Below are positions 1-64,000 of a stretch of 64,000 bases of DNA, piece by piece. Location of the stretch: the NCBI GenBank assembly GCA_001314625.1, contig LJSH01000001.1:248001-312000 (forward strand). Reading direction: 5' to 3'. Numbering within the stretch: position 1 is the stretch's first letter; each line of letters opens with the position of its first letter. Under the pieces are notes generated by a model. That model was not told the DNA's origin and made no database searches. It saw only the letters and a program-made list of their open reading frames with translations. This DNA is from Oceanicaulis sp. HLUCCA04 (GTDB lineage Bacteria; Pseudomonadota; Alphaproteobacteria; Caulobacterales; Maricaulaceae). The position numbers and the translations under genes were made by a program.

Positions 1-1
1 C

Positions 2-256
2 GTACAGCTTGTTGCGCTGATCTGCATCGGCGCGGTCCTTGTGTCCTTCCCGCTCGGCTTCGTGCCGTTCGGGCCGTTCCTTCCGGGGCTCACCGTGCTG
101 GTTTTTGGCCTGGCTATTGCCTCGCGCGACGGGCTGCTGCTGATCCTTGCCTGCGCCCTGCTGGCCGCATCGCTGTGGCTGCTGGAGCGCCTGTGGAACC
201 GGATCTCGCAGTCGGAGCTGATGGGCACGGTGATGTCCCTGTTCAGCGGCCTGTGA
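2..256 (+). CDS. ExoD-like exopolysaccharide synthesis protein, C-terminal fragment
   Basis: The reading frame is open from the window edge to a TGA at 254-256, so only the last 84 residues are visible. They form two or three hydrophobic segments. A VPFG-x-FLPGL turn is followed by a GLAIASRDGLL block and ends near a WLLERLW stretch. This pattern resembles the C-terminus of ExoD-family membrane proteins, which are linked to exopolysaccharide production in rhizobia. The true start lies upstream of the window; the GTG at 41 is internal. Any other small polytopic membrane protein remains possible. The next gene, gyrA, is separated by almost 400 bases, so the two are probably not in one operon. 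Confidence 0.55.
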   Translation, partial: VQLVALICIGAVLVSFPLGFVPFGPFLPGLTVLVFGLAIASRDGLLLILACALLAASLWLLERLWNRISQSELMGTVMSLFSGL

Positions 257-358
257 TCGGGCGCCAGAGAGCGCATGGCCGTCCGTTGTCATTGCGGGCG
301 CAGCAGCGTGCAAACCCGGCCCCGGGACATGTTTTTTAAAGGACTCTTCAACAGAGGG

Positions 359-376
359 CCCGGGCTCCGGCCCGGG
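359..376. repeat. GC-rich palindrome, REP-like
   Basis: Perfect 7-bp arms CCCGGGC and GCCCGGG are separated by the 4-base loop TCCG. It lies 100 bases past the ExoD-like stop codon and could act as a transcription barrier. It belongs to the same broad class of short GC-rich hairpins seen in many intergenic gaps of this window. Confidence 0.5.
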
Positions 377-407
377 GTCCAGATTCCCGCCATTGGGCTG
401 TTTCATG

Positions 408-431
408 GGTCCCGGCTCGGGGGCCGGGACC
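408..431. repeat. GC-rich palindrome with TCGGGG loop (type B)
   Basis: Perfect 9-bp arms GGTCCCGGC and GCCGGGACC flank the loop TCGGGG. The same six-base loop between GGNNCCC-type arms recurs at 5571-5596 and 9550-9575. The arms vary in compensated fashion while the loop stays fixed, which is how a dispersed structural repeat family behaves. Confidence 0.7.
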
Positions 432-650
432 ACGGTTGAGAATTTAGGTGAATATATAAGCCGCCGACGTGCTTTTCGGAATGACGAAGTGAGTTGATGT
501 CGTGCCGCCTCCCAACAACACCTCATCGTTTGCCGCGCGGGCACGGGCTTGGTAAACCCTTTTCCAGCTTTGCTGACACGTGATTCCGGTTGTCAGTACC
601 CTTCGTTTGCGGGCCGCCCCAGCGCCCGCCCGACTACAGGACAGATACGC

Positions 651-3533
651 TTGAGCGACACACCGAACGAGCCCGGCCCGGACGACATCGATATTGACCA
701 ATCCGGCGCTGGCGGGAACGGCATGAACGGCGACGCAGCGGGCGGGCCGACGCCGCCCCGCCCTGAAGGCGGACCGATGGTCTCCATCGAGGACGAGATG
801 CGCCGCTCCTATCTCGATTACGCGATGAGCGTGATCGTGAGCCGCGCCATTCCCGATGCGCGCGACGGCCTGAAACCGGTTCACCGCCGCATTTTGTGGT
901 CCATGCACGAGCAGGGCTATACGCACGACAAGCAGTATCGCAAATCGGCCCGCGTCGTCGGTGATGTGATCGGTAAATATCACCCGCACGGCGATCAGGC
1001 GGTGTATGACGCGCTGGCGCGCATGGCGCAGGATTTCTCGATGGGGCTGAAGCTCCTCGACGGCCAGGGCAATTTCGGCTCGGTCGATGGCGATCCGCCC
1101 GCTGCCATGCGCTATACCGAAGTGCGCATGGACCGGCCCGCCGAGGCGCTGCTGGCCGATATCGACAAGGAAACTGTCGATTACCGCGAGAACTATGACG
1201 CGTCGGAAAAAGAGCCAATTGTGCTGCCCGCGCGCTTCCCCAACCTGCTGGTCAACGGCGCAGGCGGTATCGCGGTCGGCATGGCGACGAATATCCCGCC
1301 GCACAATCTGTCGGAAATCGTCGATGCGACGGTCGCGCTTCTCGAAGACCCGGAACTGACTGATCTGGACCTTCTGGAATATGTCCCTGCGCCGGACTTT
1401 CCCACCGGCGGCGAGATTATCGGTCGCACCGGTGCGCGCAATGGCCTTCTGACCGGGCGCGGCTCGGTTCTGGTGCGTGGCAAGACCAGTATCGAGGAAA
1501 TCCGCAAGGACCGTCAGGCAATCCTGATTCACGAGATTCCCTATCAGGTGAACAAGGCCTCGATGATCGAGAAGATTGCCGATCTGGTGCGCGAAAAGCG
1601 TATCGAGGGCATTGCCGATCTGCGCGATGAATCCGACCGCTCGGGCATGCGGGTGGTCGTCGAGCTCAAGCGCGATGCCAATGCCGAAGTGATCCTGAAC
1701 CAGCTTTACCGCTGGAGCCCGCTGCAGACCTCTTTCGGGGTGAACATGCTGGCGCTGATCGGCGGCAAGCCGCAGCTGGCTGGGCTGAAGACATATCTCG
1801 AAACCTTCATCGCCTTCCGCAAGGAAGTGACGGCGCGCCGGGCCAAGTTCGATCTGAGAAAGGCGCGTGACCGCGCCCATATACTGATCGGCCTTGGTAT
1901 TGCGGTTGCCAATATCGACGAGGTCATTCGCCTGATCCGGGCTGCGCCGGACCCGGCGACGGCGCGTGAGCAGCTTAAAGAGCGCGCCTGGCCGGCCGCC
2001 GATATTGCCTCTCTGGTGGCACTGGTGGCCGATCCGCGCTCGATCATTCTGGAAAACCAGACCATCCACCTGACCGATGAACAGGCGCGCGCCATTCTGG
2101 AGCTGCGCCTGAATCGCCTCACGGCGCTGGGCCGCGACGAGATTTCCGGCGAGGCTGAAAAGCTGGCCCTCGAGATTGCCGACCTTCTGGATATTCTCAA
2201 AAGCCCCGTGCGTATCCGCGAGATCGTCAAGGCAGAGCTTCTGGATGCCAAGGAGCGTTTCGGTGTGCCGCGCCGTTCGGCCCTGGTCGAGGGTGATTTC
2301 GAGATCGAGGATGAAGACCTGATCCCCCGCGAGGAGATGGTCGTCACCCTGACCCATGGCGGCTACGTCAAACGCACCCCGCTATCGCTTTACCGGGCGC
2401 AGAACCGGGGCGGGCGCGGACGCGCGGGCATGGCGATGAAGGACGAGGATTTCGTCTCGACGCTGTTTGTCGCCTCCACCCATGCGCCGCTGCTGTTCTT
2501 CACCTCTGACGGCATGGTCTACAAGACCAAGACCTGGCGCCTGCCGCAGGGCGCGCCCAACACCAAGGGCAAATACCTCACCAATTTGTTGCCGACGCTC
2601 GCCGAAGGCGCCCGCGTGACGTCGATCATGGCCCTGCCCGAAGACGAGGCGGAATGGGCGCGCTTTGATGTGATGTTTGCCACCACGACGGGCGGCGTGC
2701 GCCGCAACAAGCTCTCCGACTTCGTGCAGGTGAACCGCAACGGCAAGATCGCGATGAAGCTGGAGGAGGCCGACGGCCAGATCCTGGATGTACGCCTATG
2801 CCACGAGGCGCAGGACGTGCTGCTGGCCACCGCTAACGGCAAGGCCATACGCTTCCCCGTCACTGATGTACGCGTGTTCGCCAGCCGCAACTCCACCGGC
2901 GTGCGCGGTATACGCATGGAAAAGGGTGATACCGCCATTTCCATGGCGATCCTCAACCATGTCGAGATCAGCCGGGCCGAGACCCGCGCCTATCTCAAAC
3001 GCCGCCGGGCCGAGATGCGCAATGAAGGCGATGAGGAGCTGGAGGGCGTAGAGGCCGAGATCGAGACCGGCGACGAGGACGAGGGTGAGGAAATCACCCT
3101 GTCCGAAGTGCGCTATCTGGAGCTGCGCGCCCACGAGGAAATACTTCTCAATGTCGTGGAATCCGGGATGGGCAAGCGCGTCATCTCCTACGAGTACTTC
3201 CCGCAGAGCCGCGGCGGGCAGGGTGTGTGGACCAAGGACCGCCAGCAGGCGGAGCCGCTGGCAGCATGCTTCCTGATCGAGGAGGGTGACACGGTGATGG
3301 CGGTGACCGATGGCGGTCAGCTCATCCGTTTCCCGCTCCATTCGGTGCGCATCGCCAGCCGGGCCACCAAGGGCGTTCGCCTGATCCGTCTTGCCAATGG
3401 CGAGAAGGTGGTGTCGGTTGCCCGCATCGCCCGGAACGAGGAAGCCGAAGACGGCGAAGATGATACCAGCGATGCTGGCCAGCCGGGTGATGCGCAAACC
3501 GGGCCGCAGGAAGGTCCGTCTGGAGAGAACTGA
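651..3533 (+). CDS. gyrA: DNA gyrase subunit A
   Basis: GyrA is the breakage-reunion subunit that, with GyrB, introduces negative supercoils using ATP. From the chosen TTG at 651 it is 960 residues. The winged-helix/tower region is intact: KYHPHGD then a YDALARM helix (about 110-125), the catalytic tyrosine in AAMRYTE (Tyr155, codon 1113-1115), and the GyrA box QNRGGRG at about 584-590, followed by beta-pinwheel repeats. The position equivalent to E. coli Ser83 is Gln (codon 996-998), and Asp87 is kept. The C-terminal domain carries an acidic insert and an acidic tail. TTG 651 follows CAGGACAG and gives the residues [12 protein letters not shown] 549 or ATG 723 are alternatives. The stop overlaps the coaD start. 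Confidence 0.97.
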
Positions 3534-4027
3534 TGAAAGAGCGCGTCGCCCTCTATCCCGGCACGTTCGATCCGCTGACCAATGGTCATATCGACATCGT
3601 GCGCCGCGCGGTGAAGCTCTATGACAAGCTGGTGATCGGTATCGCGCGCAATGACGACAAGCGGCCGCTCTTCTCGCTTGATGAGCGCGTTGAAATGGCG
3701 CTGGACCTGACGCGCGAGTATAATGGCGAGACGGTTATCGAGGTGCGGCCCTTTTCCGGCCTGCTGATGCACTTTGCCGAGGAAGTCGGGGCAGGGGCCA
3801 TCGTGCGCGGGCTGCGCGCGGTTTCCGATTTCGAGTATGAATTCCAGATGGTAGGCATGAACCAGCGCCTCAATTCTGACATCGAGACGGTGTTTTTGAT
3901 GGCTGATCCGCGCCACCAGGCGATTGCCTCGCGCCTCGTCAAGGAAATCGCGCGCCTGGGCGGGGATATTACCGCCTTCGTGCCGCCTACCATCAAGACG
4001 CGCGTTCTGGAAAGGTTTGCCTCATGA
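3533..4027 (+). CDS. coaD: Phosphopantetheine adenylyltransferase
   Basis: CoaD transfers AMP from ATP to 4'-phosphopantetheine, the penultimate step of coenzyme A synthesis, in the cytoplasm. The 164-residue length fits the family. The nucleotidyltransferase signature is visible at the N-terminus (YPGTFDPLTNGHID, with the T-x-G-H box at 16-19). A GLR motif follows in AIVRGLRAVSDFEYE, and the late ISSS-like motif appears as AIASRLVKE. The ATG at 3533 shares its A with the gyrA TGA, so translation is probably coupled. The stop in turn overlaps the ATG of the following cyclophilin. Placement directly after gyrA is common in this group, as far as I recall. Confidence 0.96.
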   Translation: MKERVALYPGTFDPLTNGHIDIVRRAVKLYDKLVIGIARNDDKRPLFSLDERVEMALDLTREYNGETVIEVRPFSGLLMHFAEEVGAGAIVRGLRAVSDFEYEFQMVGMNQRLNSDIETVFLMADPRHQAIASRLVKEIARLGGDITAFVPPTIKTRVLERFAS

Positions 4028-4989
4028 CGATGCCCCTGGCTTCTGCCTTGCTGAAGGCAAGCGTCAGCGCTTTCGTTCTGGCGGCTGCCGCCTGCGCCGA
4101 AGCGTCATCGGACGCCGGTACGGCCGAGACGGCGGCGGACACCACGCAGGAAGCGAGCGCGGCCGATCAGATTATCGACGATGCGCCGCAGGCTGCGTGG
4201 CGCGCGGTTGATCCGGACGATCTCCTCGTGATCTCGACGCGCGGCGGCGATATCTGGGTCGAGCTGGCGCCGGAGTTTGCGCCCGACCATGTGGCGCGCA
4301 TCCGCGAGCTTGTCGGGCAAGGCTTTTATGATGGCAAGGTCTGGCACCGTGTCATCCGGGACTTCATGGCGCAGGGCGGCGGGGCGTCTGACAATGCGGG
4401 CCTCGCGGCGGACATGGATCCGTTGCAGGCCGAGTTCGTCATCAGCCGCCCGATGGACACCGACATCAATATTACCGAGTTGCAGGACCGGGTGATCAAT
4501 CCGCGCGAAGGCTCAACACGCGCCCGCGCCGGTTTCTGGAACGGATTTCCCGCCTCCACCATTCCGATGGCACAGGCTGGCATCCGCGTGGACGGCCAGG
4601 TGGAATCCTGGCTGCTGCATTGCCGCGGCGCAGCGGCGATGGCGCGGACGACGGACCCGAACTCGTCGATCAGCCAGTTCTACATCACGACCGGCAATCC
4701 GGCCCATCTGGAGGCGGCCTATACGGTGTGGGGACGTGTCCGGGCCGGGCAGGACGCCGTTGACGCCATCCGCGTGGGCACGATGGGCGAGACCATGGGC
4801 TTCCGCCCGGACTTCATCATCTCCGCGCGCATGGCTAGCGAGCTGCCTGAAAGCGAGCGCCTCACTATCGAGGTGTTTGACACCGACACGCCTGATTTCG
4901 CCGATTATCTGGACGCCGTGCAGGCTTCCAATGACGGCACTTTGCCTGATGTCTGTGACATCGAAATTCCTGTTCGCATTACGGAGTAA
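4024..4989 (+). CDS. Lipoprotein cyclophilin-type peptidyl-prolyl isomerase
   Basis: This is a 321-residue cyclophilin-fold isomerase predicted to work in the periplasm. Residues 1-23 look like a type II signal peptide ending in AAAC, with Cys24 as the lipidated residue and Ala after it, consistent with outer-membrane sorting. A low-complexity Ala/Glu/Asp linker follows. Cyclophilin motifs are present: VWHRVIRDFMAQGGG and, later, MARTTDPNSSISQFYIT. Between them is about 55 residues more than in the next gene's product, including a WLLHCRGAAAMAR stretch, so the active-site face is remodelled. The start overlaps the coaD stop (ATGA). The second cyclophilin begins 5 bases after the stop, forming a periplasmic/cytoplasmic pair. 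Confidence 0.9.
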   Translation: MTMPLASALLKASVSAFVLAAAACAEASSDAGTAETAADTTQEASAADQIIDDAPQAAWRAVDPDDLLVISTRGGDIWVELAPEFAPDHVARIRELVGQGFYDGKVWHRVIRDFMAQGGGASDNAGLAADMDPLQAEFVISRPMDTDINITELQDRVINPREGSTRARAGFWNGFPASTIPMAQAGIRVDGQVESWLLHCRGAAAMARTTDPNSSISQFYITTGNPAHLEAAYTVWGRVRAGQDAVDAIRVGTMGETMGFRPDFIISARMASELPESERLTIEVFDTDTPDFADYLDAVQASNDGTLPDVCDIEIPVRITE

Positions 4990-4994
4990 TTGCC

Positions 4995-5441
4995 TTGGCC
5001 GATACCCTCATTTTCACCCTGGACACTGGCGGCGATGTAAAAATCCGCTTTCGCCCCGATCTTGCGCCCAAGCACGTGGCGCGCATCACCGAGCTGGCGC
5101 AGAGCGGCTTTTATGACGGTATCAGTTTCCACCGCGTGATTGACGGTTTCGTCGCGCAAGGCGGCTGCCCGAAAGGCACCGGAACGGGCGGATCGGGCAC
5201 GAAAATCCCGGCCGAATTCAACGCCGAACGCCATGTTCGCGGCACCATGTCGATGGCCCGCACCAATGACCCGGATTCGGCTGACAGCCAGTTCTTCATC
5301 TGCCTGGACGCCGTGCCCTATCTCGACAACAACTACACCGTCTGGGGCGAGGTGATCGAGGGTATGGAGTTTGTTGACGCCCTGCCCAAGGGCGAACCGC
5401 CCCGCAATCCGGGCAAGATCGTCAAGGCGACGGTTCAGTAG
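4995..5441 (+). CDS. Cytoplasmic cyclophilin-type peptidyl-prolyl isomerase
   Basis: This compact 148-residue cyclophilin has no signal peptide and should catalyse proline cis/trans isomerisation in the cytoplasm. The core motifs are complete: FHRVIDGFVAQGG, the GTGTGGSG turn, MARTNDPDSADSQFFI, and NNYTVWGEVIEGM. Its length and motifs match the small bacterial PpiB-like class. Translation probably starts at the TTG at 4995, which is preceded by GGAG about 8 bases upstream inside the end of the previous gene. It follows the lipoprotein cyclophilin by 5 bases, so the two are co-transcribed. Confidence 0.93.
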   Translation: MADTLIFTLDTGGDVKIRFRPDLAPKHVARITELAQSGFYDGISFHRVIDGFVAQGGCPKGTGTGGSGTKIPAEFNAERHVRGTMSMARTNDPDSADSQFFICLDAVPYLDNNYTVWGEVIEGMEFVDALPKGEPPRNPGKIVKATVQ

Positions 5442-5512
5442 TTTATCTCATGGTGAAACCCCGGAACGCGCAAAGCGCGTATTCGGGGTTTCCCTCCTTG
5501 GCTTGCCATCCG

Positions 5513-5537
5513 GGGTGCCCGGCTTGACCGGGCATCC
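5513..5537. repeat. Palindrome with CTTGA loop (type D)
   Basis: Arms GGGTGCCCGG and CCGGGCATCC (one wobble pair) flank the loop CTTGA. The same loop, or its complement TCAAG, occurs between CCCGGG-type arms at 6793-6811 and 24474-24498. It lies in the 239-base gap between the cyclophilin and queA. Confidence 0.6.
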
Positions 5538-5570
5538 AGTAGGTTGTCGACACGCCGCCGGTGTTGTTCT

Positions 5571-5596
5571 GGTTCCCCGGTCGGGGCCGGGGAACC
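5571..5596. repeat. Palindrome with TCGGGG loop (type B)
   Basis: Perfect 10-bp arms GGTTCCCCGG and CCGGGGAACC surround the loop TCGGGG. It is the second copy of the loop-conserved type B hairpin and stands only 34 bases after the type D hairpin. The two together fill most of the spacer before queA. Confidence 0.7.
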
Positions 5597-5680
5597 CGGA
5601 TGGCAAGCGCGAAGCGACCAGTCGCTGCTGCGGCGCTGGTCAGTCTTGCGATTTTCCGCCTCGCCGCTACACCCACCCCC

Positions 5681-6745
5681 ATGAAACTCTCCGACTTTGA
5701 CTTTGACCTGCCCGAGGACCGGATCGCGCTGAGGCCTGCCCGGCCCAGAGACAGCGCGCGTCTTCTGCATGTGGGCGGGGGCGGGGCACTGGCCGACTAC
5801 ACCATGCTGGACCTGCCGGCACTCCTGCAGCCCGGCGATCTTCTGGTGCTGAACAATACCAGCGTGATCCCGGCGGCGCTCACCGGCGAACGCCCGGCAC
5901 GCGCGCAAGGTGGCGGCGGACCGGCACGCATCGATCTGAACCTGCATACCCGCGTGGGCGAGGATAGCTGGCGCGCCTTCGCGCGGCCCGCAAAACGTCT
6001 GCGCGCGGGCGATGAACTCCAGTTCGGTTCGCGCCTGTCTGCGCGTGTTCTCGACAGGGCCGATGGCGGCGATATTGGATTACAGTTCAATGTGTCAGGC
6101 GCAGCACTTGATGCAGAACTTGAGCATGCAGGCAATCCACCTCTGCCCCCCTATATCGCCTCGAAGCGGGCAGCGGACGCCGAAGACCGCGAGGACTACC
6201 AGACCCTGTTTTCAGATCCCGAACGCAGAGGCTCGGTCGCGGCGCCTACGGCGGGCCTGCATTTTACCGAGCGGCTGTTTGCGGCGCTGGAAGCGCGCGG
6301 GGTGCAGACGACCCAGCTCACGCTTCATGTCGGAGCGGGCACCTTCCTGCCGGTAAAGACCGAAAACGTCGCCGAGCATATTATGCATGCCGAATGGTAT
6401 GAGATCAGCGACGAGAGCGCGGCGGCGATCAATGCCGCGAAGGCCGCAGGCCGGCGCATCATCCCGGTCGGCACCACGGCGCTGCGCACGCTGGAAAGCG
6501 CCGCTGACGAGGCCGGGAGCGTCAACGCGGGGAGCGCCGAGACGGCCATCTTCATCACGCCGGGCTATCGCTTCAAGATCACCGATGCCCTGCTGACCAA
6601 TTTCCACCTGCCAAAGTCCACGCTCTTCATGCTGGTCAGTGCGCTGGCGGGGCTGGACACGATGCAGGCCGCCTATGCGCACGCTATTCAGCAGCACTAC
6701 CGCTTCTTCTCTTACGGCGATGCGTGCCTGATCGAGCGGGGGTAG
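5681..6745 (+). CDS. queA: S-adenosylmethionine:tRNA ribosyltransferase-isomerase
   Basis: QueA transfers the ribosyl part of S-adenosylmethionine to 7-aminomethyl-7-deazaguanine in tRNA, making epoxyqueuosine. The 354-residue protein begins MKLSDFDFDLPEDRIAL and contains the family blocks RPARPRDSARLL, VLNNTSVIPA, GSVAAPTAGLHFT, LHVGAGTFLPV, and the C-terminal LTNFHLPKSTLFMLVSAL. The frame is open upstream to 5561, but that part is palindromic repeat, so the ATG at 5681 is preferred. The usual partner tgt does not follow. Instead there is a repeat-rich gap and the convergent typA gene. Confidence 0.96.
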   Translation: MKLSDFDFDLPEDRIALRPARPRDSARLLHVGGGGALADYTMLDLPALLQPGDLLVLNNTSVIPAALTGERPARAQGGGGPARIDLNLHTRVGEDSWRAFARPAKRLRAGDELQFGSRLSARVLDRADGGDIGLQFNVSGAALDAELEHAGNPPLPPYIASKRAADAEDREDYQTLFSDPERRGSVAAPTAGLHFTERLFAALEARGVQTTQLTLHVGAGTFLPVKTENVAEHIMHAEWYEISDESAAAINAAKAAGRRIIPVGTTALRTLESAADEAGSVNAGSAETAIFITPGYRFKITDALLTNFHLPKSTLFMLVSALAGLDTMQAAYAHAIQQHYRFFSYGDACLIERG

Positions 6746-6792
6746 CCGCCTCTCGTCTCCTGGCGGTTCAACCGCGGTCTGCGGCTTGAGTA

Positions 6793-6811
6793 TCCCGGGT
6801 CAAGCCCGGGA
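6793..6811. repeat. Palindrome with TCAAG loop (type D)
   Basis: Perfect 7-bp arms TCCCGGG and CCCGGGA flank TCAAG. It is 47 bases downstream of the queA stop and can serve as a terminator-like hairpin, though no T-run follows. Confidence 0.6.
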
Positions 6812-6850
6812 ACCCGGTACACAGGACTGCGCGCCACAGCACCACAACAT

Positions 6851-6940
6851 CGTCATCCCCGCGCAGGCGGGGATCCAGAGATCATAGGGCTCAGCCTTTT
6901 ACAAAATGGCTCTGGGTTCCCGCCTGCGCGGGAACGACGA
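6851..6940. repeat. Inverted pair of type C palindromes between convergent genes
   Basis: Two related hairpin units face each other. The first (6855-6874) has arms ATCCCCGC and GCGGGGAT around GCAG. The second (6916-6935) has arms GTTCCCGC and GCGGGAAC around CTGC, the complement of GCAG. Each is bordered by CGTC-type and CCAG-type flanks in mirror orientation, separated by about 40 bases. The layout resembles a REP doublet. It sits between the ends of queA and typA and probably blocks transcription from both sides. A near-identical arrangement occurs at 60436-60524. Confidence 0.8.
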
Positions 6941-7035
6941 GGACAGGGACACCGGCGCGAAGCGCCGAAAAGCGCGAACGCGCGCCCGCGCTCGTGCGCG
7001 GAACATCGCAACGCGGATGCGTTGCGCGACCTGCC

Positions 7036-8862
7036 TCAAGCCTTCTCGCGGCTGGCCTTCTTGCGCTCGTGTTCCAGCAGGAATTTCTTGCGGATGCGGA
7101 TGGTCTGCGGCGTCACCTCGACCAGCTCGTCATCATTGATGAACTCCAGCGCATATTCCAGCGTCACGCGGACTGGCGGCACCAGCACCACGGCCTCGTC
7201 GGCGCCTGCCGCGCGGATATTGGTCAGCTTCTTGCCCTTGAGGGGATTGACGACCATGTCCTCTTCGCGCGCATTCAGGCCGATGATCATGCCCTCATAG
7301 ACTTCCGCCGCGTGGCCGATGAACAGCTTGCCGCGCTCCTGGATATTCCACAGCGCGTAGGCGAGCGCCTTGCCGGTATCCATTGAGATGATTGCGCCCT
7401 TGGGCCGCTGGCCGACTTCGCCTGCCTGTTTGGGCCCGTAATGGTCAAACCCGTGGAACATCAGGCCGGAGCCCTGGGTGAGGGTCAGGAATTCGGAGCG
7501 GAAACCGATCAGGCCGCGCGTGGGCACGACATAGTCCAGGCGCACGCGGCCATTGCCGTCCGGCACCATGTTCTTCATCTCGGCCTTGCGTGAGCCGAGG
7601 CGCTCCATCACCCCGCCCTGGTGGATTTCCTCCACATCAATGGTCAGGTTTTCAAACGGCTCGCATTCCACGCCGTCAACCAGTTTGGTGATGACTTCGG
7701 GGCGGCCGACAGCGAGCTCAAAGCCTTCGCGGCGCATTGTCTCGATCAGGATGGACAGGTGCAGCTCGCCCCGGCCGGACACCTTGAACTTGTCGGCATC
7801 GTCCAGCTGGACCACGCGCAGCGCCACATTGTGGATCAGCTCGCGGTCGAGCCGCTCCTTGATATTGCGCGAGGTGACATATTTGCCTTCGCGCCCTGCG
7901 AAGGGGGAATCGTTGACCTGGAAGGTCATGGAGATGGTCGGCTCGTCCACGACCAGCGCGGGCAGGGCCTCCACATGTTCAGGGTCGCACAGCGTGTCAG
8001 AGATGTTGAGCGGATCAATGCCGGTAAAGGTGATGATGTCACCGGCGCTGGCGCTGTCCATTTCCACGCGTTCAAGGCCGTGGAAGCCGAATACCTGCAA
8101 CACCTTGCCCTTGCGGGTCTTGCCGTCCGCGCCGGCGATGGCGACCTGCTGGTTTTTCGCCAGCTTGCCGCGGCGGATGCGGCCAATGCCGATAACGCCG
8201 GTATAGCTGGAATAGTCGAGCGCGGAGACCTGAAGCTGGAGCGGGCCATTGCGGTCCACATCCGGCTGGGAGACACGCTCGACAATGGTCTGGAAGAGCG
8301 GGTCCATGGTGTCGCTGGGCGTGGCGGGGTCCAGCGTGGCAAACCCCTGCAGGGCCGAAGCGTAGACGATCGGGAAATCCATCTGGTCGTCATTGGCGCC
8401 CAGACGGTCAAACAGGTCGAAAGTCTGGTCCACCACCCAGTCCGGGCGCGCGCTCGGGCGGTCAATCTTGTTGATGACCACGATGGGTTTGAGACCCAGT
8501 GCCAGCGCTTTTTTCGTCACGAACGTGGTCTGCGGCATCGGGCCGTCGACGGCATCGACCAGCAGCAGAACCGAATCGACCATCGACAGGACGCGCTCCA
8601 CCTCGCCGCCGAAATCGGCGTGGCCGGGCGTGTCGACAATGTTGATGCGCCAGTCACCCCAGAGCACAGACGTGTTCTTGGCCAGAATGGTGATGCCGCG
8701 CTCTTTTTCCAGATCGTTGGAATCCATCACCCTTTCGACTTCCTCCCCGCGCGTGCCCAGCGTGCCGGACTGGCGCAGCAGCTTGTCGACGAGGGTGGTT
8801 TTGCCGTGATCGACGTGAGCGACGATGGCGATATTGCGCAGCTTCTCGACCGGAAAGGTCAT
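7036..8862 (-). CDS. typA: Ribosome-associated GTPase TypA/BipA
   Basis: TypA is a translational GTPase related to EF-G/LepA that binds ribosomes and supports growth under stress and 50S assembly. At 608 residues it has the normal length. The GTPase motifs are clear: [10 protein letters not shown] (P-loop), a switch I threonine in [21 protein letters not shown], and [21 protein letters not shown] stretch typical of TypA comes before the C-terminal domain, which ends in a basic tail ([17 protein letters not shown]). The ATG at 8862 begins [13 protein letters not shown] as in homologues. It converges on queA and appears monocistronic, with repeat-filled gaps on both sides. Confidence 0.97.
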
Positions 8863-8992
8863 GGAGGTGTTCCTGACGTCTGGGGAGGTAAGTGTTCTTT
8901 TCGCGCGCCCTCATACAGGCGGGCGCGCCTTATGGCCAGCAATCATGCAGGGGGGGCAGGCTTTGCATTTTTACCGGCCGACCTCTCAACCG

Positions 8993-9018
8993 GGGTCCCC
9001 CGCCCTGACGGGGGACCC
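8993..9018. repeat. Palindrome, type A copy 1
   Basis: Perfect 10-bp arms GGGTCCCCCG and CGGGGGACCC flank the loop CCCTGA. The flank ACCTCTCAACCG before it matches that of copy 2 at one mismatch, so the repeated unit is longer than the hairpin alone. Confidence 0.75.
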
Positions 9019-9174
9019 ATTTTCCGGGTTTAAGCCCATCATCCGCGTTTTTCCGGTAGATGCCGGGATGGCGGTGTGTCGGTAACAATTTCTGGGTCTC
9101 CGGTCGGGGCAGGCGACACCGGTGAGTTTGCCTTCCCGAAAATCCTGAAAGTTTTTTCGATTACCTCTCCACCG

Positions 9175-9200
9175 GGGTCCCCCGCTCTGACGGGGGACCC
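9175..9200. repeat. Palindrome, type A copy 2, at the 3' end of the GIY-YIG gene
   Basis: The same 10-bp arms as copy 1 flank CTCTGA. It lies only 5 bases beyond the stop codon of the GIY-YIG gene (which reads on the - strand and stops at 9206-9208). It may therefore double as that gene's terminator hairpin. Confidence 0.75.
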
Positions 9201-9205
9201 AGAGG

Positions 9206-9505
9206 TCAAAACACCATCAGATTATTGAGATCGGCGTAGAGATCGCGCCATTCACGATTGTGCTGTTCGATCAGCGCGATCTTCCATGCCCGGTTCCAGT
9301 GCTTGACCTGCCGCTCGCGGGCAATCGCATCATGCGTCGTGGCGCAATGTTCCAGATAGACAAGGCTGAACACCTTGTACTTCCAGACAAATTCCGAGCC
9401 CTTGCCCATCCGGTGCTGGGCAATCCGCTCGGCCGGGTTGGCGCAACTGCCGGTGTAGAGGGTGCCGTTGCGCTTCGAGGACAGGATATAGATGTAAGCC
9501 GACAT
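9206..9505 (-). CDS. Small GIY-YIG nuclease superfamily protein
   Basis: This 99-residue single-domain protein is of the YhbQ/UvrC-N-like GIY-YIG type. The opening YIYILSSKRNGTLYTGSC supplies the GIY and YIG-equivalent tyrosines. R27 and H31 in ERIAQHRMGKG fit the catalytic Arg/His region. A Glu-containing helix (TTHDAIARERQVKHWNRAWK) and a final W-x-DLY follow. Family members are metal-dependent nucleases or degenerate DNA-binding relatives; the substrate of stand-alone copies is mostly unknown. The gene is solitary and bracketed by GC-rich palindromes: 9175-9200 just after the stop, and 9550-9575 and 9631-9678 upstream of the start. ATG 9505 is the first in-frame start that gives a complete domain. 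Confidence 0.9.
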   Translation of the reverse strand: MSAYIYILSSKRNGTLYTGSCANPAERIAQHRMGKGSEFVWKYKVFSLVYLEHCATTHDAIARERQVKHWNRAWKIALIEQHNREWRDLYADLNNLMVF

Positions 9506-9549
9506 GCATGGATGCTCGTCGCCGTTCTGGCGTGGTTCAACCTTTTTCT

Positions 9550-9575
9550 GGGTCCCCGCTCGGGGGCGGGGACCC
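9550..9575. repeat. Palindrome with TCGGGG loop (type B)
   Basis: Perfect 10-bp arms GGGTCCCCGC and GCGGGGACCC flank TCGGGG. It is 45 bases upstream of the GIY-YIG start codon. Together with the type A copy at 9175-9200 it frames the gene. Confidence 0.75.
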
Positions 9576-9630
9576 CGGTAATGCTAGCTTTTCGATAGTT
9601 TTGCCAGATCAAGCCCGGATCTTCCAACCG

Positions 9631-9678
9631 GGGTCCCCCGCCCTGCCTGTCCCTGTGAAAACGGGGAACGGGGGACCC
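9631..9678. repeat. Palindrome, type A copy 3 with an expanded loop
   Basis: The outer arms are the same GGGTCCCCCG and CGGGGGACCC as copies 1 and 2, but the loop is 28 bases instead of 6. The extra sequence contains GTGAAAACGGGG, which is shared with the leader repeats just before gor. This suggests either an insertion into a type A unit or a recombination product. Confidence 0.7.
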
Positions 9679-9769
9679 ATGATCTATCCCCCCAATTCAC
9701 AAGATCAGGCGGACAGATTCCGCGGATGGATATATCCCCAGCCCTCTCCCCACCGTGTGGCGGTTTTGC

Positions 9770-9866
9770 CACATGTGAAAACGGGCCTCCCGCACCTATG
9801 AATCAAGCGGTGCGCACCCCATTTGCGGGGCTTTCACATCTGTAAAACGGGGTTCGCATACCTATG
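9770..9866 (+). repeat. Tandem near-duplicate of the gor translation leader
   Basis: Two 31-32 base units, 9770-9800 and 9835-9866, share a CACAT start, an AAAACGGG core and an ACCTATG end, with a period of about 65 bases. The second ATG (9864) is the gor start. The first ATG (9798) opens a 15-codon frame that ends with TAA at 9843-9845, 18 bases before gor. Neither ATG has a good Shine-Dalgarno sequence. Confidence 0.65.
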
Positions 9867-11252
9867 GCCGATTTTGACTATGACCTCTTCACCATCGGCG
9901 CCGGTTCAGGCGGGGTAAGGGCCTCGCGCCTGGTCGCCATGAAGGGGCATAAGGTGGCGGTGGCCGAGGAATACCGGCCCGGCGGCACGTGCGTGATACG
10001 CGGCTGCGTGCCCAAGAAGTTCATGGTCTATGCCTCTGGTTTCAAGAAGCAATTTGAACTGGCGAAAGCCTATGGCTGGTCGCTGGAGCAGCCGCAATTT
10101 GACTGGCCAAAATTCCGCGATGCCATGAACGCCGAAGTGGACAGACTGTCCGGCATCTATGCGAAGAATTTGGCCAATGCCGGTGTCGAGCTGATCTCCG
10201 AACGCGCCGAATTCGTGGATGCGCACACGCTGGAGCTCAAATCCTCCGGCCGGCGGATAACCGCGAAAACTATCCTCATCGCAACAGGGGGAAGACCCAA
10301 TGTGCATGAGGGGCTGGAGGGCGGTGAGCTGGCCATCACCTCCGACGCGCTCTTCCACCTGCCCAGGCTGCCCAAATCCATGCTGATTGCGGGCGGTGGC
10401 TATATCGCGTGCGAGTTTGCGCAAGTTTTTGCCGGCATGGGTGTCAAGGTGACGCTGGTCTATCGCGGCGACACGGTGCTGCGCGGGTTTGACGATGATG
10501 TGCGCGAGTTCGTCCATGAGGGCTTGAAAGCCTCCGGTGTACGCGTCATCACCCATACCGTGTTTGAAAAAATCGCCGACAATGGCGATGGCACCAAGAC
10601 CGTTCACCTGAAGAATGGCGACCAATGCCCTGTGGATGAAGTAGTTTTCGCGATCGGGCGTGATCCGCATACCAAGGGTCTGGGTCTGGATAAGGCAGGC
10701 GTGGAAACCGGCGATAACGGCGCTGTCCGGGTGGATGAATATTCGCGGTCGAACGTGCCCAACATCTATGCGGTAGGGGATGTGACGGACCGGGTGAACC
10801 TGACGCCGGTGGCGATCCGCGAGGCCATCTGCTTTGCCGAAACGGCGTTCGGAGACAATCCGAGCGCCTATGACCATACCGATATCGCCAGCGCGGTTTT
10901 CACCCAGCCGCCTGTCGGAACGGTGGGGATGAGCGAGGCGCAGGCCCGCGCCAGACACGGCAATGTCGATGTCTACAAAAGCGTTTTCCGCCCCATGAAG
11001 GGCATGCTGGGCCCGAACCCGGAGCGCATGCTGATGAAGATCATTGTGCAGCGCGGCAGTGAGAGGGTTCTCGGCGTGCATATTGTGGGCGATGATGCGC
11101 CCGAGATTATTCAGGCAGTTGGCATTGCGGTCAAAGCCGGGCTGACCAAGGACCAGTTTGATGCCACCTGCGCGGTGCATCCTACTGTCGCCGAAGAGCT
11201 TGTAACCATGCGGGAAAAATGGACCCCGCCGGAATTGAAGGTGTCGCCATGA
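9864..11252 (+). CDS. gor: Glutathione-disulfide reductase
   Basis: Gor reduces oxidised glutathione with NADPH and FAD in the cytoplasm. The 462-residue flavoprotein starts with an FAD-binding GAGSGG motif (12-17). It carries the redox-active pair in [13 protein letters not shown] (Cys43 and Cys48) and a second Rossmann motif [11 protein letters not shown] at about 176. It also has the [12 protein letters not shown] and [16 protein letters not shown] segments and ends with the catalytic [20 protein letters not shown] distinguishes glutathione reductases from lipoamide or mercuric reductases. The ATG at 9864 is the end of a duplicated leader unit. The stop overlaps the start of the DAHP synthase gene, so the two are co-transcribed. 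Confidence 0.96.
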
Positions 11253-12616
11253 GCGGATGGAACCCGTCAAGCTGGAGAACGAAGCCGGCCCTGCAGCTGC
11301 CCAACTACCCTGACGCCTCCGCCTTGAAGGCCGCAGAGGCAGAGCTGGCGCGCCGTCCGCCGCTGGTGTTTGCCGGTGAAATACGCCGCCTGCGCCGCCA
11401 TCTCGCCAATGTCGCATCCGGTCAGGCCTTCCTGCTGCAGGGCGGGGATTGCGCCGAGAGTTTCAAGGAGTTTTCCGCCGCCAATGTGAGGGACACATTC
11501 CGTGTCCTTCTCCAGATGGCGGTGGTCATGACCTTCGCGGCGGCAAAACCTGTCGTCAAAGTCGGGCGGATAGCGGGCCAGTTCTCCAAGCCGCGCTCCA
11601 GTGATACCGAAGTGATAGATGGCATTGAGTTGCCGTCCTATCGCGGTGATTCCATTAATGATATGGCGTTTACGCCAGAAGGGCGCGTCCCCGATCCGCA
11701 GCGCCTGGTGCGCGCCTACGATCAGTCGGCTTCCACGCTCAATCTCCTGCGCGCCCTGGCCTCTGGCGGCTATGCCGATCTGCACAATGTGCACCAGTGG
11801 ACGCTCGACTTTTTGTCGGATAGTCCGGCTGGTGAGCGCTATCAGGAATATGCGGGGCGCATTACCGAGGCGCTGGCCTTCATGCGCGCCTGCGGGGTGA
11901 CGGCCGATGCCGCGCCGTCACTGGAAGGGGTTGATTTCTACACCTCCCATGAGGCGTTGCACCTGCCGTTTGAAGAGGCGATGACCCGGATGGAAACCCA
12001 GTCCGGGCGCTGGTATGGCACGTCCGCGCACCTGATCTGGATCGGGGATAGAACCCGCCAGCCGGGCGGCGCGCATGTCGAGTATTGCCGCGGGGTCGAG
12101 AATCCCATCGGTTTGAAGTGTGGCCCCACTCTCGACCCGGACGAACTCATTGAATTAATTGATATTCTTAACCCTCGAAACGAGGCGGGCCGTCTGGTGC
12201 TCTACGCGCGGATGGGCGCTGGCAAGGTGGAAAAGGGCCTGCCGCCTCTGGTGCGCAAGGTGAAGGCCGAGGGCCGCAACGTGGTCTGGTCGTGCGACCC
12301 GATGCACGGCAATACGATAAAGGCCGGAAATGGTTATAAAACAAGGGCGTTTGACCATATCCTCTCCGAGCTGAAAAGCTTCATCGAGGTGGTCCGCAGT
12401 GAAGGCGCGGAGCCCGGCGGCGTGCATTTCGAGATGACGGGCCAAGACGTGACCGAGTGCGTCGGCGGTGCAGGGCACCTCTCCGAAGCCGACCTGTCCA
12501 GCCGCTACCACACGCATTGCGATCCGCGCCTGAATGCCGACCAGGCCCTTGAAATGGCGTTCCAGATTGCAGATGCGCTGAAACCCGCGGCAGTGATCCG
12601 CGCGGCGGCAGAGTAG
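11249..12616 (+). CDS. Class II 3-deoxy-7-phosphoheptulonate synthase
   Basis: This enzyme condenses phosphoenolpyruvate with erythrose 4-phosphate, the first step of the shikimate pathway to aromatic amino acids. The 455-residue sequence is of the plant-like class II type. It opens [19 protein letters not shown] and has the metal-site [10 protein letters not shown] motif, [35 protein letters not shown] and [14 protein letters not shown]. Its unrelated class I counterpart (AroF/G/H type) lacks these blocks. The ATG at 11249 sits inside the gor stop (ATGA), so translation is probably coupled. Coupling to gor has no obvious metabolic logic. A short perfect palindrome follows at 12635-12652. Confidence 0.96.
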
Positions 12617-12634
12617 CCAGGATCGGTCGCAATG

Positions 12635-12652
12635 CCCTGTTTTAAAACAGGG
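12635..12652. terminator. Perfect 18-bp palindrome after the DAHP synthase gene
   Basis: CCCTGTTTTAAAACAGGG is fully self-complementary and starts 19 bases after the stop codon. As RNA it would give a 6-bp stem with a TTTAAA loop, and only three T residues follow, so it is a weak terminator at best. A dimeric repressor site for the following porin gene is an alternative. Confidence 0.35.
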
Positions 12653-12834
12653 TTTGGATCCTCGCGGCTGACTGCAATGTGCCCTGCATGCATGTGATGC
12701 TGACCACCCGGTTCTAGGTCAACGCATTGAAATGCAACAGTGATAGTATGCCCGATGGCGTTGGCGCGCCATATGATTAATCGAGAGGTCAGGTTTTTCG
12801 CACCATGTTGCGCTTTCTTCCCCTGGAGTTCGAT

Positions 12835-14145
12835 ATGAAACATCTTGCCTTTTTTACTGCGGCGTCTGCCGCTTGCCTTCTTGGCGCAACGTCCCCGCTG
12901 CATGCCCAGCCTGGCGATGAGGGCGCATCCGCGCTGACGATCAGCGGATCGGCCCGCATCCGGTACGAAACCATCAGCGCGCTGTTTCGCGCTGGCGCGA
13001 GCGGATCTGACCAGCAGCTATCCAGCCGTTTGCGCATCAAGGCCGAGTACGATTTCGGTCCGCTCGTTCTGGGCGGCGAGTTGCTCGACGCGCGAGGCTG
13101 GCTGAGCGATGCCGGTTCGGTCATCCCCGGCGGTAGTGTGAATGCGGCCGAGTTGCTGCAAGCCTATCTCCGCGTGCCGGTTGAGGGCGGCGAGGTTCAG
13201 GCGGGCCGGTTCGTGATGAATGTGGGCTCGGGCCGTCTGGCGATCGAGCAGGGCTATCGCAACACGCCCAATAATTTCGAAGGTGTGCGCGGGCGTTTTG
13301 TCCCGGCCGAGAACTGGACAGTGGACGCCTTCTTTACCGCGCCCGTCCGCATTGCGCCGGGTGACCGCACCGCGCTGGAAAACAACACGGCACAGATTGA
13401 TGAGGCCGACTGGAACACGCAATTCTGGGGTGTTCATGCCACGCGCTCCGGGCTTGGCGGCAATCTGCGCGCCGAAGCCTTTGTGTTCGGCCTGAATGAG
13501 GACAATGGTGCGCAGCTGTTGACACCGGGCTTCAGGATTTCGCGTCCGCGCGCAGCGGGCAGCTATGATTTTGAGGTCGAGCTGATGGGCCAGTTCGGCG
13601 AACAGCCGCAAGGTGCGGCCACGCTGGATGTACGTGCCTGGTCAGGCTTTGCTTCGCTGGGATACAGCTTTGACGCCCCCTGGCAGCCCCGTCTCTCGGG
13701 CCAGCTGGTTTATGCCAGCGGCGACAATGATCCGGCTGACGCGGACTGGAACCGCTTCAATCCGCTCTTTGGTGGCCGCCGGGGCGATTTTGGCACGACG
13801 GGTATGTCATTCACCCATTTCCGCGAGAACCTGATCGCGTTTGGTCCGCGCCTTGATCTGCGCAACGGGCCGGCAGCGATCACCATCCAGCTGCAGGAAT
13901 CCTGGCTGGCATCAGATACCGATCGCTGGCGCGTGGCCAATCTGCGCGATGCGGCAGGTCAGTCGGGTGACCGTATCGGCACGCTGGCCGAAGCACGGGT
14001 CAGCTATTGGCTCAGCCCTGACCGGCTGCAACTGGAAACGGGTGCATCGGTATTGTTCAAGGGCGACTTCGCCAGCAACGCGCCGGGCGCACCGGCTGAT
14101 GACAACCCGGTTTACGGATATGTCATGCTGACAGCGCCTTTTTAG
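12835..14145 (+). CDS. Alginate-export-family outer membrane porin
   Basis: This is a predicted outer-membrane beta-barrel of 436 residues. A Sec signal peptide (MKHLAFFTAASAACLL...) ends at about residue 24 in LHAQ. The mature part alternates amphipathic strands with conserved R-x-R-x-E-like openings (SARIRYE), LSSRLRIKAEYDFG, an AGRFVMNVGSGRLAIEQ block and repeated GG-R-GDFG turns. It ends in a C-terminal Phe (YGYVMLTAPF), the usual barrel-assembly signal. The pattern matches the alginate_exp family, whose members export or import polysaccharides or small organics; the substrate cannot be read from sequence. The ATG at 12835 has TGGAG 6 bases upstream. It is transcribed alone and ends at a strong terminator. 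Confidence 0.8.
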   Translation: MKHLAFFTAASAACLLGATSPLHAQPGDEGASALTISGSARIRYETISALFRAGASGSDQQLSSRLRIKAEYDFGPLVLGGELLDARGWLSDAGSVIPGGSVNAAELLQAYLRVPVEGGEVQAGRFVMNVGSGRLAIEQGYRNTPNNFEGVRGRFVPAENWTVDAFFTAPVRIAPGDRTALENNTAQIDEADWNTQFWGVHATRSGLGGNLRAEAFVFGLNEDNGAQLLTPGFRISRPRAAGSYDFEVELMGQFGEQPQGAATLDVRAWSGFASLGYSFDAPWQPRLSGQLVYASGDNDPADADWNRFNPLFGGRRGDFGTTGMSFTHFRENLIAFGPRLDLRNGPAAITIQLQESWLASDTDRWRVANLRDAAGQSGDRIGTLAEARVSYWLSPDRLQLETGASVLFKGDFASNAPGAPADDNPVYGYVMLTAPF

Positions 14146-14166
14146 GTTCTGGCCGTCCAAGGCTGA

Positions 14167-14205
14167 AACGGGTCTCCGCTGTGAGAGCGGGGGCCCGTTT
14201 TTTTT
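14167..14205. terminator. Rho-independent terminator between the porin and PepSY genes
   Basis: Fourteen-base arms (14167-14180 and 14186-14199) pair with two non-Watson-Crick positions around a GTGAG loop. An uninterrupted run of T follows on the + strand to 14205. It terminates the porin gene and overlaps the stop codon of the convergent PepSY gene. Confidence 0.85.
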
Positions 14206-15520
14206 AGCGCCTGCGCCGCCGGGCAAGTGAAAGTCCGCTCAGAGCCAGTCCAATCAGCGCCGCTATCACCATCATCATCAAGATGTCACGGGCCTGGCGG
14301 CCAATCGGATTGGCAAACTGCCATTTGTGCAGATTATCAAAGCTCGTGCTTTCCAGCGCGGTTACACGGCCGGGCTGACCAGCCTGCGCCAGCAAGCCGT
14401 CAACCGGATCGACAAAGACGGGACCGTTTGCAGTCTCCACCCGCCAGACCGGCAGGCGCTTGCTGGCAAAGCCGTAATCGCCATCGAAACGGGTCTGCAT
14501 CGTGACGTCGCTGCCCGTCGGAGCGCCAGCAAGGGTAACCGCGCGGGCTTGCTCGCTCAGGGTCAGCTCGGCGCCCTCAGCAGCGAAGAAGCGCACCGAG
14601 CGGTCCTGCGCGGCTCGCCACAACCCGTTCCCGCCGTCTGCCGTGGCGGCCAGATGGGCAAACCGGCCTTGAGGCACAGCGATCAGGTCAGAGACGGCAA
14701 ACAGGGCGGCATCGGGGCGCTCTGACACAAACAGGGATGAATTTGTCCAGGCGTGGAACAGGCCGGATACCGGAAAGGCGAGCGCGGGCAGCGCCAGCGC
14801 CATACCTGCATAGCGGTGCCAGCGCCGCAGCCCTTTGCCCTTGGCCGTCAGCGTGAGGGTAAGACCTGCCAGCACAGTGCTGATGAAAATCAGGGTCAGT
14901 GCGGTGATAACGAGCAACCGCAGCGGTTCGGCAGGTTTCAGGAAGGAGAGGGTGTGGACCGTCTGGAAGATGCGCAGCATCGCCCTGCGCGTGGAATTGG
15001 TAACGGCCGCCAGCCGGTCGGAGCCAGTATCCACATAGACGGTCAGGCGGTCTGGCGTATCGAACGTTACGGCGGTGACAGGCAAGAGCCGGTTGATCGC
15101 CGGGTAGTCGATACTGAACTGAGTAACATCCTCTACCCGCACGATATCGGCATCAGGCAGCGACGCATAATGACGGGCCAGGGCAATGGCGTGATCGTGC
15201 GCTGCCTGAGGCGCTGGCGCGCCTGTCGCAGCATCCAGGGCGAGGCGCGGGCTGTCTGGATCAAGCCGTACAGACCAGTATGCGCTATCGGACGAGGGCG
15301 CGAGCCGTATCTGCCGCGCAGTTTCAGGCATGGCGGCGAGGCTGGAGGGGGCCGAAGCCCCCTGCGAGTCGACGCTCATGACTGGCGGCATCTGCACTGC
15401 CGCGCGCGGCGCGGTCCAGCTCATGACGGGGTGCAAAAGGCCGGACAGGCCCCAAATCAGCACGGCGAATGCGGCCAGTTGTGGCCCCGTCCGGTGAAGC
15501 CGTCTGATGCGGGCCATCAT
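14204..15520 (-). CDS. PepSY-associated transmembrane protein (ferric reductase-like)
   Basis: This 438-residue inner-membrane protein has four likely transmembrane helices: about 12-32, 195-220, 236-258 (HRYAGMALALPALAFPVSGL) and 412-432, followed by a poly-Arg end. Large periplasmic segments lie between them. The paired LHRTGP and WHRYAG histidines next to helices are typical of PepSY_TM proteins, thought to bind haem and work with TonB receptors in metal reduction (PiuB-like). The start (15520) overlaps the stop of the upstream TonB receptor gene by 4 bases, so they are translationally coupled. The substrate metal is not evident. It ends against the terminator at 14167-14205. Confidence 0.75.
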   Translation of the reverse strand: MMARIRRLHRTGPQLAAFAVLIWGLSGLLHPVMSWTAPRAAVQMPPVMSVDSQGASAPSSLAAMPETARQIRLAPSSDSAYWSVRLDPDSPRLALDAATGAPAPQAAHDHAIALARHYASLPDADIVRVEDVTQFSIDYPAINRLLPVTAVTFDTPDRLTVYVDTGSDRLAAVTNSTRRAMLRIFQTVHTLSFLKPAEPLRLLVITALTLIFISTVLAGLTLTLTAKGKGLRRWHRYAGMALALPALAFPVSGLFHAWTNSSLFVSERPDAALFAVSDLIAVPQGRFAHLAATADGGNGLWRAAQDRSVRFFAAEGAELTLSEQARAVTLAGAPTGSDVTMQTRFDGDYGFASKRLPVWRVETANGPVFVDPVDGLLAQAGQPGRVTALESTSFDNLHKWQFANPIGRQARDILMMMVIAALIGLALSGLSLARRRRR

Positions 15521-17574
15521 TGCCCGCCTCCGAAGGCATAGGTGACCCCGGCATAGACAGCCCGGGTTTCACCGGGTGTGAAGCGGGCCGGGTTGGCCGT
15601 GGCCGCATCGGCCGCCGTTGCAACAGCCGAAACATACGCCTCGTCGGCAAGGTTGCGCCCTTCGACATAGACGCCGAGACGGTCATTGACGTCATAGCGG
15701 GCGGAGAGGCCGACCAGCGTGTAACCGGGCAGGTTTTCCGAGTTTGCGTAGTCCGTGAAGCCGTCACCGCTCTGCCAGGTCAGGTTTGGTGCAATCTCGA
15801 AGGGGCCTGCGCTGTAGCGCAGCTCGGCAACCAGTCTCTGACGCCCCGTTCCCGGCAGACGGTTATCGCGATAAACGGCATCGCCATCGAAGCGGAAATC
15901 GCCATGGGTGTAGGCGAGGCGGGTTCGCCACGATCCTGCGCTGCCTTCATGCAGCAGAGCCTCAAGGCCCAGCTCGAACCCGCGCCGGACCGTGTCGTCG
16001 GCGTTGAAGATGGCCGCCGGAATGCCTGGTACAACCGTAAACGCGGTGAACTCGTTCTCCAGATTGATCTGGTAGAGCGCCGCTTCGAAGCGGATGCGCT
16101 CATACGCGCCACGCAGGCCGATCTCGTAGCTGGTGCCTTCCATGGCGTGAATGGGCGTGAAGCCAGCCACGCCGCCTTGTGTCACGTCAGAGAAGGTGGG
16201 TGGTTCGAATATCTGGCTGACATTGGCAAAGCCGGTCAGCGCTTCATCGAACCGGTAAACCGCCCCCAGACGGCTGGTGAGGTTTGAGAAGCTGGCATCA
16301 CCGCTCCCCGCAGCCGCGAGCCGGTTGTCGACCTCTCGCCGTGTGGACGTGTTGACGAGACCCGCCAGCAGGTCGAGGCGCTCTGTCAGGCTGAAACGGG
16401 CGTCGGCATAGGCCTTGGCGCCAGAGCCTGTCTGGAGGGCATCGCCGATACGGAAGCCCGCCTGACCGTCATTATTGAGAAAGACGCGCGCATCGGTCTC
16501 GCCGCGCCGCACATCACCGCCCAGCGTCAATGCGACCGGCACGCCTGCCAGCTCTGTCTGTGTGCTCCAGCTGGCGAACAGACGGTAGTCCTCAAGGTCC
16601 TGATCAACAAGAACCGGGACAGGGTGCCAGAGCGTGCGGGCCGTCGCGCTGCCGCCCACCGAAATCTGCCCAATGCCGGTGGAGAGGTGCGTGACCGTCC
16701 ACACACGCCACGCATTCAGGTCGCGCGCGTATTGACCGGCGATGGCACCGGGATCGGGCAGCCGGGGGTCTGCGAGCACTTGGGAGAGCGTGAGATTGCC
16801 CGGCATTTCCTGATTGATATCGCTGCCCAGAACGCCAAAGCGCGTTTCGGCCGCATCATTCCAGCGCCATCCGATATTGGCGTAGATGCGGCCATTGGAC
16901 TGGCTCGCGTTGGGACGGAACCCGTCCTGGCGCTGCCATGTTGCCGCCAGCGCATAATCAAGCTGACCGCGCGTGCCGCTCGTATAGCCATGGGTGCGGG
17001 TGGTGGCGAATGATCCCGCTTCCAGGCGGACACCCGACTGATTGCCAAGCGATGCCGCGCTCAGCCCCTCGATCTCGATGGAACCACCCAGCATGGTTGA
17101 GCCGCTGCGAAAGCCGTTCGCTCCGCGATTGACCGCCATGTGGGAGAAGAAGAGGGGGTCAATCTCCTGATAATCGCCAAACCCGTCGGTATTGTTGATT
17201 GGCACGCCGTTGAAGATCAGCTCCACGCCGCGCAGGTGCATATTGTTGGCAAGGCCCGAGCCGCGCACCGACAGGCGCGAATCCTCGCCGAACTTGGGCT
17301 GCGCTACCACGCCGGCAGTAAAGGCGAGCGTGTCTGCAAAGCCGATGGCATAGCGGCTGGCAAAGCTTTCTGCATCGATGACGGAGATATTGCCGGGCTG
17401 GCGCGCGGCGTCAGCCGCGGCTTCCTCGGCCGGAGCCGACAGGCGGTAGCCTGTCACGATGACACGGTCCTCGATGTCGCCATTTTCAAGATTTTCAGCG
17501 GAGACAGGCGCGGCGATGCCGGTTGCGGCCAGCAGAGCGGACCCGGCGGTGCGGGTGAAGTATCGGGCTTTCAT
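15517..17574 (-). CDS. TonB-dependent outer membrane receptor
   Basis: This is a 685-residue TonB-dependent receptor. The signal peptide runs MKARYFTRTAGSALLAATG... to about residue 26 (VSAE). A possible TonB box, DRVIVTGYR, is followed by a plug domain with LSVRGSGLANNMHLRGVEL, FNGVPINNTDGFGDYQEIDP and MLGGSIEIEG, then a 22-strand-type barrel ending RAVYAGVTYAFGGGQ. The tail after the last aromatic residue is unusual but not disqualifying. The ATG at 17574 has GGAAG 6 bases upstream and is preferred over a TTG at 17586. Neighbours on the same strand are a DUF2946 protein upstream and a PepSY protein overlapping downstream, which points to iron or copper complex uptake. Confidence 0.9.
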   Translation of the reverse strand: MKARYFTRTAGSALLAATGIAAPVSAENLENGDIEDRVIVTGYRLSAPAEEAAADAARQPGNISVIDAESFASRYAIGFADTLAFTAGVVAQPKFGEDSRLSVRGSGLANNMHLRGVELIFNGVPINNTDGFGDYQEIDPLFFSHMAVNRGANGFRSGSTMLGGSIEIEGLSAASLGNQSGVRLEAGSFATTRTHGYTSGTRGQLDYALAATWQRQDGFRPNASQSNGRIYANIGWRWNDAAETRFGVLGSDINQEMPGNLTLSQVLADPRLPDPGAIAGQYARDLNAWRVWTVTHLSTGIGQISVGGSATARTLWHPVPVLVDQDLEDYRLFASWSTQTELAGVPVALTLGGDVRRGETDARVFLNNDGQAGFRIGDALQTGSGAKAYADARFSLTERLDLLAGLVNTSTRREVDNRLAAAGSGDASFSNLTSRLGAVYRFDEALTGFANVSQIFEPPTFSDVTQGGVAGFTPIHAMEGTSYEIGLRGAYERIRFEAALYQINLENEFTAFTVVPGIPAAIFNADDTVRRGFELGLEALLHEGSAGSWRTRLAYTHGDFRFDGDAVYRDNRLPGTGRQRLVAELRYSAGPFEIAPNLTWQSGDGFTDYANSENLPGYTLVGLSARYDVNDRLGVYVEGRNLADEAYVSAVATAADAATANPARFTPGETRAVYAGVTYAFGGGQ

Positions 17575-17594
17575 GAATTCTTCCAAAAGCAGAT

Positions 17595-17624
17595 GCTGAA
17601 CAGAGGCCTCTTGCCCCGTTCAGC
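17595..17624. promoter_or_regulatory. Inverted repeat between the DUF2946 and TonB receptor genes
   Basis: Arms GCTGAAC (17595-17601) and GTTCAGC (17618-17624) flank a smaller palindrome AGAGGCCTCT. It occupies the leader 20 bases before the TonB receptor start. It may be an attenuating hairpin, an mRNA processing site or an operator. It does not look like a complete cobalamin riboswitch or Fur box. Confidence 0.35.
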
Positions 17625-17639
17625 ACGATGCTTTCGAGG

Positions 17640-18065
17640 TCAGGCCGTTTGGATGTCAGTCAGTCTGCCATCAGGCGGGCCCCGCTGGCCGGGCGGGCTG
17701 GCGGGATGGGCCGGCAGGGCGATGGTGGCGGCAGGGTAGGCCGGTACATGCCGCTGTGGCGCCAGGCCGGGCGCATCCGCAAAGGAGGGGGCGGGCAACG
17801 TAGCGGCCGCGTTCAGACCGGCGAATGCACAAGGTGATTCAAGCGCAGCGGTATCTGGCGTTTGCGCCTCAACCGGATTGCCATGGGCATCGAGGGTTAT
17901 CTCGCGCAGGCCGTCGCCGGAGCAGACAACCAGGGAAAACCGGCCGCCGGACTCCGCCTGCGGCATCCAGCCTGACGGCACCAGCCCACCGATACACGCC
18001 GCGACCAGCGCGAGCGTCGCCATGAGCTGGCGCAAGGCGGTCGGGGAAAGACGGGCGCTCATCAT
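17640..18065 (-). CDS. DUF2946 family protein
   Basis: This secreted or membrane-anchored protein of about 141 residues fits the DUF2946 pattern. It has a hydrophobic N-terminus (ATLALVAACIGGLVPSGWMP), one Cys in SLVVCSGDG, a second in ESPCAFAGL, and a C-terminal PGQRGPPDGR motif. The molecular function is not established. The family is frequently found beside copper- or iron-related TonB receptors, as here, where the receptor starts 65 bases downstream on the same strand. Two adjacent ATGs (18065 and 18062) are possible starts; a longer frame to 18134 begins inside the HU terminator and is unlikely. The two Cys residues could bind a metal. Confidence 0.65.
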   Translation of the reverse strand: MMSARLSPTALRQLMATLALVAACIGGLVPSGWMPQAESGGRFSLVVCSGDGLREITLDAHGNPVEAQTPDTAALESPCAFAGLNAAATLPAPSFADAPGLAPQRHVPAYPAATIALPAHPASPPGQRGPPDGRLTDIQTA

Positions 18066-18133
18066 GGTATGACTGGATATATTCACGTGTGCGGTCCCGC
18101 AACACAGTAACGCTGCGGCGTATTGCGCATACA

Positions 18134-18163
18134 AAAACGCCGCCAGTTGCCCGGCGGCGTTTT
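18134..18163 (-). terminator. Rho-independent terminator of the HU gene
   Basis: Perfect 11-bp arms AAAACGCCGCC and GGCGGCGTTTT are separated by 8 bases. Read on the - strand it ends in a T-run, 47 bases after the HU stop. It insulates the HU gene from the DUF2946/TonB/PepSY genes that follow on the same strand. Confidence 0.85.
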
Positions 18164-18209
18164 CATGAAGGGGCGCGTCCCGGCCTTTTCAGGCGGGAAG
18201 CGAAAGCCC

Positions 18210-18476
18210 TTAGATGTCCTTCAGGGCAGACGCCGGGCGGAACGCCAGCGAGGTCTTGGCCTTGGACGTCATTTTCTCGCCCGTACGCGGGTTGCGGACT
18301 TCACGCGCTTCGCGGTGCTTGGCGTGGAAAGTGCCGAAACCGGCGAGTTGAACCGTGTCGCCTTTTTTGCCGGCGGCTACGATGGAATCGACAAAGGTGT
18401 CGATGGCGTCACCGGCTTGAGCGCGGGTGATGCCAGCTTTGTCGGAGATGGCTTTGGCGAGTTCTGCTTTGTTCAT
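18210..18476 (-). CDS. hup: HU family DNA-binding protein
   Basis: HU is a small histone-like protein that bends and compacts DNA as a dimer. The 88-residue sequence is canonical: MNKAELAKAISDKAGITRAQA helices, a GFGTFHAKHREAREVRNPRTG beta-arm with the DNA-intercalating proline region, and a KTSLAFRPASALKD C-terminus. IHF subunits would carry different arm residues, so HU is favoured. The gene is monocistronic, with its promoter between 18477 and 18685 and a strong terminator at 18134-18163. Confidence 0.96.
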   Translation of the reverse strand: MNKAELAKAISDKAGITRAQAGDAIDTFVDSIVAAGKKGDTVQLAGFGTFHAKHREAREVRNPRTGEKMTSKAKTSLAFRPASALKDI

Positions 18477-18685
18477 GAGGGTTCCCCCCGGTTGTTTGAC
18501 GCCTCGACTGCCGAGATTGGCAGGCTTGGCCGTTCATTGGACGGATGAATCAATCGCGATTCTCACTAGGCATAGCAAGGAAATACAGGCGAGTCGGCAC
18601 GTTTTACGCAGGTATCTGCCATTGATCTGGCTCATATGGTAAACAAAGCCTTGATTTCTGGCCCGGTGTTTGCGTTACGGAAAGT

Positions 18686-18883
18686 ATGGAACCCAAACGC
18701 GCCTCATTCCTGAACACTGTCGCAGCGACCGGACTGGCCGTCAGCGTCGCGGTCTTAAGCTATGCGGGGTTCCAGGCCCTGTTCTCCAGCCCGCTATTAT
18801 CGGCGCTTACAGGCGCTGTTGTGGGCGGTTTCGTTCTGGGACGGGTATTACGCCAGAGTCGCACCACCACTTACCGGGCATAG
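18686..18883 (+). CDS. Small hypothetical membrane protein
   Basis: A 65-residue protein starts MEPKRASFLNT and has two hydrophobic stretches: about 11-30 (VAATGLAVSVAVLSYAGF) and 34-54 (SSPLLSALTGAVVGGFVLG). It ends in a short basic tail RVLRQSRTTTYRA. The ATG at 18686 is preceded by ACGGAAAG at a good distance. I recognise no family. Its 3' end overlaps the end of the convergent PaaI gene by 13 bases. It could instead be a chance frame, but the positive-inside charge pattern and the start site favour a real gene. Confidence 0.5.
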   Translation: MEPKRASFLNTVAATGLAVSVAVLSYAGFQALFSSPLLSALTGAVVGGFVLGRVLRQSRTTTYRA

Positions 18884-19287
18884 AGCACCATCTGGGTGCA
18901 GCGAAAGAGGGCGAGGGTCTTGCCGTCCTCTGCCCGAAAGGCTTTGGCATCCCAGACCTGTGTTGTGCGGCCCAGATGGACCGGACTGGCTTCACCCAGA
19001 ACGCGGCCATCTCGGGCGGTCCCCATGAAGTTCGATTTCAGCTCGACCGTGGTGAAGCTGACCGCATCGCCAGGCAGGTTTGCCATCGCGCCGTAGCCAC
19101 ACAGCGAATCGAGCAGTGCGATGAGAGTCGCGGCATGAAGGAATCCGTTGGGCGCCAGCAGGTCGCCGCGAACATCGATATGGCCTTCGACCAGCGAGGG
19201 AGAGCCGTTAGTGATGACAAGCCCGACAAGGCCGGGCAGCGTGCCGGCACTGACGGCATTGATCGCGTCAAGTTCAGGTGTGGTCAT
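18871..19287 (-). CDS. PaaI-like hotdog-fold thioesterase
   Basis: This 138-residue single hotdog-domain protein is of the PaaI/YdiI type, whose members hydrolyse aromatic or acyl-CoA thioesters. Visible features are the GDLLAPNGFLHAATLIALLDSLCGYGA helix, with an Asn-Gly-x-x-His-like motif and the catalytic acid position in LLDS, followed by a VELKSNFMGTA strand. The ATG at 19287 gives the natural start MTTPELDAIN; a longer frame to 19362 runs into the upstream gene. It is the last gene of a four-gene - strand operon, 16 bases after the membrane protein ending at 19304. Confidence 0.85.
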   Translation of the reverse strand: MTTPELDAINAVSAGTLPGLVGLVITNGSPSLVEGHIDVRGDLLAPNGFLHAATLIALLDSLCGYGAMANLPGDAVSFTTVELKSNFMGTARDGRVLGEASPVHLGRTTQVWDAKAFRAEDGKTLALFRCTQMVLYAR

Positions 19288-19303
19288 GGATCGGTGGCTT
19301 TCC

Positions 19304-20047
19304 TCACGCCGGCCAGGCCGAGGCGATGACGAGGCTGAGAATATTCGCCAGGAAGCCGCCAATCAGGACCAGCAGCAATATTGTTATGCTCAGAACGACA
19401 CCCTTGACGATACGCCCGGCCATGCCTGCGGCAAGCGAGGGTGTCGCACCGCGAATGAAGGTCAGCGCGTAAATCAAGGTCAGAATAGCCGTGACAATGA
19501 AGGACATCAGCGCGGTTTGCGTGCCTGCCAATGCGACTGGCATAAGCGCCAGTCCGAAAATGGAACCGGCCGTCAGAATGGCAAAAACCAGGTTCAGATT
19601 GGTGCCAAACGACCGCTTTTCGCCAAACCGGGCCAGTACCAGAACCGACAGGGCGGTAAACCCGCCGACCAGCGGCCCGTGAAGCACCGACATGATGGAG
19701 CCGTACAGGCTGAAGAATTGCTCCCTGGTCCGCCCTGTCGCCGATTCCAGCTGGGCGATTACTTCCGGGTCAGCATTTTGAAGCGACTGCGCGGCGATCG
19801 CGCCATACCCGCCCCAGATGACCGAAATGGCGATCTGCACGCCCAGCAGGGCCAGCCACAGCCGCACCATTGGGGTGTAGGCACGGTCTCGCGCAATGAT
19901 GGAGGCAAACACCTTGCGCGGCGCGATCAGCAGATCGATCAGCGAGCGCACCGAACGCAAGTTGAAGCCGAAGACTTCTTCGGCGAGTTCACCGCGTTCG
20001 GATGAGGGTGACGGCGTTGGCGAGGGGGGCGGCGCGGCGTCGCTCAC
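19304..20047 (-). CDS. Polytopic membrane protein, Yip1-like
   Basis: A 247-residue protein has a disordered Pro/Ser-rich N-terminus (about 1-22), a cytoplasmic helix with SLIDLLIAPRKVFASI, and five to six transmembrane segments from about residue 62 to the C-terminus. The LI-x-PR motif before the first helix, the domain length and the helix spacing resemble Yip1-type bacterial membrane proteins. The same architecture is seen in the gene product at 21045-21878, so the two are probably distant paralogues. Function is unknown. Its start overlaps the stop of the MDR oxidoreductase (ATGA), indicating translational coupling. Confidence 0.6.
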   Translation of the reverse strand: MSDAAPPPSPTPSPSSERGELAEEVFGFNLRSVRSLIDLLIAPRKVFASIIARDRAYTPMVRLWLALLGVQIAISVIWGGYGAIAAQSLQNADPEVIAQLESATGRTREQFFSLYGSIMSVLHGPLVGGFTALSVLVLARFGEKRSFGTNLNLVFAILTAGSIFGLALMPVALAGTQTALMSFIVTAILTLIYALTFIRGATPSLAAGMAGRIVKGVVLSITILLLVLIGGFLANILSLVIASAWPA

Positions 20048-21039
20048 ACTTTCACCAGCATCTTTCCGAAATTGGCACCGGAAAAGAGGCCGGTAAACGC
20101 CTCCGGTGCCTTCTCGATGCCCTCATAGACCGTCTCGCGGCTCTTTACCTTGCCGCCCATCATCCAGTTGGAGAGGTCCTTGATGAACTCGCCCTGCAGG
20201 TCGAAATGCTCGGTGACGATGAAGCCGCGCATCATCAGCGATTTGGTGACGATATTGGTCATGTTGTGCGGGCCGGGGGAGGGCGCCTCGTCATTATAGC
20301 GCGAGATCATGCCGCACGCCGCGATGCGTCCGAACTGTTTGAGTACGTCCAGCGCCGCAACGAGGTGATCACCGCCAACATTCTCGAAATAGGCGTCTAT
20401 GCCGCCTGGAGCAGCATCCTTGATCGCCTTGCGCAGATCCGGCACGGCCTTGTAATCAATGGCCGCATCGGCGCCGATCTCCAGACAGAAATCGGTCTTG
20501 GCCTTGCCACCCGCCGTTGCAATGACCTTTGCGCCCATCGCCTTGGCGAACTGGATGCCGGCAGAGCCAACTGCGCCGGCGCCCGCGCTCATCCACAGGG
20601 TTTCACCCTCTTTCAGGCCGATAATGCGCTTGATGCCTGCATAGGCGGTAAGGCCGGTGAGCCCGGCAATGCCAAGATAGGCGTGGGCAGGCAGCAGGTT
20701 CGCGTCGACCTTCATCAGCCCTTTGGCCGGCGCCACATAGGCCTCACGCCAGCCGAACATGCTCATCACATAATCACCCTCTTTCAGGGTGTCGGAGCGT
20801 GACTTGACGACTTTGCCGACCGCGCCGCCTTCCATGGGCTTTCCAGGCATGAACGGATCGATATAGGTCTTCAGCCCTGCCATGCGCGGGCGCATATACG
20901 GATCAACCGAGAGCCATTCATTGGCCACCAGCACCTCGCCGTCGCCCGGTTCGGGCAGATCTATCTCGGCAAGCGTGAAGTATTCGGGTTTCACTTCGCC
21001 GGTGAAGTGGCGCACGAGATGGATTTCACGGGATTTCAT
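20044..21039 (-). CDS. NADP-dependent MDR-family oxidoreductase
   Basis: This 331-residue zinc-free medium-chain dehydrogenase/reductase belongs to the leukotriene B4 dehydrogenase/CurA-like group, which reduces alkenals, enones or quinones with NADPH. Markers are the SVDPYMRPRM block near residue 45, MEGGAVGKVV, the nucleotide-binding AGAGAVGSAGIQFAK at about 151, DAYFENVGG, and MMRGFIV toward the end. No structural-zinc Cys cluster is seen. It lies between two related polytopic membrane proteins: 5 bases after one and overlapping the other by 4. The enzyme may therefore act on a membrane-derived or lipophilic aldehyde, which is inference. Confidence 0.9.
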   Translation of the reverse strand: MKSREIHLVRHFTGEVKPEYFTLAEIDLPEPGDGEVLVANEWLSVDPYMRPRMAGLKTYIDPFMPGKPMEGGAVGKVVKSRSDTLKEGDYVMSMFGWREAYVAPAKGLMKVDANLLPAHAYLGIAGLTGLTAYAGIKRIIGLKEGETLWMSAGAGAVGSAGIQFAKAMGAKVIATAGGKAKTDFCLEIGADAAIDYKAVPDLRKAIKDAAPGGIDAYFENVGGDHLVAALDVLKQFGRIAACGMISRYNDEAPSPGPHNMTNIVTKSLMMRGFIVTEHFDLQGEFIKDLSNWMMGGKVKSRETVYEGIEKAPEAFTGLFSGANFGKMLVKV

Positions 21040-21044
21040 GGCAT

Positions 21045-21878
21045 TTACTCTTCAGTTGCGGATTGCGGGGGCGCGGCCTCGATCGCACGGGAACTCTGAT
21101 CAAGGCTGATCGACATCAGCTCGAACAGGGACACACCATAATTCCATTGCAGGATAAAATGCACGCTGAACATGCCTGCGGCAAACATCAGGATGGTCGA
21201 GGGTATGGTGATGATGATGTTGACGAGAAGGAAGGCGATGAGTGCGATTGTCCCGAGCCCGTAACCGCCCGAGGCCACGCGCATAATGGCAATGAAGAAC
21301 ACGATCGCTGAAAGGCCTTGCGTAAGGAGGAAGGCGATCTCGCCAAAAATGAGCACGGGCGCGCACAGCAGCGATGCGATCAGCATGGCGTTGTTGGCCG
21401 AAAGGTAACACTGAAAGTGCGTCCACCAGCTCAGCGAAGGCCGGAAGGCCTTGACGACCAGCAGGTAGGGAATCGCGCCCAACGCCATCAGCGGCCAGTT
21501 TAACAGGGCACCCCAGCGCGAGACGGTATCGGAGACACCCGAGATGGTGAGCCCCCTCTCTGCCAGATAGGCCTCTGCCAGATCGCGCCCTCCCGGCGCG
21601 ATCAACGCATCCACTGTATAGAAGGCGGGCATGCCGAAAAATGCGGCAATCCCGAATTGAAGACCCATAAGGCTGACGAACAGCCGTAAGGGCGAGAAAT
21701 AGCCGCGCGTTCCACTGATGACGTCGCGTGAAATGCGCGGTGTGAAGATCAGGGTATCGACAAGGGTCCTCAAAACGAGCGGCGCAAGCGGCAACCCCGT
21801 TAGATCGCTGGCGATCTGACGGGCCGAGTGATCTTGCGCAGCCGGAGCGGCGTGCTGGTCTGATTGCTCGCTATTCAT
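21045..21878 (-). CDS. Polytopic membrane protein, paralogue of the 19304-20047 product
   Basis: This 277-residue membrane protein has a polar N-terminus with Gln/Ala/His, the motif TLVDTLIFTPRISRDVISG before the first helix, and roughly six hydrophobic segments, then an acidic tail. The LVDTLIFTPR stretch mirrors SLIDLLIAPR in the second membrane protein of this operon, and the RLFVSLMGLQFGIA helix mirrors RLWLALLGVQIAIS. They are likely diverged copies. It is the first gene of the operon, 5 bases upstream of the oxidoreductase. I recognise no experimentally defined family, and function is unknown. Confidence 0.6.
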   Translation of the reverse strand: MNSEQSDQHAAPAAQDHSARQIASDLTGLPLAPLVLRTLVDTLIFTPRISRDVISGTRGYFSPLRLFVSLMGLQFGIAAFFGMPAFYTVDALIAPGGRDLAEAYLAERGLTISGVSDTVSRWGALLNWPLMALGAIPYLLVVKAFRPSLSWWTHFQCYLSANNAMLIASLLCAPVLIFGEIAFLLTQGLSAIVFFIAIMRVASGGYGLGTIALIAFLLVNIIITIPSTILMFAAGMFSVHFILQWNYGVSLFELMSISLDQSSRAIEAAPPQSATEE

Positions 21879-21995
21879 CGGGGTCCCCGCCAGACGATTT
21901 GCCAGAATGGTAGCTGCACAGGCGCACAGGGCAATGGGAAGTTTGCCTGCTTTCGGCCTTTGTCAGCCCGCGCACAAAATGCAAACTCGCATGCC

Positions 21996-22940
21996 ATGAC
22001 CCAGACTCAACAGATATTGCGGGCCGGTGTCGTCGGCGCCGGTGTGTTCGGCGGTTACCATTCGGGCAAGTATGCCGGGGACGGACGCACCGAGTTCATC
22101 GGCGTGTTCGATCCGGTGCGTGACCGGGCGCGCGCCATCTCGCGCCAGTATGGAGCGATCGCCTTTACGTCGCTCAATGCGATGATTGAGGAAGCCGATA
22201 TCATCACCGTGGCCAGCCCGGCCCTGTTTCACCATGACGCGGCGCACCGCGCACTGACGGCAGGCCGCCATGTGCTGGTGGAAAAGCCGATCTGCGCAAC
22301 GGTCGAGGAGGGCCGCGAATTGCTGTCCCTCGCGGAGAAATTCGGCCGGGTGCTCCAGGTCGGGCATCAGGAGCGTTTCGTCTTCGCGGCAATGGGCCTG
22401 TTTGGAAACGTTCCGGCAGCGCGAACCCTCTCTGCCCGGCGCATGGGCACGCCCTCTGCGCGCAATCTGGACGTCTCTGTGACGCTTGATCTGATGATCC
22501 ATGACATCGATCTGGTACTGGCACTGGCCGGTGGCGCGCCGTCCCGGGTGGACGCGCAAATGCGCGCTGAACGCGGCGGGCTGGCGGACCATATCTTCAC
22601 CCGCATGGAGTTTCCCGGCGGTCTGGTGGCCGAACTGGAATCCAGCCGGGTCGCCAGTGACCGTGACCGGGTGATGACGATAGGCTTCGAGGGTGGCGCC
22701 GTGCTGGATGTGGATTTCATCCGCAAGCGCTTCGATAATGGTGCCGGCCTGCCGCTCGATCCCGATTTTGCCGACGCGGCGATGGCGAAGGACTCGCTGG
22801 GGGCGAGCGTTCAGAATTTTGTCTCCCGCGTGCTGGACCCGGCGCATGTGAGTCCGGCGGCTGATGGCAGGGCAGGGCTGATGGCGCTGGAAGCGGCTCT
22901 GGCCATTGATCAGGCGGCGGGTAGCCTTAGCCGCATGTAA
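21996..22940 (+). CDS. Gfo/Idh/MocA family oxidoreductase
   Basis: This is a 314-residue NAD(P)-dependent oxidoreductase, probably acting on a sugar or sugar nucleotide. The N-terminal Rossmann motif GVVGAGVFGGYHSGKY (about 9-24) is followed by the family signature EKPICATVEEGREL, with the lysine that contacts the substrate, and by a C-terminal sheet domain with a DLMIHDIDLVLAL helix. The His and Asp in MIHDID are typical of the catalytic region. The ATG at 21996 is favoured because the frame before it (to 21864) is unlike the family. It reads toward gltX, with an 84-base gap. The precise substrate is not determinable. Confidence 0.85.
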   Translation: MTQTQQILRAGVVGAGVFGGYHSGKYAGDGRTEFIGVFDPVRDRARAISRQYGAIAFTSLNAMIEEADIITVASPALFHHDAAHRALTAGRHVLVEKPICATVEEGRELLSLAEKFGRVLQVGHQERFVFAAMGLFGNVPAARTLSARRMGTPSARNLDVSVTLDLMIHDIDLVLALAGGAPSRVDAQMRAERGGLADHIFTRMEFPGGLVAELESSRVASDRDRVMTIGFEGGAVLDVDFIRKRFDNGAGLPLDPDFADAAMAKDSLGASVQNFVSRVLDPAHVSPAADGRAGLMALEAALAIDQAAGSLSRM

Positions 22941-23024
22941 GCGGGCCGCATTTGACGCCTGCCAGCGGGCGTGGCAAAGCCAGCGGCCTTCATCTGCACC
23001 CCTGAACCCGTTGGAAATCCGCCC

Positions 23025-24383
23025 ATGTCCGCCGCAAAGCCTGTCAAAGTCCGTTTCGCGCCGAGCCCGACCGGCCTCATTCATGTGGGCAATGTGCGCA
23101 TTGCCCTGATGAACTGGTTGTTTGCACGCCGTGAGGGCGGGCAGTTCGTGCTGCGTATCGACGATACAGACCTGGAGCGCTCTACCAAAGTTTTCGAGGA
23201 CCAGATCATTGAGGATCTGCGCTGGCTGGGCCTGGATTTCGACGAGCGCTTCAACCAGTCGGAGCGTTTCGACCGCTACGAGGCAGCGCGCGACAAACTG
23301 GTCGAGACCGGCTTTCTCTACCCCTGTTACGAGACCGGCGACGAGCTGGACCGCAAGCGCAAGCTGCAACGTGCGCAAGGCAAGCCTCCGGTCTATGACC
23401 GCGCCGCGCTGAGCCTCACCGATGCCGAAAAGGCAAAGCTGGAGGCCGAGGGCCGCAAGCCGCACTGGCGTTTCAAACTGTCGGGCGGGCGCATCGAATG
23501 GAACGATCTGGTGCGCGGGCCAAGCCATATCGACACCAGCTCGGTCTCTGATCCCATCCTGATCCGCGAGGATGGCAGCTATCTCTATACGCTCCCCAGC
23601 GTGGTCGACGATCTGGAGGCGGAGATCAGTCATGTCATCCGCGGCGAGGACCATGTGACGAACTCTGCCGCCCAGATCGAGATTTTCGAGGCGCTCGGCG
23701 GCAAGGGCTGCGCGCCCGCCATGGCGCACTTTCCCTTGCTGGTCGGTTCGGACGGCGAAAAGCTCTCCAAGCGTATTGGCGGTCTGTCGGTTCAGGCGCT
23801 GCGCGAGGAGGAGGGCATCGAGCCGATGGCCATTCTGTCGCTGCTGGCAAAGCTTGGCACGTCAGATGCCATTGAAGTGCGCAGCGATCTGCCATCGCTC
23901 GTCTCGGAGCTGGACTTTGCCAAGGTCTCACGCACACCAGCCCGCTTTGACTTTGCCGAGATGGAACGCCTGAATGCGAAACTGATCCACGAGGCTGATT
24001 TCATCGCGGTGAAGGATCGTCTGGAAGGCATGGGCATCAGTGCGGGCGAAGCGTTCTGGAACGCGGTGCGGCCAAACCTGACCCGCCTGCGTGACGCCGC
24101 TGACTGGTGGCAACTGGTAGAAGGCCCGATCACACCGGTGATCGAGGATGCGGACTATGCGGCCAGGGCGGCTTCGCTCCTGCCGGAAGGCGAGCTGACC
24201 CGCGAAAGCTGGGGCGCGTGGACCAGCGCCATCAAGGCGGAAACCGGGCGCAAGGGACGCGATCTGTTCATGCCGCTGCGTCAGGCTTTGACGGGCCAGA
24301 ATCACGGGCCTGAAATGGACGTGGTGCTGTCATTGATCGGACGCGAGAAGGCGCTGGCGCGGCTGTCAGGTCAGGCGGCGTAG
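23025..24383 (+). CDS. gltX: Glutamyl-tRNA synthetase
   Basis: This class I aminoacyl-tRNA synthetase charges tRNA(Glu), and in many alphaproteobacteria also tRNA(Gln) for later amidation. The 452-residue protein begins KVRFAPSPTGLIHVGNVRIAL, with the HIGH-type motif as HVGN. It carries the RGEDHVTNSAAQIEIFEALGG block and the KMSKS equivalent KLSKR at about residues 246-250. Alphaproteobacteria often have two gltX copies, and which one this is cannot be settled here. The ATG at 23025 is preceded by TTGGAAAT at a usable distance; the open frame upstream to 22971 is not family-like. Confidence 0.95.
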   Translation: MSAAKPVKVRFAPSPTGLIHVGNVRIALMNWLFARREGGQFVLRIDDTDLERSTKVFEDQIIEDLRWLGLDFDERFNQSERFDRYEAARDKLVETGFLYPCYETGDELDRKRKLQRAQGKPPVYDRAALSLTDAEKAKLEAEGRKPHWRFKLSGGRIEWNDLVRGPSHIDTSSVSDPILIREDGSYLYTLPSVVDDLEAEISHVIRGEDHVTNSAAQIEIFEALGGKGCAPAMAHFPLLVGSDGEKLSKRIGGLSVQALREEEGIEPMAILSLLAKLGTSDAIEVRSDLPSLVSELDFAKVSRTPARFDFAEMERLNAKLIHEADFIAVKDRLEGMGISAGEAFWNAVRPNLTRLRDAADWWQLVEGPITPVIEDADYAARAASLLPEGELTRESWGAWTSAIKAETGRKGRDLFMPLRQALTGQNHGPEMDVVLSLIGREKALARLSGQAA

Positions 24384-24473
24384 CTTCATTTGGGAGTTCC
24401 GCACGCGGGCGCGGTCGCGCGGTCGCGCCGGCGGTCCGCTTCGCGGCCCGAGGTAGCTTCGACCCTTCAACCG

Positions 24474-24498
24474 GGTTCCTGGGCTTGACCCGGGATCC
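24474..24498. repeat. Palindrome with CTTGA loop (type D)
   Basis: Arms GGTTCCTGGG and CCCGGGATCC flank CTTGA with mismatches in the middle of the stem. It lies between the convergent gltX and phosphoribosyltransferase genes and matches the loop of the hairpins at 5513 and 6793. Confidence 0.5.
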
Positions 24499-24516
24499 AG
24501 CTTTATGGCGGTTGTT

Positions 24517-25044
24517 TCACAAAAACCCGTCCGGCACGGGTTTATGCGCGCGGATTTCCTCAAGTGCCAGTCCTTCAAGCTCGTGCGGGAAGACCAGCCA
24601 GTCTGACGTCTCGTGGATATGATAGTCGGGCCGTAGCGCTGTCTCATTGCGCTCCGGTTTGAACCAGGCAACGGCCGTGCGCACCTCATAGCGGCCGCCG
24701 AGCGCATCCATGACAGCGGCCAGCGTATGCCCGCGATCAAGGACGTCATCGACGATCAGCAGCCGCTTGCCCGCCGGCAGAATGGCGGTGAGCGCATCAA
24801 GACCTGTAATGGCGATTTCGGTCTGCCGCTGATCAACTCCGGTATAGGAGTGGACCGCAAGCGGCGAATGCCCGGTCTGCAGGCCTTTCCATGCCAGCGC
24901 CTCATGCAAGGCGATGGCGATCGGGCTGCCGCCGCGCCACAGGCCGACCAGATGGTCGGGTTGCCAGCCGCTTTGCAGCACTGCCGCAGCCAGCGCAAAG
25001 CCATCACTTACCAGGCTGTCCGCTGACAGGAAGCGTTTTTCCAT
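24517..25044 (-). CDS. Phosphoribosyltransferase
   Basis: This 175-residue type I phosphoribosyltransferase resembles the Gpt/hypoxanthine salvage group. The PRPP-binding signature is LLIVDDVLDRGHTLAAV at about residues 93-109, with the two acidic residues in place. A WRGGSPIAIALHEAL loop provides the second phosphate-binding turn, and the C-terminus has a DWLVFPHE motif seen in Gpt-type enzymes. The base specificity (xanthine, hypoxanthine or guanine) cannot be read. The gene is monocistronic on the - strand, converges on gltX, and starts at ATG 25044 with a divergent DUF1328 gene upstream. Confidence 0.85.
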   Translation of the reverse strand: MEKRFLSADSLVSDGFALAAAVLQSGWQPDHLVGLWRGGSPIAIALHEALAWKGLQTGHSPLAVHSYTGVDQRQTEIAITGLDALTAILPAGKRLLIVDDVLDRGHTLAAVMDALGGRYEVRTAVAWFKPERNETALRPDYHIHETSDWLVFPHELEGLALEEIRAHKPVPDGFL

Positions 25045-25146
25045 CGGGTATGCCTGTGTCCTGGTGAGAAGATTTTTTTGTAAGGCGGAACGCTATTTGA
25101 TCAACGGCGTTGTCTGTTCGTGTTAATTGCAGGAAAGGACAGCAAT

Positions 25147-25323
25147 ATGCTCCGTCTAGCGCTCGCATTCTTTATCGTCGCGATCATTGCGGCAGTGTTC
25201 GGATTTGGTGGCATTGCCGCCGGTGCTGCAAGCATTGCCCAGATACTTTTCTTTCTCTTTGTCGTTCTGTTCCTTGTCGCGCTTGTCGTCGGCCTGGTGC
25301 GTGGACGCTCGCCGCGAATATAG
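25147..25323 (+). CDS. DUF1328 small membrane protein
   Basis: A 58-residue protein of the YtjA/DUF1328 family consists of two transmembrane helices: [20 protein letters not shown], then [28 protein letters not shown] turn joins them and a GRSPRI tail follows. The function is unknown. The family is widespread in proteobacteria and often linked to stress regulation. The ATG at 25147 is preceded by AGGAAAGG, an excellent ribosome binding site, and is preferred to the frame start at 25120. A strong bidirectional terminator follows. Confidence 0.85.
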
Positions 25324-25350
25324 CGCCAGCGCTTTCGCGCTGTAACGCCG

Positions 25351-25383
25351 GTAAAGCCGGGCTGCCCCTCAGCCCGGCTTTAC
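25351..25383. terminator. Bidirectional terminator between the DUF1328 gene and tyrS
   Basis: A perfect 14-bp stem (25351-25364 paired with 25370-25383) has the loop CCCCT. It ends in CTTTAC on the + strand and in CTTTAC on the - strand as well. It serves the convergent DUF1328 and tyrS genes and stands 12 bases from the tyrS stop. Confidence 0.85.
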
Positions 25384-25395
25384 TAATGCGTGGCG

Positions 25396-26652
25396 TTAAG
25401 TTTTTATATTTACAGGTTTAACTAGAACGATGCGGTTTTTCATTCTTACTTTAAATGCTCCTACATCTGAGAGCACCTTATCATATGGAATATTCTGTAT
25501 TTCTGTAACTTTTTCATCATTTATGTAAATCGCTCCCTCATCGATTTTTCCTCGTGCTTCGCGGCCAGAACGGACCAAGCCGGACGCCGCAATTATCTGG
25601 ACATTCGAGCGAGCCGTTGGCCATTCGCTGCAATCCATTTCCACGACGGGCAGGTTAAGCGTCACTACACCGTCGATAAACGCTGCTTTCGCGGCATTTT
25701 CGGCGTCTTTAGCAGCTTTCTCTCCGTGCAACATTTCCGTTGCCGCATTGGCCAGCGAAATCTTGGCGTCATTGATCTCGGCGCCTTGCAGGCTTTCCAG
25801 CCGCGCGATCTCGTTCATCGGCATGTCCGTGAACAGTTTCAGGAAGCGGCCGACATCGGCGTCCTCGGTATTGCGCCAGAACTGCCAGTATTCGTACGGG
25901 CTCTTCATGTCGGCATTGAGCCAGACCGCTCCGTCGGCGGTCTTGCCCATCTTGGCGCCAGACGCGCTGGTGATGAGGGGCGTCGTGAAGCCGAACACTT
26001 CCCTGGCGTCCACGCGGCGGCACAGCTCTACCCCGTTGATGATATTGCCCCACTGGTCTGCTCCGCCCATCTGCAGGGCGGTGCCGAAGCGCCGGTTCAA
26101 CTCCAGATAATCGACCGCCTGGAGCAGCATGTAGTTGAACTCCAGGAAGGTCATGGGCTGTTCACGGTCCAGGCGCAGCTTCACACTGTCAAAGCTGAGC
26201 ATCCGGTTGATCGTGAAATGCGTGCCGTAATCGCGCAGGAAATCGAGATAGCCGTATTCAGCCAGCCATTCGTCATTATTGACGACAATGGCTTCCTTCA
26301 TGTCGAGCAGGGCGCCGAAGGGCTTCAGAATGCCCTCCTTGTTCTGCGCGATAATCTCTGGCGTCAGCATGGGGCGGCTGGTGTCGCGGCCGGTTGGATC
26401 GCCAACCTTGGTTGTTGCCCCGCCCATGAGAATGATGGGCTTGTGCCCCGCCTGTTGCAGGCGGCGCAGCAGCATGATCTGCACCAGCGAGCCGACATGC
26501 AGCGAGCGCGCAGTCAGGTCAAAGCCGATATAGCCGCTTAAGTTTTCCTTTGCGGCGCGCTTGTCCAGCCCGTCTATATCGGTCGCCTGATAGAGATAAC
26601 CGCGCTCCACCAGCGTGTGGACGAGTTCGGAAGAATAGGTGCTGGCGGCCAT
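25396..26652 (-). CDS. tyrS: Tyrosyl-tRNA synthetase with AT-rich 3' end
   Basis: TyrRS charges tRNA(Tyr). The 418-residue protein is of the TyrRS-1 type. It begins MAASTYSSELVHTLVERGYL, carries the HIGH-type motif in LTARSLHVGSLV, GGADQWGNIINGVEL in the tyrosine site, the KMSKS equivalent KMGKT, and a C-terminal S4-like RNA-binding domain. The last 165 bases (25396-25560) are only about 35% GC, encoding EGAIYINDEKVTEIQN to the end, while the rest of the gene has the normal high GC. The ATG at 26652 is the family-like start; the frame extends uselessly to 27006. It diverges from anmK. Confidence 0.95.
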   Translation of the reverse strand: MAASTYSSELVHTLVERGYLYQATDIDGLDKRAAKENLSGYIGFDLTARSLHVGSLVQIMLLRRLQQAGHKPIILMGGATTKVGDPTGRDTSRPMLTPEIIAQNKEGILKPFGALLDMKEAIVVNNDEWLAEYGYLDFLRDYGTHFTINRMLSFDSVKLRLDREQPMTFLEFNYMLLQAVDYLELNRRFGTALQMGGADQWGNIINGVELCRRVDAREVFGFTTPLITSASGAKMGKTADGAVWLNADMKSPYEYWQFWRNTEDADVGRFLKLFTDMPMNEIARLESLQGAEINDAKISLANAATEMLHGEKAAKDAENAAKAAFIDGVVTLNLPVVEMDCSEWPTARSNVQIIAASGLVRSGREARGKIDEGAIYINDEKVTEIQNIPYDKVLSDVGAFKVRMKNRIVLVKPVNIKT

Positions 26653-26775
26653 GGCGTAAGGGCTTTCCTGTGAATGCGAATAGAGCGCTAATAGCAGCAT
26701 TGCACGCGAGTATGGAAGGCGTACGGCCATCGGATGGGCGCGCGGGTGATCAAAGGCAACAAACAGGGATAAACC

Positions 26776-27894
26776 ATGAAGCTGGCTGGCCTGATGAGCG
26801 GCACTTCGCTGGACGGCGTGGACGTGGCCCTGCTGGAGAGCGATGGCGAAAAGCTGATCGGCTTCGGGCCGGGGCTGGAGCGGCCCTACAGCCCGGCTGA
26901 GCGCAAGGTCTTGCAGGCCGCCGTCGACGCGGCGCTGGCCTGGCGCTGGCAGGGCGATGAGCCCGGGGCGTTTGCGGGCGCTGTGGACGTGCTCACCATC
27001 ACCCATGCCGAAGCGGTTGAGGCGGTGTGCGCCAAGGCCGGGATCGCGCCGTCAAGCCTTGATGGTGTCGGCTTTCACGGTCAGACCGTGCTGCATCGCG
27101 CGCCAAAGAACGGCGTTCCGGGCCGGACGCTGCAGATCGGCGATGGACAGGCTCTAGCCGCGCGGCTTGGCTGCCGGGTCGTCTATGATTTCCGCTCGGC
27201 GGATGTGGCCGCAGGCGGGCAGGGCGCGCCGCTCGTCCCCGTCTACCACCGGGCTCTGGCCGAGTGGTCGGGGCTGGAGCGGCCTCTGGCCATCATCAAT
27301 ATCGGCGGCGTCGCCAACATTACCCATATCGCCAGCGACGGCACGCTGACCGCCTTCGACACCGGGCCCGGTAACGGTCTGATCGATGCTTTCATCGAAT
27401 CCCATACCGGCGAGGCGATGGACAAGGATGGGGCCATCGCTGCGCGCGGGCGCATCCATGAAGCGGCCTTCGCGGAGTTTCTGGATAATCCGTATTTCAC
27501 CGCGCCGGGACCCAAATCGCTCGACCGCTGGGATTTCTCACTGGATGCTGTGCGTAATCTGTCGCTGGAAGACGGTGCAGCCACGCTGACGGGCCTGACT
27601 GCCAAGACCATCGCGCTGGGAGTTGCAGCCCTGCCGGACGCGCCGGGGCGTCTGGTGGTGTGCGGCGGTGGACGGCGCAACAAGACCCTGTCGGAATTGA
27701 TTGCTGCTGCTACAGGCTTGCCGGTCTACCCGGCCGAGGCGCTGGGCTGGCGCGGCGACCTTGTGGAGGCGGAAGCCTTCGCCTTTCTCGCGGCACGCGT
27801 GATCAAGGGCCTGCCTTACACCTTCCCCGGCACGACCGGCGTTTCCGCGCCCGTGGGCGGGGGGGAGGTGGTTTTGCCCTCTGCCTCCCGCTGA
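26776..27894 (+). CDS. anmK: Anhydro-N-acetylmuramic acid kinase
   Basis: AnmK phosphorylates and opens 1,6-anhydro-MurNAc released by lytic transglycosylases, feeding cell-wall recycling. The 372-residue sequence starts MKLAGLMSGTSLDGVDVALL, the family signature. It has the GFHGQTVLHRAP block, TLQIGDGQALAARLG, the IINIGGVANITHI strand, DTGPGNGLID with the catalytic Asp region, and VVCGGGRRNKTL near the end. The start ATG 26776 follows AGGGATAAACC. It is divergent from tyrS, with about 120 bases between. Two lytic transglycosylase-like genes elsewhere in the window could supply its substrate. Confidence 0.95.
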   Translation: MKLAGLMSGTSLDGVDVALLESDGEKLIGFGPGLERPYSPAERKVLQAAVDAALAWRWQGDEPGAFAGAVDVLTITHAEAVEAVCAKAGIAPSSLDGVGFHGQTVLHRAPKNGVPGRTLQIGDGQALAARLGCRVVYDFRSADVAAGGQGAPLVPVYHRALAEWSGLERPLAIINIGGVANITHIASDGTLTAFDTGPGNGLIDAFIESHTGEAMDKDGAIAARGRIHEAAFAEFLDNPYFTAPGPKSLDRWDFSLDAVRNLSLEDGAATLTGLTAKTIALGVAALPDAPGRLVVCGGGRRNKTLSELIAAATGLPVYPAEALGWRGDLVEAEAFAFLAARVIKGLPYTFPGTTGVSAPVGGGEVVLPSASR

Positions 27895-27896
27895 AA

Positions 27897-27976
27897 TCCC
27901 GGCCAAGCGATAGCGCAGAGCCGGGACCTGTTTCAGGTTTCCTTCAGACCGGCCCCGGATCGCTGCGCGTCCGGGG
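27897..27976. repeat. Two GC-rich hairpins between anmK and the hydrolase gene
   Basis: The first hairpin has arms TCCCGGC (27897-27903) and GCCGGGA (27920-27926). The second has arms CCCCGGA (27953-27959) and TCCGGGG (27970-27976). They lie between two convergent genes and probably act as transcription stops. No long T-run follows either. Confidence 0.5.
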
Positions 27977-27988
27977 TTTCAAGTGGTG

Positions 27989-28663
27989 CTACCGCTTCAG
28001 CACTTTCGGCTTGGGATTGTCCAGCTCGACCAGGCGCAGATCGAGATAATCATCGATGGCGGTCTGCAGCGGCTCTACATGATTGGTGAACAGATGGCCC
28101 GCGCCGGGAATGATCTGGCGCTTGATATCAATGCCCTTCTGGGCGCGCACTTTGCTCATCACTTTTTCCATCTCGTCATGCGGCACGATCACGTCCGCAT
28201 CGCCGTGCGCGACAAGGCCGGAAGCCGGGCAGGGCGCCAGGAAGGTAAAGTCGTACATGTTGGTCGGCGGCGACACCGAGATGAAACCGGCAATCTCCGG
28301 GCGGCGCATCAGGAGCTGCATGCCGATCCATGCACCAAACGAATGGCCGGCCACCCAGCAATAGGGCGCATTGGCGTTGTGCGCCTGCATCCAGTCCAGC
28401 GCCGTTGCGCCATCGGACAATTCGCCCAGCCCTTGCTCGTATACACCCTGGCTCCTGCCCACGCCGCGGAAATTGAAGCGCAGCACGGCAAAGCCACGCT
28501 GCTTGAACAACTCGTACATCATCAGGGATACAGGCGTATCCATGTGCCCGCCGCCGCGCGGGTGCGCATGCAGGATCAGGGCGACAGGCGCATTTTCGGC
28601 TTTTCCGGGGGTGTATTTGCCTTCGATACGGCCGGCGGGGCCAGGAATGATGACGTCAGGCAT
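27989..28663 (-). CDS. Alpha/beta hydrolase
   Basis: This 224-residue cytoplasmic alpha/beta hydrolase has a small, cap-less fold. The oxyanion region is HAHPRGGG, and a conserved FRGVGRSQG loop follows. The nucleophile elbow is GHSFGAW, with Ser at about residue 107. The catalytic acid lies in AHGDADVIVP and the His in GAGHLF. This pattern is shared by many dienelactone-hydrolase-like or esterase proteins of unknown substrate. The gene is divergent from the suf operon regulator iscR. It converges on anmK. Confidence 0.85.
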   Translation of the reverse strand: MPDVIIPGPAGRIEGKYTPGKAENAPVALILHAHPRGGGHMDTPVSLMMYELFKQRGFAVLRFNFRGVGRSQGVYEQGLGELSDGATALDWMQAHNANAPYCWVAGHSFGAWIGMQLLMRRPEIAGFISVSPPTNMYDFTFLAPCPASGLVAHGDADVIVPHDEMEKVMSKVRAQKGIDIKRQIIPGAGHLFTNHVEPLQTAIDDYLDLRLVELDNPKPKVLKR

Positions 28664-28758
28664 GGGTTATCGGGTCTTTCCTGAAACTCTATTGCTTGAG
28701 CAGCCCTATCAGGTATGCGCGCGGCTAATCGGCGCAGGCTGCAAGGCTGCAGACAATA

Positions 28759-28783
28759 ATTCTTGACTCTGTAGCTGGGATAC
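28759..28783 (+). promoter_or_regulatory. Possible IscR-type site and promoter upstream of iscR
   Basis: The 25-base stretch reads ATTCTTGACT, CTGTA, then GCTGGGATAC. Its first half agrees well with the E. coli type 1 IscR consensus half ATASYYGACT, and the downstream half agrees only in part. It also supplies a TTGACT -35-like box. It is about 120 bases before the iscR ATG, so it is a candidate autoregulatory site. The spacing to a -10 box is not convincing. Confidence 0.3.
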
Positions 28784-28902
28784 CTACTTCCCTCGTGGGG
28801 CAGACATTCCAGCATGGCGTGCGCGCTCTTAGCATATAGCGCCGGGCAAATGCGAGCGCCGGAAACAATTTACGGGGTTTTGCAAGGGCAGGAGACGCGG
28901 CA

Positions 28903-29373
28903 ATGAAGCTGAGTACGAAGGGCCGCTACGCGGTCATGGCGATGGCAGATCTCGCCAGCCACACTGACGCAAGCCCGGTTCCACTGGCCGAGATTGCGTC
29001 GCGGCAGGAAATCTCGCTGTCCTATCTTGAACAGCTTTTTGCGCGCATGCGCCGGGCGGGCATCGTCAAGGCCGTGCGCGGTCCGGGCGGAGGTTACCGG
29101 CTGGCGCGCGCCGCCGCCGATACCCGTATTTCCGACATCATCCTGTCGGTGGACGAGCCGGTAGATATCACGCGCTGCCAGCATCAGACGAAGGGGTGCA
29201 TGGAAAGCGGACAGCGCTGCATAACCCACGATCTTTGGGACGAGCTGTCGCGTCACATCCATCTCTATCTCAGCTCGGTCAGCCTGGAAGATGTGGTCAG
29301 CAGCCGCATAGCCGGTTCGGCCAGCGGCCCGCGCGGCATGGCGGCAGCCTTGAGAGCAGCAGCGGCAGAGTAG
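28903..29373 (+). CDS. iscR: Rrf2-family Fe-S sensing repressor IscR
   Basis: IscR is the transcription factor that reads cellular Fe-S status and controls Fe-S assembly genes. This 156-residue protein has the winged helix-turn-helix (MKLSTKGRYAVMAM..., SYLEQLFARMRRAG, RGPGGGYRLAR). The cluster ligands are Cys92, Cys99 and Cys106, with His109 after them. The cysteines are spaced C-x6-C-x6-C rather than the C-x5-C-x5-C of E. coli IscR. The ATG at 28903 follows GCAGGAGA. It heads the suf operon; iscS begins 9 bases after its stop. A Rrf2 relative such as RirA is an alternative, but the Cys pattern and context favour IscR. Confidence 0.9.
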   Translation: MKLSTKGRYAVMAMADLASHTDASPVPLAEIASRQEISLSYLEQLFARMRRAGIVKAVRGPGGGYRLARAAADTRISDIILSVDEPVDITRCQHQTKGCMESGQRCITHDLWDELSRHIHLYLSSVSLEDVVSSRIAGSASGPRGMAAALRAAAAE

Positions 29374-29381
29374 CAGGTTCG

Positions 29382-30521
29382 ATGAGCGTCTATCTGGATC
29401 ATAACGCAACCAGCCCGTTGCGCGCCGACGCGCGCGAGGCGATGGCGCGTGCGTATGATTCCGGTGCCAATCCGTCTTCAGTGCACGGAGCCGGTCGCAT
29501 GGCACGGGCGATCGTGGAGACCGCGCGCGGGACAATCGCCAGGCATTTCGTGACGCGCGCCGAAGATGTTGTTTTCACGTCCGGTGGGACCGAAGCCAAC
29601 AATCTCGCCATTGCATCGGCGCAGGCTGCGGGTGCTAAGCGGCTCATCATTTCGGCTATCGAGCATGATGCGGTTCGCGATGCGGCCAATGCCAGCGGGC
29701 TTGAAGTAGAAACACTGCCGGTAACGGCAGATGGCGTTGCCAATCTGGACTGGCTGGATCAACGCCTGTCCGGCTGGGATCGCGAGGCTGACGGCACGCC
29801 GTTTGTGGCGCTGATGGCGGCCAATAACGAAACGGGTGTCATCCAGCCCGTGGAGGCTGCCGGGCGCCTGGTGCGCGAGGCTGAAGGTCTGTTCCACGTC
29901 GATGCGGTGCAGATGGCCGGCAAGGCCGTGTTCGATTTCGCCGGCAGCCTCGCCCATTACGCGGCCGTTTCTGCGCACAAGTGCGGCGGGCCGCAAGGCG
30001 TGGGCGCGCTGCTGCTGGCCTGCGATGCCCCAATCTCCCGCCAGATGCATGGCGGGGGGCAGGAGAAGGGCCGCCGTTCGGGCACCGAAAATGTGGCGGG
30101 GATTGCCGGCTTTGCTGCTGCGCTGGACGCCGTGCAGGCCGACGAGGCTTCACGTATGGCAGGCCTGCGCAATGAACTGCAAGTCCGGCTGGAATCGGTA
30201 GAGGGCGTGCGCATATGGGGGGCAGGGGCGTCACGCCTGCCCAATACGCTGTGCCTGTCGGCCACCGGCTGGGCGGCCGAAATACAGGTTATCGCCATGG
30301 ATCTGGCGGGCTTTGCCATCAGCGCAGGGTCTGCCTGTTCATCGGGCAAGGTGAAGAAAAGCCGCGTGCTCGAAGCGATGGGGGCGAGCGCGGAGGAAGC
30401 CGCCAGTGCCATCCGCATCAGCCTTGGCTGGACGACGACGCAAGATGATGTCGACCGCTTTGCGGACGCCTGGATGCGCGAATACGCGCGTATCCGGCCC
30501 CGGATAGCGGCGGCGGAATAG
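29382..30521 (+). CDS. iscS: Cysteine desulfurase, NifS/IscS class
   Basis: This PLP enzyme takes sulfur from L-cysteine for Fe-S clusters and other thio-cofactors. The 379-residue protein begins MSVYLDHNATSP and has TSGGTEANN, HVDAVQMAGK, the PLP lysine in SAHKCGGPQG (Lys200), RSGTENVAGI, and the mobile cysteine loop SAGSACSSGKVKKS near 323. This is group I, unlike the SufS enzyme later in the operon, so the operon carries two desulfurases. The ATG at 29382 is preceded by GCAGGTTCG. It lies between iscR and sufB, with a 22-base gap to the latter. Confidence 0.93.
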   Translation: MSVYLDHNATSPLRADAREAMARAYDSGANPSSVHGAGRMARAIVETARGTIARHFVTRAEDVVFTSGGTEANNLAIASAQAAGAKRLIISAIEHDAVRDAANASGLEVETLPVTADGVANLDWLDQRLSGWDREADGTPFVALMAANNETGVIQPVEAAGRLVREAEGLFHVDAVQMAGKAVFDFAGSLAHYAAVSAHKCGGPQGVGALLLACDAPISRQMHGGGQEKGRRSGTENVAGIAGFAAALDAVQADEASRMAGLRNELQVRLESVEGVRIWGAGASRLPNTLCLSATGWAAEIQVIAMDLAGFAISAGSACSSGKVKKSRVLEAMGASAEEAASAIRISLGWTTTQDDVDRFADAWMREYARIRPRIAAAE

Positions 30522-30543
30522 AGACTGAAGGAAGGACGGGCTT

Positions 30544-32049
30544 ATGCCTGCTGTGAAGGAAACGATTGAAGACGTACGCCGGCTTGAGGCCGACAAGTAC
30601 AAGTATGGCTTCACGACCGAGATCGAGCAGGAGTTCGCGCCCAAGGGTTTGAGCGAGGACACCGTCCGTTTCATTTCGGAGAAAAAGGGCGAGCCGCAAT
30701 GGATGCTCGATTGGCGTCTTGACGCCTATCGCCGCTGGGTGGAGATGACCGAGCCCACATGGGCCAATGTCCATCACCCGAAAATCGACTATCAGGATGC
30801 GTACTATTACGCGGCCCCGAAAAATGCATCCAAATACAAGTCGCTGGACGAGGTTCCTGCCGAACTGCTTGAAACCTACAAGAAGCTGGGCATCCCGCTT
30901 CGTGAGGCCGAAGTCCTGCTGGGCGTGGAAGGTGCCGAGGACCGCACCGCTGCCGAAGCACGCGAAGCGCCGCGCGTGGCTGTCGATGCCGTGTTCGATT
31001 CCGTCTCTGTCGCTACGACCTTCAAGAAGGAGCTGGAAAAGGCCGGCGTGATCTTCATGCCGATCTCCGAAGCGCTGCAGCAATATCCCGATCTGGTGCG
31101 CCAGTATCTGGGCAGTGTGGTGCCAGTGACCGACAATTATTTTGCCACGCTCAACAGCGCGGTCTTCTCAGACGGCTCGTTCGTCTATGTGCCGCCGGGC
31201 GTGCGCTGCCCGATGGAGCTGTCGACCTATTTTCGCATGAACGCGCAAGGCACCGGCCAGTTCGAGCGCACGCTGATCATCGCCGACAAGGGGGCCTACG
31301 TCTCCTACCTCGAAGGCTGTACCGCGCCCATGCGCGATGAAAACCAGCTGCACGCGGCGGTCGTGGAGCTGGTCGCGCTGGACGATGCCCAGATCAAATA
31401 CTCCACCGTGCAGAACTGGTGGCCGGGCGATGCCGAAGGCAAGGGCGGGGTCTATAACTTCGTCACCAAGCGCGCCGATTGCCGGGGCAAAAATTCCAAG
31501 GTCAGCTGGACTCAAGTCGAGACCGGCTCTGCCATCACCTGGAAATACCCGTCCTGCGTGCTGCGCGGGGATAACAGCCAGGGCGAGTTCTACTCCATCG
31601 CGGTGACCAATGGCCGCCAGCAGGCCGATACCGGCACCAAGATGATCCATCTGGGGCGCAACACGAAATCGCGCATCATCGCCAAGGGCATATCGGCCGG
31701 GCGCTCTGACCAGACCTATCGCGGCCTCGTTTCGGTCCATGCGAAAGCGGAAGGCGCGCGCAATTTCACCCAGTGCGACAGCCTGCTGATCGGTGATCAG
31801 TGCGGTGCGCACACCGTGCCTTATATTGAGGCGAAGACGCCCAAGGCCATTCTGGAGCATGAGGCGACCACCTCGAAACTCTCCGATGACCAGCTCTTCT
31901 ATGCACGCTCGCGCGGGCTCGACGAGGAAACGGCGGTGGCCCTGCTCGTCAACGGCTTCTGCCGCGAGGTCTTGCAGGAATTGCCGATGGAATTTGCCGT
32001 CGAGGCCCAGGCGCTGCTGAAAGTCTCGCTGGAAGGGAGCGTGGGGTAA
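30544..32049 (+). CDS. sufB: Fe-S cluster assembly scaffold SufB
   Basis: SufB is the scaffold of the SufBC2D complex on which clusters are built in the cytoplasm. The 501-residue protein shows the family blocks [12 protein letters not shown] near the start, [32 protein letters not shown], and [17 protein letters not shown]. It has the conserved [15 protein letters not shown] with its functional Cys, [16 protein letters not shown], and [15 protein letters not shown], and ends with the beta-helix and helical tail. The start ATG 30544 follows AAGGAAGGA. The stop TAA shares its last base with the ATG of the unknown gene that follows, so that gene rides on sufB translation. Confidence 0.96.
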
Positions 32050-32558
32050 TGGGGGCTGATTTTTTAGTACCTGCGGCTGCAGTGGTGCTGAGTGCAGTGA
32101 TCTCGGCCTTGGTAGGTTGGTGGGTAGCGCAACGCCAGATTTTGCTTGCGGAGAGGTCAAACCACCTTGCCGCTGCTGACAAGATCGCGGGCTTTCGTCA
32201 AGCTTGGATAAATGAACTCCGAGAGGCGATATCGGAATTCCAGTCAGTCGCAACGGTCGTTGGAGATGTTAGATCAGACGAGAGAATATACCGGCTCGGA
32301 ACGAAGAGCGAGCTTATGATGAACACCGAAGATGATGATTATCTGGAGCTTGTGAGCTGTCTATATAGTTACTTGGATTATAAGAATTTGACTATTGAAG
32401 AACGTTGGCAGTTTAACGCTCCCCTCGTTTCCGTTTCTCAAAGAATACTGAAGCGGGAATGGGAGCGACTGAAAGCTGATCTGAACGCAGCTGCCAAATC
32501 CAACCGCATGCCACATTCTTGGACTGAACGGGGAAACAAAGACGCGCTTGCCGGTTAG
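32049..32558 (+). CDS. Unknown membrane-anchored protein inserted in the suf operon
   Basis: A 169-residue protein has one N-terminal transmembrane helix (about 5-26, FLVPAAAVVLSAVISALVGWWVAQ). A long cytoplasmic helical region follows (SNHLAAADKIAGFRQAWINELREAISEF), then an acidic NTEDDDYLEL stretch and a C-terminal basic helix. The AFRQAWINELR-type motif is shared, as far as I recall, by uncharacterised membrane-anchored bacterial proteins; no function is assigned. Its central and 3' parts fall to about 33-45% GC (around 32281-32400), far below its neighbours. The ATG overlaps the sufB stop (TAATG), and sufC starts 33 bases downstream. It is probably an acquired gene, not a Suf component. 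Confidence 0.75.
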   Translation: MGADFLVPAAAVVLSAVISALVGWWVAQRQILLAERSNHLAAADKIAGFRQAWINELREAISEFQSVATVVGDVRSDERIYRLGTKSELMMNTEDDDYLELVSCLYSYLDYKNLTIEERWQFNAPLVSVSQRILKREWERLKADLNAAAKSNRMPHSWTERGNKDALAG

Positions 32559-32591
32559 TCAGTGAAAACACCGAATTGAAAGCCAACTGAT

Positions 32592-33356
32592 ATGCTTGAA
32601 ATCAAAAACCTCCATGCCCGCGTGAACCCGGAAGAGGGTGAAGCCAAGGCCATCCTGAAAGGCGTCGACCTGACCGTGCCGGCGGGCGAGGTGCACGCCA
32701 TCATGGGGCCGAACGGGTGCGGAAAATCCACGCTCTCCTACGTCCTCTCTGGCCATAATGGTTATGAGGTGACGGACGGCTCTGTGAGCTTCCTTGGCGA
32801 GGAGATTGGCGAGCTGGAGCCCGAAGAGCGCGCCGCGAAGGGCCTCTTCCTGTCTTTCCAGTACCCGGTCGAGATACCCGGCGTGCCGACCCTGACCTTC
32901 CTCAAAGAGGCCGCCAATGCGCAGCTCGAAGCGCGCGGGGAAGGCGAGATCAGTGCGCCTGAATTCATCAAGCGCGCGCGGGAAAATGCAGCAAAACTGG
33001 GCATTTCCAACGAAATGCTCAAGCGCCCTGTAAATGTCGGGTTTTCCGGCGGCGAGAAGAAGCGCATGGAGATTTTCCAAGCGATGATGCTCGAGCCGAA
33101 ATTCCTGATCCTCGACGAGACCGATTCCGGCCTCGATATCGACGCGCTGCGCGTGGTGGCTGATGGCGTGAATGCGCTGCGCAGCCCTGAGCGCTCCATG
33201 CTGGTCATCACCCACTATCAGCGCCTTCTGGAATACCTCAAACCCGATGTCGTCCACGTCATGGCCGATGGCCGGATCGTGAAGACCGGCGGGCCGGAGC
33301 TGGCGCTTGAGCTGGAAGCTGAAGGCTATGAGAAGTTCAGCGGAGCGGCAGCTTGA
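32592..33356 (+). CDS. sufC: Fe-S assembly ATPase SufC
   Basis: SufC is the ABC-type ATPase of the SufBC2D complex. The 254-residue sequence has Walker A GPNGCGKST at about 38-46, a Q-loop region in LFLSFQYPVEIPGV, and the ABC signature NVGFSGGEKKRME. Walker B is FLILDETDSGLDIDAL, and the H-loop follows in MLVITHYQRLL. These match SufC specifically, including the PVEIPG and HYQR motifs. The ATG at 32592 has a weak ribosome binding site, possibly because an inserted gene displaced the original sufB-sufC spacing. It ends in a TGATG overlap with sufD. Confidence 0.97.
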   Translation: MLEIKNLHARVNPEEGEAKAILKGVDLTVPAGEVHAIMGPNGCGKSTLSYVLSGHNGYEVTDGSVSFLGEEIGELEPEERAAKGLFLSFQYPVEIPGVPTLTFLKEAANAQLEARGEGEISAPEFIKRARENAAKLGISNEMLKRPVNVGFSGGEKKRMEIFQAMMLEPKFLILDETDSGLDIDALRVVADGVNALRSPERSMLVITHYQRLLEYLKPDVVHVMADGRIVKTGGPELALELEAEGYEKFSGAAA

Positions 33357-34453
33357 TGGGTGTGATCCCCCAACTTTCTGCGTTTGAAGCGGCGCTGGCG
33401 GCGAGCCTCCCGGCGGGCGATCTGCGCAGCGTGCTGGAAAGCGGCGGCCTGCCGCACCGGCGCGTGGAGGCGTGGAAATGGTCTGACCTTCGCGGCGCGC
33501 TCGCCAGGGCACCGTCAGGGGCGGGCGCGCTGACCGTTGATGTGTCTCGCAAGGCGGATCAGATCGCCAGGCTTGACCATCAACCCGACCTGCTCATGCC
33601 GCGCCTTGCGGCGGGCCTGTCGGATGGCTGCCCGGTTTATGACCTACAGGACGGCGAGACGCTTTCCGTGGGCTTTGAGGCCGGTGAGGGCGCATCCCAC
33701 CATATCGCCGCCGTCAACGTGCCTGCGGGCGTTAACGCCATTCTGCGCGAGCGCTATCACGCCGCGCCGGGCGGTTTTGCCAATATCGCCCTGCGTATTG
33801 TATTGGGCGAGGGCGCCAGCCTGACGCGCATTGTCGAGCAGGATGCCTCGCCGGACGGCGTGCTGGTCGTGACGACCGGGATTGATCTCGCCGCCCGCGC
33901 AAACATGCACCAGACGACGCTCGGCTTTGGCGCGAAGCTCGCGCGCCTCGAAACCCATGTCAGCCATGCGGGCGAGGGCGCGCAGCTGAGCCTTGGCGGC
34001 TCGTATCTGGTCGCGTCGGGCCTCCATCTCGACCAGACGGGCATCGTGCAACACACAGGCCCGAACGGCGCCACGCACGAGCTGTTCAAGGGCGCGGCTG
34101 CCAAGGGCGGACGCGGTGTCTTTCAGGGCAAGATCCATGTGGAACAGGCCGCCCAGAAGACCGATGCCCAGATGAACCATCGCGGGCTTTTGCTGGCCGA
34201 TGGTGCGGAAATCCATGCCAAGCCGGAGCTGGAGATTTACGCCGACGATGTGGTGTGCGCGCACGGCAATGCGCTCGGCGCCGTCGATGACGAGGCGCTG
34301 TTCTACATGCGCCAGCGGGGCCTGACCGAGCCACGTGCCCGCGCCCTGCTGACGCGCAGCTTCCTGGCGGAACCGCTCGAGGCGATTGAGGATGAGACTG
34401 TCCGCGACGCCCTGCTGGCCAGGCTCGATGCAGCGCTGGAGGCGGTATCGTGA
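33356..34453 (+). CDS. sufD: Fe-S cluster assembly protein SufD
   Basis: SufD is the SufB-like partner in SufBC2D. The 365-residue protein has the weak N-terminal region typical of SufD (GGLPHRRVEAWKWSDLRGAL) and a beta-helix with RIVLGEGASLTRIVE. Its most conserved part is at the end: GRGVFQGKIHVEQAAQKTDAQMNHRGLLL, AEIHAKPELEIYADDVVCAHGNALG, and FYMRQRGLTEPRARALL. The His in VCAHGN aligns with the functional His of SufD. ATG 33356 forms a TGATG overlap with sufC; a TTG at 33353 is one codon earlier. The stop overlaps the GTG of sufS. Confidence 0.93.
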   Translation: MGVIPQLSAFEAALAASLPAGDLRSVLESGGLPHRRVEAWKWSDLRGALARAPSGAGALTVDVSRKADQIARLDHQPDLLMPRLAAGLSDGCPVYDLQDGETLSVGFEAGEGASHHIAAVNVPAGVNAILRERYHAAPGGFANIALRIVLGEGASLTRIVEQDASPDGVLVVTTGIDLAARANMHQTTLGFGAKLARLETHVSHAGEGAQLSLGGSYLVASGLHLDQTGIVQHTGPNGATHELFKGAAAKGGRGVFQGKIHVEQAAQKTDAQMNHRGLLLADGAEIHAKPELEIYADDVVCAHGNALGAVDDEALFYMRQRGLTEPRARALLTRSFLAEPLEAIEDETVRDALLARLDAALEAVS

Positions 34454-35691
34454 CAGCCTTGGCCCGTACCCTTTCCGGCTTTGATGTGAACGCCGTCCGC
34501 GCGCAATTCCCGATCCTGTCGCGCCAGGTGCACGGCAAGCCGCTGGTCTATCTCGATAGCGCAGCCTCGGCGCAAAAGCCGGAGGCCGTTATCAATGCGC
34601 TGGGCGATGTCTGGCGTGGCTCCTACGCCAATGTGCATCGCGGCCTGCACACGCTCGCCAATGAAGCGACAGAGGCGTTCGAGGCGACGCGCGGCAAGCT
34701 GGCAGCGTTTCTGGGCGCGGCGCGCAGTGAAGAGATCGTACTGACGCGCGGCACCACCGAGGCGATCAATCTGGTCGCCTCCGGTATCGGTCTGGACCTG
34801 AAGGAGGGTGACGAAATCATCCTCAGCCAGATGGAACACCACTCCAATATCGTGCCCTGGCACTTCCTCCGCGAGCGCAAGGGCGTGGTCATTAAATGGG
34901 TACCGGTGACGGATGAAGGCGCATTGGATATAGAGGGTTATAGAGCTATCTTCACGCCACGCACGAAGATGGTGGCGCTCACCCACATGTCCAACGTGCT
35001 CGGCACGCTCAACGACGCAAGAGCGCTGACGGAGATCGCGCACCGCCACGGCGTGCCGATCCTGCTGGACGGCTCGCAGGCCGCGGTGCATGGCCCGGTC
35101 GATGTCGCCGCCATTGGCTGTGATTTCTACGCCATCACCGGCCACAAGCTTTATGGCCCCAACGCCACCGGCGCGCTCTACGCGAAGGGTGACTGGCTGG
35201 AGCGCCTGCCCGCCTTCATGGGCGGCGGGGAGATGATTTCCGAGGTCAGTGAGGATGCGGTCGTCTACGCCGCGCCTCCGCACAAGTTCGAGGCCGGGAC
35301 GCCCGCGATTGCCGACGTGATCGCCCTGGGCACAGCGCTCGACTGGATGGGCGCGCACGCAACGCCAGAAGCCATCGCCCATGAGCATGCCCTGATGCAG
35401 ACAGCAACGGACGGGCTGCAGGCAATGGACGGTATCCGTATTCTGGGCACAGTACCGGGCAAGGGTCCGATGGTGTCCTTTGTCGTTGAGAATGCCCATG
35501 CGCACGATATCGCCCAACTGATGGACCGCTACGGTTTGGCGGTGCGGGCAGGCCATCACTGCGCCCATCCGTTGATGAAGCGGTTTGGCGTAACCGCCAG
35601 CGTGCGGGCCAGCTTTGCGGTGTACAACACCGCCGACGATGTCGACGCCTTCCTCGACGCCTTGCGCCGCGCGCGCGAATTTCTCATCTAA
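34450..35691 (+). CDS. sufS: Cysteine desulfurase SufS
   Basis: SufS is a group II PLP cysteine desulfurase that passes sulfur to the Suf scaffold, normally through SufE or SufU. The 413-residue protein has DVNAVRAQFPILSRQVHGKPLVYLDSAA, the VHRGLHTLANEA block, and RGTTEAINLVA. The PLP lysine is in ITGHKLYGPNATG (near 236), and the active cysteine is in RAGHHCAHPLMKRFG (near 370). It starts with GTG at 34450, overlapping the sufD stop by 4 bases. No sufE or sufU gene is seen in this operon; it could be elsewhere. Confidence 0.95.
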   Translation: MTALARTLSGFDVNAVRAQFPILSRQVHGKPLVYLDSAASAQKPEAVINALGDVWRGSYANVHRGLHTLANEATEAFEATRGKLAAFLGAARSEEIVLTRGTTEAINLVASGIGLDLKEGDEIILSQMEHHSNIVPWHFLRERKGVVIKWVPVTDEGALDIEGYRAIFTPRTKMVALTHMSNVLGTLNDARALTEIAHRHGVPILLDGSQAAVHGPVDVAAIGCDFYAITGHKLYGPNATGALYAKGDWLERLPAFMGGGEMISEVSEDAVVYAAPPHKFEAGTPAIADVIALGTALDWMGAHATPEAIAHEHALMQTATDGLQAMDGIRILGTVPGKGPMVSFVVENAHAHDIAQLMDRYGLAVRAGHHCAHPLMKRFGVTASVRASFAVYNTADDVDAFLDALRRAREFLI

Positions 35692-35701
35692 GGTGCAGGA
35701 G

Positions 35702-36148
35702 ATGACACCGGACATGCCCGCCACTGACGCCACCACCGGACCGGCCCGCCAGCGCGATGTGATCGATCTGGGGGCAGGGCCTTCGCGCCCCGTCGCGCCG
35801 GAAACACAAGCCGACGGTGAAGGCGCTATTCCAGCCGAGGAAATCGCGCGGATCACCGATGATGTGGTGACCGCACTCAAAGGCGTGTTCGACCCGGAAA
35901 TTCCGGTCGACATCTATGAGCTGGGGCTGATCTACAAGGTGGATCTGGAAGACGATCATACCTTGAAGGTGGAAATGACGCTGACCGCGCCCGGCTGCCC
36001 TGTGGCAGGTGAAATGCCCGGCTGGGTCCAGGATGCCTGCAATACGGTTGATGGTGTGGAGCGCACCGAGGTCAATCTGACCTTTGATCCGCCCTGGACG
36101 CCTGACCGGATGACCGACGAAGCCCGCCTGCAACTGAATATGCTCTAG
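35702..36148 (+). CDS. sufT: MIP18/DUF59-family Suf maturation factor (SufT-like)
   Basis: This 148-residue protein of the DUF59/MIP18 fold assists Fe-S delivery to targets. A flexible N-terminal part (about 1-45) precedes the core GVFDPEIPVDIYELGLIYKVDLED, with the conserved DPE-x-P-V motif, and the LTAPGCPVAGEMPGWVQDA segment with a conserved Cys. The family C-terminus VNLTFDPPWTPDRMTDEARLQLNML follows. It matches the SufT proteins found in suf operons of alphaproteobacteria. The ATG at 35702 follows CAGGAG, 10 bases after the sufS stop. Confidence 0.88.
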   Translation: MTPDMPATDATTGPARQRDVIDLGAGPSRPVAPETQADGEGAIPAEEIARITDDVVTALKGVFDPEIPVDIYELGLIYKVDLEDDHTLKVEMTLTAPGCPVAGEMPGWVQDACNTVDGVERTEVNLTFDPPWTPDRMTDEARLQLNML

Positions 36149-36156
36149 GAGTCGAT

Positions 36157-36516
36157 ATGGCCCGCGAGAGACCCAAGCCCGTCACCCTGACTGAACAGGC
36201 TGCCAAGCGTGTGCGCGCCCTCATGGAACGGGAGGGAAAGGGATTCCTGCGTGTCGGGGTGAAGAATGGCGGCTGCGCGGGGATGGAATACACGATGGAC
36301 TATGTCGAGGCCCCGGCGCCGCTCGACGAGCGGGTCGAAGATCAGGGCGTGGAAATCGTGATCGATTCCAAGGCGATCCTGTTCCTGCTGGGCAGTCAGA
36401 TCGATTACGAGATCACGCCGCTGCATGCCAAGTTCGTGTTTCGCAATCCCAACCAGACCGATGCGTGCGGGTGTGGCGAAAGCGTCACCATTATTCCTGT
36501 GGCAAACGCGGTCTAG
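36157..36516 (+). CDS. sufA: A-type Fe-S carrier SufA
   Basis: This 119-residue HesB/IscA-fold carrier transfers clusters from the SufBCD scaffold to apoproteins. The core is VTLTEQAAKRVRAL, then the first ligand Cys in KNGGCAGMEYTMDY and the C-terminal pair in DACGCGES, giving the standard three-cysteine set. SufA versus IscA or ErpA is judged from the suf context and the GMEY variant of the usual GFSY motif. The ATG at 36157 follows TAGGAGTCGAT, 8 bases after sufT. It is the last recognised suf gene in the operon. Confidence 0.9.
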   Translation: MARERPKPVTLTEQAAKRVRALMEREGKGFLRVGVKNGGCAGMEYTMDYVEAPAPLDERVEDQGVEIVIDSKAILFLLGSQIDYEITPLHAKFVFRNPNQTDACGCGESVTIIPVANAV

Positions 36517-36575
36517 GCAACTTGCAGGAAATGGCCGGAGTTTTTAAACCCTGAGCCTGATCTTCGGGGGCTTTC

Positions 36576-37181
36576 ATGCAACTTTTCTATTCGCCGACCT
36601 CGCCTTACGCGCGCAAGTGCCGGGCGCTGATTATTGAGAAAAGTCTCGAAAGCAAGATCGAGCTGGTCGAGGTTTCGCCGCTGGACGATCCTGCCGCGCT
36701 GCTGGAGGTCAACCCTCTTGGCAAGGTGCCAGCCCTGATCCGCAAGAGCGGACCTGCCCTGATTGATTCACCGCTGATCTGCGAGTTTATCGACACGCTG
36801 GATGATGAGCGCTGGATACCAGCCAAAGGCGAGAGCCGTATTCTGGTGATGCGTCAGCAAGCTATTGCCGACGGTCTGATGGACCTCACCATTGGCCGGC
36901 GTATCGAAAAGAACCGAGATGCGAAACTGCAATACAAGCTGTGGGTCGAGCGGTGGGAACGCGGCATCGCCCGCACGCTTGACGAGCTTGACCGGGAGCG
37001 TGGCCAGTTTGAACGGTCGGTGGATCATGGCGCTTTGTCGATCGCTGTAGCGCTCTCCTATCTCGACCTCAGGTATGCCGAGCTGGACTGGCGCGGCGCC
37101 CATCCCGAACTGGCAGAGTTTCTGGATCGCTGGGAGCAGCGCGAGAGCCTGAAAATGACCGTGCCGCCAGCAAGCGCCTGA
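36576..37181 (+). CDS. Glutathione S-transferase family protein
   Basis: This 201-residue cytosolic GST-like protein begins MQLFYSPTSPYARKCRALI, with an N-terminal thioredoxin fold. Ser at position 9 or 10 is a candidate catalytic residue. The glutathione-contact NPLGKVPALI and the DSPLICEFIDTL segments follow. The C-terminal helical domain begins at about residue 85 with ILVMRQQAIADGLMDL and carries a final SYLDLRYAELDWRG stretch. The class and substrate are undetermined. The start follows TTCGGGGGCTTTC. It may be co-transcribed with sufA, 59 bases upstream. Confidence 0.88.
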   Translation: MQLFYSPTSPYARKCRALIIEKSLESKIELVEVSPLDDPAALLEVNPLGKVPALIRKSGPALIDSPLICEFIDTLDDERWIPAKGESRILVMRQQAIADGLMDLTIGRRIEKNRDAKLQYKLWVERWERGIARTLDELDRERGQFERSVDHGALSIAVALSYLDLRYAELDWRGAHPELAEFLDRWEQRESLKMTVPPASA

Positions 37182-37206
37182 GCGTCGCGGATTGATTCAG
37201 GTCCGG

Positions 37207-37926
37207 TCAGTCTGGTGTCGCCGGTGAGGCAAGGCGCGCCTGTGCACGCTTGCCACTGACATAGGCTATCAGCCCAATCAGGAAAAACGCCATGCCCGAC
37301 ATGGGTCCGAATGGCGGGGGCAAGAGATACGCCGAAGCGATGACCAGCACGGTCAGCAGGCCCGTTCCGGCAGCGACTTCAATCTCGTAGCGGGTGAAAG
37401 ACCGCTCGGTGTCATCAAGCTCAATCTGGTCGCCGAGGCGCAGCGCGTGGCTGTAGAGCAGGACGAACACCATCTGCACGGCGATATAGAATATCCCGTA
37501 GACGAGATAGAGATGGGCGACCTGATCAACCGTGATGACCGCTTGCACCTCTGCTGTCGAGGCGAAGCCGCCAGTGAACAGGTTGAAAAAGAAGTCAGCC
37601 ATGAATTTGAGCGGATAGATAAAGACCAGGATCAGACAGAGCAGGACGGCGTTGAGAAACACTGTCCATCCATCCTGCAGATTATAGCGCCGGAAGAAGA
37701 CGTGATGCGTGTGCCAGATGCTCAATATCAGGGCGAAGCACGCGGCCATCGACAAACCGTTGCGCCAAAGGTTGGTCAGATCGTCAAAAGACGCGGGAAC
37801 GCTATTGGCGGCCGCCAGCGTCAGAACCAGCGCGAACACGATGTCGGAGAGGTTTTCTACGCGGCTGACTTCAGGGCTGCGCCATTTGAAATGCGGTTCA
37901 CCGCGCAGCAAAGGGTGACGGGACAT
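37207..37926 (-). CDS. TMEM175-like (DUF1211) membrane protein
   Basis: A 239-residue protein with six predicted transmembrane segments fits the bacterial TMEM175/DUF1211 family, whose studied members are potassium channels. The first helix carries RVENLSDIVFALVLTL, close to the family's R-x-x-x-FSD motif but with Leu in place of Phe. The family's WHTHHVFFRRY-type histidines appear in helix 3, and a FFNLFTGG loop follows. The substituted LSD and the short length leave the transport function open. The ATG at 37926 is reasonable. It is a single gene on the - strand between convergent GST and the diguanylate cyclase. Confidence 0.7.
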   Translation of the reverse strand: MSRHPLLRGEPHFKWRSPEVSRVENLSDIVFALVLTLAAANSVPASFDDLTNLWRNGLSMAACFALILSIWHTHHVFFRRYNLQDGWTVFLNAVLLCLILVFIYPLKFMADFFFNLFTGGFASTAEVQAVITVDQVAHLYLVYGIFYIAVQMVFVLLYSHALRLGDQIELDDTERSFTRYEIEVAAGTGLLTVLVIASAYLLPPPFGPMSGMAFFLIGLIAYVSGKRAQARLASPATPD

Positions 37927-38012
37927 GCGGACTCCTCACGGCGGTTGCGCTGCGCGAGAAGCATTGTCAGGCGATTTCGCCGATGTGGAAAGCGGGCAGT
38001 TGGCGGCAGCTC

Positions 38013-39068
38013 TCAGGCCGCCGCTACGCCTGACTGTGCCTCGACACTGTCCACGGTGACACGGTTACGGCCCGTCTGCTTGGACTTGTAGAGATTGGTG
38101 TCGGCCCGTTCGATCAGCGATTCGACCGACTCGCCAGTCGCATGCTGGGACACGCCCATCGACACGGTGATGTGCCCGAGATCCTCATTGGTGGACTTGC
38201 GAAGCAGGCGCTTGGACTCAACGGTTGCACGGATTTTCTCGGCAACGCTGGCAGCGTCTCCAATTGTCGTTTTTGGCATCACGATCGCGTATTCTTCGCC
38301 ACCATAGCGCGCAACGATATGCGTATCCTTGGCAAACCGGGACAGGCAGGCAGCCACAAAGCGTATGATCTGGTCGCCAGTCTGATGGCCCCAAGTGTCA
38401 TTGAACCGCTTGAAATGGTCGATATCGCAAAGGATCAGGCAGAAATCATCGCCCTGCAGCTCTGCATCGCGGCGGGCCTTGCGCATGGATTCGTCAAAAC
38501 GCTTGCGGTTGGCCAGGCCGGTGAGGGCGTCGGTCATCGCCTCCTCACGGACCTTCTCAAGATTATTGCGAAGCTGGTTTACCTCGACGGAGGTTTCCTG
38601 CAGGCGGCGTTCCAGCTCGCGCGAGCGGCGCTGCATGCGCGCGGTGGCTGAGACCAGCCCCTCCACCATCCGCTTGAAAGCCACTGAATCGGGTGCTTCA
38701 CCCAGCTGCCCGGAAGCGCCGGCCAGAGCTTCGCCATAGGCGGCCGTATCGCGTTCAGCCGCTTCGAGTGTCTTGACGACGGCGCCCAGCTCCCGGCTCA
38801 TCGCGCCACCGGTGTCCAGCACTGCATCCTGTATGCGCTTGAAGGTGAAGTGGCGATCATAAAGCTCGTCGCACACGTCATCGTTTACCGGACCGCCCTT
38901 GTCGATGGCACTCTGGATGGCTTCGGACAATTCCGGAATGGAGTCTGACACATACGCCACCCAGACGGCGTAGTTTTGCGGGGTGGGAGCAACTGAATAC
39001 TCTGCCATCATATCCAGCGCGCGCCGCGCCAGATCAATGCCTTCATGCGTTTGCAATCGACCGTTCAC
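38013..39068 (-). CDS. Diguanylate cyclase with a GGEEY site
   Basis: This 351-residue GGDEF-domain protein is predicted to make cyclic di-GMP. Residues 1-160 form a helical region without a recognised sensor; a coiled coil (RRSRELERRLQETSVEVNQLRNNLEKVREE) then leads into the catalytic domain at about 186. That domain has the DALTGLANRKRFDES start, CDIDHFKRFNDTWGH and the active-site loop RYGGEEYAIVMPKT. The four residues five positions before GGEEY are KDTH, so the RxxD product-inhibition site is absent. ATG 39068 is chosen. The orphan N-terminal part shares AEYSVAPTPQNYAVWVAYV-like text with alphaproteobacterial cyclases, from memory. Confidence 0.9.
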   Translation of the reverse strand: MNGRLQTHEGIDLARRALDMMAEYSVAPTPQNYAVWVAYVSDSIPELSEAIQSAIDKGGPVNDDVCDELYDRHFTFKRIQDAVLDTGGAMSRELGAVVKTLEAAERDTAAYGEALAGASGQLGEAPDSVAFKRMVEGLVSATARMQRRSRELERRLQETSVEVNQLRNNLEKVREEAMTDALTGLANRKRFDESMRKARRDAELQGDDFCLILCDIDHFKRFNDTWGHQTGDQIIRFVAACLSRFAKDTHIVARYGGEEYAIVMPKTTIGDAASVAEKIRATVESKRLLRKSTNEDLGHITVSMGVSQHATGESVESLIERADTNLYKSKQTGRNRVTVDSVEAQSGVAAA

Positions 39069-39192
39069 GTTACTTTCCCCGTTCTCGCGGCCCGAGTTCT
39101 TCAGGCCAGTGACTCCCTTGATGGGTGACGTTAGGGGCGTTTTGGAAAGATGGGGTAAACGCGCGATGAGAATTTCAGATTATTTTCGCCGG

Positions 39193-40617
39193 TCAGCCAA
39201 AGGCCGAGCGCAACAGAAAATCGGGTACGTGATCGCCAAAGCCGGCGGCCTCGCTGTCCTTTGATTTTGTGTCGCGTGTCCCCGAATCACCAGTCTTGGC
39301 ACCTTTGGCAGGCGTCCGGGGCGGCTTGGCCGTTGCCGTATCGTTAGCTGGCTGCGGCGTCTCGGCCTTGGGCGCTTCGGCCTCGGAGCGGTTGCGTGAG
39401 CGGCCGCCCCGGCGTGAAGACCGGGCTGCCTTGGGCTCTTCGTCCGGGCTTTTCTGCACAGGGGCATCCGCGGGGGCGCTATCGCCTTCAAGAACCAGTG
39501 TTTCCGGTTCACCACCGATCAGCTTTGATACATTGGCGAGTGATTTCTTGTCTTCGCCTGTCACGAGCGTCACCGACTCGCCGGTCAGTCCGGCCCGGCC
39601 CGTCCGGCCGATACGGTGGACGTAGTCGTCCGCGTTACGCGGAATGTCGAAATTGAAAACGTGGCTGACGGCTGGGATATCCAGGCCGCGCGCCGCGACA
39701 TCAGAGGCGACCAGGATGCGTATCTGATCGGTCTTGAAATCTTCAAGCGTCTTGGTGCGCTGCGCCTGGGCCAGATCGCCGTGGATCGGTGCCGCCGAGA
39801 AGCCGTGACGCTGCAGGGAGCGGGCGACGGTGTCCACGTCGCGCTTGCGGTTGCAGAACACGATGCCGTTCTTGACATTATCACGATTGATGGCGGCGCG
39901 CAGGGCGGCGCGCTTGCCGGCTGGCGACCCGTTGCTGACACGCACGATGTATTGCTTGATCGTTTCTGCGGTCTGCGCGGGCCGCGAAACCTCAATGCGC
40001 TCGGGATCCTTCAGGAAGGTGTTCACGATGCGCACGATTTCGTTGGGCATGGTTGCGGAGAAGAACAGTGTCTGGCGGCGCGGGGGCACCAGCGAGAAGA
40101 TTTTCTCGATATCGGGAATGAAGCCCATGTCCAGCATACGGTCGGCTTCGTCGACCACCATGATCTCGATGCCCATCAGCATCAGGCCGCCGCGTCCGAA
40201 ATGGTCCAGCAGACGGCCCGGCGTGGCGATCAGGATGTCAGCGCCCTTGTCGAGAATTTCCTTTTGCGGCGCAAAAGCCACGCCGCCAATCAGCAGCGCC
40301 ATGGTCAGCTTGTGATTCTTGGCATAGGTGCGCACGTTCTGGGCGACCTGGTCGGCGAGTTCACGCGTCGGGCACAGAATGAGAGAGCGCGGCATGCGCG
40401 CGCGGGCACGTCCGCGCGAAAGGCGTTCGATCAGCGGAAGCGTGAAAGAGGCGGTCTTGCCCGTTCCCGTCTGGGCTATGCCCAGCACATCGCGCCCTGT
40501 CAGCGCCACCGGAATGGCACCGGCCTGGATCGGGGTGGGGGTCGTGTAGCCAGCATCCTTGATGGCTGCCAGCAGGTTCGGGCTCAAGCCCAGATCATCA
40601 AAAGTCATGCGCCTCAT
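39193..40617 (-). CDS. DEAD-box RNA helicase, RhlE-like
   Basis: This 474-residue ATP-dependent RNA helicase carries all core motifs: Q-motif FDDLGLSPNLL...PTPIQ, motif I AQTGTGKT, Ia PTRELA, DEAD, SAT, ARGLD, and HRIGRTGRAG. It has the RhlE-type GGVAFAPQKEILDKG-like loop. A disordered C-terminal tail from about residue 375 is rich in Ser/Arg/Lys/Ala/Thr (RRGGRSRNRSEAEAPKAETPQ) and ends in DFLLRSAFG, likely aiding RNA or ribosome binding. The ATG at 40617 has GGAG 8 bases upstream; an ATG three codons further in is possible. It may act in ribosome assembly or mRNA turnover at low temperature. Confidence 0.93.
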   Translation of the reverse strand: MRRMTFDDLGLSPNLLAAIKDAGYTTPTPIQAGAIPVALTGRDVLGIAQTGTGKTASFTLPLIERLSRGRARARMPRSLILCPTRELADQVAQNVRTYAKNHKLTMALLIGGVAFAPQKEILDKGADILIATPGRLLDHFGRGGLMLMGIEIMVVDEADRMLDMGFIPDIEKIFSLVPPRRQTLFFSATMPNEIVRIVNTFLKDPERIEVSRPAQTAETIKQYIVRVSNGSPAGKRAALRAAINRDNVKNGIVFCNRKRDVDTVARSLQRHGFSAAPIHGDLAQAQRTKTLEDFKTDQIRILVASDVAARGLDIPAVSHVFNFDIPRNADDYVHRIGRTGRAGLTGESVTLVTGEDKKSLANVSKLIGGEPETLVLEGDSAPADAPVQKSPDEEPKAARSSRRGGRSRNRSEAEAPKAETPQPANDTATAKPPRTPAKGAKTGDSGTRDTKSKDSEAAGFGDHVPDFLLRSAFG

Positions 40618-40781
40618 ATCCGCTCCGGCTGTATCGCTCGGAGCGCGCTGTCATACGTTCGGACGGGTTGCGCGGATCGCAAACCGCTTGCGACCGGCAA
40701 CATAGGCGCACGCCATAGGGTGTCAACGCGCACTAGCGCAGACGTGATACATCAGCGCCGCACTGTGGCTACAGGTCCATA

Positions 40782-42053
40782 CTAATGGCGATAGCCGTAC
40801 TGACCGTTCGGCACACGTTCCGAATAACGTTCAGCCAGACGTGTCTGGCGTGAAGTCATCGGCTGGCGCTCGCCATCGATGAGAACCGCCACCGGCGCGC
40901 TCATCACTTCCAGCGGATCACCGTCCCAGATCACCACATCGCCCGCATACCCCTCGGCCAGTGCACCATAGCGGTCTCCGACCCCGTAGATCTCTGCAGG
41001 GGTGAGGGTGATAGCGCGGAACGCATCGTCCCAGCTGGCACCATTGGCAACGGCATTGCCCGCATGCTGGGTGATCAGGCGTGGATTGAAATAGAGATCT
41101 GCGCTGATAGTGGTGTAGGCGGTCTGCACGCCTGCCGCGTGAAGCCGGGCAGGGGCATCGAGGCGCGCGGCGAGCACATCAAAGCTCCCCGGAAGGTTGC
41201 GCAGCGGATCCATGATCACCGGAATGCCCGCTGCCGCGATCTCGTCGGCGACCATCCAGCTTTCAGCCGCGCCTGCCAGAATGAAGCGTGCAGCCGGGTG
41301 TTGTTCCGCAAAGCGCAAGGCGCGCCGGATGTCCGAGGCCCGCTCGACCTGCAGGACAATCGGGATTTCGCCGCGCACCGCCGAAACCAGAGATGCGGCG
41401 TCGAACCGGTTGATCGCATCGCCTTCATGGTGGGACATGAAACGGCCCGGATAGAAGCGCGCATCCTCAAAGGCGGCCCGCAGATACGCCCAGGCCGCGT
41501 TGCGTGATCCGCCGGCCGTCTGGGCGCCCGATTGCGACAGGTCGATATAGAGGAAGGTCCGGTCGTCAAACAGGGAGTCAGGCGCGCCTGAGCTGTTGGC
41601 CAGCGCACCGCGCCCGCCGATCAGGGCGCTGCCCGTTGACGGAAATACCGCGAAACGCGTCACGCCGCGGCGGCGGCTGTCCGGGATATGCCCGCCTGCC
41701 GGGTTGAACCCGTCAGCCACATCAATGGCCGCCGTAAAGCTGGCTGCTGGCGCGGCGACATCCGATGTCGAACGCTCTGCGCTAACCTCGATGAGGCCCA
41801 GCTGGGTGTGAGGGTGGAATATGCCCGGCGTGATCCATCCGCCATTGGCGTCGATCGTCTCGACGCCATCGGGAATGGCTATGTCGGCTCCGGCGGCTTC
41901 GATGACGCCATCGCGGATCAGCACGGTACCGCTTTCCACCATGCCCGCTTCGGTATTGGTGACAACCCGGCCATTGGTAATGGCCAGCGTCTGAGCCGTG
42001 GCGGTTCCAAGGCCGGTTGCGAGAATGGCTGCACAAAGAAGAGATTTCATCAT
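40782..42053 (-). CDS. Exported amidohydrolase, second of a tandem pair
   Basis: This 423-residue protein of the amidohydrolase superfamily has a Sec signal peptide (MMKSLLCAAILATGLGTATAQ). Its first metal motif is unusual, IFHPHTQLG in place of the usual H-x-H in IDIHSHLG. It keeps a GYAGDVVIWDGDPLEV C-terminal strand and a final ERVPNGQYGYRH tail. No clear lysine or second histidine pair was identified. Family members include imidazolonepropionase-like and dipeptidase-like enzymes, and the substrate is unknown. ATG 42053 (or 42050) is 1 base from the upstream amidohydrolase stop, with AAGGAGTG as ribosome binding site. Confidence 0.82.
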   Translation of the reverse strand: MMKSLLCAAILATGLGTATAQTLAITNGRVVTNTEAGMVESGTVLIRDGVIEAAGADIAIPDGVETIDANGGWITPGIFHPHTQLGLIEVSAERSTSDVAAPAASFTAAIDVADGFNPAGGHIPDSRRRGVTRFAVFPSTGSALIGGRGALANSSGAPDSLFDDRTFLYIDLSQSGAQTAGGSRNAAWAYLRAAFEDARFYPGRFMSHHEGDAINRFDAASLVSAVRGEIPIVLQVERASDIRRALRFAEQHPAARFILAGAAESWMVADEIAAAGIPVIMDPLRNLPGSFDVLAARLDAPARLHAAGVQTAYTTISADLYFNPRLITQHAGNAVANGASWDDAFRAITLTPAEIYGVGDRYGALAEGYAGDVVIWDGDPLEVMSAPVAVLIDGERQPMTSRQTRLAERYSERVPNGQYGYRH

Positions 42054-42054
42054 C

Positions 42055-43518
42055 TTACAGCACTCCTTCGCCGGGCTGGCCGAGCGAGAAATCTCGCATT
42101 GTGCGCCGTTCCGGGTCGTCGCGGTCATACATCAGCGCGCCGTCGATATAGACGTGGTCGGCAACCGCATAAGTGGAGAAGGGGTGAGCTGACCACAGCA
42201 CGAGATCGGCGCGCTTGCCTTCTTCGAGCGATCCGGTCTCGTCGAAAATGCCGAGCCCGCGTGCCGGGTTGGACGTGAACCAGGCAACTGCTTCGCCATC
42301 AGTGACTTCGATGCCGAGTCGCCGCCCGGCGGCCAGTGCCTTGGCGACTTCCTGATTGAGACGCTGGATGCCCAGCTGATCGTCGGAGTGGATCATCGCG
42401 CACGCGCCGGCATCGTGAACCAGAGCAAGGTTCTCGTTGATGGAGTCATAAGCCTCCATCTTGAACCCGCCCCAGTCGGCCCAGACGGCGGCGCACACAT
42501 CGTTATCGGCCAGAATATCGCCGATCTTGTAGGCTTCGACGGCGTGATGGAAGGTGGTGACCTCATAGCCAAACTCTTCAGCCATATCGAGGACCTGCAC
42601 CATTTCGTCGGCGCGGTAGCAATGCATCTGGACGAGGATGTCGCCCTCCAGCACGCCCATCAGCGTGTCGAGTTCCATATTGCGGGTAGGCGGCGTTGCA
42701 TCCGCGTCGCCTTCATCCCAGTAGCGGTCCCAGCTGCGGCGGTATTCCACCGCCCGCTGCCAGGCTTCGCGATAGCCGGCCATATTGCCCATGCGTGAGC
42801 CGGGCGCGCGGCCCTGACCGCCATACACGCGCTTCGGGTTCTCGCCGCACGCCATTTTCAGCGTGTAGGGCGCTTCGGGAAATTTCATGCCCTGCACGGT
42901 GCGTGACGGCACGTTGCGCAAGGTGACGCCGCGCCCGCCAAACAGATTGGCCGAGCCGGGCAGTACATGCAGCGTGGTCACACCGCCCGCCAGCGCGGCG
43001 TCAAAGCCGGGATCCTGGGGCCAGACGCCGTGTTCGGCCCAGACCTCAGCCGTTACAGGGGCCGTGATTTCATTGCCGTCCTGGTGTGCGCCGACGCTGG
43101 GCGACGGATAGACGCCCAGATGGGAGTGGATATCGATCACGCCGGGGGTCACATAGCGCCCGCGCCCATCCACGATTATTGCGTCCTCAGGGGCTTCAAG
43201 CCCTTCGCCCATGGCGGCAATCCGCCCGTCCTGCATCAGGACATCATGGTTTTCAAACTCGCCGCCAATCCCGTCAAACACGGTCGCGCCCTGAATGAGC
43301 ACGATGTCGGACTCGAAGGGCTCATAGGTGGAGGGGTAGGGATCCGCGTCATACCGCACAAGCTCGCCCTCACCCGATGAGCTTGCCGTGTCTGATCCGT
43401 CAGCCTCGTCGGGCGCGGTTCCGTTACAGGCGGCAAGACCAAGAGCGGCCAGCCCCGCCAGCGCACCCGCCATGATGGGCCAAAGCGCGCCCTTGTTGCG
43501 TGAACTGTCTTCGAGCAC
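42055..43518 (-). CDS. Lipoprotein amidohydrolase, first of a tandem pair
   Basis: This 487-residue amidohydrolase has a type II signal peptide ending LGLAAC (Cys31), so it is probably lipid-anchored in the periplasm. The metal-binding H-x-H is in GVIDIHSHLGVY, with further conserved ITAPVTAEVWAEHGVWPQDPGFDAALAGGVTTLHVLPG and ADLVLWSAHPFST. It starts with GTG at 43518, with GGGGAGG upstream. It lies immediately before the second amidohydrolase, so the two likely act together on a periplasmic substrate such as a cyclic amide or peptide. The gene faces away from parE, which ends at 43626. Confidence 0.85.
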   Translation of the reverse strand: MLEDSSRNKGALWPIMAGALAGLAALGLAACNGTAPDEADGSDTASSSGEGELVRYDADPYPSTYEPFESDIVLIQGATVFDGIGGEFENHDVLMQDGRIAAMGEGLEAPEDAIIVDGRGRYVTPGVIDIHSHLGVYPSPSVGAHQDGNEITAPVTAEVWAEHGVWPQDPGFDAALAGGVTTLHVLPGSANLFGGRGVTLRNVPSRTVQGMKFPEAPYTLKMACGENPKRVYGGQGRAPGSRMGNMAGYREAWQRAVEYRRSWDRYWDEGDADATPPTRNMELDTLMGVLEGDILVQMHCYRADEMVQVLDMAEEFGYEVTTFHHAVEAYKIGDILADNDVCAAVWADWGGFKMEAYDSINENLALVHDAGACAMIHSDDQLGIQRLNQEVAKALAAGRRLGIEVTDGEAVAWFTSNPARGLGIFDETGSLEEGKRADLVLWSAHPFSTYAVADHVYIDGALMYDRDDPERRTMRDFSLGQPGEGVL

Positions 43519-43625
43519 TGTGCTGCCTCCCCAGCGATTTTTCTGTTACCGACAGGTTCGCCGGAATCTGCCGCAGGGGGAAGGGGGTTATTGTGTTACG
43601 TCACGCAGAAGTGACCTAGTAGCAC

Positions 43626-45707
43626 TTACAAATCAATCGCTTCCACGAATGGCGCGTGTTCCTGTATATACTGGAAGCGCAGCTCGGCCTTTTTTCCCAT
43701 CAGGGTTTCCACCAGATCATCAGCTTCCTCGCGGAAGGCTTCGTCGATGGTAACGCGCGCGAGTGAGCGTGTTTGGGGGTTCATCGTGGTGGCTTTGAGC
43801 TGTGGCGGCGTCATCTCGCCAAGGCCCTTGAACCTGCCAATTTCCACGCGCTTGTTTTTGAACTCGCCATTCAGGATTGCGTCCTTCTCCGCCTCGTCCT
43901 GCGCGTAGAGCGTCTTTGCGCCATGTGTAAGCCGGTAGAGCGGCGGCTGGGCCATGAACAGGCGCCCGCTCTCGATCAGGCCCGGCGTGAAGCGGTAGAA
44001 GAACGTCGCCAGCAGCGCGGCAATATGGGCGCCGTCCACGTCCGCATCGCACATGATGATGACGCGCTCATAGCGCAGATCTTCCAGATCAAATTTTGAG
44101 CCGGGCCGGGTTCCGAGTGCCAGCATCAGGTCTGAAATTTCCTGATTGGCAGAAATCTTGTCTGCGGTGGCAGAGGCGACGTTCAGGATCTTGCCGCGCA
44201 AGGGCAATATGGCTTGCGTCTTGCGGTCGCGGGCCTGCTTGGCCGAGCCACCAGCCGAATCGCCTTCCACCAGGAATATCTCGGTACCGTCCGAGCCTGA
44301 TGTAGAGCAATCGGCGAGCTTGCCGGGAAGGCGCAGGCGGCGCGTGGCGCTCTGGCGCTGGACTTCCTTTTCCTTCTTCTTTTTAAGCCGGTCCTCGGCG
44401 CGCTCCACGGCCCAGTCGATCAGGCGCGCCGCTTCCTTGGGCCGCGCGGCCAGCCAGTGATCGAACCGGTCGCGAATGGCGTTCTCGACAAGGCGTTGGG
44501 CCTCCGGCGTGGACAGCCGGTCCTTGGTCTGCCCCTGAAATTCCGGGTCTTTCAGGAAAATCGAAACGAGCACACCGGCCCCGCCCATCACATCATCGGG
44601 CGTGATCAGGCCCGCCTTGCGGTTTCCGGCCAGCTCCGCGTGGGCTTTCAGGCTTTTCGACAGCGCAGCGCGCAGGCCCGCCTCGTGCGTGCCGCCTTGC
44701 GGTGTGGGCACGGTGTTGCAGTAGGAGTTGGAGAAGCTGTCATGCTCGCCAAATCCGTTCGCGGAGAAGCCGACGGCCCACTCTACTGCGCCCATCCGGC
44801 CTTCGGAGCGTTCCACTCGGCCGGAAAAGCATTCGGTGACGAGGGCGGCGCCCTTGACGAGTTCCTCCAGATGGTCGGCGAGACCGCCCGGGAACGACAG
44901 AACCGCGTCTGCCGGCGTCGCGGTGCCGTCGACCAGTTCGGGCGGGCAGGACCAGCGAATTTCAACACCCCGGCGCAGAAAGGCCTTGGAGCGCGCCATG
45001 GCAAACAGGCGGGCAGGTTTGAGCTGGGCCCGGCTGCCGAAAATCTCGTGATCGGGTTTGAAGCGCAGCTTGGTGCCGCGCCGGTTTGGCGCTGCGCCCA
45101 GCTTCTGCAAGCTGCCGAGCGGGGTTCCGCGCTCGAAATTGAGGCCCCACAGCGTGCGGTCGCGGGCCACTTCCACCTCGACACGCTCTGACAGCGCATT
45201 GACCACCGAAATGCCCACCCCGTGCAGGCCGCCAGCGGTCTGGTAGGATTTGTCAGAGAACTTGCCGCCGGAATGCAGCGTCGTCATGACGATTTCGAGC
45301 GCTGACTTGCCGGGAAACTTCGGGTGCTCGTCTACCGGAATGCCGCGCCCATTATCGGTGACGGTGACAAAACCATCCTCATCAAGACGCACTTCGATCC
45401 TGTCTGCATGGCCAGCGACAGCCTCGTCCATCGCATTGTCGAGCACTTCGGCGAAGAGGTGATGGAGCGCGCGCTCATCGGTGCCGCCAATATACATGCC
45501 CGGCCGCTTGCGCACCGGCTCAAGCCCTTCCAGCACCTCGATTGACGACGCATTGTAACCAGGCTCTGACGCCGCGGGCGGGGCAGGGCGCGAAGCCACC
45601 ACGCGGGGCTTTTCCTCCACCGGCTTTGGCTGAGGAGTGGACGGGGCTTGCGGACGTGGAGCGGGCGCGCCGCCCCCGAACAGATCGTTTTGCGAATCGT
45701 GGGTCAT
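43626..45707 (-). CDS. parE: DNA topoisomerase IV subunit B
   Basis: ParE is the ATPase subunit of topoisomerase IV, which decatenates replicated chromosomes. The 693-residue protein has an extra Pro/Ala-rich N-terminal region (about 1-50). The GHKL ATPase follows with the DNAMDEAV and DNGRGIPVDEHP motifs, LHSGGKFSDKSYQTAGGLHGVG, the TOPRIM segment LVEGDSAGGSAKQARDR, CDADVDGAHI, and the late GRFKGLGEMTP. ParE rather than GyrB is supported by the length and by the absence of GyrB's long Toprim insertion. The ATG at 45707 begins MTHDSQNDLFGGG. It ends near the amidohydrolase gene on the same strand. Confidence 0.93.
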   Translation of the reverse strand: MTHDSQNDLFGGGAPAPRPQAPSTPQPKPVEEKPRVVASRPAPPAASEPGYNASSIEVLEGLEPVRKRPGMYIGGTDERALHHLFAEVLDNAMDEAVAGHADRIEVRLDEDGFVTVTDNGRGIPVDEHPKFPGKSALEIVMTTLHSGGKFSDKSYQTAGGLHGVGISVVNALSERVEVEVARDRTLWGLNFERGTPLGSLQKLGAAPNRRGTKLRFKPDHEIFGSRAQLKPARLFAMARSKAFLRRGVEIRWSCPPELVDGTATPADAVLSFPGGLADHLEELVKGAALVTECFSGRVERSEGRMGAVEWAVGFSANGFGEHDSFSNSYCNTVPTPQGGTHEAGLRAALSKSLKAHAELAGNRKAGLITPDDVMGGAGVLVSIFLKDPEFQGQTKDRLSTPEAQRLVENAIRDRFDHWLAARPKEAARLIDWAVERAEDRLKKKKEKEVQRQSATRRLRLPGKLADCSTSGSDGTEIFLVEGDSAGGSAKQARDRKTQAILPLRGKILNVASATADKISANQEISDLMLALGTRPGSKFDLEDLRYERVIIMCDADVDGAHIAALLATFFYRFTPGLIESGRLFMAQPPLYRLTHGAKTLYAQDEAEKDAILNGEFKNKRVEIGRFKGLGEMTPPQLKATTMNPQTRSLARVTIDEAFREEADDLVETLMGKKAELRFQYIQEHAPFVEAIDL

Positions 45708-45758
45708 TACCCGTCACCATGCCCGATCCGGGCGTGCGCGGGAAAGCGTGTAACGCGG

Positions 45759-46373
45759 CTAGCGGAACCAGCGCCGGCGCTGACAGGAGTTCAGCTGGGA
45801 ATCATAGCGCCGGGCGTCAGTCTGCACCTGGGTTGCAGCCCTGAGGAGCCAGGCCTTCGAGTTGTAACTGCCCCGGTTATAGCCGGTATGGCCTTCGTGA
45901 TAGGCGAGATAGAGATTGCGCGGGTCATCCAGAGAGATGCGCGAGAGGCGCTGGCTCATTGACGCGTACCAGCCGATAAAGTCGACCGCATCGCCAAAAT
46001 CGGTTCTGCGGGCAGAGCGATTGCCCGTTTGCTCGCGATACCAGTCCCAGGTTGAATCGAGAGCCTGGGCGTAGCCGTGGGCCGACGAGGCGCGCGGGCC
46101 GGGCAGCACGAACAGACGGCGGGTGCGTGGCGGCCGGGCGTCGGCGACGAAGCTGGATTCGCGATTCACAAACGCGAGCTGCGTCCCTTGCGAGATGCCC
46201 CAGCGGCGTTCGGCACGCTCGGTGGCGCGCCGCCAGTTCGGGTATTGCGAGAAAATGGAACAGGCATTCTCAATCTGCGCAGGCGGAGCCCGATGGCTGC
46301 ATGCCGCAACCACCATCATGACCGATAATATGAGAGCGGTGCGCCAGACCATGACCACATTATCGGTGGTCAT
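45759..46373 (-). CDS. SLT-like lipoprotein (transglycosylase family)
   Basis: A 204-residue predicted lipoprotein has a signal peptide with the lipobox VVAAC (Cys25). The mature domain has the catalytic-type Glu in FVNRESSF, then SSAHGYAQALDSTWDWY, DFGDAVDFIGWYASMSQR, and LYLAYHEGHTGYNRGSY. The NRESSF-then-YAQAL pattern is that of a lysozyme-like SLT fold, so it probably cleaves peptidoglycan, although the usual long SLT C-terminus is missing. Start choice is unclear: ATG 46373 has no good ribosome binding site, and an ATG at 46352 is also possible. A perfect inverted repeat covers this start region. Confidence 0.7.
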   Translation of the reverse strand: MTTDNVVMVWRTALILSVMMVVAACSHRAPPAQIENACSIFSQYPNWRRATERAERRWGISQGTQLAFVNRESSFVADARPPRTRRLFVLPGPRASSAHGYAQALDSTWDWYREQTGNRSARRTDFGDAVDFIGWYASMSQRLSRISLDDPRNLYLAYHEGHTGYNRGSYNSKAWLLRAATQVQTDARRYDSQLNSCQRRRWFR

Positions 46374-46375
46374 GG
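46349..46375. promoter_or_regulatory. Perfect inverted repeat over the SLT lipoprotein start
   Basis: CCATGACCAC (46349-46358) and GTGGTCATGG (46366-46375) are exact complements with 7 bases between. Both candidate start codons of the lipoprotein gene lie inside the two arms. As RNA the structure would bury the start. As DNA it has the shape of an operator for a dimeric regulator. Confidence 0.45.
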
Positions 46376-46395
46376 TTAAAGGGCATTAAATGAAC

Positions 46396-49300
46396 CTAGA
46401 AGTTCATCCGCAGGACAAGACGCAGCACGTGGTTCACGTAGTCATCGCGGTAATCGGCATCATAAGCGAAGGTGAAGGTCGTGTAGTCGGACCCGGCAGC
46501 GAGGCCAAAGCCCGCCAGCAAACCGGCGCTGGGAAGTTCTGCCGCGCGCAGCGTGAAGGGATTGCCGTCCGGTCCGAACCGGGCCGTGGTTTCGCCCGGG
46601 CTGCTGGAGAAATCGCCGCGATAGCCCAGACGGATATAGGGCAGCCACCAGCTATCGGTCCGGTCGAACCTGCGGCTGACCGTGAGGCTTGCGCCGCCGG
46701 TCAGGGCCGACGTGGTGCGGCTGTCCACGAAAAGTGCAAGTTCGGGCGCGGTGTTGTCCAGTGCCAGCTCGTTAAACCCGTCCTCGGATATCGACAGATA
46801 GGTCAGCGACGCTTCGGGGCGCAGTACCCAGGAGCCCAGCGGGATGTCACGGCCGGCCTGTGCAGACAGCGAATAGTGCCAGCCATTCCAGTCAGCAGAG
46901 GTTGACCCGGAATAGGAGCCGATGCCGATACGCCGCTCGGTCTCAAAGCGGTTTATGCCCGCAGAGGCCGTGAACGACGCATCAATGCCGCCCAGATTCA
47001 TGGCGGCATAGCCTGACAGCTGACCCATGAGCGTGGTCATGGGATCATGGTCGAGGCCGATCTGTTCGATCTCGCTGGCAGCGCCTGCGAGGCTTACGCC
47101 AACGGCATAAAACGGACCGATCGGACGATCGATACCCACCGCAGCGCCGACGCCATAGCCGCGATAGCCCGGGCCGAGCGATGAGCCGGTGCGGTCCGCA
47201 TAGAAACCAAACTCCTGAATCCACATCCCTGCCAGTTCGGACGGGGAGAGTCGCGCATTGCGCAGGCGCGTGGATACCGCGCCCGTCGCCGCGTCGTGAG
47301 ATGCAAGGGCAAACTGGATCGCGCTGGCGGCATATTCGGGAAGGAGCTGGTCATAGGCCCGGTAGAAGGCGTCCTGATCGCGTATGGAGGCGATTGCATT
47401 GCCCAGCGAGCTGACATCATCGAATAGCGTTACCGCCGCGTCGTAGACGGCCGCGCGGTTCGGGTCGAAGCCAATCTGTTCGGCCGTCTTGCGCTCCAGG
47501 CTGAGCACCAGCGAATTGGGATCGGCGCCGTCGCGCTCAAGGGTAGCTTCGTAAATGAACGGAGTATCGATAGCGTCGAGCACAACGGCGTCGTCAGCGA
47601 TGCTAAGCGTGCCGGCCGAAAGAACCCGGTAGGTCTGGTTTTGACCCACAAGCTCTGACAGGGAGACGACGAGCTCGGATCCTTGCTCAAATGAAATCGT
47701 ATCACTGGCAATCAGCGAGGCTGCTGACGCCGTATTCTGCCCCAGAACCAGGTTCAGGACAGAACCCTCGCCGAGACGGGCCGACGTAATGTTGACCTGC
47801 TCGGTCAGGCCCAGCTCCAGCGTCGAATCTTCCATATCAATGGTCAGCTGGCCATCACCGGAATTGATGGCTCCGCTCAGCGTGGCGTTACGCATGATCA
47901 GACTGTCTGCGCCTGACCCGAAATCGACATCACCCGTGACAGTCCCAGCCTGAATATCGAGAGTATCGGCACCGGAGCCAAACAGGATCTCACCGGTTAT
48001 CGAGGGGTCGGCACTATCCTCTGCGGGATCTTGCGACTGCGTGACGGTGAGGCCCGCGCTCGTACCGCTGGCATCGATAGCTATGAGCCGGGGCGTGGCG
48101 TCGTCCGCCAAGTTCACGCCATTGGACCGGATCACTCCGGTATTGGTGATATCGGTCAGCTGATTTGACGCGATTCTGATCGCTGTCGCCTGCTGGCCTC
48201 CAGCGGACAATATGGCGAGGATATTACCGCTGTTCGAGATCGAATCGACCTCGGCGTCAGCATCCACCAGTACCCCGATGGCGCGTCCCTGGTTAAAGGC
48301 ATCGGCGGCGAACGGGTCGTCTTCAAGACCTCGAGCTGATGTTGCGTTGATAGTGCCGGAATTGGTGAAACTCGCCATCCGGGCACCAACGCCGAGATGG
48401 ACGGCGTGGGCGTCGGCGTCAAACGCGGTGGCGGTCACCGTTCCGGTGTTTTCCATACCGTCGCCAGCGAGAATGACGGCATGGATGGTGCCGGACGCAT
48501 CGCGCCCGGCAATGAGCAATGCCGTGGAATTCACGCCATCGAAAACCCCGTCCGCCGTAATGTTGCCGTCGTTCACAAAGCCAAACGGCCGGTCAATCGT
48601 AATCGTATCGCCTTCTTCCGCGTCAGGATCAGGGTCGGCAATCTCGAAGGTGACCTCGCCGAGCGTTATATCGCCGGTGGACGACTGACCCGGTTGTATG
48701 CGGACCGCCGGCGCAGAGCCTGTTGCATTGATCGATACGGCGTTGGTGTTGTTTTCCGAGGACGTGCCCGTGAAAAATACGCCATCGCGGATCGATCCCG
48801 CGATAACAACGGCGCTGCCCGACAAGCGTTCGTCTTCCTGCACTTCGCCGGGATCGCGCTCGAGCAGGTCGTAGATCGATTCCACGGTGCGCTCATTGAT
48901 GCGGAATCCGTTGACCCTGATCGTGCCTCCGAGGCGAACCGAACCGTCGACGTCGCCACCAATAACGACGCCTTCAGATTGCGCGCCTCTGACATTGATC
49001 TGGCTGTTCTGGCCGATGACTACATCGCCATTGACGGGGCCTTCGATCGAGACAGCCGCCGAGCGTTCACCGGTGATATTGACCGCGCCGTTAGAGACAA
49101 AATCACCGTTTAGTTCAGAGGCAACACGAATGCCGAAGGAGTCCTGGCCAACAATGAATATCTCGGAGCCGAGGCTGGCCGTCACGTCGCCGTTGAATGC
49201 CGCACCGCCTTCGGTGCCGACGAGAATGCCGGTCTTGCCGCTTTCATTTGTCAGCTGGTCGAGAGCCTCATCCAGGCCGCGATCAACCACCACTTCGGTG

Positions 49301-49617
49301 TCGTTGAGCCGGATGTCACCTGCATGCGTCAGGTCGCCCGTCCGGCCGCTTTCCGCGAAAATGCCCGTTGCGTTGCTGCGATCATCAATCTCGATGCGCG
49401 ATCCTGCCCGGGTTTCCACCGAATTGTCCGAATCGATAGTGACCGCCGGGCCGCTATTGCCGGTGAGTGTGACGCGCCCGCTGGACGTAATTACCACGTC
49501 GCCGGATTCTGACGTGCGGACCGGGGAGGTGCGCTCGTCACTGATCTCTTCGTCGGCCCATACAGGCGTTGAGCAAAGAGCCGCAATCGAAGCAGCAGCA
49601 AGTAGACGACGGCGCAT
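46396..49617 (-). CDS. Autotransporter with beta-helical passenger
   Basis: This 1073-residue outer-membrane autotransporter has a signal peptide (MRRRLLAAASIAALCSTPVWA). A long passenger, about residues 25-790, has repeated GxV/NSG-type strands (GTVTATAFDADAHAV, NSGTINATS, NTGVIRSNG, GSGADTLDI, GSGADSLIM), typical of a right-handed beta-helix. The C-terminal barrel begins near 795 (AGMWIQEFGFYADRTG) and ends RLVLRMNF. It could serve in adhesion or aggregation; no enzymatic motif is visible in the passenger. ATG 49617 is supported by GGAGGG 5-6 bases upstream, and the longer open frame to 49791 is not. It is separated from glnA by a terminator. Confidence 0.88.
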   Translation of the reverse strand: MRRRLLAAASIAALCSTPVWADEEISDERTSPVRTSESGDVVITSSGRVTLTGNSGPAVTIDSDNSVETRAGSRIEIDDRSNATGIFAESGRTGDLTHAGDIRLNDTEVVVDRGLDEALDQLTNESGKTGILVGTEGGAAFNGDVTASLGSEIFIVGQDSFGIRVASELNGDFVSNGAVNITGERSAAVSIEGPVNGDVVIGQNSQINVRGAQSEGVVIGGDVDGSVRLGGTIRVNGFRINERTVESIYDLLERDPGEVQEDERLSGSAVVIAGSIRDGVFFTGTSSENNTNAVSINATGSAPAVRIQPGQSSTGDITLGEVTFEIADPDPDAEEGDTITIDRPFGFVNDGNITADGVFDGVNSTALLIAGRDASGTIHAVILAGDGMENTGTVTATAFDADAHAVHLGVGARMASFTNSGTINATSARGLEDDPFAADAFNQGRAIGVLVDADAEVDSISNSGNILAILSAGGQQATAIRIASNQLTDITNTGVIRSNGVNLADDATPRLIAIDASGTSAGLTVTQSQDPAEDSADPSITGEILFGSGADTLDIQAGTVTGDVDFGSGADSLIMRNATLSGAINSGDGQLTIDMEDSTLELGLTEQVNITSARLGEGSVLNLVLGQNTASAASLIASDTISFEQGSELVVSLSELVGQNQTYRVLSAGTLSIADDAVVLDAIDTPFIYEATLERDGADPNSLVLSLERKTAEQIGFDPNRAAVYDAAVTLFDDVSSLGNAIASIRDQDAFYRAYDQLLPEYAASAIQFALASHDAATGAVSTRLRNARLSPSELAGMWIQEFGFYADRTGSSLGPGYRGYGVGAAVGIDRPIGPFYAVGVSLAGAASEIEQIGLDHDPMTTLMGQLSGYAAMNLGGIDASFTASAGINRFETERRIGIGSYSGSTSADWNGWHYSLSAQAGRDIPLGSWVLRPEASLTYLSISEDGFNELALDNTAPELALFVDSRTTSALTGGASLTVSRRFDRTDSWWLPYIRLGYRGDFSSSPGETTARFGPDGNPFTLRAAELPSAGLLAGFGLAAGSDYTTFTFAYDADYRDDYVNHVLRLVLRMNF

Positions 49618-49752
49618 ATAGACCCTCCGGCGGACATTCCCCTCTGGCCAGACAACGTATCCGGCACAGTAAGCCACGAGGAGTCTTAGACGATGCTTTT
49701 GCCCCCGTCGACCGTTCAGGCGCGCTTGTAATCTTTCCATGACAGTCACGAA

Positions 49753-49780
49753 AAAGCCCGCCGCAGGCGCGGCGGGCTTT
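49753..49780 (-). terminator. Rho-independent terminator of glnA
   Basis: Perfect 12-bp arms AAAGCCCGCCGC and GCGGCGGGCTTT have a 4-base loop. On the - strand a T-run follows, 22 bases past the glnA stop. It separates glnA from the autotransporter gene on the same strand. Confidence 0.9.
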
Positions 49781-49802
49781 CCTGATAACAAGACCGGATT
49801 GG

Positions 49803-51206
49803 CTAGACCTTGTAGTAGAGCTCGAACTCGACCGGGTGAGGGTGGTGCTCGATCCGGCTGACATCTTCCATCTTCAGATCGATATAGGCGTCGATCTGGT
49901 CATCATCCATCACGCCGCCCTTGGTCAGGAAGGCGCGGTCGGCATCGAGATATTCCAGCGCTTCGCGCAAATTGCGGCTGACCGTCGGAATGCCTTCCAG
50001 CTCAGCGGGGGGAAGGTCGTAGAGGTCCTTGTCCATGGCTTCGCCGGGATGGATCTTGTTCTCGATCCCGTCGAGGCCCGCCATCAGCAGAGCCGTGAAC
50101 GCCAGATACGGGTTTGCCGCCGGATCGGGGAAGCGCGCTTCGATACGCTTGCCCTTGGGAGAGCCGACATATGGGATGCGGATAGAGGCTGAACGGTTGC
50201 GCGCCGAGTAGGCGAGCAGGACCGGCGCTTCAAAGCCAGGCACTAGGCGCTTGTAGGAATTGGTGGTCGGATTGGCGAACGCGTTGATGGCGCGCGCGTG
50301 TTTGATGATGCCGCCGATATAGTAAAGGCACATATCGGAGAGGTCGGCATACTTGTCGCCAGCGAAGAGCGGCTTGCCGTCTTTCCAGATCGACTGGTGG
50401 ACGTGCATGCCCGAGCCATTATCGGCATACACCGGCTTGGGCATAAAGGTCGCCGTTTTGCCGTAGGACGCAGCGACATTGTGGACGATGTATTTGTAGA
50501 GCTGCATCCGGTCGGCCATCTTGAGCAGGGTTGAGAATTTCATCCCCAGCTCGTGCTGGCTCGGCGCCACTTCGTGGTGGTGCTTTTCGGGCTCGAGCCC
50601 CAGCTCGCGCATGACCGCCAGCATCTCTGTGCGCATGTCTTGCGCTGAATCGATTGGCGGAACCGGAAAATAGCCACCCTTGGGACCCGGCCGGTGACCC
50701 AGATTGCCACCCTCCATCATGGTTCCGGAGTTATAGGGGCCTTCTTCGGAGTCCAGCACATAGCCGGTCTCGTTCTGCGCGGTTTTCCAGCGCACATCGT
50801 CAAACACGAAAAATTCGGCTTCCGGTCCGAAATACGCGGTGTCACCGATACCCAGCGATGCCATGTATTTCTCCGCCTTCTTGGCGGTCGTACGCGGGTC
50901 GCGATTATACGGCTCGCCGGAGATCGGGTCGTAGATGTCACAGAAAACGGCGAGGGTGGGCTCTTGGAAGAACGGGTCGACAAACGCGCCTTCAACGTCG
51001 GGCTTGAGCACCATGTCGGACTCGTTGATGGCCTTCCAGCCATTGATCGAGGAGCCGTCAAACATCTGGCCGTCTTCAAAGAAATCGGCGTCAACCATCG
51101 ACTTGTCGAAGGTTACGTGCTGCAGCTTGCCCTTCGTATCGGTGAAGCGCAGGTCAACATACTCAATGTTTTCGTCCTTGAGCTTTTTCAGGATCGCGTC
51201 TGACAT
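49803..51206 (-). CDS. glnA: Glutamine synthetase, type I
   Basis: GlnA makes glutamine from glutamate, ammonia and ATP and is the main entry point for ammonium. The 467-residue enzyme matches the type I-beta class. It has the [17 protein letters not shown] start, [31 protein letters not shown], the [20 protein letters not shown] motif, and [18 protein letters not shown]. The adenylylation region [14 protein letters not shown] keeps the target Tyr. It lies 69 bases after glnB on the same strand, so it is probably in a glnBA operon controlled by nitrogen status. It ends in a strong terminator at 49753-49780. Confidence 0.98.
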
Positions 51207-51275
51207 TTCGTCCTCGTTTTTTTCAGATGAGCGCGCGGGGCGCGGGAATTTCGGGCCGGCAGGAAGGGCGGTCAG

Positions 51276-51668
<393 letters not shown>

Positions 51669-51724
51669 CTATTCCGGACGTGCTGGCGCGGGCCCGTACA
51701 TGCCTGCTCGAAAGTGAGGCGCAA

Positions 51725-53257
51725 ATGTTCAAACATGCAGCAGACGAGCTTCCCGGATACGGGATTCTGGATGTTGAACGCATGCGCAAGGCCGACGCCT
51801 TCGCAGTGCAATCGGGTGTCGCGTCGCTGGCACTGATGGAGCGCGCTGGCGAAAGCGTGGCTCACGCGATCATGCGGCGCTGGGGCCCCCGGCGGGTCGC
51901 TGTGCTGTGCGGGCCGGGCAATAATGGCGGCGATGGTTATGCTGCAGCCTGTGTACTGGCCGCGCAGGGTTGGCCTGTCACACTGTTCCAGTTCGGCGAG
52001 CGCAGCCGTCTGCAAGGCGATGCAGCGCAAATGGCGCAGCGCTGGACGGGCCCGGTGGAGCCGCTGGACGCCTTCCGGCCAGGCGCCTTCGAAATGGTGA
52101 TAGACGCGCTATTTGGTGCCGGGCTTTCCCGCCCGCTCGACGGTGATGGTGCGGCGGTCATCAGTGCGGTGAATTCGGCGGCACTTGTCCGCGTGGCCGT
52201 CGATGTTCCCAGCGGTGTGAACGGCGATTCCGCCAAGGCAGACGGTGTCGTCTTTGATGCCGCTCTGACTGCGACATTCCATCGGCTCAAACCCGCGCAC
52301 CTGTTTGAGCCGGCGCGCAGTCTGTGCGGTGAAATAAGCTGCGCGGATATTGGCATACCGCCTGGCTGGCAAGCCGATGCGCCGCCGCTCGCCCGGTTGT
52401 CTCATCTCGCAGGGCTCTCCTTGCCGGACATGCCGCATCAGTCGGCCGCCCACAAGCATCAGCGCGGGCGGCTGTGCGTGCTGGCGGGCGGGGCAGGGGC
52501 GACGAGTGCCGCGCGGCTTTCCGCCGAGGCAGGGCTGGCAATGGGCGCCGGACTGGTGACACTGCTGTGTCCGCCTTCCAGCCTGATGGAGGCAACAGGG
52601 GTTGCGCTCCCTGTGATGACGCGCGCCTTGCGCGAAGAGAGCTTTGCCGAGGCGCTCACCCACCACCGCGCCGATGCCTGCGTGCTGGGTCCAGGGGCGG
52701 GCCTTGGCGAACGTCTCAAAGACCGGGTCATCGAAGCGCTGAAGACTGGTATCGCGCTGGTCCTTGATGCCGACGCGCTCAGCGTGTTCGCGGATGCGCC
52801 CTCACGCCTGATGGATGCCTTGCACGGCAAAGCCGTTCTGACGCCCCATTCGGGTGAATTCGAACGATTGTTTCCGGGGTTGCTGAACCAGAGCGTTTCG
52901 CCTCTGGACGCTGCGAAGCATGCCGCCGCTGCATCCGGTGCGATTGTGCTTTTGAAGGGTCCAGCCAGCGTCATCGCTGCGCCCAATGGTGAGGCCTTTA
53001 TAAACGCCCACGCCAGCGCACGGCTGGCCACGGCCGGTAGCGGCGATGTTCTCGCCGGAATGATCGGTGGACTGCTGGCACAACGCATCGGTCCGTTTGA
53101 GGCCACCGTGAGCGCAGCCTGGCTGCACGGTCAGGCCGGATTTCTCCTGCCGCCCGGCGCGAATGCGCAAGACCTGACCCGGCAAATCCCTGTGGTATTG
53201 GGCGCGGCGCTGGACGAACGCGCCCGCCAGCGGGTTCTCGGCTGGCTTCTCCGCTAA
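51725..53257 (+). CDS. nnr: Bifunctional NAD(P)HX dehydratase and epimerase
   Basis: This metabolite-repair enzyme reverses hydration of NAD(P)H. The 510-residue protein joins an N-terminal epimerase (YjeF_N: LDVERMRKADAFAVQSGV, LCGPGNNGGDGYAAACVL, DVPSGVNGDSA) to a C-terminal ADP/ATP-dependent dehydratase (HKHQRGRLCVLAGGAGATSAARL, VLGPGAGLGERL, VLTPHSGEFERLF, TAGSGDVLAGMIGGLLAQ). Both motifs are intact, so it should be active in both steps. The ATG at 51725 follows GTGAGGCG. It diverges from glnB with about 110 bases between. It is followed by maeB. Confidence 0.94.
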   Translation: MFKHAADELPGYGILDVERMRKADAFAVQSGVASLALMERAGESVAHAIMRRWGPRRVAVLCGPGNNGGDGYAAACVLAAQGWPVTLFQFGERSRLQGDAAQMAQRWTGPVEPLDAFRPGAFEMVIDALFGAGLSRPLDGDGAAVISAVNSAALVRVAVDVPSGVNGDSAKADGVVFDAALTATFHRLKPAHLFEPARSLCGEISCADIGIPPGWQADAPPLARLSHLAGLSLPDMPHQSAAHKHQRGRLCVLAGGAGATSAARLSAEAGLAMGAGLVTLLCPPSSLMEATGVALPVMTRALREESFAEALTHHRADACVLGPGAGLGERLKDRVIEALKTGIALVLDADALSVFADAPSRLMDALHGKAVLTPHSGEFERLFPGLLNQSVSPLDAAKHAAAASGAIVLLKGPASVIAAPNGEAFINAHASARLATAGSGDVLAGMIGGLLAQRIGPFEATVSAAWLHGQAGFLLPPGANAQDLTRQIPVVLGAALDERARQRVLGWLLR

Positions 53258-53341
53258 CAGATTGGCCATGGCCCTTGCCGGTTGGCAGGGCTATAGCCAG
53301 ACATACGACATGCAATGATGACCCCAGCCCGGACCTGCCTG

Positions 53342-55624
53342 ATGACCGACAAGACCGCTGCCGAGATTGCCCAGTCCCGCACCGATGAGGACGCGCTGGC
53401 GTTTCACAGCGCTCATCCGCCGGGCAAGCTTTCACTGGCGCCGACCAAACCCATGGCCACCCAGCGCGATCTGGCGCTGGCCTATTCACCGGGCGTCGCG
53501 GCGCCCGTGCGCGCCATCGCGGCCAACCCGGACGCGGTTTACGACTACACGTCCAAGGGCAATATGGTCGCTGTGGTCTCAAACGGGACCGCCATTCTGG
53601 GGCTGGGCAATCTGGGTCCGCGCGCGTCCAAGCCGGTGATGGAAGGCAAGGCGGTACTCTTCAAGCGCTTTGCCGATATCGACGCGTTCGACATCGAGAT
53701 TGACTATGAGGATCCGGAAAAGTTCATCGACTGCGTTGCGGGCTTCGGTGACAGCTTTGGGGGCATAAACCTTGAGGACATAAAGTCACCGGAATGCTTT
53801 GAAATTGAAGCGAAACTTCGCGAGCGCCTTGCCATTCCGGTCTTCCACGATGACCAGCATGGCACCGCCATCATCGCCGCTGCAGGCCTGATGAATGCTT
53901 GCCACCTGACCAACCGCAAGTTTGAAGACATCAAGGTCGTCCTGATCGGAGCAGGGGCGGCGGGCTTGTCCGTACTGGAGCTGATCAAGTCACTCGGCGT
54001 GAAGGACGAACACGTCACCATTATCGATGTGAACGGTGTGGTGCACTCCGGGCGTGATGATCTGCATCCGCGTCTCGCCAGACATGCGCGCGCAACCGAT
54101 CTGCGCACGCTGGACGAGGCGATGGTCGATGCGGACGTCATGCTGGGCCTGTCAGCGGGCGGGATCGTCTCGCAATCCATGGTGAAATCCATGGCGGCCG
54201 ATCCGATTATCTTTGCAATGGCCAACCCGGTGCCGGAAATCATGCCGGACCTTATCAAGGCGGTGCGTTCAGATGCCATCATAGCGACCGGCCGTTCGGA
54301 TTTTCCCAATCAGGTCAACAATGTGCTGGGATTTCCGTACATATTCCGTGGCGCACTGGATGTTCGCGCAACAACCATCAACGAGCCGATGAAGCTGGCC
54401 GCCGCGCGCGCACTGGCCGATCTGGCCCGCACCGACGTGCCCGACGAGGTGGCCACCGCCAATCGCTCTGGCCGCCTCAGCTTCGGGCGTAACTACATCA
54501 TTCCGTCCCCCTTCGATCCTCGGCTGATTTCGTTCGTGCCGCCCTATATCGCAAAGGCTGCTGTTGATAGCGGTGTGGCCCGCCTGGCTATGCCTGAAGA
54601 GGGGTCCGGTTACCGCGCGCGGCTGGCGCAGCGTCTGGACCCGACGGCCGCCTTGCAGCAGCACATTACCGATGTCATCAGGGCGGAGCCCAAGCGCATC
54701 GTGTTCGCTGAAGGCGAAGAGCCAAGTGTTATCCGTGCCGCAGCGGCCTTCAAGGCGCAGGGGCTTGGGACGCCGGTACTGGTGGCCCGCGAGAAGATCG
54801 CCGAAGGCAATATGAAGGAGCTGGGTATCGAGCCCGGCTCCCTGGAAATCTGGAACGCGCGGCTGTCCGATCACAATCCGGACTATGTCGATTTCCTCTA
54901 CGAACGGATGCAACGTCGGGGCTATCTGCGCCGTGATGTCCAGCGTCTGGTCAATAACGACCGCAACGTGTTTTCCGCCTGCATGCTGCGCTTTGGTGAC
55001 GTGGACGGCATGGTGACGGGCGTCACGCGCCACTTCACCAACACGCTGTCGGACATCCGTCTGGTGCTGGATGAAGCGGCCGGGGGACGCCTGATCGGCC
55101 TGTCTCTGGCGATCACCCGGGGGCGAACGCTGGTGATTGCGGACACCAATGTCACCGAGTTTCCTGAAGCGCACGAACTGGCTGACATTGCCTGCGGCGC
55201 GGCCGCAGCAGCGCGCAAGCTGGGCCTAATGCCGCGCGTGGCCTTCCTGTCCTATTCCACCTTCGGCAACCCGCCGGGCAGCCGGACCGAAAAGGTGCAA
55301 AGTGCGGTGCGCCTGCTGGACGCGCGCGGCGTCGATTTTGAGTATGAGGGCGAGATGGCGGCTGATGTGGCCCTCAATCCCGATCACCATGAAGCGTACA
55401 GTTTCTCGCGGCTGTCAGGCGCCGCCAATGTTCTGGTCATGCCGGCGGTCCACTCCGCCTCCATCGCCACCCGGCTGTTGAAGGCAACGGGCGGGGCGAC
55501 CGTCATCGAAGGTCTGCTGGTCGGTATGGAAAAATCGGTTCAGATCGCGCGGCTGGGCTCGCCCGTGTCAGATATTGTGAACCTTGCGGGCATGGCCAGC
55601 TTTGACCTTACCCACCGGGCGTAA
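53342..55624 (+). CDS. maeB: NADP-dependent malic enzyme with phosphotransacetylase-like tail
   Basis: MaeB decarboxylates malate to pyruvate with NADP. The 760-residue protein has two parts. The malic-enzyme half (about 1-430) includes YTSKGNMVAVVSNGTAILGLGN, FKRFADIDAFDIE, FHDDQHGTAI, the GAGAAGLSVLELI Rossmann motif and the MANPVPEI segment. The C-terminal half (about 440-760) resembles phosphate acetyltransferase (RIVFAEGEEPSVIRAA, FLSYSTFGNPPGSR, SRLSGAANVLVMPAVHSASIATRLL) and is usually regulatory in this family. The start is uncertain: ATG 53342 gives a family-like MTDKTAAEIAQ beginning, while ATG 53315 or 53318 adds nine or eight residues. No good Shine-Dalgarno sequence is seen for either. 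Confidence 0.94.
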   Translation: MTDKTAAEIAQSRTDEDALAFHSAHPPGKLSLAPTKPMATQRDLALAYSPGVAAPVRAIAANPDAVYDYTSKGNMVAVVSNGTAILGLGNLGPRASKPVMEGKAVLFKRFADIDAFDIEIDYEDPEKFIDCVAGFGDSFGGINLEDIKSPECFEIEAKLRERLAIPVFHDDQHGTAIIAAAGLMNACHLTNRKFEDIKVVLIGAGAAGLSVLELIKSLGVKDEHVTIIDVNGVVHSGRDDLHPRLARHARATDLRTLDEAMVDADVMLGLSAGGIVSQSMVKSMAADPIIFAMANPVPEIMPDLIKAVRSDAIIATGRSDFPNQVNNVLGFPYIFRGALDVRATTINEPMKLAAARALADLARTDVPDEVATANRSGRLSFGRNYIIPSPFDPRLISFVPPYIAKAAVDSGVARLAMPEEGSGYRARLAQRLDPTAALQQHITDVIRAEPKRIVFAEGEEPSVIRAAAAFKAQGLGTPVLVAREKIAEGNMKELGIEPGSLEIWNARLSDHNPDYVDFLYERMQRRGYLRRDVQRLVNNDRNVFSACMLRFGDVDGMVTGVTRHFTNTLSDIRLVLDEAAGGRLIGLSLAITRGRTLVIADTNVTEFPEAHELADIACGAAAAARKLGLMPRVAFLSYSTFGNPPGSRTEKVQSAVRLLDARGVDFEYEGEMAADVALNPDHHEAYSFSRLSGAANVLVMPAVHSASIATRLLKATGGATVIEGLLVGMEKSVQIARLGSPVSDIVNLAGMASFDLTHRA

Positions 55625-55709
55625 CAAACAATTCATGGCGCGCCACTGGCGGGCAGGGGCGTTGCAGCCTAAGTGTGAGGGCCATCCCTGAAAGACCGGA
55701 CCCTCGCTT

Positions 55710-57131
55710 ATGGCTGAGAAACGCAATGCCCGTGACCTGACGCAAGGGCCGGTCTTCGGCCACCTTATGCGCATGGTCATCCCGCTGAGCTTTGGCATCG
55801 TTGCCATGATGCTTGTCGGCATTGTCGACGCCTACTGGGTCGGGCGGCTGGGCACGGTCCAGCAGGCTGCCGTGCAGTTCGTCTTTCCGGTTTCGATGGC
55901 CGTGATGAGCATCGCCATCGGCCTCGGGGCCGGTGCGGTTTCCGTGGTCGCGCGCGCCGCCGGGCGCGGCGATGACGGGCGCACAAAGCGCGTGGCCACC
56001 GACGCCGTCATTCTGGCGCTTGTCATCACCGCGATTACATCAGCGATCGGCATTGCCCTGATCGGCCCGCTTTTCCGCCTGATGGGCGCGAGCGAAGCGA
56101 TGATGCCGTTCGTGCATGATTACATGACGATCTGGTTTGCCGGCATCATCTTCATGGTCGGCCCGATGATCGCCAGCAATATCTTGCGCGCGCTGGGCGA
56201 TGCGATTCTGCCCAGCATCATCATGATCCTCGCTGCCGTGCTGAACATGATCCTCGACCCGATCTTGATCTTCGGCCTGGGTCCGATCCCGGCCATGGAA
56301 GTACAAGGGGCGGCGCTGGCCACGCTCATCTCCAACCTTGTTGTCTTCGTGGTGGCTATGGGGATCATGATTTTCCGCGAGAAGATCATTGATCTGTCCT
56401 GGCCCGGCTTTGCCGAAATGGCGTGGAATTGGGGCGAGATCGCGCGGATTGGTGCGCCTGCCGCCGGCTCGAACATGATCAATCCGATGGCGATGACGCT
56501 GGTGTTCGCCGCTGCGGCTCGCTTTGGCGAGCCCGTTGTGGCGGGCTTTGGGGTGGCTCAACGGCTTGAAGCGCTTGCCCTTATTCCGTTGTTTGCGCTC
56601 TCCGGCTCCATCGGCCCCATCACGGGCCAGAATGGCGGGGCCGGGCATGTGGACCGTGTGCGCGAGGCATTCCGTTCGGCCTTCATGTTCTGCGTGGGCT
56701 GGGGTGTGGCGATGGCTGTGTTGCTGGCTGCACTGGCCTTTCCGCTGTCCTGGCTGTTCCTGCCGTCCGAGGAAGGGCAGGCCATGGCGCGCCTGACCTG
56801 GTGGATCGCGCCGGTGACGATGGGCGGATACGGCATCGCCATGGCCGCCGCCGCCGGCTTTAACGGGCTTGGCCGCCCTCTGCTGGGCGTGGGGATCAAC
56901 CTGACGCGCTGTTTTGCCTTGCTGGTGCCGCTGGTCTGGCTGGGTGCCACGCAATTCGGCCCCGCTGGCATGATCGGCGGCTACGCGCTGGCCAATGTGC
57001 TGGCAGGCGTTTTGATCGCGTTTGTCGTGCTGCGCTACGCCCCGATGACCGCCATCGAAAGCAAGACCCGGCCCGTTGTACCGCCCTCACAGGCAGCGCG
57101 TGCCGGGGTGCCGGTCAAGCCCGCCGAGTGA
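55710..57131 (+). CDS. MATE-family multidrug efflux transporter
   Basis: This 473-residue protein has twelve transmembrane segments and the MATE (MatE) architecture in two six-helix halves. It begins with RDLTQGPVFGHLMRMVIPLSF and includes GVVDAYWVGRLG-like helix 1-2 text, GLGAGAVSVVARAAG, the second-half ARIGAPAAGSNMINPM, and NGLGRPLLGVGINL. It should export cationic drugs or metabolites by Na+ or H+ antiport. ATG 55710 follows CCTCGCTT with a weak ribosome binding site. Its stop TGA directly abuts the stop of the convergent gene at 57132. The substrate is unknown. Confidence 0.9.
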   Translation: MAEKRNARDLTQGPVFGHLMRMVIPLSFGIVAMMLVGIVDAYWVGRLGTVQQAAVQFVFPVSMAVMSIAIGLGAGAVSVVARAAGRGDDGRTKRVATDAVILALVITAITSAIGIALIGPLFRLMGASEAMMPFVHDYMTIWFAGIIFMVGPMIASNILRALGDAILPSIIMILAAVLNMILDPILIFGLGPIPAMEVQGAALATLISNLVVFVVAMGIMIFREKIIDLSWPGFAEMAWNWGEIARIGAPAAGSNMINPMAMTLVFAAAARFGEPVVAGFGVAQRLEALALIPLFALSGSIGPITGQNGGAGHVDRVREAFRSAFMFCVGWGVAMAVLLAALAFPLSWLFLPSEEGQAMARLTWWIAPVTMGGYGIAMAAAAGFNGLGRPLLGVGINLTRCFALLVPLVWLGATQFGPAGMIGGYALANVLAGVLIAFVVLRYAPMTAIESKTRPVVPPSQAARAGVPVKPAE

Positions 57132-57323
57132 TCAGGCGTTGATGATTTCAACGCGCCGCTGAATCGAGGTGGTCGACCAGATCAGCGCTACCACCCAGCC
57201 AATGACGGTCCAGCCCAGAAGCAGGTTTGTCAGGAAGATGGCAAAGCCGTTGTGATGGCCGCGCAGCAGAGCGATCAGCGTGGGCAGGAAGTGACCAACC
57301 AGTAGAAGAACGAGGATTTCCAT
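57132..57323 (-). CDS. Superinfection-immunity-like small membrane protein
   Basis: A 63-residue protein has two transmembrane helices: MEILVLLLVGHFLPTLIALLRG, then AIFLTNLLLGWTVIGWVVALIW. The PTLIALLRGHHNG turn and NLLLGWTVIGW motif match the superinfection-immunity (Imm_superinfect) family, named after a phage T4 protein that blocks entry of second phage. Chromosomal members are common, and their role is unproven. The start at 57323 follows GGAAACCGCA. It is isolated, abutting the MATE gene 3' end. Confidence 0.75.
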   Translation of the reverse strand: MEILVLLLVGHFLPTLIALLRGHHNGFAIFLTNLLLGWTVIGWVVALIWSTTSIQRRVEIINA

Positions 57324-57427
57324 TGCGGTTTCCCTTTATCGATTGTCGATAAAGGTAAGGCGATTTACCGCCCGTGCAAGTGACAGGTTCGTAATCTTGC
57401 GAGTTGTCTTGGCCGGGTATGGGGTTT

Positions 57428-57555
57428 CTCCCCCGCCTGCGGGGGGGGTGAGAAGCAAAGCTTCGAACACGCGAAGCGGCGAGGGGGGGGGATGTATAAA
57501 AGCTCCCCCCCGTCTCGCATTCGCTCGACACCTCCCCGTAAACGGGGGAGGAAAT
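57428..57555. repeat. GC-rich repeat cluster with G-tracts
   Basis: The region holds a CTCCCCCGCC/GCGGGGGG near-palindrome, a GAGGGGGGGG run facing a CTCCCCCCCG run about 15 bases later, and a CCTCCCCGT-AA-ACGGGGGAGG hairpin. The whole forms several stem-loops within 130 bases. It lies between the small immunity-like gene and the acyl-CoA ligase gene. No gene is supported between 57324 and 57586. Confidence 0.55.
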
Positions 57556-57586
57556 CACTGGCTCGGATTGCCCCGAACCAGGTGAG

Positions 57587-59230
<1,644 letters not shown>

Positions 59231-59424
59231 GGCGCTTGTCCTCCCGCTCAAAAGCTTCCGGGCCATTGTAAGGGATCCGGCACCAGCCAGCCTCCCGAAG
59301 CCCTGTTCTAAAAGTTGCCGATATCAAAGGCGTGCCCGCGCTGCGATGCAATACCTTTTGCGCAACTTGTCTTCAGCAGATATGGCCGTAGTGCAGCGCG
59401 TGGCCAGTATGCGGAGGCGAGAGG

Positions 59425-60399
59425 ATGCATCTACCCGGTTTCAGTGACGTTCTGGCCGCAGCAACCCGCCTTCAGGGTCTGGCGGTCAGAACACCGCTTT
59501 TGTGGAACCCGGCGCTGGACGAGGCGGTGGGCGGGCGCGTGCGGGTAAAGGCGGAATGCCTGCAGCGGACGGGCTCGTTCAAGTTTCGCGGGGCGTATAA
59601 TGCCATTGCGCTGATGCCGCTGGCTGACCGTGTGCGCGGTGTCGTGGCGTTCTCGTCAGGTAATCATGCCCAGGGCATTGCCGAGGCAGCCAGGCTGTTC
59701 GGCATTCGCGCTACCATCGTGATGCCCGCCGATGCGCCGGCCATAAAGGCCGATGGCGTGCGAGCAAGGGGTGGCAGGGTAGTCACCTATGATCGCGCCA
59801 GCGAGGACCGCGAGCTGATCTCGCGCGGACTTTGCGAGGAGACGGGTGCCACCCTTATCCCCTCTTTTGACCATTTCGGCGTGATTGCAGGGCAGGGCAC
59901 GTGCGGTCTGGAAATCGGCCAGCAGCTTGCCGAGCGTGCTGAAACTGCTGACCAGCTCGTCTGCTGTGTTGGCGGCGGGGGGCTGATCGCGGGCATCAAT
60001 CTGGCATTGGCAGAAAGCGCTCCCGGCATCGCGGTTTACGGGGCCGAGCCTGAAGGGTTTGACGACCACGCCCGGTCACTTGCGTCAGGCCGGCGTGAAC
60101 ACAATACCCGCACCTCCGGGTCGACCCAGGATGCGCTGTTGTCGGACGCGCCGGGCAAAATGACCTTCCCCATCAATCAGCCGCGCCTGAAAGGCATCGG
60201 TGTTGTCAGCGATGAGGAGGCATTGGCCGCTATTGCCTTCGCCTGGCGGCATCTGAAAATCGTGCTGGAACCCGGCGGAGCGTGCGCGCTGGCCGCCATA
60301 CTGTCCGGCAGGATCAGCGCGAAGGACAAGACCACAGTGGTGGTCGCCACAGGCGGCAATGTGGACGCTGCGCTTTTTGCGCGTGCGATCGGGGGCTAA
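59425..60399 (+). CDS. Threonine/serine dehydratase-like PLP enzyme
   Basis: This 324-residue fold type II PLP enzyme lacks the C-terminal ACT regulatory domain, so it resembles catabolic threonine/serine dehydratases or serine racemases. The PLP lysine is in TGSFKFRGAYNA at about 52; SSGNHAQGIAEAA is the substrate loop, and CCVGGGGLIAGI is the glycine-rich phosphate cradle. The reaction (deamination or racemisation) is not settled by sequence. ATG 59425 is chosen. It is divergent from the acyl-CoA ligase and convergent with slt; type C palindromes lie in the gap after its stop. Confidence 0.85.
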   Translation: MHLPGFSDVLAAATRLQGLAVRTPLLWNPALDEAVGGRVRVKAECLQRTGSFKFRGAYNAIALMPLADRVRGVVAFSSGNHAQGIAEAARLFGIRATIVMPADAPAIKADGVRARGGRVVTYDRASEDRELISRGLCEETGATLIPSFDHFGVIAGQGTCGLEIGQQLAERAETADQLVCCVGGGGLIAGINLALAESAPGIAVYGAEPEGFDDHARSLASGRREHNTRTSGSTQDALLSDAPGKMTFPINQPRLKGIGVVSDEEALAAIAFAWRHLKIVLEPGGACALAAILSGRISAKDKTTVVVATGGNVDAALFARAIGG

Positions 60400-60435
60400 G
60401 GCCTCGCGCTTCGAGACGCGCTTTGAGCCCCTCTT

Positions 60436-60524
60436 CGTCGTTCCCGCGCAGGCGGGCACCTAGAGCCGGTTAGCATGGGCTCGGCCTGAATATCGTCTGG
60501 ATTCCCGCCTGCGCGGGAATGACG
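60436..60524. repeat. Inverted pair of type C palindromes between convergent genes
   Basis: Unit 1 (60440-60459) has arms GTTCCCGC and GCGGGCAC around GCAG, with one mismatch. Unit 2 (60501-60520) has perfect arms ATTCCCGC and GCGGGAAT around CTGC. They lie in mirror orientation with CGTC-type outer flanks. The pair falls between the dehydratase-like gene and slt, the same convergent setting as 6851-6940. Confidence 0.8.
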
Positions 60525-60548
60525 AGGGAAGTGGGGCGTAAAACCCGG

Positions 60549-62699
60549 CTAACTCCCGTCCTCTTCGTCCACATCCGGCACCGGGGCCATACCCAGTTCC
60601 TCGCGCGCCGCAGCATCGGCGGCCTCAATCTCGGCGAGCTGTTCGGCAGACAGATGCGGCAGGATGCGCCCGATACCGGCCGAAGCACCCACCATGTCGC
60701 GCTCGATGCCGAGCGGCACGGCGGTGTCGCCCGCCCGGCGCGCCCGGTAGACCTGCAGGTTCTCGATCACACGCTGCACATAGTTGCGCGTCTCTCCGAA
60801 CGGCAGGCTTTCCACCCAGTCAATCGGATCAATCGCGCCATAGCGCGGATCGCCGTATTCCTGCACCCAGCGCCGCACCCGTCCGCCACCGGCATTATAG
60901 GCGGCCAGCGCCATCACCAGCGAGCCGTCGTAATCGTCGACGACTTCCTGAAGATGGGCCATGCCAAGGCGCATATTGTAGTCGGGATCATCGGTCAGCC
61001 ATTCAAAGGCGTAGGGCAGGCCGAGCTGGCGTGCCGTTGCGCGCGCCGTGGCGGGCATCATCTGCATCATGCCGCGCGCGCCCGCGCCACTGACCGCCCG
61101 CGCGTCAAACTCTGTTTCCTGCCGGATAACAGACAGGGTGAGAGACGGATCGGCCATGACCGGGGCGTCGCTGGGCACTTCGACCAGGGGATAGGCACGT
61201 TCGGCCAGGATCATCCCTTGCATCCGCCCGGCCTTCGCAGCGCGCACCGCTTCGCGCAAGCGCAGATGATCCAGCGCAATATCGGCCAGCATGGCTTGCT
61301 CGGCCGGGGTTTCCATGCGGTCTTCCAGATGGGCTGCAAAAGTGCGGAACAGGAAGGTCTGGTTCAGCTCACCCAGCATGCGCAGCGCCAGTATCTGCTC
61401 GCGTTCGGCGAACGCTGCACGCTCGTCAGGGGTGATGACGGGGTCGGCGGGCAGGTCCAGTTCCGCCGCATCCGGGCCAAGCGCCAAAATAGCCAGCTGG
61501 CCATAATAGGTCGTGGCGTGCTGGGCGGCAGCGACAAAGCGTTCACGCGCCAGCGGCGCATCGCCAGCGGCTTCTGCGGCGCGGCCCTGCCAGTATTTGG
61601 CACGGCCAAGCGAAACGGGCGTCGTCACCCCCGCTTCCAGCCGGTTGAAATGCTCCAGCGCTGCTTCGGGCCGGTCCAGATGGACCAGCGCGATCCAGCC
61701 GGCCAGAAATTCTGCATCAGCAAATGACACACCCGCGCTCATGCCGTTATCGGCCGCAAGCCGGTAGGCCGTCTCGTGATCACGTTCGCGCATCAGATCC
61801 AGAATGATCAGCTTGCGCTCGCTCCACATGGATTCCAGCGCGGCGGTATTGGTGTGCGCGTCGGGCAGTTCGAGTGCGAGATCCAGGGCACCGGACGTGT
61901 TGCCAGCGCGCCGCCGCCAGCGCGTGCGCTCAAATACCAGGCCGGGATTGTTCTGCAGGCTGGCAGGCACGGCGTCGACCGCCGCATCCACGCCCGAGCT
62001 GCGCGCTGCAAGGCGCATGCGCGCATCCGCAACGCGGCGCTCACCGGCCTCCAGTTGTGGCAGCAGGGCGCTGGCCAGGCTGCGCTGCCCTGCCCACAGA
62101 AGAAAATCGACCCGCTCGGCGTGATCTTCTGCGGTCAGGAAGCTGCCATGCTCGCGCAGCACTTCGCTTTGATAGGTCTGGCGAAGCGATTGTGTCCGCC
62201 ACGCCTCGCGTATCTGCTCGCGGCCTTCGTCAACGCGTCCCAGCGCGATCAGCGCCTCGCCCCAGGCAACGCGCCCTTCGCCGGTGACCGGCTCACGCCG
62301 GGCATACCAGCCAGCGGTGAGGTCGGCGCCCATATCGGCCTCGGCCAGCTTCCACTCGGCCTCGCGCTGTATCGCGTCTTCACGCGGCCAGCCTTCCAGT
62401 TCTTCCAGCGCCGTATGTAATTCGGAAAAGAGTGCCCGGGCATCTGAGGTCGCTATGCGCCAAAGCAGCAAATCCTTGGCGACGGGGTGCGTGATGTTGA
62501 AGCGGGCCTCGCGCACGAAGGACCAGTCGCCGGCATCGGCGGCGCGCAGGGCGCGGCGCAGATAATCGAAATCATTATCGCTCAGGATGGCCGAATGGTT
62601 GGGGACAGGCGGCTTCAGCCGTGGCACCGGCACATCGCCAAGGGCCGGAGCGCTCAGCGTCAGGACTGACAGGGCGAGCAGAGCGACACGCAACAGCAT
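60549..62699 (-). CDS. Soluble lytic murein transglycosylase
   Basis: This 716-residue periplasmic transglycosylase cleaves peptidoglycan to 1,6-anhydro products. A signal peptide (MLLRVALLALSVLTLSAPALG) is followed by a large alpha-helical superhelix (the U-domain, about 40-540). The SLT domain lies at about 550-680, with SVIRQETEFDARAVSGAGARGMMQMMPATA, whose Glu in RQE is the catalytic acid. AYNAGGGRVRRWVQEYGDPR follows. The tail is acidic (PVPDVDEEDGS). ATG 62699 has GAGG about 9 bases upstream; the frame is open to 62816. Divergent dapA starts 146 bases away. Confidence 0.92.
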   Translation of the reverse strand: MLLRVALLALSVLTLSAPALGDVPVPRLKPPVPNHSAILSDNDFDYLRRALRAADAGDWSFVREARFNITHPVAKDLLLWRIATSDARALFSELHTALEELEGWPREDAIQREAEWKLAEADMGADLTAGWYARREPVTGEGRVAWGEALIALGRVDEGREQIREAWRTQSLRQTYQSEVLREHGSFLTAEDHAERVDFLLWAGQRSLASALLPQLEAGERRVADARMRLAARSSGVDAAVDAVPASLQNNPGLVFERTRWRRRAGNTSGALDLALELPDAHTNTAALESMWSERKLIILDLMRERDHETAYRLAADNGMSAGVSFADAEFLAGWIALVHLDRPEAALEHFNRLEAGVTTPVSLGRAKYWQGRAAEAAGDAPLARERFVAAAQHATTYYGQLAILALGPDAAELDLPADPVITPDERAAFAEREQILALRMLGELNQTFLFRTFAAHLEDRMETPAEQAMLADIALDHLRLREAVRAAKAGRMQGMILAERAYPLVEVPSDAPVMADPSLTLSVIRQETEFDARAVSGAGARGMMQMMPATARATARQLGLPYAFEWLTDDPDYNMRLGMAHLQEVVDDYDGSLVMALAAYNAGGGRVRRWVQEYGDPRYGAIDPIDWVESLPFGETRNYVQRVIENLQVYRARRAGDTAVPLGIERDMVGASAGIGRILPHLSAEQLAEIEAADAAAREELGMAPVPDVDEEDGS

Positions 62700-62845
62700 G
62701 ATGGAAAACCTCTTGGCAACAGGCAGATCTACAGACTCGTCCAACGCGCTGGCGCTGTCCACAGCGATTGCAGCGTCTTGGCGGGCACGATTGCAATCGA
62801 TATGGTCCGCGCCCATTTGCGCTGTTGCGCAACTCTGACAAGGCT

Positions 62846-63727
62846 ATGCAATCCATGTTCCGCGGCTCGTTTACGGCTCTCATCACTCCTTTCAGCAGCG
62901 GTCAGCTTGATATCGCGGCGCTGAAGCGTGTGGTCGAACACCAGATCAATGCCGGAACGCACGGGCTGGTTCCCGTCGGTACCACGGGCGAATGCGTCAC
63001 CTTGAGCCATGATGAGCACTGCCGCGTCGTCGAAACGGTACTCGAAACCAGTGCAGGGCGTGTGCCGGTCATTGCCGGGGCCGGTTCAAACAACACCGCT
63101 CACGCCATCGAACTTGCCCGCTTTGCCAAAAGCGCCGGCGCCGACGCAGTGCTGGTCGCCGCGCCCTATTATAACAAGCCTTCGCAAGCCGGGCTGGCGG
63201 CGCACTACCTCGCCATCGCAGACGCCGTGGAAATTCCGCTTTTTGTCTACAATGTGCCGGGCCGGTCGGTGGTCGACATATCTGTCGAGACCATGGCGCA
63301 GGTCGCCAGACACCCGAACATTATCGGTGTGAAGGACGCGACCGGCGATATTCAGCGTGTCACACAGCACCGGCGCGCCATTGGCTCAGATTTCATTCAG
63401 CTCTCCGGCGAGGATGCCAGCGCACTTGGTTATAACGCCCATGGCGGAACCGGCGTGATTTCCGTTTCGTCCAACGCCGCCCCGGCGCTGTGCGCGGCGC
63501 TCCAGGCCGCAACGCTGGAAGGGCGCTGGGATGAGGCGCGAGACCTCAATGACCGGCTGCAACCGTTGCACGAGGTGATGTTTGCGTATTCCAGCCCGGC
63601 ACCGGCCAAATACGCCGCGAGCTTGCTGGGTCTGTGTTCCGCAGAGGTGCGCCTTCCTCTGGTGGAGTGCCCTGAAGCGGTGAAGGACCGGATCAGGGCA
63701 GTCCTGACGGACTTGTCGCTTATATGA
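62846..63727 (+). CDS. dapA: 4-hydroxy-tetrahydrodipicolinate synthase
   Basis: DapA condenses pyruvate with aspartate semialdehyde on the lysine and diaminopimelate pathway, supplying the cell wall. The 293-residue protein has [12 protein letters not shown], the GTTGE pair (Thr46, Thr47), VYNVPGRS with Tyr135, and the Schiff-base lysine in [10 protein letters not shown] (Lys163), all complete. ATG 62846 has AAGG 5 bases upstream and is chosen over ATG 62855. The TGA overlaps the ATG of smpB, so the two are co-transcribed and coupled. It is divergent from slt. Confidence 0.96.
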
Positions 63728-64000
63728 GCAAGAGCGATGATAGCGGGCTGATCGCCGTCAACCGGCGTGCCCGGTTCGATTACGAGATTGAGGACACGCT
63801 GGAAGCCGGGCTGATGCTGGTCGGCACAGAGGTAAAATCCCTGCGCCAGGGCCGGGCCAATATCGCCGAGGCCTATGTCAGCGTGGAGCGTGATGGCGCA
63901 CTCTACCTGATCAATGCCGATTTCCCGCCCTATGAAGGTGGCAACCGCTTCAATCACGAGCCGCGCCGTCACCGTAAGCTCCTGCTGCACAAGAAGCAGA
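63724..64000 (+). CDS. smpB: SsrA-binding protein SmpB, 5' part only
   Basis: SmpB binds tmRNA and is needed for trans-translation, which frees ribosomes stalled on broken mRNA. The visible 92 codons read [21 protein letters not shown], then [23 protein letters not shown], then the [11 protein letters not shown] and [16 protein letters not shown] regions. These are the family core, including the conserved GTEVKSLR motif. It starts in an ATGA overlap with dapA and runs off the window end, so its 3' end and basic tail are not seen. Confidence 0.95.

Follow-up and report, generated by a model that had tools for sequence, protein, structure and literature searches.

The window, by which we mean the whole 64,000-nt stretch of the Oceanicaulis sp. 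HLUCCA04 genome analysed here, carries an isc-suf operon on its plus strand with the gene order iscR-iscS-sufB-[ORF]-sufC-sufD-sufS-sufT-sufA. The iscR position is occupied at 28903–29373 (Pfam Rrf2, 1.4e-39; collinear in relatives), followed by an iscS/nifS-type cysteine desulfurase gene at 29382–30521 (Aminotran_5, 8.6e-55; start set by comparison with relatives) and sufB at 30544–32049 (SUFBD_core, 4.5e-80; 89–98% identical in five congeners). Downstream of the interposed ORF lie sufC at 32592–33356 (a SufC-type ABC ATPase with an ABC_tran match, 91–96% identical in four congeners), sufD at 33356–34453 (SUFBD_core, 4.1e-59), sufS at 34450–35691 (Aminotran_5, 9.3e-133), a SufT-like gene at 35702–36148 (FeS_assembly_P, 1.1e-17), which we take to be sufT, and a sufA-type carrier gene at 36157–36516 (Fe-S_biosyn, 7.7e-18). 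In local alignments a short leader preceding sufC (32564–32590, plus strand) is common to two congeners (G008 and G009) and not to two others (G010 and G012).

The interposed plus-strand ORF at 32049–32558 (referred to hereafter as the cargo gene) starts with an ATG at 32049, ends with a TAG at 32556–32558 and comprises 169 codons with no internal stops. The A of its ATG is the final base of the sufB TAA, creating a TAATG overlap at 32047–32051, and 33 bp separate its stop from the sufC start. An intact 169-residue ORF overlapping sufB in this manner was what an earlier, sequence-only reading of this DNA had described, and its coordinates proved right. As the cargo ATG overlaps the sufB stop, ribosomes could re-initiate here, expressing the gene with an unbroken suf operon, and co-expression with suf in this genome is plausible on the strength of the overlap. 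Between 31900 and 32750 no terminator-like site was found, and the one promoter-like site is on the minus strand (0.4 expected). The low GC content noted in the same reading was also borne out: it is 0.498 for the whole gene (GC3 0.500), with minima of 0.36 over 90 nt and 0.448 over 250 nt, against 0.573–0.670 (median 0.620) in a set of 26 ORFs of the window with conserved counterparts in three congeners, of which at least one (35684–36133) is the opposite strand of a real gene. A protein search found no second copy of the gene in its own genome, where profile A4 gave one weak match elsewhere (E 2.5e-4, inside a 454-aa frame), and plasmid and phage collections yielded no protein match.

The encoded protein is predicted to combine an N-terminal membrane helix with a helical bundle. 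Residues F5–Q28 (24 residues) are uncharged and are followed by R29 and then by a long charged helix, and a single membrane helix with N-out/C-in topology is therefore likely. An AlphaFold2 model built from a 17-row alignment (mean pLDDT 89) has helices at 6–70, 75–89, 98–110 and 123–152, the first of which would leave the membrane and pack with the further helices. Nine residues are the same in all 17 rows (R50, Q51, W53, I54, R58, L134, E137, W138 and K142), and the family motifs are FRQxWIxxLR ... N ... ILKxEWxxxK. Neither Pfam nor NCBIfam has a model covering the protein or its scanned relatives (best Pfam match DUF5615, 16.8 bits against a cut-off of 23.8; no NCBIfam match), and no known Suf/Isc protein family was matched in these two collections. 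No Foldseek hit reached E ≤0.001 (the best had E 0.23 in PDB and 0.044 in BFVD), and a PDB sequence search gave one match at E 0.67. VIA-align retrieved sensor-type (QseE, NarQ, Tar) and BRIL-containing four-helix bundles at Z ≤12.7, the sensor-type ones at the head of the list; such values are common among helical bundles, and the similarity may reflect a widespread arrangement.

All six genomes of the genus carry sufB (89–100% identity to the window's SufB), and their sufB–sufC junctions give six different readings (five contents by automatic ORF-family count, which is a rough one). None of the five congeners holds the cargo gene. In G008 the junction is occupied by a barstar ORF (PF01337, 3.8e-14) followed by a palindromic REP-like element, in G009 by this palindromic element alone, in G010 by two other ORFs in ~1.2 kb and in G012 by a small membrane ORF, while in G011 it is empty and ~70 bp long. 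The REP-like element (about 4530–4720 in L023) has a core that matches window positions 6793–6810 with two mismatches. Absence from all five congeners, together with low GC and nearest relatives of 40–50% identity in other taxa (MAGs and genomes named Nitrosomonadales, Burkholderiaceae, Acidobacteriaceae and Rhodobacteraceae), supports the foreign origin proposed in the sequence-only reading; comparison of the relatives' suf operons showed a gene that is neither syntenic throughout nor neighbour-like in GC. The gene is no one-off: what that reading missed is that the junction itself is probably a hot spot, where the congeners hold other contents or almost nothing.

Close comparison of these junctions suggests how they may change. 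The G008 gap exceeds that of G009 by 342 bp and two TGATG copies flank the G008 barstar ORF, so that G009 and G008 form, to judge from their sequences, a natural before/after pair for barstar insertion. The G008 barstar ORF and the unrelated first ORF of G010 have their first 21 bases in common, as though a newcomer had been fused to the start of an old resident. That first G010 ORF (L021 5171–5542, minus strand) finishes with 18 bases identical to the sufB 3' end, and its last residues, EGSVG, thus repeat the end of SufB; the longest other copy of the sufB 3' end in any genome is 11 bases, and of the sufC start 12. From these scars in G008 and G010 we infer a history that would fit recombination among suf operons. 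In the window genome, the last 150 bases of sufB and the first 150 of sufC are 0.91–0.97 identical to those of four congeners, and an imported divergent donor flank in either gene was therefore rejected.

The variability is greater here than at most nearby junctions. Across 25 junctions between 26 conserved ORFs (28–64 kb, compared in four to five congeners), the sufB–sufC gap has a range of 1132 bp, and only two of the other 24 vary by >500 bp (ranges 767 and 1200 bp). These two lie at 56558–59266 and 36576–39068, and a TMEM175-type gene occupies the latter in the window. Across the family, 115 of 137 genomes yielded sufB; G016, G035, G039, G048, G124 and G134, in which it lies ≤1.7 kb from a contig end, were left out. 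Of the 109 remaining loci, 98 could be measured, whereas in 11 sufC was not found in the stretch. With gene starts extrapolated from alignments, the sufB–sufC gap has a median of 784 bp (range 3–2502) and exceeds 250 bp in 83/98 loci, compared with 0/95 for sufC-sufD, 5/92 for sufD-sufS, 1/89 for sufS-sufT and 0/75 for sufT-sufA. Close relatives differ in what they hold between conserved flanks, and sufB–sufC shows an excess over the suf control junctions and over most of the 24 window junctions.

In a class-wide draw sufB was present in 77 of 115 genomes (the window's included), and among 69 loci analysed, 67 of which could be measured, the median sufB–sufC gap was 29 bp, with five exceeding 250 bp, one of them (L161) from the same order. 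Other junctions of the class sample also exceeded 250 bp, namely sufC-sufD in 8/39 (253–304 bp) and sufS-sufT in 8/24 (329–460 bp), an excess that is perhaps partly due to extrapolation of starts in divergent genes. Two further families of the order were represented by 60 loci, the best-scoring of 60 and 37 genomes and hence a non-random set. In the first (f2), 16/30 gaps exceeded 250 bp and 14/30 were ≤250 bp, several of them 0; in the second, 21 of the 24 measured among 30 loci exceeded 250 bp, sufC lying beyond the 1.5-kb flank in five loci and one being at a contig edge.

What fills the junction in the family was catalogued from an automatic list of 191 ORFs, of which 156 (plus strand, ≥70 aa) were kept and one was added by hand; the list includes false ORFs, so that some of its cargo ORFs are probably no genes, and it misses some genes (e.g. 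one in G073). These ORFs form 28 clusters, 12 with at least two members and 16 singletons, with Pfam names (cupin, RidA and barstar confirmed) resting on one representative per cluster. The most widespread are a cupin (36 genomes, 8 genera) and a RidA/L-PSP cluster (31 genomes, 8 genera), followed by a secreted-type (22 genomes, 3 genera), a lipoprotein-type (21 genomes, 7 genera) and a small membrane protein cluster (7 genomes, 3 genera). The window protein's family (4 genomes, 3 genera), the MGETVTLYRPVG-type ORF (4 genomes in the list, 4 genera), a SnoaL-like (3 genomes, 2 genera) and a barstar cluster (2 genomes, 2 genera) are rarer, and three further small clusters complete the set. Barstar-type genes were seen at sufB–sufC at L020 4191–4535 (minus strand) and L065 1515–1877, in two genera.

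By ORF-family count, 44 different junction contents occur in 98 genomes. The figures count genomes and not separate events, since several genera have inherited their RidA, cupin and lipoprotein occupants by descent, and genus g18 has two contents in 15 genomes. RidA-type and cupin genes recur as a sufB–sufC pair in several genera (L025, L026, L027 and many g11/g17 loci) and may be a set of long-term residents. The sufB stop was overlapped by an ATG at 58 of 87 family junctions of at least 150 bp, a count inflated by shared descent, and 48 of these open a frame of at least 60 codons; with random bases at the two positions that follow an A-ending stop, about 1 in 16 would be expected.

We consider it probable that the 32049–32558 ORF is accessory cargo and that the sufB–sufC interval of the isc-suf operon is an insertion hot spot, widespread in this family and in two further families of the same order. 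The gene is probably expressed with suf without being a part of the Suf machinery. Single small genes or short series of them fill the junction and are not the same in close relatives, as though they came in, displaced one another and were lost; they would arrive horizontally and turn over. Most often their left edge is the sufB stop codon, overlapped by the cargo ATG. Relatives may exchange such genes by recombining within sufB and sufC, the conserved flanks. The window protein itself would have its own role at the inner membrane, as a stress or defence-type accessory, and not in Fe-S assembly. A dedicated recombination apparatus was not seen at the locus: the Pfam scan of the nine neighbouring genes contained no recombinase, no tRNA was found at 25–40 kb of the window, and positions 31950–32700 gave no attC-like match. 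The suggestion that the gene might be selfish found no backing either, the ORF having no recombinase match and its junction no attC-like site.

Relatives of the window protein are scarce and scattered. They were found in 6/137 family genomes, four of which have them at sufB–sufC (G000, G055, G059 and G098), whereas those of G105 and G125 are on contigs other than that of sufB, their own sufB–sufC gaps being complete. In an order sample 7/398 genomes matched, four of them outside the family with no suf gene within 1.5 kb; a phylum sample gave 14/398 (the window's included), and 38 loci came from scanning named genomes. Eight of these 38 (L279, L281–L284, L286, L289 and L290, from records of Rhodobacteraceae, Paracoccaceae or Roseobacteraceae) hold a relative at the junction between an AAA ATPase and a DUF6638 gene, these neighbours having been identified by Pfam in L290 and by tblastn in the other seven. 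The idea of a family bound solely to suf was dropped because of such Rhodobacteraceae-type loci, and the AAA/DUF6638 junction is a possible second operon-internal hot spot. Some of these loci carry a further small ORF.

A bolder form of the hot-spot reading, which we advance tentatively and would sooner doubt than accept, makes sufB–sufC a dedicated, integrase-free berth for cargo, in which genes are swapped by flank recombination and expressed under iron control through stop/start coupling. The window protein's family would then be a mobile berth cassette with the AAA/DUF6638 junction as its second berth, and the same sufB–sufC position would have been filled independently in a distant bacterium, by momL in Muricauda, a member of the Bacteroidota.

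Cargo of this kind could also have been delivered by an integron, an integrase having inserted the cassette at a non-classical genomic (attG-type) site with the attC being lost later. Insertion at attG sites is described in PMC12901181, which cites Loot et al. 2024. The best-scoring relative, L276 (Burkholderiaceae), adjoins an integron integrase (TIGR02249; 371.9 bits against a cut-off of 265). At the end of this relative lies a 78-nt attC, whose GCCCAAC/GTTAGGC boxes match and which forms a hairpin (z −1.9; 8 of 200 shuffled sequences fold equally well). L238 of the phylum sample adjoins another integron integrase (439.6 bits), and attC-like ends are present in L303 and L235. However, L275 and L278 have attC-like ends that do not fold as hairpins, strict attC-like ends occur in 3/56 relatives compared with 16/1120 random stretches, and the window junction itself has no such match. 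We regard an integron origin of the window copy as unlikely.

About equally unlikely, in our estimate, is that the gene is an orphan immunity or defence gene, directed against toxins or phages and parked on a core operon. The barstar genes at sufB–sufC (PF01337 in G008 and, by sequence similarity, G096) point in this direction, as do relatives of the window protein in four viral contigs and the position of the L278 relative between AAA_13 and AAA_21 (AbiEii-type) ATPase genes. Against it, PADLOC-DB 2.0 gave no family at E up to 10 for the window protein, no PHROG of known function was matched and none scored above cut-off, the direct neighbours are sufB and sufC, and the fold is a generic helical bundle.

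The sequence-only reading had also raised modulation of Suf complexes at the membrane, i.e. a protein that tethers or tunes SufB or SufBCD at the inner membrane and whose placement reflects its function. This is the less likely role, and as an explanation of the locus we hold it improbable. A functional link to Suf keeps some standing because, of the six family genomes in which a relative occurs, four carry it at sufB–sufC, more than random placement would give, and the tight TAATG overlap is in keeping with it. Yet 131/137 family genomes, including 5/5 congeners, have no match, so that presence of the gene does not track that of the suf operon across relatives; better-scoring relatives adjoin an integron integrase or occupy the AAA/DUF6638 junction; and at sufB–sufC the gene is interchangeable with a barstar, with lipoprotein-like ORFs and with a near-empty gap.

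The same explanation draws support from a second rare occupant, the MGETVTLYRPVG-type ORF, a 120-aa family with a start like M(G/S)ETVTLYRPVG (L268–L274, L313–L338; e.g. L086 7665–8027). It is present in 7/137 family genomes and all seven copies are in the suf operon, six at sufB–sufC (two directly after sufB and four directly before sufC) and one between iscS and sufB. In an order sample it was found in 32/299 genomes, with sufB or sufC within 1.5 kb in 18 of 30 loci and not in 12. It looks like a suf-linked gene of unknown function, and it may be the C. crescentus ORF of PMC11475020. Some occupants may thus truly be linked to suf, which keeps the Suf-modulator explanation alive for the window gene as well.

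Least probable is that the gene is an old resident, an ancestral part of a sufB-x-sufC arrangement lost in most lineages, with a low GC reflecting relaxed drift. The five own-family members then known did form one clade (98/96) in a tree whose added relatives were phylum-wide ones only, and the AU test did not reject one common origin for the four copies located in suf (p 0.12, which decides neither way). With named relatives added, however, that clade is gone and 4% of bootstrap trees unite the four copies. The window protein scores 246–274 against Burkholderiaceae, Nitrosomonadales, Rhodobacteraceae, Fibrobacter (MAG) and Acidobacteriaceae compared with 91–115 against the other three copies in suf, the reading would require many losses, and in G055, G059 and G098 other genes precede the relative, which lies directly before sufC.

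If the insertion hot spot between sufB and sufC is real, it would lie inside a core iron-regulated operon and bacteria could plug new genes into an existing regulated transcript. It would account for the odd genes reported singly between sufB and sufC, and would yield a catalogue of small proteins of unknown function that are probably expressed. Natural before/after pairs, G009 and G008 among them, would also allow the growth of operons by insertion to be tested.

Genes at this junction have indeed been met before, one at a time. In C. crescentus, the genes at the sufB–sufC junction are co-transcribed by RT-PCR, all primer pairs across the tested junctions having given a band, and the ORF there shares its operon and junction with the window gene while being a different protein by annotation; in the cited portion of that paper it is presented as one exception to the E. 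coli gene order and not as a variable locus (PMC11475020). Rhodobacter sphaeroides has a hypothetical gene, RSP_0439, between sufB and sufC, a placement shared with the window gene, and the authors remark on some variation of non-annotated ORFs there in Rhodobacteraceae, although the passages concerned do not treat the position as an insertion site (PMC4618611, PMC6956336). In Muricauda olearia Th120, the AHL lactonase gene momL is inserted between sufB and sufC and co-transcribed with suf, a location that its authors call unique; the junction is shared with our locus, with a single unrelated gene in a distant host (PMC5484670). Among the titles and abstracts of open-licence PMC articles, we found none that describes repeated insertion at sufB–sufC.

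Most descriptions of hot spots for foreign genes place them at tRNA genes, prophage sites or intergenic islands, and both integration hot spots and integron cassette arrays are recurrent sites with changing cargo between conserved genes. The sufB–sufC junction shares with them the recurrent site and the changing cargo, and some relatives of the window protein are themselves cassettes. Unlike such hot spots and arrays, it has no recombinase in the nine neighbouring genes, no tRNA (25–40 kb) and no attC-like match at the junction, and it is situated inside a core metabolic operon, often with a stop/start overlap.
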